A stretch of DNA of 39,112 nt from a virus: positions 1 to 39,112 of IMG/VR virus record IMGVR_UViG_3300036835_000392; one strand, written 5' to 3'. Below are positions 1 through 39,112 of this stretch, one piece after another. Numbering within the stretch: position 1 is the stretch's first letter; every line of letters starts with the position of its first letter. Position numbers and translations under genes: made by a program. The notes beneath the pieces were generated by a model, which saw only the letters and a program-made list of their open reading frames with translations, had not been told where the DNA came from and did no database searches.

Positions 1-12
1 GGCACTCGAACA

Positions 13-120
13 GGTGTTCTACAATCCTGGGCTTCATGGGGAGGCTGCGTGGGTGGTGGGTGTACCGACTACCGACAAGTACGCGACAAATTTCGAATGT
101 GTCTGCTGTTGTCGTGCCGG
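13..120. repeat. Terminal direct repeat, left copy (108 bp)
   Basis: Bases 13-120 are identical to 39005-39112, the last 108 bases of the window. The repeat contains a -10-like TACAAT and the operator-like word GTGTTCTA. The identity stops sharply at base 12, since bases 1-12 do not match the sequence before the right copy. The simplest reading is a circular or terminally redundant genome opened here. Confidence 0.9.
14..25 (+). promoter_or_regulatory. Early promoter -10 with overlapping operator half-site
   Basis: TACAAT at 20-25 is one base from the consensus -10. The word GTGTTCTA at 14-21 overlaps it and also occurs at 36892-36899 and, inverted, at 36927-36934 beside the integrase start. 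Bases 8-19 also form the 12-base palindrome GAACAGGTGTTC. No good -35 is visible. This would be a repressor-controlled promoter for the early operon. The function is inferred. Confidence 0.45.
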
Positions 121-125
121 GGGCC

Positions 126-590
126 ATGCCGGTGGCTGAGGATGGACTGCAGCTACCCATGTTCTCTAGCGACAATCCGCGCGAGGAGCTCCTTTTTTAC
201 GTGATCAAGCGGCAGGCCGAGGGCGTGCGCATGCTCGCGGAAGTCAACCAGGTCTTGCAGAAGGCCCTCCAGACGGTGCAGCAGAACGGGTTCCTCGACC
301 CTCCTGGACGTGGCCCTTCGGAGCCGCGAGAACCCCGCTTCAAACTGTGGCGCAACTTCGCGTTGTACTGGCAGGGGATCGAGCGGAGCGTGCGCCGTGA
401 CCATAGCTTGCTGCCCGAGGATCGCCTGCCGAAGGAGATGGCGTGTGCCGACAGTGGCTATTCACACAGGATGCTCACGTACTACATGAAGGGCTACGGC
501 CTGCGACCTGAGCAGTGGCCGCCGTCGACCTGGAACCCCGAGCAGGAGCGCGCGTGGCACCGTCCGAATGCGACAAAAAAGTCGTCCTGA
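126..590 (+). CDS. Hypothetical early protein with HTH-like C-terminal half
   Basis: A 154-residue protein of unknown function, first gene of the early operon. The first third is a helical segment rich in Gln and Val (VNQVLQKALQTVQQN). The second half (RFKLWRNFALYWQG onward, then LPKEMACADSGYSHR and WPPSTW) looks like a small helical DNA-binding fold, but no family is recognised. I chose ATG 126 because the in-frame extension back to ATG 36 lies in the terminal repeat and uses codons unlike the rest (agg, cta, aca, agt). ATG 36 remains possible because it sits 10 bases after a TACAAT box and could be read nearly leaderless. Confidence 0.6.
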   Translation: MPVAEDGLQLPMFSSDNPREELLFYVIKRQAEGVRMLAEVNQVLQKALQTVQQNGFLDPPGRGPSEPREPRFKLWRNFALYWQGIERSVRRDHSLLPEDRLPKEMACADSGYSHRMLTYYMKGYGLRPEQWPPSTWNPEQERAWHRPNATKKSS

Positions 591-645
591 AAGTTGTCAC
601 GTTGTGTCGCGCCGGAGGCATGGCCGGTGATGCAGGCTGGGGAGC

Positions 646-819
646 ATGCGCTTGTGGGTCGAGGTGCGTGAGCAGGATGAGGAGCCGCTGCGCACATTCG
701 CCGTCAACGATCACCGCTCCATGCGTGAGCAGGGTGGCTACCTCCTCCATCTAAAAATTCAGGAAGAGCTCGCGCGGCTGCAGCAGACGGAGCCGGCGGC
801 CGAGGTTCTATCAGCGTGA
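646..819 (+). CDS. Small hypothetical protein (57 aa)
   Basis: A short reading frame starting MRLWVEVREQDEEPLR and ending in a Gln/Glu-rich helix (KIQEELARLQQTEPA). It begins just after a GGCTGGGGAG stretch that could act as a ribosome binding site. Its stop overlaps the GTG of the next gene (GTGA), so the two are probably translationally coupled. No family recognised. The 55 bases between it and the previous gene hold nothing identifiable. Confidence 0.6.
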   Translation: MRLWVEVREQDEEPLRTFAVNDHRSMREQGGYLLHLKIQEELARLQQTEPAAEVLSA

Positions 820-1037
820 GCGATTCCGCGGTCTGGCGGGAAGCCTACGCCGCGGGCTACGAGGCGGGCGGCAAGGCGGCGCTGCGGTCCGCGTCGCACT
901 TGACCACGATGCTCAATGATCGGCGCACGCTGGAGGCGCTGCGGCGGTTGATGCGCTTCATGGAGTGGCCCGTCGATGAGGACGAACGGGGCAGCGAGTA
1001 CTGGCACGACGAGCTCGTTGACGAGGCGGTCCCGTGA
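816..1037 (+). CDS. Small hypothetical protein (73 aa)
   Basis: Starts at a GTG that overlaps the stop of the upstream gene. An Ala/Gly-rich helix (EAYAAGYEAGGKAALRSA) is followed by a charged region and an acidic C-terminus. It resembles short helical proteins common in phage early operons, but no specific family is recognised. Its TGA overlaps the ATG of the next gene by one base. Confidence 0.6.
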   Translation: MSDSAVWREAYAAGYEAGGKAALRSASHLTTMLNDRRTLEALRRLMRFMEWPVDEDERGSEYWHDELVDEAVP

Positions 1038-1141
1038 TGTTCGAGGCGGTGCCGTGGTGGGCGTGGCTGCTGGCGGGCTGGCTGCTGGCGAGCGTGTGCC
1101 TCACCCTAGCGCTGGCGCGCTGGTTCCGCTACATCCGATGA
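1037..1141 (+). CDS. Single-pass membrane micro-protein (34 aa)
   Basis: MFEAVPWWAWLLAGWLLAS opens a single hydrophobic helix of about 22 residues, followed by a basic tail ending RWFRYIR, so the C-terminus is predicted to be cytoplasmic. It overlaps both neighbours (TGATG at the start, ATGA at the end), which supports it as a real operon member despite its size. Function unknown. Confidence 0.55.
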   Translation: MFEAVPWWAWLLAGWLLASVCLTLALARWFRYIR

Positions 1142-1593
1142 GCATCGCGATCCGCGGCCTGGCGTTTCCCGCGACGCGCGCCCAGGCGTACCGTGTCGCG
1201 CCGCGCGGCCCGTACTTCACCCGGCACCGCCTGCTGCTGCTCGAGGGCGCCGGCGAAGAGGAGCTCACCCGCTCGGTCAAGGGGTGTGCCAGGTACTACG
1301 GCTGGAACGGGGTCCACACCCGCGACAGCGACGGCGTGATGGAGAGCGTCCACCTCGAGCGGCTGGACGGGTTCACCGAAGCCAAGGGTGTCCCGGATTG
1401 GTTGTTCTGGCACGAGGAGCTGGGCCAGCACTTCTGGGTGGAGCTCAAGGGCGCCACCGGACACCTGGGTCCCTATCAGAAGCGCGAGATCCCGTCGATG
1501 CGCCGGGGGGGCTGTCGAGTGTTCGTCTGGTTCCCGCGCGACGCGGTGACCATCGAGCGCATCTTTCAGTACGGGTTGGAGGACCACGCGTAA
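1138..1593 (+). CDS. VRR-NUC domain nuclease
   Basis: A 151-residue protein with the VRR-NUC variant of the PD-(D/E)XK nuclease fold. Gly-Val-Pro-Asp places the metal-binding Asp at residue 87. VELKG gives Glu102 and Lys104, and Gln114 follows in the GPYQKREI helix, as in this family. VRR-NUC proteins cut branched or flapped DNA. It lies upstream of the Bet annealase gene and is the only recognisable non-homing nuclease in the early operon, so it may supply the nuclease activity for phage recombination (inference). Start ATG 1138 overlaps the previous stop (ATGA). Confidence 0.82.
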   Translation: MSIAIRGLAFPATRAQAYRVAPRGPYFTRHRLLLLEGAGEEELTRSVKGCARYYGWNGVHTRDSDGVMESVHLERLDGFTEAKGVPDWLFWHEELGQHFWVELKGATGHLGPYQKREIPSMRRGGCRVFVWFPRDAVTIERIFQYGLEDHA

Positions 1594-2048
1594 TGCGCGT
1601 TACCCGGATCAGTGTCGCGCTCGAGCAGCGCCTCGGCGACAACGACTACGGCTCCGAACGGGCCCAGGTGGAATATTCCGCCGAACTGGGCGCCGACGAT
1701 GACGCGCTCGACTGCATGCAGAAACTCCTCTGGCAGGCGCGCGTGCAGCTGTTGCTCGAGGTGAGCAACTCGCGCACGCTGGCCATTCGCCGCAAAGCGA
1801 ACCCGCCGGCGCGGTTGTGTGCGGAGTGCAAGCAGCCGCTCGGCGACGAAGACGACTATCGCCACCCGGCCTGCGAGGAGGCGATGCTCGAGCGGCGCAA
1901 GCAGCAGGAGGAGGAGCGTCGCGCGAAGTACGAGACCGACCACAAAGAGCGCGAGGCAGAGTACCAGCGCCAGCGCGAGCTCGCGGGTGTCGGCGCCGCG
2001 ACCGATGACGACGACGAGCCTGACGACGACGAGGACCTGCCGCTGTGA
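1593..2048 (+). CDS. Hypothetical zinc-binding, coiled-coil protein
   Basis: A 151-residue protein in three parts. Residues 1-60 form a compact domain starting MRVTRISVALEQRLGDNDYG, a beginning I associate with phage proteins found near recombination genes. A putative zinc site follows with Cys76, Cys79, His91 and Cys94. Then come a long charged coiled coil (about 95-132) and a very acidic tail (138-149). The ATG overlaps the previous TAA by one base. Function unknown. The acidic tail and zinc site suggest protein-protein or single-stranded DNA contact, which is inference. Confidence 0.7.
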   Translation: MRVTRISVALEQRLGDNDYGSERAQVEYSAELGADDDALDCMQKLLWQARVQLLLEVSNSRTLAIRRKANPPARLCAECKQPLGDEDDYRHPACEEAMLERRKQQEEERRAKYETDHKEREAEYQRQRELAGVGAATDDDDEPDDDEDLPL

Positions 2049-2248
2049 GCGACGACGCGGAACTGGTGGAGGAGACGATCGCACGAATGCTCTCCGACGT
2101 GCCCGAGCGCTGCCAGCAGTTCGGCTGTCGGCAGCCGGTCCAGACGTGGTGCCCGCTGTGCCGCGCGTTCTTCTGCGACGAGCACGATGAGCTCTACCCC
2201 GTGAGAAAGCACGACTGCCTGCGCGGACGGGCCGAGGTGAGCGCGTGA
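2045..2248 (+). CDS. AN1-like zinc finger protein (67 aa)
   Basis: The short protein carries eight potential zinc ligands: Cys23, Cys28, Cys36, Cys39, Cys44, His47, His56 and Cys58. The run C-x2-C-x4-C-x2-H-x8-H-x-C resembles the second half of the AN1-type finger (usually H-x5-H-x-C), so a two-zinc treble-clef fold is plausible. GTG start overlaps the upstream stop (GTGA). Role unknown; position in the recombination operon suggests a DNA- or protein-binding helper. Confidence 0.65.
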   Translation: MSDDAELVEETIARMLSDVPERCQQFGCRQPVQTWCPLCRAFFCDEHDELYPVRKHDCLRGRAEVSA

Positions 2249-2331
2249 GCGACGACCAGCTGCGCATCGTGCTGCCGTTCGCCATGCTGCTGCTGTTGAT
2301 CCTGATCTTTGCCCTGCGGAGTGCGGGCTAG
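2245..2331 (+). CDS. Membrane micro-protein (28 aa)
   Basis: A 28-residue peptide made almost entirely of one hydrophobic helix (VLPFAMLLLLILIFALR). It starts at a GTG overlapping the previous stop and its TAG shares a base with the GTG of the transglycosylase-like gene (TAGTG). The tight double overlap argues that it is translated. Placement directly before a secreted cell-wall enzyme hints at a joint role at the membrane, which is speculative. Confidence 0.45.
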   Translation: MSDDQLRIVLPFAMLLLLILIFALRSAG

Positions 2332-2810
2332 TGGCGCGCGCGACGGCGTTCGTCGGCGGGCTCGTGTGCGGGTTGGCGCTCGGCACGCTGGTGCTCGTCG
2401 GCCACGCGGACGACGTCCAGGCCGAGGTGCAGCAGGCCGCCGCGGTCGCGCACGTCGATCCGACCGACCTGGCCGGCGCGGTGAACACGACCGGCGTGGA
2501 CCCGTACACGTATCTACGGTCGACCGGCGAATTGCCGCCAATGCCGCATGATCCGCCCAGGCCACCGCCACCCGAGAGTGGCCGCGTCGCGTGCATCATC
2601 CGCGTCGAGAGCCGCGGCGACCCGAGCGCGCACAACCGCAGCGGCGCCTCCGGGCTCGGCCAGTTTCTGCCTGGCACGTGGGCTTCGACTCCGCAGGGTC
2701 GAGCAGGGTTGAGTGTCTACAACCCGGACGCCAACCGCGCGGCGATCAACTGGATGATCTCGGTCGGGCGTGCGTCTGAGTTCGACGCGGTGAAGTACTT
2801 CGGATGCTGA
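2331..2810 (+). CDS. Secreted transglycosylase-like protein
   Basis: A 159-residue protein with an N-terminal signal or anchor helix (about 5-25, LVCGLALGTLVLVG) and a C-terminal lysozyme-like fold of the Rpf/SLT type. The catalytic Glu is probably Glu93 in RVESRGDPSAHN, followed by the family pattern SGASGLGQFLPGTW and a C-terminal ANRAAINWM helix. A Pro-rich linker (70-81) joins the two parts. Such enzymes cleave the glycan chain of peptidoglycan outside the membrane. It is odd to find it inside the early recombination operon rather than with lysis or virion genes. Confidence 0.75.
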   Translation: MARATAFVGGLVCGLALGTLVLVGHADDVQAEVQQAAAVAHVDPTDLAGAVNTTGVDPYTYLRSTGELPPMPHDPPRPPPPESGRVACIIRVESRGDPSAHNRSGASGLGQFLPGTWASTPQGRAGLSVYNPDANRAAINWMISVGRASEFDAVKYFGC

Positions 2811-2820
2811 ACGGAGGAAT

Positions 2821-3852
2821 ATGACCCAAGCGATTGAACGCGCCGACCTGCCGGCGCTCAGCGTCAAGCGGCAGGCGTCGAACCTGGCCCAGGTGACCGG
2901 CTTCAACGACCGCGTCATCCAGCTGATCCGCCAGACGATCTGTCCTGGTGCCACGGCGCTGGAGCTGGCGACGTTCCTGTACAACGCGCGCCGCCTCGGG
3001 CTGGACCCGATGACGCGGCAGATCTACTTCATTCAGTACGACCGCAACTCACCCGGCGAGATCGTGGTGGGCATCAACGGCTACCGCGCCCAGGCCGAGG
3101 AGAGCGGCTGCTACGCCGGCTCCGATGAGGCGGTCTACGAATACGAGGACGTCGGCCAGCCGAAGGGTGCGCCGTCGAAGGCGACGGTGACGGTGTGGAA
3201 GATCGTCGCTGGGCAGCGTGTGCCGTTCACCGGCTCGGCACGCTGGACCGAGTTCTACCCGGGCGAGGGCAAAAAGGGCGAGCAGTACCGCAAGCGCCCG
3301 CACAACCAGTTAGCCATCCGCGCCGAGTCGCACGCGCTGAGAAAAGGCTTTCCGCAGCAGACGGACCGACTACAGGTGCAGCCGGCGCCTGGCGCGTGGG
3401 AGGAGGCCGCCGCCGCGGACGAGCGGGTGCGCGACGACCCGGCGAAGATCGCGCGCGACGCGCGGACCTACGACCAGGTGTACGCCGCGGAGGATGACGT
3501 GGTCGTTTCTGGCGATCACGTCGTTGATCGACAGACGGGCGAGGTGCTCTCGCGAAGCACCGAGCCAGCAAGCGCTCAGGACCTCACCGCACCTGAGGCG
3601 TCGGGTGCGGCGGCGGACCCCGCATCTCCGTCGCCGGCACCACCCGAGCAGCTGGTCGACAAGTACCGCCGCAATCGGGAGCTCGTGCGCCGCGCCCGTG
3701 AGCTGCACCTCGACGGCTTCGAGCCGCTGGCGCTCGGCAAGGCGGACGACGTCGTCGAGGCGGCGAACTTGGAGCTCGAGGACAGAATCGCGCGGTTCGA
3801 GTTCGAGCACGGCGAGGTCGAGCGGCAAAGAGCGAGCGAGGGGCTGCTCTGA
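2821..3852 (+). CDS. bet: Bet/RecT-family single-strand annealing protein
   Basis: A 343-residue recombinase. The N-terminal 200 residues hold Bet-family patterns: ELATFLYNARRLGLDPMTRQ, IVVGINGYRAQAEESG and HALRKGFPQ. These proteins anneal complementary single strands in phage recombination. The C-terminal third is a variable Ala/Pro/Glu-rich tail with a final helical segment, longer than the usual Bet length of about 260. A strong GGAGGA sits 5 bases before the ATG, one of the best ribosome binding sites in the window, so high expression is likely. The VRR-NUC protein upstream is its possible nuclease partner. Confidence 0.88.
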   Translation: MTQAIERADLPALSVKRQASNLAQVTGFNDRVIQLIRQTICPGATALELATFLYNARRLGLDPMTRQIYFIQYDRNSPGEIVVGINGYRAQAEESGCYAGSDEAVYEYEDVGQPKGAPSKATVTVWKIVAGQRVPFTGSARWTEFYPGEGKKGEQYRKRPHNQLAIRAESHALRKGFPQQTDRLQVQPAPGAWEEAAAADERVRDDPAKIARDARTYDQVYAAEDDVVVSGDHVVDRQTGEVLSRSTEPASAQDLTAPEASGAAADPASPSPAPPEQLVDKYRRNRELVRRARELHLDGFEPLALGKADDVVEAANLELEDRIARFEFEHGEVERQRASEGLL

Positions 3853-3853
3853 G

Positions 3854-4060
3854 GTGAGTCGGTTCCTGCTCGTCGAGATGGAGGAGGATTTGCGCGCACG
3901 CTATACGACGCACGACGGTGTGCTGATTTCGTGCAAGTGTGTCAACGGCGTGAAGGCCGTCACCGACCTGGAGTGCATCTCGTGGGCAACCCTCGACGAG
4001 TGGCTGCTGCCGGTGGAACTGAGTCTGGTACCCAAACTGACCAGGAAAAGGGAGCGATAG
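3854..4060 (+). CDS. Small hypothetical protein (68 aa)
   Basis: Starts at a GTG just after the Bet stop codon. It contains a mixed beta-like segment (RYTTHDGVLISCKCVNGV) and ends in a basic tail (KLTRKRER). Two close cysteines (C-K-C) are present but no full zinc site. No family is recognised; it may be an accessory of the recombination or replication genes that flank it. Confidence 0.55.
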   Translation: MSRFLLVEMEEDLRARYTTHDGVLISCKCVNGVKAVTDLECISWATLDEWLLPVELSLVPKLTRKRER

Positions 4061-4072
4061 CTGGAGGAAGAC

Positions 4073-4798
4073 ATGGCGCGTCTGGATACGGGCTGGCACG
4101 CGCACCCCAAAATCTTGCAATTAGGACTGGCAGCGATGGGCTTGCACGCGTGGTCGATCAGTTACTGTGACGCAACGCGGAGTGACGGATTCATTCCCAC
4201 CGGTGCGTGGCCGGCACTGCCAGGTGTGGGTGCAGCGTGCAAGACGTTGGTGGTGGCCGGAATGTGGGAGCGATGCGACGGTGGATTCCAGTTGCACGAC
4301 TACCTGGACTACAACCGCTCGCGGGCACAGATCAGCGAACTGGGCGCCGCCATGCGAGCAAATGGCCAAGCCGGTGGTCAAGCATCTGCTGCAGCAAAAC
4401 GTCGACCAAAACCTTCAGCAAACGCTGAAGCAAACGCTCAAGCAAAATCAACCCCCGGTCCCGGTCCCGTGGACGACCCGAAGGGTCAAGTCCACCGGGA
4501 CTCCGTCTCTACCGGGTTCGGGTCGTCCACCCTACCCCCTACCCCCTCCCCAAATCCCGACGACGGACGCCCCATCGAGGCTTCGCCTCTGGGCGCCGTC
4601 GTTGCCCCAACCCGCGACGTCGCCGCCGCCATCGAAAAACTCTACGGCCCACCAGTTCGACCCGAACGCTTGCCGAATGGCGCCCAGCAATGCCCGCTGT
4701 GCCCGGACATTTTCACCGGCTCGTACAGCGACCATCTCGACTCGCCGCGCCACAAAATTCGTCCGGTGCCCGACGATCTCAGCGGATTTCGCGGGTAA
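4073..4798 (+). CDS. Replication-initiator-like winged-helix protein with zinc finger
   Basis: A 241-residue protein. Residues 1-90 (MARLDTGWHAHPKI, LGLAAMGLHAWSISYC, RSDGFIPTGAW, LHDYLDYNRSR) match the pattern of small winged-helix proteins that phages and actinobacteria encode near replication genes. The middle is a low-complexity linker rich in Ala, Gln and Pro. The C-terminus has one C2H2-like finger (CPLCPDIF, then His15 and His21 counted from the first Cys). Likely job: recognising the origin or loading the host helicase, an inference from family and position. A GGAGGAAG ribosome binding site precedes the ATG. Confidence 0.68.
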   Translation: MARLDTGWHAHPKILQLGLAAMGLHAWSISYCDATRSDGFIPTGAWPALPGVGAACKTLVVAGMWERCDGGFQLHDYLDYNRSRAQISELGAAMRANGQAGGQASAAAKRRPKPSANAEANAQAKSTPGPGPVDDPKGQVHRDSVSTGFGSSTLPPTPSPNPDDGRPIEASPLGAVVAPTRDVAAAIEKLYGPPVRPERLPNGAQQCPLCPDIFTGSYSDHLDSPRHKIRPVPDDLSGFRG

Positions 4799-5158
4799 GT
4801 GGCGATGGCTGAACCGGATCCAGAATGGCTCGCCCAGCACGAACGCTATCTCGCGAGTTCGGCCTGGCAGCTTCGTCGTGCCGCCGTGTTGCTGCGCGAC
4901 AAGTACCTGTGCCAGGCCGGCCTGGACCAGTGCGCCTCCAAGGCGACGCAGGTTCACCATCTGACCTACCGTCATTGGCGCAACGAGCCGCTGTTCGATC
5001 TGATGAGCGTCTGCGGGCGGTGTCATGACGAAATCACGCGCATGGAGCGTGGCGAGCTGGCGGCGATCGTGGCTGACAAGGAAGCCGCGCATGAGCGCTT
5101 CCAGCGCATGTGGAACGCCGCAATGCACGAGCGGCTCCAGTCGCTGTCGAAGCAATGA
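4799..5158 (+). CDS. HNH endonuclease
   Basis: A 119-residue protein with a canonical HNH core. Cys38 and Cys45 plus Cys72 and Cys75 form the structural zinc knuckles, His53-His54 the catalytic pair, Asn62 the middle residue and His76 the last. Its length and position before terminase resemble the HNH proteins that assist DNA packaging in many phages, though a homing role cannot be excluded. GTG 4799 directly follows the previous stop; ATG 4805 in the same frame is an alternative start. Confidence 0.82.
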   Translation: MAMAEPDPEWLAQHERYLASSAWQLRRAAVLLRDKYLCQAGLDQCASKATQVHHLTYRHWRNEPLFDLMSVCGRCHDEITRMERGELAAIVADKEAAHERFQRMWNAAMHERLQSLSKQ

Positions 5159-5159
5159 C

Positions 5160-5363
5160 ATGCACTGCGTCTGCTGCGGCACACTGCTCGGCGTGGCGGT
5201 CATCCAGCGCTACTGCTCGGTCCGCTGCGCCGAGGACCAGTTGCGCGCCGTCGGCACGCTGCTGCACTCCACGCCACGCTTTGTGCTGTCGGTCGCAGAG
5301 TGGCACGACCTCAGCGCCGACTATGCCACCGAGCTCGAGCTGCTCGCCCGGGTCGCGGCATGA
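5160..5363 (+). CDS. Small zinc-knuckle protein (67 aa)
   Basis: The N-terminus MHCVCCGTLL followed by RYCSVRCAEDQ gives a CxxC...CxxxC cluster typical of small zinc-binding treble-clef or MYND-like knuckles. The rest is helical (AEWHDLSADYATELELL). It sits between the HNH gene and the probable small terminase and overlaps the latter by ATGA. Function unknown; a packaging accessory is possible from position only. Confidence 0.6.
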   Translation: MHCVCCGTLLGVAVIQRYCSVRCAEDQLRAVGTLLHSTPRFVLSVAEWHDLSADYATELELLARVAA

Positions 5364-5788
5364 CCCGCGGTGTCGCCCACCCACCGGAGTTGCGCGCCCA
5401 GGTCCTCGCCGCGATCATCGCCGGGGCCACCATCAACGACGCCGCGCGGCGCTTCAACCTGGACACCGGGCTGGTCTCGCGCTGGGCCGCCGCGGATGCA
5501 GCAGTTGCAGCAACGCGTGCAAACGCTCGCAGTCCCGAGGCGCTGGAGGCGATGCTGTTTGACCTCGTCGCCGAGCACATCACGACGCTTCGCGCTCAGC
5601 TTCAAGCGGCCGCCTCCCATGCCTACGTTCAGGGGCAAACCGCCGGAGACCTTGCCGCCTTACTGGGCGCCGAGCGGGATACGCTCATTCGACTTCTCGC
5701 CGGATTCCGACCCGTCAGCGACACGGAGCCGCTCGAGCTCGCTGCAACTGCCGAACCCGCACCCGGCCCAGGCGCAGATGATCGCTGA
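5360..5788 (+). CDS. Probable small terminase subunit (HTH protein)
   Basis: A 142-residue protein with an N-terminal helix-turn-helix (residues about 6-40: LRAQVLAAIIAGATINDAA, RRFNLDTGLVSRW), a central coiled segment (about 55-100) and an Ala/Pro tail. This architecture and its place directly before the large terminase fit the DNA-recognition subunit of the packaging motor. A transposase-like HTH protein is the main alternative. The end of the gene overlaps the start of the large subunit by 11 bases in a different frame. Confidence 0.62.
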   Translation: MTRGVAHPPELRAQVLAAIIAGATINDAARRFNLDTGLVSRWAAADAAVAATRANARSPEALEAMLFDLVAEHITTLRAQLQAAASHAYVQGQTAGDLAALLGAERDTLIRLLAGFRPVSDTEPLELAATAEPAPGPGADDR

Positions 5789-6986
5789 AGCGAGGCGTTT
5801 CAATGTGGCCGCCTGCGGCCGGCAGATCGGGAAGACGACGCTCGGCATCAACCGTGTCGCGGACATCGTCGAGCGCCAGCCGTGCGCCTGGATGGCGCCG
5901 ACGTACAAGTACCTCGAGGAAGTGTGGCGTCACCTGCGCCAGGTGCTCGCGCCAATCACGGTCGAAAAGAGCGAGCAGCAGCACCGCATCGCCACGCGCG
6001 GTGGGGGCTCAGTCGAGTGCTGGTCGCTGGACGATCCGGACGCGGCACGCGGCAGAAAGTACCGCCGCATCGTCGTTGATGAGGCGGCACTTGTCCGCGA
6101 TCTGGACAGGGTCTGGCAGGCAAGTCTCAGGCCAACCCTGAGCGTGCTCGGCGGCGACGCGTGGTTCCTGTCCACGCCGAAAGGACTGGACGCCTTCCAC
6201 GGGCTGTACCAGCTCGGCCAGGACGCGCTGCAGTCCGAGTGGATGTCGTGGCAGATGCCGAGCTCCGCGTCACCCTACATCCGTGCCGAGGAGATCGAGG
6301 CGGCGCGGCGCGAGCTGCCGGAGCGCATCTTCGCCCAGGAGTACCTGGCCGAGTTCGTCCAGCTCGAGGGCGCCGGTGTCTTCCGCGGCGTGCACGCCGT
6401 CTCACGCTTGCAGCAGCACGGGCCCGAACGCGGCCACCAGTACGTGTTCGGCGTGGACTGGGGGCGCACCAACGACTTCACCGCCATCAGCGTCATCGAC
6501 GTGACGGTCGGCGAGCAGGTCGCGCTGGACCGATTTTCCGAGATCGACTACGAGTACCAGTCCGAACGGCTGCACATGTGGGCCGACCTGTACCACCCGC
6601 TGCAGATCGTGGCGGAGGCCAACAGTATGGGCGGTCCGCTCGTCGAACGCCTACAGACCGGCTACGCGCGGCTGGTGGGCAAGCCGCGCGCGGCGCTGCC
6701 GATCTATGCCTGGACCGCGACCAACGCGAGCAAGGCCGCAGTCATCCAGAGTCTGGCGCTGGCGCTCGAGCAGGGCCAGCTGACGCTGCTGGACGACCAG
6801 GTGCAGCGCGGTGAATTGCTCGCGTTCGAGTCGAGCGTCACGGCGACCGGCATGGTGCGCTACTCGGCGCCGGCCGGACTGCATGACGACTGTGTCATTG
6901 CTCTGGCACTCGCGCACCTGGGCGAGTCGTTCGAGGGCGCTCCGCGCGGCCGGAGCTCGTACCGCTTCGCGGCCGGGCGACGGTGA
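5778..6986 (+). CDS. terL: Terminase large subunit
   Basis: Packaging ATPase and nuclease, 402 residues from ATG 5778. Walker A is GRQIGKTT (Lys19), Walker B is IVVDEA, and a coupling motif FLSTPKG follows. The RNase-H-like nuclease part shows Asp in FGVDWGRTNDFTA and the acidic pair in GLHDDCVIALA. The frame stays open upstream and the in-frame residues L-Q-L-P-N-P-H-P-A-Q look like the true family N-terminus, but the only upstream start is ATG 5619, deep inside the small subunit gene. The start is therefore uncertain and a CTG near 5742 is possible. Confidence 0.9.
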   Translation: MIAEARRFNVAACGRQIGKTTLGINRVADIVERQPCAWMAPTYKYLEEVWRHLRQVLAPITVEKSEQQHRIATRGGGSVECWSLDDPDAARGRKYRRIVVDEAALVRDLDRVWQASLRPTLSVLGGDAWFLSTPKGLDAFHGLYQLGQDALQSEWMSWQMPSSASPYIRAEEIEAARRELPERIFAQEYLAEFVQLEGAGVFRGVHAVSRLQQHGPERGHQYVFGVDWGRTNDFTAISVIDVTVGEQVALDRFSEIDYEYQSERLHMWADLYHPLQIVAEANSMGGPLVERLQTGYARLVGKPRAALPIYAWTATNASKAAVIQSLALALEQGQLTLLDDQVQRGELLAFESSVTATGMVRYSAPAGLHDDCVIALALAHLGESFEGAPRGRSSYRFAAGRR

Positions 6987-7163
6987 TGCAGGCTTCGCGA
7001 AACGCTCGAATGCGCCGGCGCACAGCGCTGAGTGTCACAATTTACCCGGACTCGGCGGAGTCGCACTCAGTTGCACTCAGTCGCATGTGATGTCTAGTGA
7101 TGTCCAGTGGCGTGTCGTGGCGTCTCGGCGCCGCTGGGCACCGCTGGGCGCCGCTCGGGGCAC

Positions 7164-7257
7164 AACGTTCAGCAGACGTTAGCCTACTGAGGCTGAGCGC
7201 ATAAACTCAGCTTTGGACCGTAGAAGGCGACCGGGAGTGCTCCAACACTCCCGGTCG
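7164..7257. other. Three consecutive hairpins in a non-coding gap (6987-7282)
   Basis: The 296-base gap between terminase and the first HNH gene holds no gene. It contains AACGT/ACGTT (7164-7168, 7176-7180), GCTGAG/CTCAGC (7192-7197, 7206-7211) and a perfect 12-base stem, 7228-7239 with 7246-7257, around a 6-base loop. None is followed by a T-run. Further left (about 7060-7160) are short degenerate repeats of CACTCAGT and CGCCGCTGGGC type. This may be a structured leader, a terminator or the scar of a mobile element. Confidence 0.5.
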
Positions 7258-7282
7258 AACGCGGTCAGAAAGCAGGTGTGGT

Positions 7283-7648
7283 ATGAGCCATCGAGTTTCC
7301 AACGCGCGCCCACAGGATACCGCGCAGCCCGCTTTGTTCGACCGTGACGCGTACCTCCAGTCGCGCACAACGCGAGCTGTTCAGCACAGGCACAGCTCCC
7401 CGTACGAGCGTTGGTGGTGCTCTGAAGTCCACTACCGCCAGCGCTACGAGGTCCTGATTTACCAGCAGTTTCGCTGTTGGGAATGTGGCTATCTGCTTGA
7501 CCCGCGCTGGTTCGACACACATCACACCACGTACGACAACCTCGGCTATGAGGAAGCAACAGACCTGGTGGCTGTCCACCGCAGGTGTCACCGACGGATC
7601 GAAGAGCGCCGTCGCCGCGAGGAGCAGGAGCAAGACACCGCAGCCTGA
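7283..7648 (+). CDS. HNH homing-type endonuclease
   Basis: A 121-residue protein with a clear HNH core: Cys65 and Cys68 of CWECG, His80-His81, Asn86 in YDNLGYEEATD, then Cys102 and His103. The N-terminal 40 residues are polar and probably disordered. The C-terminus is a highly charged helix (EERRRREEQEQD). It is free-standing between terminase and portal, next to a second, oppositely oriented HNH gene, a position typical of homing endonucleases in phage head regions. A packaging role is less likely because another HNH gene already lies before terminase. Confidence 0.8.
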   Translation: MSHRVSNARPQDTAQPALFDRDAYLQSRTTRAVQHRHSSPYERWWCSEVHYRQRYEVLIYQQFRCWECGYLLDPRWFDTHHTTYDNLGYEEATDLVAVHRRCHRRIEERRRREEQEQDTAA

Positions 7649-7650
7649 CA

Positions 7651-7668
7651 ACGCCGTCTAGCCGGCGT
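7651..7668. terminator. Hairpin between convergent HNH genes
   Basis: ACGCCG at 7651-7656 pairs with CGGCGT at 7663-7668 around a 6-base loop, in the gap where two HNH genes converge. There is no U-run, so factor-independent termination is unproven. The nine-base word CGTGAAACA appears twice just downstream. Confidence 0.35.
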
Positions 7669-7695
7669 GAAACATCTCGCGTGAAACACTGAGCG

Positions 7696-8193
7696 TTACA
7701 CTGGGCGCATCCTGGGTTTACGCCGACCGCGGACCACGACGTCGCGCGCATTGTCCACGGGAGTCCCGAGATAGAGATGCGCGGGGTTGACGCACGCCGG
7801 CACATCGCACGTGTGGCACACGTACATCCCCTCAGGGATGGGCCCACCGTTCGTCAGTATCCACGCGACTCGGTGAGCACCCACCGGTTGTCGCGCGGTC
7901 ACATGGAACTCGTTGGCCCAGAAGCGCATCGGCAGACGCTTGCGCGCCGCTTCGCTACGGCAGGTGTAGTCGCAGTAGCGCTGCCCGTAGGGGCTGCGCG
8001 ACTCGCTCTTCGGGATGCTGATGCGTTTGTCGCAGTTGCGACAGAAGCTCGTGATGGTGTGGTCGATCGACCAGCACTTGGGGCCGCAGTACTGCCCGCC
8101 GTTCTGAGCAATGCGATACGGCCACTCGCGAAACGACGCGCCGCACGTCTTGCACGTGCACTCAATACCCTGCGTACCCTTAGGTCGCCCCAT
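7696..8193 (-). CDS. HNH homing endonuclease with zinc-finger N-terminus
   Basis: A 165-residue protein on the opposite strand to all surrounding genes. The N-terminal 80 residues hold two CxxC-type zinc modules (Cys14, Cys17, Cys36, Cys40; then Cys51, Cys54, Cys74, Cys78), probably for DNA binding. The C-terminal HNH domain follows the pattern of free-standing phage homing enzymes: AHRVAWILTNG, YVCHTCDVPACVNPAHL with His127, Asn136 and His139, then GTPVDNARD. It lies 85 bases upstream of portal. The first 180 bases of portal are strikingly AT-rich, as if brought in together with this element. Confidence 0.87.
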   Translation of the reverse strand: MGRPKGTQGIECTCKTCGASFREWPYRIAQNGGQYCGPKCWSIDHTITSFCRNCDKRISIPKSESRSPYGQRYCDYTCRSEAARKRLPMRFWANEFHVTARQPVGAHRVAWILTNGGPIPEGMYVCHTCDVPACVNPAHLYLGTPVDNARDVVVRGRRKPRMRPV

Positions 8194-8217
8194 GGACTCA
8201 TCCTCCGTGGTGCCACG

Positions 8218-8245
8218 CCCCCGGTCGTCTCAACCGACGCGGGGG
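8218..8245. other. Hairpin upstream of portal
   Basis: CCCCC-G-GTCG (8218-8227) can pair with CGAC-GC-GGGGG (8235-8245) with one bulged base and a 7-base loop. It lies in the 85-base gap between the divergent HNH and portal genes. No good Shine-Dalgarno precedes the portal ATG. The stem could end transcripts or shape the portal leader. Confidence 0.4.
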
Positions 8246-8278
8246 TACTAGCTGCCCTCAATTGTACTGGATTGCCCG

Positions 8279-10309
8279 ATGGCGGTTGATCGGTCGAAGA
8301 AAGAGTTAAAAGCTCCGACGTCTGAGTACTTAACCAGTTTACAGACAGAATTAGGCGATCTCTATCTCCAACAAGATAACGATATTGACCTGGTCAGAGA
8401 ACAACGAGAAATGCGAAGACCAGCGTTATCTGAGGCAGATAAGGACTATATTTTAGTGCATGTTGATCCGCGCGACCCGGACATTACGGAGGAGGCGTTC
8501 CAGCAGACCGCCATCCTGACCCTCGAGCGCCCGAAGCTGAGCATCGTCGGCGGCGAGGGCGACACGGCGCAGACGGTCGCGTCCAAGCTCGAGCACTTCA
8601 CCGAAGAGACGCTGTGGGAGTGTGGCACGCGCGAGCCAGGATCAGACACGATGACCCAGGTCACCGACGCGACGCTGAACGACGGCGGCGGCTGGGCCAA
8701 GATCCTGTGGGCGTCGGACCTGTGGAGTGAGCGCTACGGCATCCCGGATCCAAGCAAGGACTCGAGCTCGTCGACCGCGGACTACACCGCCTACGACAAG
8801 CTCACCGAGGAGGCCAAGAAGCGCGCCGGTCCGCCGTTCGTGTGGTCCTACGTCGATCCGCGCAAGGTGTACCCGCAGTGGTCCAACGGCTACCTGTGCG
8901 AGGTGCTCGAGTGCTCGCAGATGCCGATGCGCTCGGCGTTCAGGCGCTACCGTCTGGGCTACGACTCGCAGGGCAACATCGTGCCCGAGGAGCTCGGGCA
9001 GTCGCAGAACCTGATCGAGGCCTCGCGCAACATGCTGAGCGCGGTCACCTTCCTCGAGCACTGGGACGACACCTGGGTCAGCTACGCCATCTGCGGCCAG
9101 AACTACAAGGGCGACCCGACGGGCTACATCGTCAAGCAGTTCCGCCACAAGTACCCGTTCGGCGTTCCCTACGACTACGCGCCCGGTCTCACCATGAACT
9201 GGTGGCGGAATCGCAAAGTCGGCTGGGGCATCGGCCGCACCAAGCTGTGGCTGGTCCAGTACCGCCAGTACCTGCGCGCCATGCATGCGCAATACGTGGC
9301 TCGCGACCTGCTCAGTCCGCTGGTCACCTATGGTGAGACGCCGGCCGCCGCGGTGATCGGCGACGACGGTCTGCCCAAGGAAACCGACCCGACGGTCCAC
9401 CCGGGCGAGATCCTGAACCTGCCGCCCGGTCGCCAGCTGCAGCGCATCCAGTACCCGGACGCCGCGACGCTCGAAAAGCACATGAGCCTGATCGACCAGG
9501 CCATTCGCGACCTCGAATCTCCCAGAGTGACCACCCTCAGCGGCATGGAAGGCGCCGGCTTCGCCATCTCGCAGGTGCTGTCGTACTCGCGCACTCGAGT
9601 AGGGCCTGTACGGCATGGCATCGAGTCGCTGCTCAAGGGCCAGACGGAAAAACTGTGGGCGCTGATCCGCGACCGCGCGGGTGAGAAGGTGTGGGTCTTC
9701 TCAGGTGGCGTCGACGTTGGCTCGGGGACGCAGGTGGCCGAGTTCATTGGCTTCGGGCCCAAGGATCTCGAGCGGCCGATGCGGATCAAGTGGGAGGTCC
9801 AGGCGCAGCTGCCGACCGACGAGATGATCATGGCCCGCTACGCCCACGAGCGCCTCGCCGCCGGCACCTACGGCAAGGACGAGGCGGTCACCTACCTGGG
9901 CGACAACCCCGACGAGATACGGCGCAGCATCGCCCGCGATCGCATCAGGGCCTCCCCGGCCTACCAGAAGTGGCTGGACGCGGAGGTGTTCATGGAAGCC
10001 GGCCGCGGCGACATGCTGCAGAAGGCGCAGGACGCGGAGCAGCTCGCGCTCAACGGCCAGGTCCAGGCAGGCCTGCCGCCCGGCGGGCCCCCAGGCCAGC
10101 AGCCGCAGCCCGGCGTGTTCGAAGGTGGCGGACCCGGCGCGGGTGGCGTGCCTGACCTGGCCGCGCTGGCCGCGGCGCCGAACGGTGCTGGCGTTGGGCC
10201 GCCAGCATACGGCCAGGTCATCGGCGGCACACAACAACCAGGTGGGACCCTGCCGCCGGGCGGCGTTCCCTACGGGCCGCAGGGACCGGCGGCACCAGGA
10301 GGTCGGTGA
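8279..10309 (+). CDS. Portal protein
   Basis: A 676-residue protein directly after terminase in the packaging order. The N-terminal part (LREQ-type helix, then LERPKLSIVGG and a long alpha/beta region) and the central stem region (YRQYLRAMHAQYVARDLLS, GEILNLPPGRQLQRI) fit large short-tailed-phage portals. The C-terminal 90 residues are a Gly/Pro/Gln-rich tail. Codons 1-60 are abnormal: by hand count GC is 78 of 180 bases (43%) at 8281-8460, against 38 of 60 in the next block, with TTA, AAA, GAT and ATA codons that are rare later. That boundary follows the antisense HNH gene. Confidence 0.85.
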   Translation: MAVDRSKKELKAPTSEYLTSLQTELGDLYLQQDNDIDLVREQREMRRPALSEADKDYILVHVDPRDPDITEEAFQQTAILTLERPKLSIVGGEGDTAQTVASKLEHFTEETLWECGTREPGSDTMTQVTDATLNDGGGWAKILWASDLWSERYGIPDPSKDSSSSTADYTAYDKLTEEAKKRAGPPFVWSYVDPRKVYPQWSNGYLCEVLECSQMPMRSAFRRYRLGYDSQGNIVPEELGQSQNLIEASRNMLSAVTFLEHWDDTWVSYAICGQNYKGDPTGYIVKQFRHKYPFGVPYDYAPGLTMNWWRNRKVGWGIGRTKLWLVQYRQYLRAMHAQYVARDLLSPLVTYGETPAAAVIGDDGLPKETDPTVHPGEILNLPPGRQLQRIQYPDAATLEKHMSLIDQAIRDLESPRVTTLSGMEGAGFAISQVLSYSRTRVGPVRHGIESLLKGQTEKLWALIRDRAGEKVWVFSGGVDVGSGTQVAEFIGFGPKDLERPMRIKWEVQAQLPTDEMIMARYAHERLAAGTYGKDEAVTYLGDNPDEIRRSIARDRIRASPAYQKWLDAEVFMEAGRGDMLQKAQDAEQLALNGQVQAGLPPGGPPGQQPQPGVFEGGGPGAGGVPDLAALAAAPNGAGVGPPAYGQVIGGTQQPGGTLPPGGVPYGPQGPAAPGGR

Positions 10310-10410
10310 TGGCCAAGAATTGGATACAGGGCGCGATCAGCAAGCTCCTTAGTGGTGACATCGTGAACGTCCTTTGCTTCGGCCCGGGACCTCGATACCC
10401 CAAGCTCTGA
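10309..10410 (+). pseudogene. Stranded 5' fragment of the 10911-11087 gene
   Basis: Starts at an ATG overlapping the portal stop (TGATG), exactly where the next operon gene should begin, and encodes MAKNWIQGAISK before running into unrelated sequence and a stop after 33 codons. The intact gene at 10911 begins MAERWISKAIKQ, clearly the same protein start with different bases. The fragment is best explained as the original gene start cut off by insertion of the antisense LAGLIDADG gene, whose 3' end overlaps it. Confidence 0.7.
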
Positions 10411-10891
10411 GTGCCCGGCCGACATGAGCGTGGGCACCAGTGCGAAGGCCGAGACGCTGAACGATGCAACGAGCACTATGGCCGCCTTGCCACAGTTCGA
10501 TGATTGCGTCCTTGCGTTCATCCCAAACGCTGTACCGCTCGCGATTGATCCATTCGACCGCTTGCCTGAGTGCCGCCTGTTTGGCTGGACTGTGGAAGCC
10601 GACTTCGCGCGCGAATGTCAGGATGTCGTCTTGACGAGCGATATACAGGCTGTGCAGGGGCTTGTGCTGAGGGGGTCGTGGCAGACGAGATTGGAACGTG
10701 AAGTAGTGGATGCCAAGGGCGTGGAGGTATTGCTGACAGGTTTCCATCAAAACCATGTCAGTGTTGAACACGACCGCGTAAACCGACTGGGCTCCGCCGT
10801 GCGTTTTCCGCTCGTAACGCTTGAATCGCATGCTGCCCTCGCCATCGAAGAACCCACGAAGCCAGCCGCGTATGAACTGGATATCTTCCAT
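10349..10891 (-). CDS. LAGLIDADG homing endonuclease (antisense)
   Basis: A 180-residue protein on the minus strand within the plus-strand head operon. Residues 9-20, GWLRGFFDGEGS, are a LAGLIDADG helix with the catalytic acidic residue. Only one such motif is clear, so a homodimer is likely. The C-terminus (about 120-165, DAIIELWQGGHSARCIVQRL) looks like an added helix-turn-helix for DNA recognition. It sits exactly between a stranded gene start (10309) and a re-made gene start (10911), the mark of an invading homing gene. Confidence 0.85.
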   Translation of the reverse strand: MEDIQFIRGWLRGFFDGEGSMRFKRYERKTHGGAQSVYAVVFNTDMVLMETCQQYLHALGIHYFTFQSRLPRPPQHKPLHSLYIARQDDILTFAREVGFHSPAKQAALRQAVEWINRERYSVWDERKDAIIELWQGGHSARCIVQRLGLRTGAHAHVGRALRAWGIEVPGRSKGRSRCHH

Positions 10892-10910
10892 AACTTAGGA
10901 GAACCATAAT

Positions 10911-11087
10911 ATGGCGGAGCGCTGGATATCCAAAGCCATAAAACAACCGGGTGCGCTGCGCAAGACGCTCGGCGCCAAGCCCGGCAAGCCGATCCCCGCG
11001 GCGAAGCTGGCGGCCGCGGCGAAGGGCAGCGGTGTCACCGCCAAGCGTGCGCGTCTGGCACAAACGCTCAAGAAGCTCAACAGTTGA
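10911..11087 (+). CDS. Small conserved phage protein with re-made 5' end (58 aa)
   Basis: A basic protein with the pattern WI..AI..PGALRKTLGAK, IPAAKLAAAAK and RARLAQTLKKL, which I recognise as a short conserved phage protein often found beside portal or head genes. Its molecular role is not known to me. The first 14 codons use A/T-rich choices (ATA, AAA, CAA) while the rest is GC-rich, and the N-terminus duplicates that of the fragment at 10309. AGGAG at 10898-10902 provides a ribosome binding site. Confidence 0.75.
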   Translation: MAERWISKAIKQPGALRKTLGAKPGKPIPAAKLAAAAKGSGVTAKRARLAQTLKKLNS

Positions 11088-11090
11088 GCC

Positions 11091-11639
11091 GTGGCATACA
11101 CGACGCCGGGCACGCGCCAGAACGAGGTCGTCCGGCTGCAGTCGGAGATCACCAACGAGATTCAGCGCGACGCGCCGGCCATCGCTGAGGGCGTCTTCGG
11201 CGACAACAAGAACCACCCGGACATGGCGCAGGTGTCGAACCAGCAGCTCGACGACCTGTACCGTCAGAAGTACCAGGCCAACGACCGCGAGTGGCTGCAG
11301 GCCGAAGCGCGCCGCGACCCGCAGCAATTCCTGGACGTCGCCAAGCGCATCGGCGTGACCACGCCGCCGCCCGGTCAGCCGTCCACTGTGGTGCATCCCG
11401 ATACGTTGGGCAACGCGCTCATGGCCAATGCTGCAGCAGGCCCAGCAGCACCAGCCCCAGCAGCACCACTGGGATTGCCAGCAGGCCCACCAGCAGCAGC
11501 AGCTCCAGCAGCGTTACCCGCGGCGCCTGTGGCGCCTGCTGGTGCTCCGGTCGTTGTCGCTCCGCCACCAGGACCTGCCGCGCCGCCGCCCGTCATTCTC
11601 GGGCCAAACGGTCAACCGCTGCCGCCGACCGGAATGTAA
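11091..11639 (+). CDS. Hypothetical structural protein with Ala/Pro tail
   Basis: A 182-residue protein with a GTG start. Residues 1-95 are polar and helical (TRQNEVVRLQSEITNEIQ, QLDDLYRQKYQAND, DPQQFLDVAKRIGV). The rest is nearly pure Ala/Pro/Gly/Val. It lies between portal-associated genes and the giant virion protein and ends directly against the latter's ATG, so a head or internal virion component is likely. No family recognised. Confidence 0.65.
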   Translation: MAYTTPGTRQNEVVRLQSEITNEIQRDAPAIAEGVFGDNKNHPDMAQVSNQQLDDLYRQKYQANDREWLQAEARRDPQQFLDVAKRIGVTTPPPGQPSTVVHPDTLGNALMANAAAGPAAPAPAAPLGLPAGPPAAAAPAALPAAPVAPAGAPVVVAPPPGPAAPPPVILGPNGQPLPPTGM

Positions 11640-14600
11640 ATGCCGGGCACGATCCTCCTCGACGACCTGCGCGACTCGGTCGGCAACCAGCTCGGCGACT
11701 ACGTCAACGGGCTGACCAGTACGGCGCAGGCTGCGGTAGCGCCAGTTGGCTCGGTGTTCTCGACTCCGCCGGCGGCGCCCGACGCGAACGCCATCCTGCA
11801 GGAGCTCCAGCAGCACGCCCAGGCCGCGCTCGAGGCCAGCCAACAACAGGCGCAGCCGGCGCTGCAGGTGCTCGGCGGTGCGCAGCAGGCCGCGGGCGGC
11901 GCGGTGGCCCAGCTCGGGCAAGCGCGCGACCAGGTGACGCAGCAACTGCAGCAGCACGTCGCCGACGTGACAGGTGTCGGTCAGCAGCTGCAGGACCACG
12001 TCAACACCGTGCTCGGCAGTACCGCGCCGCAGGCACCCGCGGGTGTGCAGTCGCTGGCGAAGCCAACGCCTCCGCCAGTGCTGGGCACGACGGATCAGAA
12101 CGCGCCAACGCTCGGCGGCGTGAGCCCGCCACCGACGACGGAGCAAGCGCCAGCGGGCGGATTGGGTCCGATCGACGCGTCGAGTCCGTCGGCGTTCGCG
12201 CGGTCGTTCGCACCGTACGCCCAGTACGCAGCACAGAAGCTCGGTATCGATCCGACCTGGGTCGCTGCTATGGCGGCGTCTGAATCGAACTACGGCAAAG
12301 CCGGCGGCAATGAGTTGTTTGGCATCAAGGCGCTGCCCGGCCAGCCTGGTACGTCGATGCAGACGCATGAAGGCGAGTACGGCGGCACCAGCATGGCTCA
12401 GACCTTCGCGTCCTATGACACCCCGCTAGACGCGGTGAACGCCTTCGTCGACCTGCTCAAGAACCACTACCAGGGCGCCGTCGGCGCACAGGACCTGCCG
12501 ACGTTCATTCACGGTCTGAAGCAGGGCGGCTACTTCACGGCGGCGGAGCCCGAGTATCTGGGCATCGTCAAGGGCATCACCGACCGTATCGGCGGCGACG
12601 TCCAGGCCGGTCTGCAAGCGGTGGGCGCCGCGCCAAAGCCACCAGCGCAGGTGACGACCGCCCAGGCTCGAGCCAGCGACCTGGGCTACACCGACATCTC
12701 GCAATTTGGCGACAAGCAGCTGTCTGCCGACGAGGCCTACGCGGCGTGCGGCCCCGCGGCCGCGGTCAGGTTCGCCGAGCGATTCGGCCGGAACCCGACG
12801 CTGCGTGAGGCGACCGACCTGGCAAAGCAGGTGGGCTGGACCGCGAGCGGCGGCATGGCCGGCATCACCAGCGAGCAGAAGTTGCTCGCCAACATGGGCG
12901 TCGATACGCACATCGTCGCGCCCGATTGGGACGCGATCGCCAAGGAAGCCAGCACTGGCAACCCGGTCACCATCAGCACGCCTGGTCACTATTACTTCGC
13001 CGACGGCTACAACCCGCAGAGCGGCGCGTTTCACGTCGGACGGTCCGGGCTGGATCTGAAGGGCGGCAGCGAGTGGATGACGCCCGCGCAGATGGAAAAC
13101 CTGATGGGCAAGGCGCAGGGCGCGCTGTTCGCCGACAACCCGAACGTCCCAGCCAAGGGCGCGACAGGCGCGGCGTTGGGTGGTACGGCTGCAGGTGCGC
13201 CCGCGGCACCGATCACCATCGGCGGACCAGCACCAGCCAAGGCGCCGCTGTATGTCCACGGTCCGATGCAGGACGCCGAAGGCAACGACATCGCGGGTGC
13301 GACGCCGATCCAGTCCGCGGCCGACGTCGTTGGCGAGACGGTTGGTGGCGCCTTCAGCGGACTCGGCACGGCAGCGCAGCAGGCACTTGCCGCGGCGCAG
13401 GACATCAACCGGATCCAGCCTGGGACGGAGGCGTTGAAGGCGGCGGCGCCCGTCCTGGGTGGTGCGAGCGCAGCGGTGAACCAGGTTGCCCAGGACGTGC
13501 AGACCGCCGCGCAGGGCGCGCTAGGAGCGGCGCAGGACATCAATCGCTTGACACCTGGCGCTACGGCAGTCAACGCGGCGGCGCCAGTGCTGGGCGGCGT
13601 GGCGTCTGACATCGGCGCTGGTGTGCAGCAAACCGCGCAGGACCTGGGCGGTAGCGGTGCGGCCAATGCGCTACTGCGCCAGGGTCGTACGCCAGCCGAG
13701 CAGACAGCGTTTGAGCAGCAGCAACAGCAGGAGCTCGGCAAGATCGTGCAGCAGGGCCAACAGCCAGCCCCACCGCTGGACGTCGGCGACGTGGCCCACA
13801 ACGTTTGGAACCTGGTCGTCAACTCCTCGCCTGGTCTGCCGGGCGTGTCGCTGCAGGACTACCAGCACGCGTCGACCGTCAAGAACGACTGGATCGCGCA
13901 GAACAACCCGATCAAGGACGTACCGGTCGCGGGCGAGCTGACGACACAGATCGCCCAGCAGTTGACCGACCCGTACTCGATGGTGGTCTTCGGTTTGACT
14001 GGTGGTGTCGGCAAGGTGCCTGGCGAGGTCGCCGGTGAGCGAGCGCTCGCCGCGACTGCTGACCGTCTTGGGCCAGCAGGGGCGAAGTTTGTCGGCGCGG
14101 TGGCGGACAAGCTGACATCCGGCGCGATCACTGGCGCGGTCCAGAACGCGCTGTACGCGGCGGAGCAGCCAGACGCGACGCCAGAGCAGGTCTTCACCGC
14201 GCTGTGGCAGGGGGCCGGTTTCGGCGCCGTACTGGAGCCGGGCCTTGCGGCGAGCACGGCGCTCGGACGACGGATCGGGCAGACGATCATCGATCAGGCG
14301 CCGCGACTTGTCGACGCCGGCCTGCGCGCCGTTGAGCGTGTGAGTCCAGCCGAAGACGTCTTCGCTACGACCAGGCGCGCCGGTGAGAGCGCGGATGACT
14401 ATCTGGCGCGGTTGGCCACTGAGGAGTCGGCCGGGGCAACCGCGCGGACGGGCAACCCGTACGACTTGCCACGCTCAGCACCTGAGCCGAACGCGGCGCC
14501 GCTGTCGAGCGAGGATGTCTTGTCGCACCTCGAGCAACTGGATCAGCAGCACAGTCAAAACCAGGCGCGTATTGCAGACCTGCAGAACCAACTGGCTGCG

Positions 14601-17600
14601 GGCACGGGCACTCCTGCTGATAGTGCCGAACTGGCACGCCTGCAGGCCGACCAGACCCAGCTCAGCGCGGCGCATGAGGCGATCTGGGACCACGCGGGCG
14701 GGGGTGGCGACGTGTACGCACGGCCTCCCGCGAGCGAAGGCGTACCCTTCCAAGGTGGACTGGACGCCGGAGCAGCGCAAGCGGCTCGAGGACTTGCACC
14801 AGAGAATGCTCCGCCGACAAGCGGCCGCAGCGAAGCGGGACCAGGCGTTTCAGGTCCGTCAGGCGCGCCAGAACCCACCGCACGCGCCGAGTCCGCCCAG
14901 CCAGAACTAGCTGGTTTCCGTCTGCCCGAGACGACTACCCCGCTGCAGGACGTTGGGCCGCAGGCCACCCGTGTCACACAGGTGCCGACAGTCGATGACC
15001 TGGCACAACGTCTCCGTAGCCGCACCGGCAAGCCTGGTGTGAGCATCGAGCCGTACTACGCCGGTGCGCTGGGCGACCAGCCCGCCTTCGGCAAGAACGT
15101 CGTCTACCGTGACGGCAATGGGCAGGTGCAGGGCGTCCTGCAGATGCTGCTCGATGAGAACGGCCAACCGGACAGCCTGTCGGTCGCCGTCAATCCCGCC
15201 CGTCAGCGGCAGGGCATTGCTACCGCGCTGTATGACGCGGCCAAAGCCGCCGGTTATGACGTCGAAAAGGCGAGCGGAGCCAGCGGGTATACCCAAGAAG
15301 GTGCCGCGTTCGCACGTGGCCGCGGGGCAAAAGCGCCAGCAACTAGGCCAGAAACGGCTGCGGCGCCCGCTACGGGCGGCGTGGGCCGACCGAGAGCGAC
15401 TGGTGGCGAGCCTGTCGAGGGCCTGCCCGGCGTGGTGCGACGCACCGTGCGCGGCGTCGAACCGGGTGCGCCGCGCAACATCAGCGAGGTCGTCAGCAAC
15501 CCGCACCTGCTCGAGGAAGCACGAGCGGGTGCGCCGTCGATGACCGACGAAGAGCTCGGCGCGCATTACGACCAGTTGGACCAGCGCTATCAAGCCAACC
15601 AGGACCGCCTGGCGGCCATCGACGAGCAGTTGCGCAACCCGAACCAGAAGCCCGAGCGCCCGCCGTGGGGTGCCGGCTGGACAAACGATCAGCTGGTTAC
15701 GCTCGCCAAGCGCCAGGGTGTGAGCGCCTACGAGCCGCTGTGGTGGGAAAAGGTCGGGCTCGAGTCGGGCTCGGGCGAGGTGCGCGAGGACGTCGGTCAG
15801 TCCGGTCTCGCGCGTGGCATGGGCCGCGCCGCTCGCGAGCCAACGCCGACCGAGCTCCGGTCCGAGCGCAACCAGCTCGCGCAGGACAACGTGCACATTC
15901 AGGCCGCCGCTGACCAGCTCGGCAACGCCCAGCCAGGACAACGCTTCGCACGCCGTGCGGAGACGACCGCGGCGTTGCCGTTCGCCGGTGGCGAGGAGGG
16001 CGCGCGGCACGGCGCGTTTGCGACCGAGCAGCCGGGTGATTCACCCGGCACGCTCGCGACCGACATCGTCACGCGCAACGGCACCAAGGACTACGGCTCG
16101 CCGCTGAACGGGCTGCGCGAGGAACCCGGCCAGGTCGTTGGCACCAGGGGCGGCGTCACAGGCCGTGGCATCAGCGATGTCGAGGCGGCTCGTGTCGGAG
16201 CACCGTCTGAGGAGACGCTGGCGCGCATGCCGAACCTGGACGCCATGCTCAAGGGCGACATGCCCGAGGTCCGGGCGCAGATCCAGAAGGCCGCCGAGGA
16301 CAACCCGGCGCTGTTCGATGCCTACCGCCAGGGGCGTATCTCGCACGAGTCGCTGGTCCAGGACCTGGCGACCAGGGTCGGCATGACGCGCGAGGAGTGG
16401 CTGAAGACGCCGGTCGGCAAGGGCTTCAACCAGGACGAGATGGTCGCGCTGCAGGCCGCGGCGATCGACGCGCAGGTGCGCTCGGAGCAGATGGCCAAGG
16501 ACATCGCAGCGCGGGGTGGCGTGGACGCGCTCTCACCCGAGCAGGTGGCCTATGGGCTGAACGAGCTCGTCGACAACTCGCGCCTGCTGAGCGTGGCTCG
16601 AGGCGGTCGGTCAACGGCTGGGCGCACGCTGAACGCGCTCAAGATTCGGCTGGACGCGACGCTGGCCCGCGGCATCACCGCCGGCAACGAGCGCATCGTC
16701 GCGCAGCGCACTGCGGCCCAGGCACGCGCGGCGACCCGTCGCGCCGCGGAGCTGCTGGACAAGACGCGCGACCTCGAGACCGAAAAGCAGGCCGTGCTGG
16801 CGCGCATGCGCGGCTACCAGAACATCCCCGAGGAGCGCCGCGCCCCGGTCGGACCAGGCACCCAGGAAGGTATGCCAGGGACGCCGCCGCCGACGACACG
16901 ACCGGCGCCCGTGTCGAAGAGCATCCTGGACCAGATCGCCGAGGCCTACGACCAGCTGGACCGCTACCAGGCGATGACGCTGCACGAGAAAGCCGACGAT
17001 TTTCTCAAGCTCAAGCAAGCACGCGACGAGGCGGCGGCCAAACGCAAAGCGGCGACGCGCGAGGCGCCGCAGGAGCTGCTGAGTGCCTTGCGCCAGGAGC
17101 TCGCCGCGGAGCGAACCAACTTTGCCAAGCGCAAAGACACCTGGGAGACGATGGCGTTCTGGGACTCGAAGGCCAACGAGAACGTCGTCGCCAAACGCAA
17201 CGCCTTCCGCGGCGGGCTGTACATCGAGCAGTACCGCAAGTCCGCCGAGCTCGCGGCCAAGGTGGCCGAGGCGAATGCCAAACGTGCATTTGACCTTGAG
17301 TCTCGGCGCCAGGAGGTGCAGACCAAAAAGGCCAGCGCGCTGCTCGAGGCGGTCGGCGGGGCCAAACCGTCCAGACAACTCCTCGACGAGTACACCAAAG
17401 CCGTCACATCCGACGACCCGTACGCGCCGGCCAAGTTCATCAAGGGGCTGCAAGATCCTGGCTGGTGGGGCAAGGCGCAAATTCTGAGGATCGCCGGGCT
17501 GCTGAGCTCCACGGTGACGCACATGGTCAACTCGGTCGGCAACCTGAGCCAGGTGCCGCTCGAGCTCGCGACGCACGGGCTGACGGTCGGGATCGACTGG

Positions 17601-19262
17601 GCGCGTGCCGCGGCGACCGGCGGGCAGCGTCAGGCGTACCTGGCCGAGCTCGGCCCGATGCTCGAGGCCTACGGACCAGGGTTCGTGTCCAAGATTCCGG
17701 AGGCGGTCAACATCCTGCGCACCGGCGTGACGCCGGTGGATGCGGCGAGTCTCGAGAAGATCCGACCTGGCTTTGCCTCTGGCTCGAACGTCGTCGACGC
17801 AGCCGTGGAGATGCCGCTGCGCGCGCTGCAGGCCGAAGACGAGCTGTTCCGCGGCGGCGGCTTCGCGATGCAGGCCAACCGTGTGGCGACCAGGTACGCC
17901 TACCGTGAAGGCTTCCGCGGCGCGCAGCTTCGCGGGCGGACCGCGAACATCGTCCAGAACCTGGAGAGCTACCCCGACCTGTATAGCGAGGCGCACAACG
18001 CCATGCTGCGGATGGTCTTCCAGGAGCACCGCGACTGGATACCGCAGCCGCGGGGCGCGGTCGCACGGGGTGCGCTGGCGCAGCCGCTGCCGTTCATCAA
18101 GACGCCGGCCAACATCACCTCGCAGGGGCTGGGACTCTCACCGTTCGGCGTCGCCGGCACCATCGAAGCGGTCAATGCGCGTCGAGCGCTCCAGACCGCG
18201 GGGCGGGCGACGGAGGCGCAGCTCGGACGCGCGACCCTGCTGGCCGAGCAGCGATTGGCGCGGACGGCGATCGGCACGGCGATCTTCGGCGCCGGCGTTG
18301 GGCTCGGTGCCGGTGCATTCTCGGGCGGCAAGAGCATGCTGACCGGTGCGTATGATCCCAACGAAGCCAGCACGTATCCGCAGGGCTGGCGCGAGTGGTC
18401 GGTGGTGACCGAGGACCCGGTGAGTGGCAACACCTACTTCGTGCCGATGCAAAACTTCGGCGCCGCGGGTGCGCCGCTGGCAATGGCGGCGATCGTGACC
18501 GACGCCGGCAAGCGGGGCAAGTCCATCCTGGACCCCGAAGAGATGGCGCGCGCGTCGACGGCGATCGGTCAGTACGTGCTGGATAACACGTTCTTGCAGG
18601 GGCTGTCGGACACGGTCAACGTGCTGCACGAGCCGAGCAGGTACGGCCAGAAGTTTCTCGAGGGACTGGCCGCCAGCTACGGGCCGTACTCGGCGATGGG
18701 GCGCCAGATTCAGCGTGCCTACGGCGTCGCCTCGCGCAACCCGCACGACGGGTTCATGGGCCTGGTCGAAGCGATGGAGGCCAACTACCCAGGCCTGTCG
18801 GGCAATGTGCCAGAGTCGCTGACGCCGCTCGGCGAGCCCCGTTCGCAGGGCATCAGTGGCGCCGCGGCGTTTGCGCTGCCGCTGCGGGCGGACATCCTGC
18901 GCGACGAGCCGACGCTGCGCGCCCTGCGCGACAACGACGTCAGGATTCCGCCGCCGGCCAAGGCGGTCAACGTCGGCAACGGCTGGTCGATCGACCTGAC
19001 GCCAGAGGAGCAGGACCAGCTGCAGCGCGCGCGGGGCGCGCAGATCATCGACCAGGTGAGCCGTGTGCAAGACTTGCCGCTGTACAAGAACGGCGACTTG
19101 AGCGTGCGCAACCAGCTGCTGTCGAGGGCGGTCAGCAACGCGTCGCAAAATAGCGACGTGCTGTTCGTGCGCTCGCTGCCTGACGCGGATGTCAAGTCTC
19201 GAGCGGTGCGGCGGGTCGTGCCGACGCCGTACACCGTGGCCGGAGAGGAGCCCGCAGCCTGA
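11640..19262 (+). CDS. Giant polyvalent internal virion protein (2540 aa)
   Basis: A multidomain protein probably carried in the head and injected with the DNA, by analogy with ejection proteins of short-tailed phages. Domains in order: Ala/Gln-rich N-terminus; FlgJ-like glucosaminidase or lysozyme fold (about 187-320, Glu215 in AASESNYGK); C39-like cysteine peptidase (about 340-500, Cys370 in ACGPAA, His450 in PGHYYFADGY); two 45-residue Ala-rich repeats; coiled coils; GNAT-like acetyltransferase fold (about 1150-1230, RQRQGIATALY); a long helical region (about 1620-1930); and a hydrophobic C-terminal part with helices near 1948-1995 and 2206-2228. The segment at 14740-14910 looks coding in another frame, so a two-gene origin or a frameshift is possible. 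Confidence 0.85.
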   Translation: MPGTILLDDLRDSVGNQLGDYVNGLTSTAQAAVAPVGSVFSTPPAAPDANAILQELQQHAQAALEASQQQAQPALQVLGGAQQAAGGAVAQLGQARDQVTQQLQQHVADVTGVGQQLQDHVNTVLGSTAPQAPAGVQSLAKPTPPPVLGTTDQNAPTLGGVSPPPTTEQAPAGGLGPIDASSPSAFARSFAPYAQYAAQKLGIDPTWVAAMAASESNYGKAGGNELFGIKALPGQPGTSMQTHEGEYGGTSMAQTFASYDTPLDAVNAFVDLLKNHYQGAVGAQDLPTFIHGLKQGGYFTAAEPEYLGIVKGITDRIGGDVQAGLQAVGAAPKPPAQVTTAQARASDLGYTDISQFGDKQLSADEAYAACGPAAAVRFAERFGRNPTLREATDLAKQVGWTASGGMAGITSEQKLLANMGVDTHIVAPDWDAIAKEASTGNPVTISTPGHYYFADGYNPQSGAFHVGRSGLDLKGGSEWMTPAQMENLMGKAQGALFADNPNVPAKGATGAALGGTAAGAPAAPITIGGPAPAKAPLYVHGPMQDAEGNDIAGATPIQSAADVVGETVGGAFSGLGTAAQQALAAAQDINRIQPGTEALKAAAPVLGGASAAVNQVAQDVQTAAQGALGAAQDINRLTPGATAVNAAAPVLGGVASDIGAGVQQTAQDLGGSGAANALLRQGRTPAEQTAFEQQQQQELGKIVQQGQQPAPPLDVGDVAHNVWNLVVNSSPGLPGVSLQDYQHASTVKNDWIAQNNPIKDVPVAGELTTQIAQQLTDPYSMVVFGLTGGVGKVPGEVAGERALAATADRLGPAGAKFVGAVADKLTSGAITGAVQNALYAAEQPDATPEQVFTALWQGAGFGAVLEPGLAASTALGRRIGQTIIDQAPRLVDAGLRAVERVSPAEDVFATTRRAGESADDYLARLATEESAGATARTGNPYDLPRSAPEPNAAPLSSEDVLSHLEQLDQQHSQNQARIADLQNQLAAGTGTPADSAELARLQADQTQLSAAHEAIWDHAGGGGDVYARPPASEGVPFQGGLDAGAAQAARGLAPENAPPTSGRSEAGPGVSGPSGAPEPTARAESAQPELAGFRLPETTTPLQDVGPQATRVTQVPTVDDLAQRLRSRTGKPGVSIEPYYAGALGDQPAFGKNVVYRDGNGQVQGVLQMLLDENGQPDSLSVAVNPARQRQGIATALYDAAKAAGYDVEKASGASGYTQEGAAFARGRGAKAPATRPETAAAPATGGVGRPRATGGEPVEGLPGVVRRTVRGVEPGAPRNISEVVSNPHLLEEARAGAPSMTDEELGAHYDQLDQRYQANQDRLAAIDEQLRNPNQKPERPPWGAGWTNDQLVTLAKRQGVSAYEPLWWEKVGLESGSGEVREDVGQSGLARGMGRAAREPTPTELRSERNQLAQDNVHIQAAADQLGNAQPGQRFARRAETTAALPFAGGEEGARHGAFATEQPGDSPGTLATDIVTRNGTKDYGSPLNGLREEPGQVVGTRGGVTGRGISDVEAARVGAPSEETLARMPNLDAMLKGDMPEVRAQIQKAAEDNPALFDAYRQGRISHESLVQDLATRVGMTREEWLKTPVGKGFNQDEMVALQAAAIDAQVRSEQMAKDIAARGGVDALSPEQVAYGLNELVDNSRLLSVARGGRSTAGRTLNALKIRLDATLARGITAGNERIVAQRTAAQARAATRRAAELLDKTRDLETEKQAVLARMRGYQNIPEERRAPVGPGTQEGMPGTPPPTTRPAPVSKSILDQIAEAYDQLDRYQAMTLHEKADDFLKLKQARDEAAAKRKAATREAPQELLSALRQELAAERTNFAKRKDTWETMAFWDSKANENVVAKRNAFRGGLYIEQYRKSAELAAKVAEANAKRAFDLESRRQEVQTKKASALLEAVGGAKPSRQLLDEYTKAVTSDDPYAPAKFIKGLQDPGWWGKAQILRIAGLLSSTVTHMVNSVGNLSQVPLELATHGLTVGIDWARAAATGGQRQAYLAELGPMLEAYGPGFVSKIPEAVNILRTGVTPVDAASLEKIRPGFASGSNVVDAAVEMPLRALQAEDELFRGGGFAMQANRVATRYAYREGFRGAQLRGRTANIVQNLESYPDLYSEAHNAMLRMVFQEHRDWIPQPRGAVARGALAQPLPFIKTPANITSQGLGLSPFGVAGTIEAVNARRALQTAGRATEAQLGRATLLAEQRLARTAIGTAIFGAGVGLGAGAFSGGKSMLTGAYDPNEASTYPQGWREWSVVTEDPVSGNTYFVPMQNFGAAGAPLAMAAIVTDAGKRGKSILDPEEMARASTAIGQYVLDNTFLQGLSDTVNVLHEPSRYGQKFLEGLAASYGPYSAMGRQIQRAYGVASRNPHDGFMGLVEAMEANYPGLSGNVPESLTPLGEPRSQGISGAAAFALPLRADILRDEPTLRALRDNDVRIPPPAKAVNVGNGWSIDLTPEEQDQLQRARGAQIIDQVSRVQDLPLYKNGDLSVRNQLLSRAVSNASQNSDVLFVRSLPDADVKSRAVRRVVPTPYTVAGEEPAA
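13350..13619 (+). repeat. In-frame tandem duplication (135-bp period)
   Basis: Two consecutive copies encode AAQDINR(I/L)-P(G)T-A-AAAPVLGG. The word GCGCAGGACATCAA starts at 13395 and again at 13530, giving a period of 135 bases or 45 residues. The copies differ at many third positions, so the duplication is not recent. Confidence 0.7.
14740..14910 (+). other. Alternative-frame coding signature inside the giant gene
   Basis: In the +1 frame relative to the giant gene this stretch reads AYPSKVDWTPEQRKRLEDL and continues as a charged helix (HQRMLRRQAAAAKRDQAF) to a TAG at 14908-14910. Its codons nearly all end in G or C, as real genes here do. The giant-gene frame over the same bases is an Ala/Gly/Pro linker with mixed third positions. 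It may be a former gene end now overprinted, a programmed frameshift product, or a sequencing frameshift. Confidence 0.45.
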
Positions 19263-21238
19263 TGCCCTACAACAGCAAGCAAGACGCCGTCAGCGCGCTT
19301 CTGCCTGGCTACCGCGTCGTCGGCGAGGCGCCGTACACCGTCAAAGTCGCTAACCCGAAGGCGGGGCTGGCCGGCGAGCCGGCGCAGATCGACCAGCAAG
19401 CCGGCGTCACGCTGTCGGTCCAGGGCCCGGACGGCACGCCCGACACCATCGTCGTCAAAGAGGTCGGCAACAACCCCAACACGAAGGGCGGCGTCGGCTA
19501 CGACGTCATCACCGGCCCGAGCAAAGCGCCGGTGAAGACGGCGACGCCTGCGGCAGGGCTCGAGCGGTTAGACGCCAAAGGGCAGGCGATCCCCGCGGGT
19601 GACACGACCACGCCGACGGTCTACCTGCGCGACCCGAAGGCGCCGGCTGGCACGCAGCCGTTCAAGGTCGAAGGCGACCTCAAGACCGACCCGTCGACCT
19701 GGACGCCGATCACCGACCCGAACGACAAGAGCGACAACCCGCGCGTCATCGGTCTGTGGGACCCGACCAACAACAAGGTCGGCGCGAGCGTCTCGGCGCC
19801 GGCGGGCGCCAAGGCATCCGATCCGAGCAAGTGGCAACCGATCTACCGCACGCCCGGGGATAGCAGCAGCGGCATCGTCGGTCAGTGGGACCCGACCAAC
19901 AACGAGCTGCACGCCGTGTCCGCGGCGCCCGACGGGACGCAGATCGTCACCACGCCGACGGCGATCTACGTCGTCGACAAGGACACCGGTAAGAGCACCA
20001 AGGTCCAGGACGTCACGCCCGGCGACGTCAACAAGCAAGCGGTCACCGTCGGCGGCAAGGTCTACACGTTCGACCCCAAGGACGGCTCGTTCACGCTGCC
20101 GACCAACGTCCAGACCGCGGCGACGGTCGGCAACAGCACCACGCTCAAAGACCTGATCTGGTACGACGACCAGGGCAACGAGGTCGGCCGCCAGCCCAAC
20201 CCGAACTACGGCAAGGCGCCGGTCACGGCCCCCACGCCGAACACGGTTGCGCCGTACATCCAGGTCCCCGATCCGCAAAACCCGTCGCAACTGATCTGGA
20301 TCGAGAACAAGGGCCAGGTCACCGCGAGCGACGCGCTGAAGCAGCTCGCCAGCCACCTGAGCGGGCAGGTCGTCGACGGCAAGATCTCGGTCGACGAGGC
20401 CAAGGCGCTGATCGACGCGTCGAACGCCAAGATGACCGCGGATACCGCGCAGCAGACCAACGTCACGACGGCCGCGGGCGACATCCTGTCCAACACGCGC
20501 GGCAATGCGCAGACCGCTGGGGCCATGCTGCAGCAGCGCGTCCAGGCGGCCACCGGCACGCTGCAGAGCATCCTCGGCAACGCGCTCTCCAACAAGAACA
20601 TCACCAGCGTGCCGAGCGACGTCGGCGCCAACCTGGTCGGCGGGTTGCAGGGCTGGACCGCCGACCTGATGGGCGGTCAGAACACGCTGGACTCGGCGGC
20701 GCGCATGGTGCAGATGGCCGACCCGAGCTCGAACCTGGCCGACCCGACGACGCAGGCCGCGATCGCCACGCTGCACCAGATGCTGGACAAGTACCAGGAC
20801 GTGACGGGTCAGGCGCACCCGATCGTGCAGGCGACACAGGCGGCCGGCGCCAGTCAGCAGGCCGGCGGCATGGCGGCGCCGCAGACGCTGAACGCTGGCA
20901 CAAACCTGGCACGCATGAACGTGCCGAGCGGTCCTAACGCGCAGGGCTTCAATCCGCAGGGCTCGACCGCGGCCCTCAACGCGCAAGGGTTCCAGGACAC
21001 GCCCGAAGGTCGCGCAGCCGCGATCGCCGCGGGCCAGGGCAACCTGCTGCAGACGCCGCAGCCGGTCGCGGCGCCAGTGACGCACGCTCCATCGACGTAT
21101 GGCATCTTCAGCGGTGCGATGCCGTCGCTGGCCACCCCGTCCGTGCAGGCCACGCCGGCGGTGGCCGGTTTTCAGGCTCCGGTGTATCCGTGGCTGGCAT
21201 CGCCGCAGCCAGCGTTCATGGCTCCGGTGACAGGCTAA
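19262..21238 (+). CDS. Hypothetical internal virion protein (658 aa)
   Basis: Overlaps the giant gene by one base (TGATG) and is probably co-translated. The N-terminal half is beta-rich and holds two tandem 44-residue units, each with a D-P-S-x-W-x-P-I start and the motif WDPTNN. The second half is helical and Ala/Gln/Asn-rich with long heptad-like stretches (QTAGAMLQQRVQAATGTLQ). No enzyme motif is visible. Position between two ejection-type proteins and before scaffold and capsid suggests an internal or neck protein. Confidence 0.72.
   Translation: MPYNSKQDAVSALLPGYRVVGEAPYTVKVANPKAGLAGEPAQIDQQAGVTLSVQGPDGTPDTIVVKEVGNNPNTKGGVGYDVITGPSKAPVKTATPAAGLERLDAKGQAIPAGDTTTPTVYLRDPKAPAGTQPFKVEGDLKTDPSTWTPITDPNDKSDNPRVIGLWDPTNNKVGASVSAPAGAKASDPSKWQPIYRTPGDSSSGIVGQWDPTNNELHAVSAAPDGTQIVTTPTAIYVVDKDTGKSTKVQDVTPGDVNKQAVTVGGKVYTFDPKDGSFTLPTNVQTAATVGNSTTLKDLIWYDDQGNEVGRQPNPNYGKAPVTAPTPNTVAPYIQVPDPQNPSQLIWIENKGQVTASDALKQLASHLSGQVVDGKISVDEAKALIDASNAKMTADTAQQTNVTTAAGDILSNTRGNAQTAGAMLQQRVQAATGTLQSILGNALSNKNITSVPSDVGANLVGGLQGWTADLMGGQNTLDSAARMVQMADPSSNLADPTTQAAIATLHQMLDKYQDVTGQAHPIVQATQAAGASQQAGGMAAPQTLNAGTNLARMNVPSGPNAQGFNPQGSTAALNAQGFQDTPEGRAAAIAAGQGNLLQTPQPVAAPVTHAPSTYGIFSGAMPSLATPSVQATPAVAGFQAPVYPWLASPQPAFMAPVTG
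19688..19951 (+). repeat. In-frame tandem repeat (132-bp period, WDPTNN units)
   Basis: Two adjacent units begin at 19688 (GACCCGTCGACCTGG) and 19820 (GATCCGAGCAAGTGG). They encode GLWDPTNN and GQWDPTNN respectively, followed by similar SAPAG/SAAPDG ends. The repeat is degenerate at the base level. Confidence 0.65.
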
Positions 21239-22452
21239 TGGCTGCTGCAACGACACAGGCCGAACGTCAGGCACAGGTCCTGGCCGCCGGCTACAACGGG
21301 CCGCTGACCGACGCCGCCATCAACCAGGCGTACGCCAACGCCGCGTCGCCGGCGGACCTGGCCGCCAGCGGACTCACGGGGTATACGCCGCAGACCGGCT
21401 CCGTATCGCCCACCGTGTCTTCACCTGCGGCGACCAACACGACCGCGAGCGGTGCGCAGCTCGCCGCGGGCATCCAGGGGCTGCTCGGCGCGGCGGCCAG
21501 CGGCAACAAGGACGCCATCAACGAAGCCATCCGCGAGTTCAACTCGACGTTTGGGTTGGACCAGCAGAAGTTTCAGGACTCGATCCGCCAGTTCAACGAG
21601 AACCTGGCGATCACCCAGGCGGGTCTGACGGGCACCTATCAGGGCCAGCAAACGCAGCAAGCGCAGCTGCAGGCCTACAACGAAGCGGTCGGCGCCGCGG
21701 GTCTGACGGGCTACTACGTGGCGCCAGGCACGAGCGGGGCCGCGGGTGGTGCGCTGGCGCCCGGCAACCTGTCCTGGAACCAGGTGTCGCAGCAGCTGCA
21801 GCCGCTGGCTGGCGCGGCCTACAACGACGCCGCGGCGAAGGCGGCGTACCAGCAGGCGCTCGGGCTCAATCCGGCGGCCTTCAACGGCGGCCAAGCGGCG
21901 CCCCTGTCGCAGGCGCAGCTCAACGCGATCGCGGCCGCCGGCGGCGCGCCGGCGGGCGCGGTCCAGGCGCAGCCGGGCGTCATGACCACGGCCTACCAGA
22001 ATCAGCTGTACACCCAGCAGATGGGCGCCATCAACGCGGCCGCGGCGCTGCAGGCGAACCCGTTCCGCCAGGCGCAGGTCATCGGCCAGGCCGGTCGCGT
22101 GCTGCAGGGCCTCCCGACCGCGGGCTTTGGCGCGCCGAACACGGTCGCCGGGGTGGGCACCGCGGGCGGCAATACGCAGGGCGGGATGGGCTACCTGCAG
22201 CAGCTGATCGACGACATCAAAGACCCGACGGCCAATCAGACGACCGCGCAGTCCTGGCTGGATAACACGCCGACACCCAACAAACTCGATTCGGTGTCGT
22301 TCATGAACAGCTCCCCGACGACTCAGAATTTGATCCTGCAGGCACAACAAGAAAAGTACGGGCTCGATCCGACAGACTCGCTGGCGCAGATCAAGAACAC
22401 GCTGCCGCAGTTTTCGGCGCCGAACACGGTCGGCACGGTGCGCAGAGGCTAG
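21238..22452 (+). CDS. Hypothetical internal virion protein (404 aa)
   Basis: ATG overlaps the previous stop (TAATG). The protein is rich in Ala, Gln, Gly and Asn, with helical stretches (AIREFNSTFGLDQQKFQDSI) and repeated GLTG(Y/T)Y motifs. The composition is like that of internal virion or ejection proteins of short-tailed phages. There is no enzyme motif. The final 25 residues (YGLDPTDSLAQIKNTLPQF) may form a capsid-targeting tail, which is a guess. Confidence 0.68.
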   Translation: MAAATTQAERQAQVLAAGYNGPLTDAAINQAYANAASPADLAASGLTGYTPQTGSVSPTVSSPAATNTTASGAQLAAGIQGLLGAAASGNKDAINEAIREFNSTFGLDQQKFQDSIRQFNENLAITQAGLTGTYQGQQTQQAQLQAYNEAVGAAGLTGYYVAPGTSGAAGGALAPGNLSWNQVSQQLQPLAGAAYNDAAAKAAYQQALGLNPAAFNGGQAAPLSQAQLNAIAAAGGAPAGAVQAQPGVMTTAYQNQLYTQQMGAINAAAALQANPFRQAQVIGQAGRVLQGLPTAGFGAPNTVAGVGTAGGNTQGGMGYLQQLIDDIKDPTANQTTAQSWLDNTPTPNKLDSVSFMNSSPTTQNLILQAQQEKYGLDPTDSLAQIKNTLPQFSAPNTVGTVRRG

Positions 22453-22454
22453 AT

Positions 22455-22595
22455 ATGCCACTCAAGAAAAGCTCGAGTAAAGCGGCCTTCAAAAGCAACA
22501 TCCGCGAGATGGTGAAGGCCGGACATCCCGTCAAGCAGGCGGTCGCGGCGGCCTACGCGACCCAGCGCAAGGCAGCGTCGAAGGGGAAGAAGTAA
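22455..22595 (+). CDS. Small basic conserved phage protein (46 aa)
   Basis: MPLKKSSSKAAFKSNIREMV followed by KAGHPVKQAVAAAY and a Lys-rich end matches the short basic phage protein family I associate with DUF6496. Such proteins recur near head genes of many phages and have no established role. The stop overlaps the scaffold ATG (TAATG). Confidence 0.75.
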   Translation: MPLKKSSSKAAFKSNIREMVKAGHPVKQAVAAAYATQRKAASKGKK

Positions 22596-23497
22596 TGCCA
22601 GGCGACTGGGACAACTCGGTCCACCCGGACCTGGTCGACGAGGACGAAGGCGGCTCGGCATCCCTCCCGGAGCCAGCTCCCACGCCTTCGGCGCGCGGTC
22701 GCACCTCACGATCGCGCGCAGCCGGCTCTGATCAGGCGCCCACTCCACCCGCGGACTCGGCGGCACCATCCGAGGGCCCAGACGCCGGTGCCGATGGTGC
22801 AGCCGAGTCGGATCAGCCTGATCAGTCCTGGTTCGACCAGGTGCGGGATGCCAAAGACCCGACTGAGGCGCTGCGTCTGCTGGCCAAGAATCTGCCGCGC
22901 GACCAGTTCGAAAAGGACGATGTCGTCTCTGGCCTGATTGGTCAGATCGGCGACCGGCGCGCCCGCGAGCTGCTGGCGCGCCAGGAGCGCGAGGCGCAAG
23001 ACAAGGCCAAGCTGGAAGCCGCCGCCAACAACGACCTGTACACGCTGGGCGAGATGACTCAGCGCGAGCTGCAACAGCAACTCGCGTCGCAGCAAGCAGC
23101 CCAAGCCGCGGGTCCGTTCATGGATGGCGTGGTGTTATTCCAGAAAAGCCTGCCAGAAGCTATCCAGAAGGAGGTTTCCGGGCAGCAGTTCGGCGCCGGC
23201 AAGAGCCACGCCGAAGGAGTGGCAGAATACATGGCGTTCATCGTCGACAGGGCAGTCAAGCTCGAGCAGCAAAAGCGCGAGTCTGCACTCAGAAAGTCGG
23301 TGATGAGCGAATTGAACGGCGACGAGCCTGTCCCCGAGCGTGACTCAGGTACCCCCGGTCGCGTCCGAGAAGTGACAGACGAGATGATCGCCGCGATGTC
23401 ACTCGCAGAGTACGAGGCGCTGTTCGACGAGAATGGGCGCCCCAAGCCAGGGGTACGTCATCGGTCTACGCGAGGCATACCCGTTCGCCAACATTAG
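22595..23497 (+). CDS. Scaffolding protein
   Basis: A 300-residue, highly charged protein directly upstream of the major capsid gene. The N-terminus is acidic, Pro/Ser-rich and disordered (about 1-80). The middle is helical with long coiled segments (RARELLARQEREAQDKAKLE, ELQQQLASQQAAQAA). The C-terminus is basic (RHRSTRGIPVRQH), as expected for the helix that binds coat protein. The scaffold assignment rests on composition and gene order rather than sequence identity. Confidence 0.72.
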   Translation: MPGDWDNSVHPDLVDEDEGGSASLPEPAPTPSARGRTSRSRAAGSDQAPTPPADSAAPSEGPDAGADGAAESDQPDQSWFDQVRDAKDPTEALRLLAKNLPRDQFEKDDVVSGLIGQIGDRRARELLARQEREAQDKAKLEAAANNDLYTLGEMTQRELQQQLASQQAAQAAGPFMDGVVLFQKSLPEAIQKEVSGQQFGAGKSHAEGVAEYMAFIVDRAVKLEQQKRESALRKSVMSELNGDEPVPERDSGTPGRVREVTDEMIAAMSLAEYEALFDENGRPKPGVRHRSTRGIPVRQH

Positions 23498-23546
23498 CGC
23501 TGTCATTAGTGCTAGTAGTTAGTGCAATAATAAGGGGGTAGCTAAA

Positions 23547-23822
23547 GTGGCTACGGGCGCGACCGAATTTGTTGATAAGACCATTGCAGATGGCGTTTTC
23601 AGCCCGGATATTTGGTCGAAACAGGTATTACGCGCAACGGAGTCCAACCTATTGTTCGCAAAGAGCGTCAATAGGGGCTTTGAAAACGATGCAAGCGTAG
23701 GCAAAACCGTCAAGGTTGCCAGTATTGGCAACTTGGCAGCGCGCGCGAAGACGGAGAATACCGCCATCGTCTACGAGACTGTGGCTGAGACCGCGACCAC
23801 GATTACCCTCGACCGAGAAGTT
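23547..23822 (+). CDS. Major capsid protein, exon 1
   Basis: Encodes about 92 N-terminal residues (MATGATEFVDKTIADG to TITLDREV). Read-through would hit a stop at 23844-23846 shortly after the intron begins. GTG 23547 follows a good GGGGGT ribosome binding site. Residues such as ATESNLLFAKSVNR and VGKTVKVASI fit coat proteins with an HK97-type fold. Base composition is low here: about 48% GC by hand count at 23521-23700, rising to 62% at 23761-23820. The leader before it (23498-23546) is AT-rich and holds TTAGTGC twice. The exact 3' end is an estimate from protein continuity. Confidence 0.75.
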
Positions 23823-24587
23823 CTGGGGGCACGCCTCGCCGCTTAGGTGAGAGTGACAAACACCGGGTGAACTGTCGGGGACCCTACACATCAAACAGAT
23901 GACAACGAACATGCCGCACATTCACAGCAATGGAACCTTTAGACGCGGCGTGGCTCGCTGGCTTCTGGGACGGCGAAGGAACAATCTCTCTCTATCGCAG
24001 CAGGTGGAAGTGGAAGCCAGACGGGCCGAATACACGTCGATTGCCCAATCACCAGCGGGAGCCCGAACGCTATCGTCCGTTGCTCGCGCTGTCGCACACA
24101 GACATGCCGACGTGCGCCCATGTGGACCAGTTGCTCATGCAAATCGGTGCCAAGCATTACTCGCTGGCGGACCCCAGGGTCGTCCAACCGACCAGGATGG
24201 GCAGGCGTCCACAACGCCACATTTCGGTCATGAGCTTCGTCGGAGCGCGCGTGGTGCTCGAAGTTCTCATGCCGTATCTGGTCACCAAAAAGCCGCAGGC
24301 GGAAGCCCTCTGGCGATTCATCGAAATCGCTCAGTCGCGCGACTCGCATCTGCACTACACCGACGAGCAACGCGAGATCGCACGTTTCCTTCGCACTCAT
24401 CCGATGCATGGGAATCCGCAGCCAAGCCAGGCCGGGGCAGCCTAACGCTGCGTAGCCTGGAAGGTTCAGAGACTAGCGGGTGAGTCCCAACAATAACCCC
24501 GCACTAGCGCCCGGCTCGCGTTCGCAAGAGCGCGATGATGAGATAGTCCGGTCCGTCCTGAAAAGGGCGGGTTGCTGCAATATTTGG
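23823..24587 (+). ncRNA. Group I intron in the major capsid gene
   Basis: The core is recognisable 3' of the enclosed gene. A Q-like AATCCGCAGCCAAGCC lies at 24413-24428 and R-like GGTTCAGAGACTA at 24463-24475. GACTA (24471-24475) pairs with TAGTC (24544-24548) to form P7 in GATGAGATAGTCC, and a P9-like hairpin CCGTCC/GGGCGG follows (24553-24570). The 5' part includes AAACACCGGGTGAAC. It interrupts the capsid frame between TITLDREV and SYAALGIED; exon frames match if the length is a multiple of three (765 as drawn). Splice sites are inferred from protein continuity, since no convincing P1 pairing was found. Confidence 0.75.
23930..24445 (+). CDS. Intron-encoded LAGLIDADG homing endonuclease
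   Basis: A 171-residue protein inside the capsid intron. Residues 8-17, WLAGFWDGEG, are the LAGLIDADG motif. A second degenerate helix may lie near VLEVLMPYL. The C-terminal codons (HGNPQPSQAGAA) overlap the conserved Q/P6 strand of the intron core, so protein and ribozyme share sequence there. Intron enzymes of this class cut intron-less alleles at the insertion site; here the target would be the capsid gene of related phages. ATG 23930 is the first start in frame. Confidence 0.85.
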   Translation: MEPLDAAWLAGFWDGEGTISLYRSRWKWKPDGPNTRRLPNHQREPERYRPLLALSHTDMPTCAHVDQLLMQIGAKHYSLADPRVVQPTRMGRRPQRHISVMSFVGARVVLEVLMPYLVTKKPQAEALWRFIEIAQSRDSHLHYTDEQREIARFLRTHPMHGNPQPSQAGAA

Positions 24588-25169
24588 TCATACGCCGCCC
24601 TTGGCATCGAAGACATCGTCAAGGTGCAGTCGATCGTCGACGTGCAGAACGAGTACCAGCAGAAGCTCGGCTACGCGCTCGCCAAGGACGTCGATACCAA
24701 CCTGGCGACCGACGTCGCCGGCTTTTCGCAAACGGTCGGCACGCTGGGCACCGCGGCGTCCGATGCCAACGTCCTCGCTGCCGTGCAGTTTCTGGATAAC
24801 GCCGACGCGCCGCAGAACGACCGCTTCTTCCTGATGTCGCCGGCGGAGAAGGTCGCCAAGCTCGCGCTCGATCGGTGGAGCAACGCGCTGTACATCGGCA
24901 ACGGCTCGATGCCGGCCAAGAGCGGCATGCTCGGCGACATGTACGGGCTCAACCTGGGCGTCACCACCAACCTGGTCAAGCCGTCCGCGGGTCAGGCCAA
25001 CAACGCCGTCTTTCACCGCGAGGCGGTCGCGCTGGTGATGCAGCGGACGCCGAAGTCACACATCTTCTACGACATCGACGTGTTCACGTGGAAGCTGGCG
25101 GTCGAGGAGATCTACGGGCACCAGGAGATGCGCGACAACTTCGGCGTGTGGGTCAAGGGCGCCTCCTAG
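24588..25169 (+). CDS. Major capsid protein, exon 2
   Basis: Encodes the remaining 193 residues, beginning SYAALGIEDIVKVQS, which continues the coat-protein pattern from exon 1 (a TITLD strand followed by a YAA-x-x-IEDI helix). It runs through EYQQKLGYALAKDVDTNLA, FLMSPAEKVAKLALDRW and HREAVALVMQRTPKS to VWVKGAS. The spliced protein would be about 285 residues, normal for a compact HK97-fold coat protein. The frame is open back to a GTG at 24480, but that part is intron sequence. Confidence 0.82.
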   Translation, partial: SYAALGIEDIVKVQSIVDVQNEYQQKLGYALAKDVDTNLATDVAGFSQTVGTLGTAASDANVLAAVQFLDNADAPQNDRFFLMSPAEKVAKLALDRWSNALYIGNGSMPAKSGMLGDMYGLNLGVTTNLVKPSAGQANNAVFHREAVALVMQRTPKSHIFYDIDVFTWKLAVEEIYGHQEMRDNFGVWVKGAS

Positions 25170-25772
25170 ATGCCGACCGAAACCTTTACCGAGCGGATGG
25201 TCGAGAAGACCCTCGGCCGTCCGGTCCAGCCCAAGCGCGGCCAGAACTACAACTACCCGCTGCGCTGGTACGCCAAGCCCGACGGCGACATCGTGCAGCT
25301 GCAGGCCGACCCGCAGTCGCGGGCGTACTACGCCGACAAGGGCTACCACCTGCTCGCCGATGTCGCGGCGCGTGGCGAGGACATGTCGGAAGTTGAGGAG
25401 TGGGAACGGCTCGAGCGACCGCGGATCATCGCCGAGCAGCGCCAGCGGGCCAAGCTGATCAACGCGATTCGGCGGACCGAGCTCAAAGACCCGACGCTGC
25501 TGCTCGATACGGAAGACATCGATTCGCGTTCGACGGACGAGCTCGAGGAGATGATCGTCGACATCCGCTCGCGCGGCGGCAAGGTGCGTGTCGTCGACAC
25601 GGCGCCGAAGCGCGAGGAGCCGTTGCCCGACCTGCTGCGGGGTGTCGAGACGACACAGACCAACGCACTCGAGGACCTGCAGCGCAAGCTGGACGCTCCA
25701 GGCGCGCAGGCCAGAACCATTCAAGGGACGGGTCACGATCCGATCGACGAGTCCCGACGGAGGAACCGCTAG
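25170..25772 (+). CDS. Hypothetical head protein (200 aa)
   Basis: Begins directly after the capsid stop. The N-terminal half includes YNYPLRWYAKPDGDIVQLQA and RAYYADKGYHLL, a short beta-rich segment. The rest is long charged helices (EEWERLERPRIIAEQRQRAK, RSTDELEEMIVDIRSRGGKV). No family recognised. It could be a head-completion or decoration-associated protein. Its stop abuts the next ATG with no spacer. Confidence 0.65.
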   Translation: MPTETFTERMVEKTLGRPVQPKRGQNYNYPLRWYAKPDGDIVQLQADPQSRAYYADKGYHLLADVAARGEDMSEVEEWERLERPRIIAEQRQRAKLINAIRRTELKDPTLLLDTEDIDSRSTDELEEMIVDIRSRGGKVRVVDTAPKREEPLPDLLRGVETTQTNALEDLQRKLDAPGAQARTIQGTGHDPIDESRRRNR

Positions 25773-26072
25773 ATGACCGACCAGAGCAAACCTGACTACG
25801 CAGCGCTCGCCGAGCGCGCGGTGAGCGAGGGCAACGTGCCGACCGTGCCGAGCACGCTGTACTTCACGTACAAGCGGACGGACGGCGACTCCTTTGTCGC
25901 GCCAGCCTCGAGCGCCGAGGCGTATCTGCGCAAGGGCTACACCATCACCGGCGAGCAGACCATCGACAGCTTCGCGGCGTGGGTCGAGCAGCAGTCGGCA
26001 GCAGCAGCGCCCGCCGCGGCGAAGACGTCGACCACGTCCAAGGCGTCCACGTCGACGACGACCAGCGCGTAG
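25773..26072 (+). CDS. Hypothetical head-associated protein (99 aa)
   Basis: Residues 1-70 contain a compact segment (STLYFTYKRTDGDSF, AYLRKGYTITGEQTI) similar in style to the YYADKGYHLL segment of the preceding gene, so the two may share a fold. The C-terminus is a low-complexity Ala/Ser/Thr/Lys tail (TSTTSKASTSTTTSA). Function unknown. Confidence 0.6.
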   Translation: MTDQSKPDYAALAERAVSEGNVPTVPSTLYFTYKRTDGDSFVAPASSAEAYLRKGYTITGEQTIDSFAAWVEQQSAAAAPAAAKTSTTSKASTSTTTSA

Positions 26073-26074
26073 TC

Positions 26075-26542
26075 ATGCCGCTGACTGGCGCCGACCTCGA
26101 AGCCCAGCTCGGTGCCGCCCAAGGACTCTGGACGCATACGCCAGTGGATTGGGGCGGCAATACTGGCTACGCCAAACCAAACGTATTCCCGTCCAACGCG
26201 AAGGACGGCTATCTGGGTCTGGGAGGTGGCACACGACCGGGTGGGGCCGTAACCCAGACGCCGTCGGCACCTGGTGCGCCGCAAATCCTGAGCACGCAGA
26301 TCACCAACGTGACGACCACGGGCTTCGGCGTGGCGGTGGTCTTCGATGCCACGGTGACGTCCAGCCGCGTCAATTACGGGTTGACCCAATCCGTGGCCAG
26401 CAACGCGGCGGGCACCACCGCGGCGGCCCAGACGATCAGCGTCAGTGGTCTGACGACGGGCACGGTGTACTGGTTCAGCGTCCAGGCCACCAATGCCCAG
26501 GGGACGACCGTGAGCAACCTGCTCAGTGTGAAGACGTTCTGA
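26075..26542 (+). CDS. Fn3-domain virion protein, possible decoration protein
   Basis: A 155-residue protein. A short N-terminal section (GLWTHTPVDWGGNTGYAK) is followed by a fibronectin type III-like beta sandwich from about residue 65 to the end (PQILSTQITNVTTTGFGVAV, ISVSGLTTGTVYWFSVQATN). Fn3-like domains are common surface additions on phage heads and tails and may bind carbohydrate weakly. ATG 26075 follows the previous stop by two bases. Confidence 0.72.
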   Translation: MPLTGADLEAQLGAAQGLWTHTPVDWGGNTGYAKPNVFPSNAKDGYLGLGGGTRPGGAVTQTPSAPGAPQILSTQITNVTTTGFGVAVVFDATVTSSRVNYGLTQSVASNAAGTTAAAQTISVSGLTTGTVYWFSVQATNAQGTTVSNLLSVKTF

Positions 26543-26551
26543 GGCGTGACT

Positions 26552-26794
26552 ATGCAGCACGAAGATGATCGACTTGGCCAGGTGGCCTACGAGGCGTATT
26601 CGGCCAACACCGGCGGGAAGTCGCTGGCGAGCGGCGACGACCTGCCGCCGTGGGATGCGTTGCAGGACGTGTACAGGACGGCGTGGATCGCCACGGCGCG
26701 CGAGGTCATCGCCAACATGGCGGCTGACGACGAGGCGGCGATGCAGGTTCCAGAAGAGCCAGAAGACGAAGGCGACGAAGCGCCGGTTGCGTGA
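26552..26794 (+). CDS. Small acidic hypothetical protein (80 aa)
   Basis: Contains a helical segment (LGQVAYEAYSANTGG, WIATAREVIANMAADD) and a strongly acidic C-terminus (VPEEPEDEGDEAPVA). GAGG at 26541-26544 fits ATG 26552 at normal spacing; the in-frame GTG 26546 would be too close, so the later start is preferred. The stop overlaps the next GTG (GTGA). Function unknown. Confidence 0.6.
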   Translation: MQHEDDRLGQVAYEAYSANTGGKSLASGDDLPPWDALQDVYRTAWIATAREVIANMAADDEAAMQVPEEPEDEGDEAPVA

Positions 26795-27240
26795 TTGACG
26801 AGCACGGTCGGACGGAGTACCTGCGCGTCAGCGCGGCGCATCGGTCCGACTGTGCCTTCGGACCAGGCTTCTACCGTCTGTCGTTCGGCACTGGCACGCG
26901 CTACTGCCAGACCGCCGAAGACGTCCACCAGGCGTGTCAGCTCCTGGAAGGCGTCGTTCGCGACATCAAGATCGACCGCGACGGCTACTGTCTGGACGGC
27001 GACCCGATGATCGGCGACGCCAACACGCCGGACGTCGTCGACGGTGAGTGGTGGTTGGGTTTACCACGCGAAGAGGGCATGCGTGAGCTTGGGCTGACCA
27101 GCGAGGCCGATTACCGGCGGGTGTACGACTCGCTGGCCACGGCGGTAGCGCGGCGTGACAATCGAGCATCGCAGGGCGGCGTGCGGGCCAGCATCGTCAT
27201 CAAGCGTCCTGGTCGGAAGGTCACCAACGTGCATGTTTGA
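26791..27240 (+). CDS. Hypothetical protein (149 aa)
   Basis: An unrecognised protein with several Asp/Gly-rich turns (IKIDRDGYCLDGDPMIGDAN) and a basic C-terminal strand ([18 protein letters not shown]). Its place in the head-to-tail stretch suggests a connector or minor structural role. It overlaps the next gene by 8 bases. Confidence 0.55.
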   Translation: MIDEHGRTEYLRVSAAHRSDCAFGPGFYRLSFGTGTRYCQTAEDVHQACQLLEGVVRDIKIDRDGYCLDGDPMIGDANTPDVVDGEWWLGLPREEGMRELGLTSEADYRRVYDSLATAVARRDNRASQGGVRASIVIKRPGRKVTNVHV

Positions 27241-27610
27241 CGAGTCGCTGACCGAGGGCATCTTCGGGCTGTTGAGCGGCTACCTGACGGTCGCCGGCAA
27301 CAGTGGCCAGGTGCTCAACGCGATGGTGTCGCCCGTGCCCGCGCAGATCAGTTACGTGGTCGCCGCGGCGCAGGGCGGAGGCACGACAACCGTGCTGGAC
27401 GTCACGCTCAATGGCTCGAGCATCTGGACCAATCCGAGCGACAGGCCGACGCTGGTGGGCGCGAACTCGGGCAAGTTCGTTTCCGGCAAGATCAACCACT
27501 CGGCAGTCCAGCCGGGTGACGTGCTGGCGCTGACGGTGCTGACGGCCGGCAACAAAGCGCAGCTCGTGGCGACGGTGGCGCTCAAAGATCCGCGGCGCAG
27601 GAATCCATGA
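27233..27610 (+). CDS. Hypothetical beta-rich protein (125 aa)
   Basis: Starts [14 protein letters not shown] and continues with alternating strands and Gly/Thr turns ([35 protein letters not shown]). It resembles small jelly-roll-like or receptor-binding head domains of phage fibres, but no family can be named. Its end overlaps the collagen-like fibre gene (ATGA), so the two products may act together. Confidence 0.6.
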
Positions 27611-28647
27611 CGCTGCAGCCGGTGACGGCGCCGCCGAACGGAGCGCCGTCGCTGTTGCCGCCGAACGGTGTGATCTCGCCGCCGCTCGAGCCGTATCCTC
27701 CGGGCACCGGCGATACGCCGCTCGATCCCGCGACCCCACCCGCGTGGCAGGGTCCACCTGGGCCAATCGGCCCACAGGGAGCGGAGGGCCCAACGGGACC
27801 GGTCGGTCCAGAGGGGCCAATCGGACCGACCGGTCCCGCGGGACCGCAGGGCGACCAGGGCGTCCAGGGGCCGCCTGGCGGCGCGCCGGCGTGGCAGGGC
27901 GAGTGGTCGAGCTCCGTGGACTACGCCAACAACGCCGCGGTCAGTCTGAACGGCTCGAGCTACTACGCCGCGGGCGACCCTGCGGTGGGTGTCTCGCCGC
28001 CGTCGGCGCCGTGGCAGCAGATCGCCGCGAAGGGCGACACCGGGCCACAGGGACCAACTGGCGCGCAGGGGCCAACTGGCGCGACCGGACCTCAAGGACC
28101 GATCGGTAACACCGGGCCGCAGGGTGCTACTGGTCTCACGGGTGCTCAGGGTCCGCAGGGCCTCACCGGCAGCACCGGGCCGCAGGGTCCCAAGGGTGAC
28201 ACCGGCACGCAGGGTGTCCAGGGACCGCAGGGCAACCCTGGAGCGACCGGGTCCACGGGTCCTCAGGGGCCCGCGGGCGCCGATTCGACCGTGCCTGGAC
28301 CGACCGGTCCGCAGGGCGCGGCTGGTCCAGGCGTGGCAACCGGCGGGGCGACGGGTCAGGTGCTGACCAAGACCAGCGCGACGGACTTCGCGACCAACTG
28401 GCAGACGCCGTTGTCGCAAGCGACGGCGGACGCTCGCTACCTGCAGCTCAGCGGCGGCACGCTCACCGGCGCGCTGGTGGCCGGTACGTACACCGAGATC
28501 ACCGAAATTGTCACGCCGGCCACGCCCGCGGCGGGCAAGGTGCGTCTGTACGCCAAAGCTGACCACCACCTGTACATCCTGGATTCGACCGGCGTCGAAC
28601 GCCGACTCGACATCACGACGCTGGAAGCCACCGTCTCGTATGCCTAG
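27607..28647 (+). CDS. Collagen-like fibre protein
   Basis: A 346-residue protein with two stretches of Gly-X-Y triplets (about 50-93 and 138-245, for example [20 protein letters not shown]), which form a trimeric collagen-type rod. Between them is a 40-residue module ([27 protein letters not shown]) resembling a carbohydrate-binding or chitin-binding-like domain. The C-terminus ([28 protein letters not shown]) matches phage fibre tips. Probably a receptor-binding or surface fibre. Triplet repeats may let its length vary by recombination. Confidence 0.85.
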
Positions 28648-29668
28648 TCTGCAGAACTACCGCTCCAGTTTCTCGGTGGAGGCTGGGCCGTACATCGGAC
28701 CCGAGTCGTACGAAGTGCGGGCGATGATCGGCTCGGACACGACCAAGCTGGTGTGCCTGATCTACCCGATCTTTTCGGGCATTCCGCAGCAGGACCAGCT
28801 GATCGACCGACCGCTGTACCGCCCGTACGCAGTGCTGGACACCGACAAGAACCGCTACATCATGGCCTATGACCCGACCACGGGCACCATTACGCCCGAC
28901 CTGCCGTGGACCAACAGCCCGTATTCGGACGCCTCCGGCACGACCTACGCCAATCTGGAGGCGTTCACCTATCACGACCTGGAGCAGTTCGACTACATCC
29001 AGATCGAGGGCGGCGGCAGTCAAGGTATCGGCGAGCGTTTCGAGGTTCTCGGTCCGTTCGACGTGCCGACCACCCACCGTCTGATCAATGAAGGCCTGAA
29101 ACACTGCTGGCTCATCGTCGAGGTGGCGTGCATCCCGACCATCCTGACGACCAGGCATGACCTGAACGTGGTCGCGCCGTGGCTGATTGATCCCGGCAAC
29201 GTGCTGCAGGTGGGCCTGCTGGCCAGTGGCGAGGATCGCAACCTGCAGGACCCGTTCGAGCGGCGTATTCACGGCATCGTGGAGCGCGACGGTGGCCACT
29301 TCTACCTGAACACGGGCTCGCAGACGTTCAACGATGGCGACCTGATCTACCTGCGCTGCCTGAAGCGGGCGTACGACCATTGTCGCTTCGACGGCAGCGG
29401 CGATTTCGGCAACCAGGCGGGGCTCGCCAACGAAACAGACGACGCGCCGGTCACGCGCGACTGGGTCGCGGCTGCGGCGCTGACCGCCGGTTGGCGGCAG
29501 TTCGGCCACCTGCTCGAGCCGGCGGCCAACCAGCGTCTGATCCGCGACCAGGCGACCGCGGTGGGCTGGTTCAACGACCTGGTCCGCGAGCATCTGGTCG
29601 CCGACCTGCCGCAGAAAAAGCTGTACCGCTCGCGCTCGTTCGGGCCCGCAGTCAGGACGGCAGGCTAG
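28640..29668 (+). CDS. Hypothetical tail or adaptor protein (342 aa)
   Basis: Overlaps the fibre gene by 8 bases. It is rich in aromatic and acidic residues, with mixed alpha/beta segments ([38 protein letters not shown]). No enzyme motif or family is apparent. Length and position before the 653-residue tail protein fit an adaptor or tail component. Confidence 0.6.
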
Positions 29669-29670
29669 GC

Positions 29671-31632
29671 GTGTCACTCTATGCAAAAAGACGCCCGTGG
29701 CCATTCCATGTGGTCATCGATGGCACGGGTTTTCTCATTGGCGCTCCGCAACCAGGCCAGCCGGCGCTGGTGTCGACCAAGACCGAGGACGTCGGCTCGG
29801 TCGCTCCGCCGGACTACTCCTACGCCGGGGCGAATCCGACCAACGATCGCGAGGAGCCGTTCCAGAACCTGACGCTCGGGCTCGGGTTGGCGCTCCAGGA
29901 GAAGTGGGACGACCAGCGCTACATGAGCGCAAATGCGGTCGATCTGTCGGTGTGGCCGTGGTGCCTGGGCCCCGAGATCGGCACGATCACGCCCGCCGGC
30001 GTGGATGCGGCGAGGGGCATCAACAAGTTCTTTGAGCTCGGCACCACGCTGTACGCGGCGAACGGCGTCAACGTGCTGCGCAAGGCCGCGGGTACGACCG
30101 ACACCTGGTCGGTGGCGCACACGTTTACCCAGCCCATCCTGGACGTGTGCGTCTTCACCTCCAACTACGACGGCGTGCAGCGGGCGTTCTTCGCGCTCGC
30201 GGGCGGAGCGGTCGCGTCATGGACGTCTGACGGCACGGCGTACACCGCGATGACCACCTTCACCGCGCTAGCGTTCACCGTCATCGGCAAAGAGTTCTGG
30301 TGGGCGGACGACACCAACCGGCTGCGAAAGCTGGACACCAACGCCGACCCCACCAACGAGGCCAACTACACCAGTCTGATCTTCAGGACCGGCGACAAGT
30401 CGTCGACGATCACGTCGCTGCTGGTCACCGCTGGCGGCACCCTGGTGGTCGCCAAGACCGACGGGCTGTACACCCTGGACGCCGCGGGCAACGACCGCGA
30501 GCTCTTTCCGTTCCTGCGCTATGCCGACACGCCGAACAACGGCAAGGCGTGGGGCACGTTCGAAAACGGATTGTTCGTGGCCTACGGCGATAGCCTCGGC
30601 AGGGTCGACCCCGACCTGTCGTGGACCTCGGTCGGACCGGACGACCTGAGCTCCAACGTGGCCGGCATCATCTCGGGCCAGGTGACGGCGTTCGCCGGCG
30701 TGGAGACGATGTTCGCCTACTCCGCGCTGCTCGATCGGAACACCAACACCGGCTACCTGTGCAAGTTCGGGGCGTGGGTGAGTATCGGTGTGAGAGGCCC
30801 GCGACAGAGCACGCTGGTCACCGCGCTCGGGTCGCAGGGCACCGGCGAGCCGGTCCACATTGACGCCTGGCATGGCAGCGTCTCCATTCCGTTCGTCAAC
30901 CGCGCGATCCAGGCGCTGTTTGTCTCAGGCATTGGCTCACCGGTGAGTGGGCACACCAGGACGTACATCGGGTTTTCCGACGGCAGCATCGGCTGGGTGC
31001 TGAATCCGTGCACGCCGAATCCCGCGGGCTGTGTCGACTACAAATACTTCGTCGGCGACGGCTGGGTGGACCTGCCGGTGTGGCACGGCGGCTACCACGC
31101 CAGTATCAAGAGCCTGCGGCACTTCAGCGTGACCGGTCCGAAGATCGACGCCAACGACTACGTCACGCTCGAGTACCGCCTGGATCCGACGCCGGGCATG
31201 CCGTGGACGGCGTTCGGGCACACGTTCAACCAGGCTGTGTACGACCGTGCCAAGTTCCCGATGGGCGCGACGTGCACGCTGGCGGCGCTGCGGGTGCACC
31301 TGCACAACACCGACCACGCCAGCTCGCCGCTCGTGTCAGCGGTCAGCCTGGGCCACGCGCTCAGACCGCAGCGGGTGATGAGCTTCCAGGCTGACATCCT
31401 GTGTGCTGACGGGCTGGTGCGGCGCGACGGCGTGCCCATCCGGATGGGCCGCACGCAGATTCAAAAGCTGATCGAGACGGCAGTCGACAACCCCGGCGCG
31501 GTGAATGTCATCCTGCCGGACGAGACCAATCAGCAGCTCTCGTTCACCGACTATTCGGTGCTGCAATCATTCGACGAGATCGGGCGCCAGTGGCGCGGAT
31601 CGCTGCGAATCAAGGCGGTGCAGTGGATATGA
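29671..31632 (+). CDS. Large tail protein, beta-propeller-like (653 aa)
   Basis: From GTG 29671. The middle consists of successive four-strand-like blocks (DTWSVAHTFTQPILDVCVF, VTAGGTLVVAKTDGLYTLD, FENGLFVAYGDSLGRVD) reminiscent of a beta-propeller. A C-terminal beta-sandwich region follows (VTLEYRLDPTPG, LAALRVHLHNTD). It could be the tail nozzle or a large tailspike-type protein. Assignment rests on position, size and strand pattern. Confidence 0.62.
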   Translation: MSLYAKRRPWPFHVVIDGTGFLIGAPQPGQPALVSTKTEDVGSVAPPDYSYAGANPTNDREEPFQNLTLGLGLALQEKWDDQRYMSANAVDLSVWPWCLGPEIGTITPAGVDAARGINKFFELGTTLYAANGVNVLRKAAGTTDTWSVAHTFTQPILDVCVFTSNYDGVQRAFFALAGGAVASWTSDGTAYTAMTTFTALAFTVIGKEFWWADDTNRLRKLDTNADPTNEANYTSLIFRTGDKSSTITSLLVTAGGTLVVAKTDGLYTLDAAGNDRELFPFLRYADTPNNGKAWGTFENGLFVAYGDSLGRVDPDLSWTSVGPDDLSSNVAGIISGQVTAFAGVETMFAYSALLDRNTNTGYLCKFGAWVSIGVRGPRQSTLVTALGSQGTGEPVHIDAWHGSVSIPFVNRAIQALFVSGIGSPVSGHTRTYIGFSDGSIGWVLNPCTPNPAGCVDYKYFVGDGWVDLPVWHGGYHASIKSLRHFSVTGPKIDANDYVTLEYRLDPTPGMPWTAFGHTFNQAVYDRAKFPMGATCTLAALRVHLHNTDHASSPLVSAVSLGHALRPQRVMSFQADILCADGLVRRDGVPIRMGRTQIQKLIETAVDNPGAVNVILPDETNQQLSFTDYSVLQSFDEIGRQWRGSLRIKAVQWI

Positions 31633-31647
31633 GGAGGTCGTAGACCC

Positions 31648-32310
31648 TTGGCTCGAACGAACGCAACCAACTTCACGGGCGGTCTGCAGTTTCCGTATGC
31701 GACCGCCGCCGCGGACATCTTCAAGAAGGAAGATGTCCAGGTGCTGGCGCAGGCAGTCGACCAGCACGATCACTCGAGTGGCAAGGGACTGGTCCTGAGC
31801 CCGGCGTCGATCCCGGCCGGCCTCATCACGTCGGCCATGATCGCCGATGGCACCATCACCTCGGCCGACATCCTGGACGGCACCATCGGGACGGTGGATC
31901 TGGCGGGTGGGGCCGTGACGGCCATCACGCAGGTCGGCGCGGTGGTGAGTAATCCGTCGACCACCTCTACCACCCTCGTCGATATCCCGGACATGACCAT
32001 CACGCTCTCGAGTCCGGTGGCTGAAGTCCTGCGCGTCGACTTCAACGGCATCTTCTACGTCAACAGTGCGACCGGCTTGTATTACATCACCCTGGACATC
32101 GACGGGACGGCCCCGTCCGGTGGCGGCGGAACACAGGTCATCGAGCAAACGGGTGTAGTCAATGGGTATAGCCACGCGGCACTGTTCGGATTTCTGAGTG
32201 TGGGAGCCGGTTCGCACACAATCAAGGCTCGCTGGCAGACGAGTGCCAGCACCACGCTCGCAGGCGTCGCAGCCTTCCGTTCCCTGGCGGTGACGGAGTT
32301 TCGGCGATGA
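31648..32310 (+). CDS. Tail fibre-like protein (220 aa)
   Basis: Starts at TTG 31648, set by AGGAGG at 31632-31637 and the absence of a better start. Residues 50-100 carry ladder-like repeats (ITSAMIADGTITSADILDGT) common in trimeric phage fibres. The C-terminal part is a jelly-roll-like tip (ADGT then SVGAGSHTIKARWQTSASTT). Likely a short fibre or head fibre. Confidence 0.65.
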   Translation: MARTNATNFTGGLQFPYATAAADIFKKEDVQVLAQAVDQHDHSSGKGLVLSPASIPAGLITSAMIADGTITSADILDGTIGTVDLAGGAVTAITQVGAVVSNPSTTSTTLVDIPDMTITLSSPVAEVLRVDFNGIFYVNSATGLYYITLDIDGTAPSGGGGTQVIEQTGVVNGYSHAALFGFLSVGAGSHTIKARWQTSASTTLAGVAAFRSLAVTEFRR

Positions 32311-32684
32311 CCGAGACGATCGGGCGGCCGACAGGCGGCAAGCCCATCAATCTGTCGCAGCTCGAAGGCGAGCTCGACGTCGCGGGAGTCAGCACCAGCG
32401 CCGGCCTGGGTTTTGGCGAGTCGTGCGTATATACGTATGACACGGCCGGCGTGGGGGTGGATTTTCCGACGACCGACGACGCCGCGGTCGATACCGCCAT
32501 CGCCAACCACGTGGCCATGCGCGACAAGACCGACGCCGAGTTGTCCGCAGAATTTCAGGCAACCAGCGATCCTGTACGCAAGCAAGAGCTGCGCGACCAA
32601 CTCAACGGACTGCTGCCGCGCGAGCAAGTGCCGATTACGCAAGAGGAGTGGGACAAGCGCAACCCCACGGGGTCGTTGTCATGA
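32307..32684 (+). CDS. Hypothetical protein (125 aa)
   Basis: ATGA overlap with the fibre gene. The N-terminus is Gly/Thr-rich; the second half is helical and charged (DDAAVDTAIANHVAMRDK, VRKQELRDQLNGLLP). It resembles fibre-associated chaperone-like proteins in position but not in any motif I can name. Confidence 0.55.
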   Translation: MTETIGRPTGGKPINLSQLEGELDVAGVSTSAGLGFGESCVYTYDTAGVGVDFPTTDDAAVDTAIANHVAMRDKTDAELSAEFQATSDPVRKQELRDQLNGLLPREQVPITQEEWDKRNPTGSLS

Positions 32685-32863
32685 CCGACTGGAACGTTGG
32701 ACCTGGCGTCGCCCAAGCAATCGCCGACAACGGCGACGAAGCGCGCTCAGACGAGCGCTACGTGATTCTCGACGAGGGCCACAAGATCAGTCTGACGTTT
32801 GGCCGCGATGCGATCTACTACTACTACGAGGAGGATGGCCGGGTCACCCGGACACCCTTTTGA
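32681..32863 (+). CDS. Small hypothetical protein (60 aa)
   Basis: ATG overlaps the upstream stop (ATGA). It begins MTDWNVGPGVAQAIADNGDE and ends with a Tyr-rich strand (GRDAIYYYYEEDGRV). Its 3' end overlaps the putative start of the peptidase gene by 29 bases. Function unknown. Confidence 0.5.
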   Translation: MTDWNVGPGVAQAIADNGDEARSDERYVILDEGHKISLTFGRDAIYYYYEEDGRVTRTPF

Positions 32864-33347
32864 GACTGAAGAGACGCTGCTCGAGTACGACCCGTGGACG
32901 AGCATGCCAGGCCAGCTGTACGACTGGACGTGCTCTGCCTGCTCCACCGAGTTCATTGAGAGGGCGGTTAGTTGTTCGCGAGGGGATGACGTGTACGCCA
33001 ACCGCGAGGCGGTGGTGCACGCCATCGGCTATCCGCAGAACATCAACGGCAATATCGGGCTGGCCGACGCGAGCGGCTCGGAGCTGCAGCGGGTGCTGCT
33101 CGAGCAGACTGGCCGCTACTCGGAGCACGGCTACCTGTCGTTCGATGACGTCTATGCCCTCGCCGAGAAGCAGACGCCGATGCTCATGTCTGGAGCGCAG
33201 TGGTACCACTGGGTCGGCGTGCGCGGCGTCCAGGGCTCGACCCTGTGGATTGCCAACTCCGCACCTGGTTACAAGGGGGTCTACGACAACATGACCCGCG
33301 ACGACTTCGCCCGACTGGGCGGCTTCAGCGTCGTCTGGCTGGTGTGA
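32835..33347 (+). CDS. C39-like cysteine peptidase, candidate endolysin
   Basis: The core reads YDWTCSACSTEFIERA (nucleophile probably the first Cys), then a helical middle and QWYHWVGVRGV with the active-site His, followed by LWIANSAPGY with a polar third residue. This is the layout of papain-like C39 peptidases, some of which serve as phage lysins that cut peptide cross-links. There is no signal sequence and small membrane proteins follow, which fits a cytoplasmic endolysin released through a holin. ATG 32835 gives 170 residues; ATG 32904 would still keep the whole catalytic core. Confidence 0.68.
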   Translation: MAGSPGHPFETEETLLEYDPWTSMPGQLYDWTCSACSTEFIERAVSCSRGDDVYANREAVVHAIGYPQNINGNIGLADASGSELQRVLLEQTGRYSEHGYLSFDDVYALAEKQTPMLMSGAQWYHWVGVRGVQGSTLWIANSAPGYKGVYDNMTRDDFARLGGFSVVWLV

Positions 33348-33361
33348 GGGAGGGATTTCAG

Positions 33362-33523
33362 ATGCAGATAGGCGGCGCCGCGGCACCCTGGCTGACGATC
33401 GGGGCGATCATCGCCGTGGTCGTGTTGTTGCTGGCAATCCTGGGACTGGTGGGCGTGCTGCCCATGAGCGCCCCGGTGGTCTTCGGTCTGATTGCGGCGT
33501 TGGCGGTCGCACGGTTGCTCTAA
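33362..33523 (+). CDS. Small membrane protein, holin candidate (53 aa)
   Basis: Two hydrophobic helices (about 10-29, APWLTIGAIIAVVVLLLAIL, and 36-52, APVVFGLIAALAVARLL) joined by a short turn with hardly any charge. GAGGGAGGG lies at normal spacing before the ATG. Location directly after the putative peptidase supports a holin or antiholin, but small two-helix proteins are diverse. Confidence 0.6.
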   Translation: MQIGGAAAPWLTIGAIIAVVVLLLAILGLVGVLPMSAPVVFGLIAALAVARLL

Positions 33524-33542
33524 GCCGCCCTAGCGTGAGCTG

Positions 33543-33782
33543 ATGAGCGAGTCGCCTGAGGAGTGGCACGAGGCCGCGTCGGTCACGGTGACGCGGCTCA
33601 TCTGCCAGGTCCTCGTCACGCTGACCGTCCTGGGCGCGTCCGTTCTGCTGGTGCTGACACACCCTGAGTACGGGGCCGGCATCGCGCTCGTGTGCGGTGT
33701 CGTGTTGGGCAGCTGGTTCACGGTGCCCCGCGACATTGGCTGGGGGCGTCGGCGAGCGCGTCGTTCCGATTCCGAGGAATGA
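33543..33782 (+). CDS. Membrane protein, second holin candidate (79 aa)
   Basis: An acidic N-terminus (MSESPEEWHEAASV), two membrane helices (about 17-39, LICQVLVTLTVLGASVLLVL, and 45-60, GIALVCGVVLGSW) and a strongly basic C-terminus (GRRRARRSDSEE). Two helices with a charged C-terminal tail match class II holins well, better than the preceding gene does. The stop is followed immediately by the next gene. Confidence 0.6.
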   Translation: MSESPEEWHEAASVTVTRLICQVLVTLTVLGASVLLVLTHPEYGAGIALVCGVVLGSWFTVPRDIGWGRRRARRSDSEE

Positions 33783-34541
33783 GTGCTAGCCGCGGTTGTG
33801 GGCCTGGTGATGCTGGGCGTCATCCAGGGCCAGTGCGTCAAGCCGGACGTGACCCTCGGCGACATCCTGTGCGCGACGGACACGCCGACCCCCAAGCCCG
33901 ACATCGATCGGCCAGAGCCCACGCCGACACCCACCGACACGCCGCTGCCGACGGACACGCCCGAGCCCACCGAGACGCCCACGCCGACGCCCACCCTCGA
34001 ACCGACCGACACGCCGACCGCGGTGCCGAGCGAAACGCCCACACCCGAAGCGACGCGCGTGCCGATCGAAGTCCCCAACCCGCTACCGCCGGTGGTGGTG
34101 GTCACCGAGACGCCGACGCCACGCCCCGATCGCACACCGCTGCCGACGCCCCAGCTGCCCGCTGGCCAGACCGCGATCGCGCGCTCAAAACCGCAGCTGC
34201 CACCCGGGCCGGAGCGAGCGCGCTCGCTCGAGTGCCTGTCGGCTCCCCCCGCGGTGCCCGACCTACCTGGAGTTCGAGACGCCCCGTGGACGAATCAGCA
34301 GCGCTGCGGTGGTACGCCCGAGGCGCTGGCGACTGAGTACGTGGTAGCCCGCGCAGCACCAGCCGCGGCACCCACGCCAGACCAGGACGTGGCGCGGGTG
34401 GTAGTCGTGGTCATCCTATCTGCGCCCACGCCGGAGCCGACCGAGACTCCAACACCTGAGCGCATGCAGATCAGTCCGTCAACTGATGAGGCGCCGCCCG
34501 AGCGGCCGGAAGTGCCTGTTCAGTTGCCCGACGCTGAGTGA
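33783..34541 (+). CDS. Secreted Thr/Pro-rich repeat protein
   Basis: A 252-residue protein starting at GTG with a short hydrophobic signal or anchor (LAAVVGLVMLGVIQGQC). A long stalk of PTPTDTP/PTETPTP-like repeats follows (about 38-90), then less regular Pro/Ala/Glu segments. Such stalks span cell walls and are frequent in Chloroflexota surface proteins, hence the host hint. Within the lysis cassette it may act as a spanin-like or wall-spanning protein. No enzymatic domain visible. Confidence 0.62.
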   Translation: MLAAVVGLVMLGVIQGQCVKPDVTLGDILCATDTPTPKPDIDRPEPTPTPTDTPLPTDTPEPTETPTPTPTLEPTDTPTAVPSETPTPEATRVPIEVPNPLPPVVVVTETPTPRPDRTPLPTPQLPAGQTAIARSKPQLPPGPERARSLECLSAPPAVPDLPGVRDAPWTNQQRCGGTPEALATEYVVARAAPAAAPTPDQDVARVVVVVILSAPTPEPTETPTPERMQISPSTDEAPPERPEVPVQLPDAE

Positions 34542-34555
34542 ACTAGCGGCACTCA
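34535..34555. terminator. Hairpin between convergent operons
   Basis: TGAGTG (34535-34540) pairs perfectly with CACTCA (34550-34555) around a 9-base loop where the plus-strand late operon meets the minus-strand operon. The stem covers parts of both stop codons. Short and without a U-run, so a weak terminator at best. Confidence 0.3.
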
Positions 34556-34915
34556 TCCACGAGCAAGCGCTTCCAGCACAATCGGGGCGTCCCACAATTC
34601 TGTGTCGTCGCGCACCCACTCTAGTGCCGCTCGCATCCGCTCGTTCTCGGCCTCTGCTCGTTCTGCTCGCTCGCGTTGACCACGTCGGCTTTCTGCCACC
34701 CGATGCAGTTCGGCGCGCAGCCGCTCGATCTCGGCGCGGAGTTCGTCACGCTCGCGAGCGAATTGGTCGGCTGCGATGTGCATCTCGCGAGCACTGCGCT
34801 GGGCGGCTTCGAGGCGCTGCATTGCCTCGTCACGCTCGTCAAGTAGATCCTGATAGATACCCGGATCGTCTTCCATAAGCATGTCCGCGAGTTCGGTCTT
34901 ATCTTGATCAAGCAT
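34553..34915 (-). CDS. Coiled-coil hypothetical protein (120 aa)
   Basis: Last gene of the minus-strand operon. From ATG 34915: an acidic start (MLDQDKTELADMLMEDDPG) and then an almost continuous charged coiled coil (ERDEAMQRLEAAQRSAREM, RDELRAEIERLRAELHRV). Its start overlaps the stop of the upstream zinc-ribbon gene by one base. Probably dimeric; role unknown. Confidence 0.65.
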   Translation of the reverse strand: MLDQDKTELADMLMEDDPGIYQDLLDERDEAMQRLEAAQRSAREMHIAADQFARERDELRAEIERLRAELHRVAESRRGQRERAERAEAENERMRAALEWVRDDTELWDAPIVLEALARG

Positions 34916-35088
34916 CAGTCGGGCAACTCGACATGAATGCGGTGGTTGCAGGCGAGGCACTCGAACACCTCACAGTCGCCTCCGTCATGCTCGACATCCT
35001 TGATGTATTCGGTCAGGATGCTGCCGCAGCGGTCGCATTTGACCTCGCGGCCGGCCCAATCTGTGTCGGGCTTACTAGATCTAACCAT
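34915..35088 (-). CDS. Zinc-ribbon protein (57 aa)
   Basis: A short gene that is easy to miss: MVRSSKPDTDWAGREVKCDR, then CG and, 20 residues later, FECLACNHRIHVELPD. The two CxxC pairs (Cys18/Cys21, Cys44/Cys47) form a classic zinc ribbon. The 3' end overlaps the coiled-coil gene by one base (TGATG). Zinc ribbons of this size often contact nucleic acid or RNA polymerase; the target here is unknown. Confidence 0.65.
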   Translation of the reverse strand: MVRSSKPDTDWAGREVKCDRCGSILTEYIKDVEHDGGDCEVFECLACNHRIHVELPD

Positions 35089-35110
35089 CTTTATCTCTGG
35101 AACCTGAGCA

Positions 35111-35287
35111 TTAGTTGGGAAGCTTCGGCCCGCGGTTCACGAGCCATTCGAGCCAGACCACCAGGCCAGCCCACAGCACAAACCAGACAACGAAGTCCCC
35201 GTCGGTCCAGTGTTTCTCCAGACCAAGGATAGCCAGACCAATGAACGACAGGATGGCGAAGATTCCGAGCCACACAGGCGTGTGCAT
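35111..35287 (-). CDS. Two-helix membrane protein (58 aa)
   Basis: Two membrane helices (about 5-23, VWLGIFAILSFIGLAILGL, and 32-50, FVVWFVLWAGLVVWLEWLV) with a basic end NRGPKLPN. Its ATG overlaps the stop of the next upstream membrane-protein gene by one base. A superinfection-exclusion or membrane-modifying role is possible from location in the non-structural operon, without direct evidence. Confidence 0.55.
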   Translation of the reverse strand: MHTPVWLGIFAILSFIGLAILGLEKHWTDGDFVVWFVLWAGLVVWLEWLVNRGPKLPN

Positions 35288-35448
35288 TAGTGGTTGATCC
35301 ACTTGACTGCCATCAGGATGAGCGCTGGGGCTGTCCACGCGACGATCCATTCCGCCAGACCGGCATGGTGCGCCAGGAGCCAGGCACTGGCGAGCGACAA
35401 CCATGCGAACGTCATCAGCGTAAACAGCGTCCGTGTTATCCCCGTCAC
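35287..35448 (-). CDS. Two-helix membrane protein (53 aa)
   Basis: From GTG 35448, with GGAGGG just upstream on the minus strand. Two hydrophobic helices (LFTLMTFAWLSLASAWLLA and IVAWTAPALILMAVKW) separated by HHAGLAEW. Overlaps both neighbours by a few bases, supporting translation as part of the operon. It may pair with the adjacent membrane protein. Confidence 0.52.
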   Translation of the reverse strand: MTGITRTLFTLMTFAWLSLASAWLLAHHAGLAEWIVAWTAPALILMAVKWINH

Positions 35449-35831
35449 GTTCCCTCCACCCACGCCAACCAGCTGTCGGCGATCTTGAGCACGTCAGCAC
35501 TCTTCAGGTCGGGACGGCTGGCGCCGAACGCGGCCGCGGCCTTGAGCACCGCCAGGCGTGCGATGCGCTCGTCGCGCTCGGTGGCTACAACTCCCGCAGT
35601 TTTGAGTGGTTCGGACATGGCGGGGACGACCTCGAGTTTGTTGATGAAGCCCTTCGGCTGGACCTCGAGCCGCACCACGGCGCCCACCTCGGGCAGCGCC
35701 ACCGGACGAAACTGCGAGACGTTGAACCAGTCGCCGTTGACCTTGATGCCTTTGGCGTTGGCCACCTCGACGACGCCCTCGACGACGTTCGGGTAGACGT
35801 GCTCGCCCGACCCGCCATTGCTGCCGATCAT
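35445..35831 (-). CDS. OB-fold-like hypothetical protein (128 aa)
   Basis: From ATG 35831. Residues 15-67 form a small barrel-like segment (VVEGVVEVANAKGIKVNG, VGAVVRLEVQPKGFINKLEV) that resembles an OB fold. Residues 82-128 form a helical end (RLAVLKAAAAFGAS, SADVLKIADSWLAWVEG) that I associate with phage replication-linked proteins. A single-stranded DNA-binding role is a reasonable guess. Overlaps both neighbours by 4 bases. Confidence 0.62.
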   Translation of the reverse strand: MIGSNGGSGEHVYPNVVEGVVEVANAKGIKVNGDWFNVSQFRPVALPEVGAVVRLEVQPKGFINKLEVVPAMSEPLKTAGVVATERDERIARLAVLKAAAAFGASRPDLKSADVLKIADSWLAWVEGT

Positions 35832-36109
35832 CGGCGATCCGCCACGCGCAGCTGGGGCGTGTCGTCCAGGCCGAGCTGGCGGCGCGTCTCGCGGTAGAGC
35901 GCGATCGCCGATGCCATCGCCTGGCGTGCGTCGTGGTCGTAGCACTTGACCGTGAGCCGCGGGCCCGAGGCGCTATCGGTGATCTCCACGGAGCTCTGCG
36001 GTTCGCCCGGCTGCAGCACGACACCCGCGGTCGTCTGCTCCGCGGGTGGCTGGAGGAGGAACGTCTCCTCGAGCCCCTCCCACAGGTCGGCCTGCTGGCC
36101 GCCCATCAT
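35828..36109 (-). CDS. Small hypothetical protein (93 aa)
   Basis: The N-terminus MMGGQQADLWEGLEETF is followed by beta strands (SSVEITDSASGPRLTVKCYD) and a helix (RQAMASAIALYRETRRQLG). This strand-strand-helix pattern resembles small adaptor proteins, but no family is recognised. It overlaps the OB-like gene by ATGA, so the pair is probably made together. Confidence 0.6.
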   Translation of the reverse strand: MMGGQQADLWEGLEETFLLQPPAEQTTAGVVLQPGEPQSSVEITDSASGPRLTVKCYDHDARQAMASAIALYRETRRQLGLDDTPQLRVADRR

Positions 36110-36459
36110 GCCGGCACTTCCTCAGGGTCGACGTGCACGCCGTTGTGGTGCACGCGGCAGTCTTCGCACAGACTGGCCCAGGCTTCGTCGAGGACCTGGT
36201 AGCAGTCGCGGCACACGCCTTTGTTGCCAGAGCCGAGCAGCGCGACGACCTGGCCGATGGGCTCCTTGACGGCGAGCACGCCGGCTTCCTGCTGGAAGTA
36301 GATGAGCGTGCCAGTCAGGAAGTGGCGGTCGGTCTTCGAGTCGTACTGGCGCCGCGGCTGCACGTAGGCCACGGTGCCTGGGCTGACCCAGACTTCCAGA
36401 TAGCCGATGCCGACGGCGTAGTCGAAACTGGTCAGACGTTTGAGCGATACGCTGGTCAT
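36106..36459 (-). CDS. Zinc-binding hypothetical protein, first gene of minus operon (117 aa)
   Basis: The N-terminal beta-rich part (LEVWVSPGTVAYVQPRRQ, RHFLTGTLIYFQQEAG) is followed by a zinc site in VCRDCYQVLDEAW and LCEDCRVHH (two CxxC pairs plus His). Being closest to the divergent promoter region it is likely the most strongly expressed gene of this operon. Function unknown. Confidence 0.62.
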   Translation of the reverse strand: MTSVSLKRLTSFDYAVGIGYLEVWVSPGTVAYVQPRRQYDSKTDRHFLTGTLIYFQQEAGVLAVKEPIGQVVALLGSGNKGVCRDCYQVLDEAWASLCEDCRVHHNGVHVDPEEVPA

Positions 36460-36564
36460 TGGGGGTTCGACACCTCAGTAGCCGGTGTTGGCTCCCAGGG
36501 TCCGTCCGTAGTTCCTAGCTGCGGGCGGGCCCGCTCCCCGGCGGAGCAGAGCCACGTCCAGAAG

Positions 36565-36605
36565 CATACTAGCATTACAGTAGCGAATGCAAGTATCATG
36601 CGGAC
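36565..36605. promoter_or_regulatory. Divergent promoter region of minus operon and repressor
   Basis: On the plus strand, TATCAT at 36594-36599 lies 6 bases before the repressor ATG (36606), so its transcript would start at or beside the start codon. On the minus strand, TTGCAT and TATGCT can be read with an 18-base spacer. GCATT/AATGC (36572-36576, 36586-36590) forms an operator-like inverted repeat between them. The rest of 36460-36564 holds only a GCTCC/GGAGC hairpin at 36533-36547. Confidence 0.45.
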
Positions 36606-36824
36606 ATGCCCGTACTGACCTTAGAGGCCGGCTTTGGCGAGCGGTTGCGCGTGCTCAGGCTGCGTCAGGCGCTCTCACAACGCGACCTGGCCCGCAAGGC
36701 ACGCATCGAAGAATCGACCGTCGTCTACCTGGAGGCCGAGAGCCGCCAGCCTCGGCCGAGCACCGTCCGCAAGCTGGCGCGCGCGCTCGGCGTGCCGCCC
36801 AGCGAGCTGACCACTCCAGAATGA
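36606..36824 (+). CDS. XRE-family transcriptional regulator (72 aa)
   Basis: A single helix-turn-helix domain fills the protein: FGERLRVLRLRQALSQRDLA, then EESTVVYLEAESRQPRPS and TVRKLARALGV. This is the Cro/C1 fold without an extra dimerisation domain. It sits between the divergent minus operon and the integrase, and operator-like repeats lie immediately downstream (36858-36937). It resembles the regulator at 38668-38862, so the two may form an opposing pair controlling lysis and lysogeny. Confidence 0.85.
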   Translation: MPVLTLEAGFGERLRVLRLRQALSQRDLARKARIEESTVVYLEAESRQPRPSTVRKLARALGVPPSELTTPE

Positions 36825-36857
36825 GCGTCTGGCGGAAACCAGTTAACAACTTTCACG

Positions 36858-36949
36858 GACACTCACTCGGCCACCACCTCTGGAAAAGTGAGTGTTCTAA
36901 CGACTCAAAGTACTCTTTGACGCAGATAGAACACTCAATGGGCTATACT
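36858..36949 (+). promoter_or_regulatory. Operator cluster and integrase promoter
   Basis: Three related sites: GACACTCA (36858-36865), TGAGTGTTCTA (36889-36899) and TAGAACACTCA (36927-36937). The last two are perfect inverted copies over 11 bases, and CACTCACT/AGTGAGTG pairs the first two. TATACT (36944-36949) ends 8 bases before the integrase GTG, suggesting a leaderless message. TTGACG at 36917 is too far (21 bases) for a standard -35. A repressor bound at the third site would block the promoter. Confidence 0.55.
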
Positions 36950-36957
36950 CCAATCTC

Positions 36958-38541
36958 GTGCGGAAGCTCAAAAGTGCGAATCTGAGTCGTGATGTACACC
37001 CCACCTTCGGCCGACCAGTAGGCCTGCGCTACGAGCGCGTCTCCAGCGACGAGCAGGGGAAAAACGGGTTGTCACTCGACCTGCAAGACGGACAGACGCT
37101 GCGCTACACGCTCGAGCAGGAGTTCCTGCCCGGCCCCCTATTCAGTGATGTGCTGACCGGTAAACGCGACGACCGCCCCGGCTACCAGGCGCTCCTCGCC
37201 GAGGCTCGCCGTCTGCGCGCCACCGGGCAGCCCGTGGTGGTGGTGGTCTGGCGCCTGAATCGTCTGGGTCGACGGTTGATCGAACGCGCGCGCGCGCTGG
37301 AGGAGCTCACCAAACTTGGCGTGCCGATCCACAGCGTGTCCGAAGGCGGCGTCCTGCCAGAATTCGTGCAGAACATCCTGGCCGCTGTAGCCCAGGAGGA
37401 GGTCCGCGTGTCCGGAGAGAACATCGCCAGCACGCTGCAAGCCGCCAAAGCCAAGGGCTGGTGGCCAGGTGGCACGCTGCCGTACGGCTACCGCTGGCGG
37501 CCACGCACCAACGACGAGAAACAGCGTGGCGCGCCGAAGCAGGTGCTGGACAGGGAGCCCGTGCAGGCCGAACATCTGGCTGAGGGCTACCGCCAGCTCG
37601 CGGCCGGTGCCAGCGTCAATAGCGTCCACCGCTGGTTGGCGAGCCTGCCGGCCGAGGACCGCGGCGGGCGAGTCATGCACATTCGTTCCGTGCGCCTGAT
37701 GTTCCAATCGCCGATGTACATGGGTCGTTCCGACGACGAAGTCCAGGGTCAGTGGCCAGCGCTCATCGATGCGGAGACCTGGCTCAAGGCGCAGCAGGTG
37801 TTTCGGCCGCGGGGCACGACCGGCCGCGAGGCGAGCGTGCGCTACCTGCTGAGCGGGTTTCTGGCCTGCCCAGAGTGTGAGAGCCCGATGGCCGGCATGC
37901 GGTCGCCGGCGTCGAAGTCACGACCGTATGCGCAGACCCGCTACCGCTGCAAGGCCGACGTCTACGGGCGATCCTGCCGCTTCGGGATCAACGCCGAGCC
38001 TGCCGACGCGGCGGTACGCGAGCAATTGGCAGCGGTCCTGGACGCCTACGCCGACCCGCTAGAGCGCGGTCGCATTGACACGGCGTGGCGTGGGCAGCAA
38101 GCGCCACGTGTCGTGTCGAACACCGAGCGGCTGCGGCGCCAGATCGAGCGCGACGCGGCCCTGGCAGAAGCGGACATCGCCAACGCGGTGCGGATGCTGG
38201 GGCGTGGTGAAGTTGACCAGCTGGCCTACGACGCGTTGTATCGCGAGGCGCGCGGCAAGTACGAGTCTGCCCAGCAAGCGCTGGCCAAGCTGCCGCCGCC
38301 CGAGACCCTCAAGATTCCTGAATTGCCGCCGCTCGAAGAGCTGCTAGGCGCGGCGCCGACGTGGAGCGTGGCGCTGGCTCGCGGCGACATCGAGTCCCAG
38401 CGGCGCGTGCTCAGCCTGTTCGTCGACAGGGTCATCCCTCGACGCGCGGGCTGGGGAAAGGTCGCCGTCAGCATCGACTGGACGCCGCTGGGGAATCGGC
38501 TGATGATGCCGGCGCCAGCCGCTGGCGAGCAGGTCAGCTAG
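36958..38541 (+). CDS. int: Large serine integrase
   Basis: A 527-residue recombinase that would integrate and excise the phage genome. The N-terminal resolvase domain has LRYERVSSDEQ with the nucleophile at Ser29, then VVWRLNRLGRRLIE and VSGENI. The recombinase domain follows (about 165-290: GWWPGGTLPYGYRW, MFQSPMYMGRS). A zinc ribbon comes next (Cys304, Cys307, Cys331, Cys340), then a long coiled coil (about 390-450) and a C-terminal strand region. Length and order match large serine integrases. GTG 36958 has no ribosome binding site but follows a TATACT box closely. Confidence 0.92.
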   Translation: MRKLKSANLSRDVHPTFGRPVGLRYERVSSDEQGKNGLSLDLQDGQTLRYTLEQEFLPGPLFSDVLTGKRDDRPGYQALLAEARRLRATGQPVVVVVWRLNRLGRRLIERARALEELTKLGVPIHSVSEGGVLPEFVQNILAAVAQEEVRVSGENIASTLQAAKAKGWWPGGTLPYGYRWRPRTNDEKQRGAPKQVLDREPVQAEHLAEGYRQLAAGASVNSVHRWLASLPAEDRGGRVMHIRSVRLMFQSPMYMGRSDDEVQGQWPALIDAETWLKAQQVFRPRGTTGREASVRYLLSGFLACPECESPMAGMRSPASKSRPYAQTRYRCKADVYGRSCRFGINAEPADAAVREQLAAVLDAYADPLERGRIDTAWRGQQAPRVVSNTERLRRQIERDAALAEADIANAVRMLGRGEVDQLAYDALYREARGKYESAQQALAKLPPPETLKIPELPPLEELLGAAPTWSVALARGDIESQRRVLSLFVDRVIPRRAGWGKVAVSIDWTPLGNRLMMPAPAAGEQVS

Positions 38542-38667
38542 CGCCGCCGCGATCGCGTTCAACTCGGCTTCACTCAGGTTCTGCGCGCTCACCCCACCAG
38601 TGTGCGGCGTCACAATCCTCGCCGGCGCAACAACAGGTGACACATTCAAAGCGTCCGGTTGTGTCGG

Positions 38668-38862
38668 CTACTGCATTAAATCAGTGAGTTTGACCTTCAG
38701 CGCCCTGGCCAGCTTGCGCAGCGTTTTGGGCCGCGGCTGACGGAGGCCGGCCTCGAGCTTGATGACGGTTGTGCGCGAGACACCAGCCAGATCGGCCAGC
38801 TCGTCCTGGGAGAGGGCGCGTCGATGGCGAAACTCACGAAGCAAAGCCGGCACGAACAGCAC
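38668..38862 (-). CDS. XRE-family transcriptional regulator (64 aa)
   Basis: A compact helix-turn-helix protein: LLREFRHRRALSQDELADLA, GVSRTTVIKLEAGLRQPRP and TLRKLARALKVKLTDLMQ. It shares the RQPRP-x-T-(V/L)-RKLARAL ending with the regulator at 36606, so they are paralogues or functional opposites. It is transcribed away from the terminal repeat, with palindromes at 38904-38979 just upstream of its GTG. Role in the lysis-lysogeny switch is inferred from family and position. Confidence 0.83.
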   Translation of the reverse strand: MLFVPALLREFRHRRALSQDELADLAGVSRTTVIKLEAGLRQPRPKTLRKLARALKVKLTDLMQ

Positions 38863-38903
38863 GGTACATGATCCTGAGCGCTACCTGAACGCGACTAGTG
38901 CCG

Positions 38904-38979
38904 GTGGCGTGGACAATCAGTATCGATGCCGTAGCGTATCGAACGTGGATTGTCAATCCGCCACGTGACTAATTCACGT
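38904..38979. other. Nested palindrome, candidate attP or operator
   Basis: GTGGCG (38904-38909) and GACAATC (38912-38918) are mirrored by GATTGTC (38948-38954) and CGCCAC (38959-38964). Inner CGAT/ATCG (38924-38927, 38938-38941) shares the centre near 38933, giving a 61-base imperfect inverted repeat. ACGTGA/TCACGT (38963-38968, 38974-38979) forms a separate 17-base palindrome. A serine integrase attP is typically about 50 bp of imperfect inverted repeat close to int. An operator for the adjacent regulator is the alternative. Confidence 0.45.
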
Positions 38980-39004
38980 ATTCCTCACGAGAGTCTTAAC
39001 CTTG

Positions 39005-39112
39005 GGTGTTCTACAATCCTGGGCTTCATGGGGAGGCTGCGTGGGTGGTGGGTGTACCGACTACCGACAAGTACGCGACAAATTTCGAATGTGTCTGCTG
39101 TTGTCGTGCCGG
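39005..39112. repeat. Terminal direct repeat, right copy (108 bp)
   Basis: Exact copy of bases 13-120, running to the last base of the window. Joined through the repeat, the lysogeny module at 36606-38979 lies directly upstream of the early operon that begins near base 126, which is the usual arrangement of a temperate phage. Confidence 0.9.

Follow-up and report, generated by a model that had tools for sequence, protein, structure and literature searches.

A Synonymously Recoded Start in a Phage Portal-Position Gene Beside an HNH Endonuclease Gene: The Probable Rescue Half of a Mobile Homing Unit

Introduction

Homing endonucleases must spare the genome that carries them, and the insertion of an intron achieves this by splitting the site. 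It is less clear how free-standing endonucleases gain immunity when their target is part of a conserved coding sequence; the portal case described here may offer a direct answer, the unit apparently carrying a rewritten version of the target itself.

Several described systems come close to this situation. T-even phages provide an established case of free-standing endonucleases that are coupled to target genes nearby and act with co-conversion: the genes concerned (SegF, SegG, and MobE; such systems include HNH or GIY-YIG genes) lie between conserved genes, mostly intact ones, have their targets in the neighbouring genes, and take their flanks along by co-conversion (PMC2988022). Also in T4, a homing endonuclease (PMC5009743; named MobA in PMC2988022) lies beside a change in the essential gene 60 that is thought to protect the carrier; the gene is split there and has a 50-nt insert that is bypassed in translation (PMC5009743). 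The intron-borne nuclease gp210 of phage PhiPA3 hits gp178, an essential gene of its competitor PhiKZ, and 17 silent mutations made by the authors rescued gp178 from it; here, protection by silent recoding is experimental (PMC11620839). In fungal mitochondria, the so-called mORFs (Glomus, Allomyces; atp6, atp9, cox2, nad3) are ORFs inserted in an essential gene, accompanied by a diverged copy of the severed end and by a native remnant; it is the 3′ end that is replaced, the enzymes are of the LAGLIDADG or GIY-YIG type, and the hybrid gene is kept (PMC3630166). Finally, synthetic home-and-rescue gene drives use an engineered Cas9 in insects, with a nuclease that targets an essential gene and a drive that bears a rescue copy (PMC7968924). 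The literature searched, in which subscription journals were thinly covered, gave no direct report of a phage endonuclease with a recoded gene start or of a naturally recoded phage homing target.

Materials and Methods

By “the window” we mean the whole stretch of DNA analysed, an IMG/VR-type phage record (IMGVR_UViG_3300036835_000392) of 39,112 bases with a mean GC of 66.2%. Sixty-five portal relatives were pulled from IMG/VR using peptide patterns, which are independent of codon choice. Recoding was also searched for in the conserved genes of 58 related contigs, where 596,770 windows of 30 codons were scanned for their GC3 deficit relative to orthologues; a tract was called strong at a deficit of at least 0.40, which left 14 non-duplicate tracts.

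Results and Discussion

A Low-GC Start in the Portal-Position Gene

A sequence-only reading of the window had pointed to about 180 AT-rich bases at the start of the portal gene, ending in a switch near position 8460 within an unbroken reading frame, and to an antisense HNH gene 85 bases upstream. The features concerned are the following:

5370–6986, + strand: large terminase gene (PHROG 2, E 4.7e-38), upstream neighbour of the portal gene
7661–7705, + strand: left-hand boundary of the inserted unit, by the far (3′) end of the HNH gene; in L002, which lacks the HNH gene, it abuts the portal start on the upstream side
7696–8193, − strand: HNH_3 homing endonuclease gene, 165 aa (Pfam HNH_3, E 4.7e-11)
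8194–8278, no strand: 85 bases separating the start of the HNH gene from the divergent portal start; shared with L042 and L068 as a conserved region and containing a GC-rich inverted repeat
8279–10309, + strand: portal-position gene, 676 aa
8279–8467, + strand: recoded portal 5′ end, about 63 codons, synonymous (statistical limits 8285–8467)

The portal-position gene has no Pfam and no PHROG match; it was assigned from its place after the large terminase gene and from its 65 conserved relatives. These observations were confirmed. GC is 43.3% at 8280–8459 against 67% at 8460–8639, and the stretch 8285–8464, at 41.7%, is the minimum among the 180-base windows of the entire 39,112 bases. The ORF 8279–10309 is continuous across the switch, and the HNH gene lies exactly 85 bases before the portal ATG. 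A change-point fit places the low-GC3 segment at portal codons 3–63 (8285–8467), with sharp edges and a GC3 of 0.37 inside against 0.90 outside. The earlier reading had also proposed following GC3 in windows along the genes; across the conserved genes of the 58 contigs, the deficit of the portal tract against its orthologues is 0.60, the second largest found (99.9th percentile, 0.50).

Synonymous Recoding of the Tract

The first 180 portal bases have 58–72% GC in nearly all 65 relatives; an AT-rich start was found only in the window, its identical copy L043, L042, L010, and L068 (43–47% GC where measured). Amino acid identity between the tract and its relatives is 90–98% (about 90–93% for the closest ones), at a DNA identity to the closest relatives of 63–71%, which returns to about 80–93% directly downstream. 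Over codons 20–66, at an amino acid identity of at least 0.9, 65–72% of synonymous codons differ between recoded and native alleles; the mean differences to natives at least 90% identical in amino acids are 0.72 for the window, 0.65 for L042, and 0.66 for L010. Over the same codons, pairs of native alleles reach a maximum of 0.52, even at 40–65% amino acid identity, and recoded alleles differ among themselves at 25–31% of synonymous codons. The alignments thus establish that this gene start has been recoded.

Random synonymous recoding at the tract's own GC3 yields equal similarity to the natives, and no active avoidance of native codons beyond composition was seen; synonymous sites within the tract look saturated. 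Strand-polarised deamination around a cut was rejected, C>A, C>G, and G>C changes being numerous and polarity absent. As the native alleles have a GC3 of about 0.9, any thorough synonymous change is bound to lower GC, and the AT-richness of the tract may therefore be largely a by-product of such change.

One has to consider that the portal piece may instead stem from a low-GC relative outside the sampled set, acquired through homing or ordinary recombination, its recoding never having been selected as such. Its codon choice, no less similar to the natives than random recoding at that GC3, does resemble ordinary AT-leaning usage, and a parallel exists in yeast, where Repar and Warnecke, faced with raised diversity beside mobile introns, weighed two options, error-prone repair or co-conversion during transfer from outside the population (PMC5378118). 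We nevertheless hold an imported copy to be unlikely. The tract's amino acids are 90–98% identical to those of GC-rich relatives, yet a lineage at 75% is just 55% identical there, and arginine and other residues with GC-rich codons have been kept. No low-GC homologue came up when IMG/VR, phage records, and GTDB genomes were searched by peptide, and with the amino acids being those of GC-rich lineages, a low-GC donor is unsupported. The HNH gene itself has a GC of 0.64 and a GC3 of 0.81, so the AT-richness was not carried in by a low-GC gene. Strong tracts at several different sites in different genomes also count against an import. The sequence-only reading had spoken of an “imported or recoded” target: the second word stands, the change being almost purely synonymous and found and moving with the HNH gene, and the first is unsupported.

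Anatomy of the Inserted Unit

The HNH protein carries two Cys-rich motifs ahead of its HNH domain that are likely DNA-binding; a search against solved structures gave no match at E 1. Relative to the 185-aa proteins of L042 and L068, the 165-aa protein of the window has an internal in-frame gap of about 20 aa in the CWLF...GYG region, a part kept by many HNH_3 proteins. Lacking these conserved residues, the window's nuclease may be inactive, a copy past its active phase.

The empty site was defined by comparison with L002 and L009, the HNH gene being absent from most of the 65 relatives. Positions 7661–7715 of the window align with 5951–6004 of L002 at 87% identity (blastn), and the portal gene of L002 starts at 6001. 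In L042 and L068, the native upstream (promoter) region is retained together with the native start codons GTGGCCATCGACCGCTCG (VAIDRS), which are the start codons of L009, and the HNH stop codon comes directly after them; further upstream, the DNA of the two contigs differs. The HNH gene thus interrupts the native portal start behind its sixth codon, and in L042 the native frame runs on into the HNH antisense strand (ORF 2911–3582, beginning MAIDRSLGRHHPG). In the window, the six-codon native remnant is gone. With the native start severed at the HNH stop codon in both contigs, these junctions place the entry of the unit within the portal gene, after codon 6. Judged from the same junctions, the mobile unit is made of the HNH gene, the intervening region, and a complete recoded replacement for the severed portal start.

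A group I intron or an intein at the portal start was considered and rejected: the window has no Rfam match at gathering score, the reading frame of the portal is unbroken, and the HNH gene lies upstream in antisense.

The insertion displaced the native upstream sequence; if it thereby parted the portal gene from its promoter, the AT-rich start could have been selected for translation initiation. The recoded tract, however, spans about 63 codons, far past the initiation region, and similar tracts occur at portal 3′ ends (L027, L036), at a capsid 3′ end (G015), and in mid-gene (L006), which makes adaptation of expression a very improbable explanation.

Descent and Transfer of the Recoded Allele

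Every contig with a close HNH relative (at least 79% identity), namely the window, L043, L042, and L068, has the recoded tract; among about 65 portal starts, only one contig outside these carriers has it, L010. Counting the window and L043 once, the association is 3/3 against 1/~61 (Fisher p 1e-4). All sequences come from metagenome assemblies, and one could suspect an assembly artefact or a chance fluctuation in composition. This has a negligible probability in our opinion: several IMG/VR assemblies contributed contigs with the allele, always in frame, with different flanking DNA and diverged copies, and its occurrence in independent contigs refutes an artefact.

In a tree of the tract, the window, L042, L068, and L010 form a single clade (support 100/100), as expected of a common origin. 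By the rest of the portal gene, the window, L042, and L010 fall in three lineages, and a single clade is rejected (AU p 7.5e-6). A single origin of the tract among carriers of three lineages means that it moved horizontally, and we infer at least two transfers between lineages. Between the window and L042, synonymous codons have diverged by 30% for the tract and by 29% for the HNH gene; this equality fits a tract and an HNH gene travelling together. A single origin would also suit an imported copy.

The equal divergence also bears on the idea that the tract is a mutational scar, left by repeated cutting and error-prone repair, of which purifying selection spared only the synonymous changes; immunity would then be a by-product or absent. 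Error-prone repair is one of the two options put forward for the yeast introns (PMC5378118), and the saturated look of the synonymous sites would suit it. Tract and HNH gene having diverged equally since the split of the window and L042 (0.30 and 0.29), the process is not ongoing in carriers, and ongoing hypermutation is rejected. The spectrum, moreover, is mixed, with many transversions and no polarisation around one point, and the tract edges are sharp. We regard a scar as improbable.

L010 combines native codons 1–9, as in L053, with the recoded tract from about codon 10. Its 8.9 kb contig has no HNH_3 domain, and the rest of that genome may hold the nuclease. Its tract, being the same by descent, fits a resistance allele freed from the nuclease, and L010 reads as an immune allele parted from its nuclease close to the insertion point. 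The comparison of portal 5′ ends with and without the HNH gene, suggested by the sequence-only reading, thus supports the association, all contigs with a close HNH gene being recoded; the counter-case named at the time, an AT-rich start without an adjacent HNH gene, partly exists in L010.

Recoded Tracts in Related Genomes

Eight of the 14 strong tracts have an HNH or LAGLIDADG domain no more than 600 bases away, a proximity shared by 3.6% of the scanned positions (p 8e-9 in a binomial test; p 0.001 when permuted within genomes at 1 kb). The portal 3′ ends of L027 and L036 are recoded, each followed by its own HNH gene and with a mutual difference of 0.64, and the capsid 3′ end of G015 is recoded with an HNH gene adjacent; downstream of these HNH genes, no convincing native 3′ remnants were found. 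The earlier claim of a general pattern of odd edges beside homing genes is therefore upheld as an enrichment and fails as a rule. Adjacency is not sufficient for recoding, as in L007, L022, and L054 the same portal gap is occupied by a different HNH gene and there is no recoding, nor is it necessary, as L006 and some terminase tracts have no endonuclease nearby.

The L006 tract lies in mid-portal, at codons ~308–352 (G004:27662–27749), and is the strongest of all, with a GC3 deficit of 0.63; no other contig was found with the same tract. A second tract of this genome lies in the terminase gene (G004:25410–25497), and both are possibly resistance alleles or scars of lost elements.

The portal genes of two other relatives (L055:521–1327 and L064:6772–7764) are interrupted in frame at codon 267 by an intein (Pfam Intein_splicing, E 6e-11 and 2e-9); through the same insert runs an antisense ORF of 260–322 aa that is nuclease-like by eye, with no confident family match.

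Other Endonuclease-Bordered Genes in the Window

Two further genes of the window border a homing element and had been credited with unusual edges:

10309–10344, + strand: left-behind native start of a small gene, MAKNWIQGAISK (from its sequence and relatives' starts)
10349–10891, − strand: LAGLIDADG_3 homing endonuclease gene within the 5′ end of the small gene (Pfam, E 7.4e-9)
10911–11087, + strand: small gene with a re-made, AT-shifted start, MAERWISKAIKQPGALRK... (from relatives' starts)
23547–23813, + strand: capsid exon 1, codons 1–89 (PHROG major head protein, E 1.5e-7)
23815–24570, + strand: group I intron in the capsid gene (Rfam RF00028, E 3.6e-5, 29.3 bits, below gathering score); the capsid gene resumes at 24.5 kb
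23930–24445: LAGLIDADG-like ORF in the capsid group I intron

The re-made start at 10911 was confirmed, its native counterpart remaining at 10309; the layout of 10309–10911 (native start, antisense LAGLIDADG gene, re-made start) is that of the portal. The low GC of capsid exon 1 was likewise recovered as a weaker dip: its first 180 bases have a GC of 0.49, against mostly 0.52–0.62 in intron-less relatives, and its GC3 deficit is 0.33.

Around the intron site of the window (codon 89), capsid codons 60–100 are recoded in a form common to G003 (L005; also L119/G003) and G011 (L018), both of which have no intron at that site; this allele is a candidate natural resistance allele against intron homing. 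Relatives of the intron's LAGLIDADG-like ORF lie at the same site in G051 and G055. A LAGLIDADG ORF is also found directly upstream of capsid codon 2 in G011 (~16,300–16,970) and G014 (~18,500–19,120), where the junction sequence resembles a group I intron lodged right at the beginning of the capsid gene.

Proposed Mechanism

We consider it probable that the AT-rich portal start serves as the rescue half of a homing unit that is mobile and carries a recoded replacement 5′ end. The antisense HNH gene entered after portal codon 6 and severed the native start, and the unit supplied a full replacement 5′ end, synonymously recoded over its first ~63 codons, so that the portal protein is preserved. 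The recoded DNA would no longer match the stretch that, in unrecoded relatives, is the presumed target of the enzyme. When carrier and relative infect the same cell, the enzyme would cut into the relative's native portal start; with the carrier as the template for repair, the HNH gene and the recoded tract would be copied together, as in intronless homing with co-conversion. The presumptive elements of the scheme are that the enzyme cleaves the native sequence, that the recoded one is immune, and that homing is the route of transfer; the recoding likely shields the carrier from its own nuclease. A tract of ~63 codons is much longer than one recognition site, which counts against this scheme. 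The recoding may have arisen by repeated selection for uncut synonymous variants or in a past mutational burst.

More broadly, we lean, with a good deal of caution, towards a natural home-and-rescue element: its endonuclease gene would enter an essential gene and mend the damage with a synonymously recoded, uncuttable end, the immune allele would also circulate nuclease-free (in L010, possibly in the L005/L018 capsid), and the element would have been reused on the head genes of one phage group. Short, sharp synonymous recoding within a conserved gene could then serve as a sequence signature of present or past homing sites.

Comparison with Known Systems

Like the free-standing endonuclease genes of T-even phages, the portal unit pairs a nuclease gene with a neighbouring conserved gene and with co-converted flanks. 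It shares with intronless homing an HNH domain with likely DNA-binding motifs (about 20 aa of the usual domain edge being absent from the window's copy), a patchy presence opposite an empty site, and horizontal transfer with co-conversion of flanking sequence, indicated by the conflict between tract and gene trees and by equal divergence. Unlike the T4-type genes, it broke its gene after codon 6 and carries a recoded start.

The mORFs are closer in architecture. As with these, the insertion lies in coding sequence and leaves a native remnant (VAIDRS in L042 and L068, not visible in the window), and codons 1–63 form a diverged in-frame copy of the severed end. Unlike in mORFs, it is the 5′ end that is replaced, the enzyme is an HNH protein, the host is a phage in place of a fungal mitochondrion, and the copy is almost purely synonymous to the unit's own lineages. 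The portal unit works like a mORF and is not classed as one.

As with MobA and gene 60 of T4, the neighbour of the homing endonuclease is an altered essential gene, and the alteration is the likely protection of the carrier; it would come here from synonymous recoding with the gene left intact. As with PhiPA3 gp210 and PhiKZ gp178, a nuclease would hit the essential gene of a competing phage and silent recoding would protect from it, the portal recoding being natural where that of gp178 was author-made.

The portal recoding also resembles the recoding of genes by engineers for gene drives. This is an analogy only and implies no relationship (PMC7968924); if our proposal is true, the portal unit would be nature's equivalent of the recoded rescue used in such drives, including their known weakness, the escape of resistance alleles without the nuclease.
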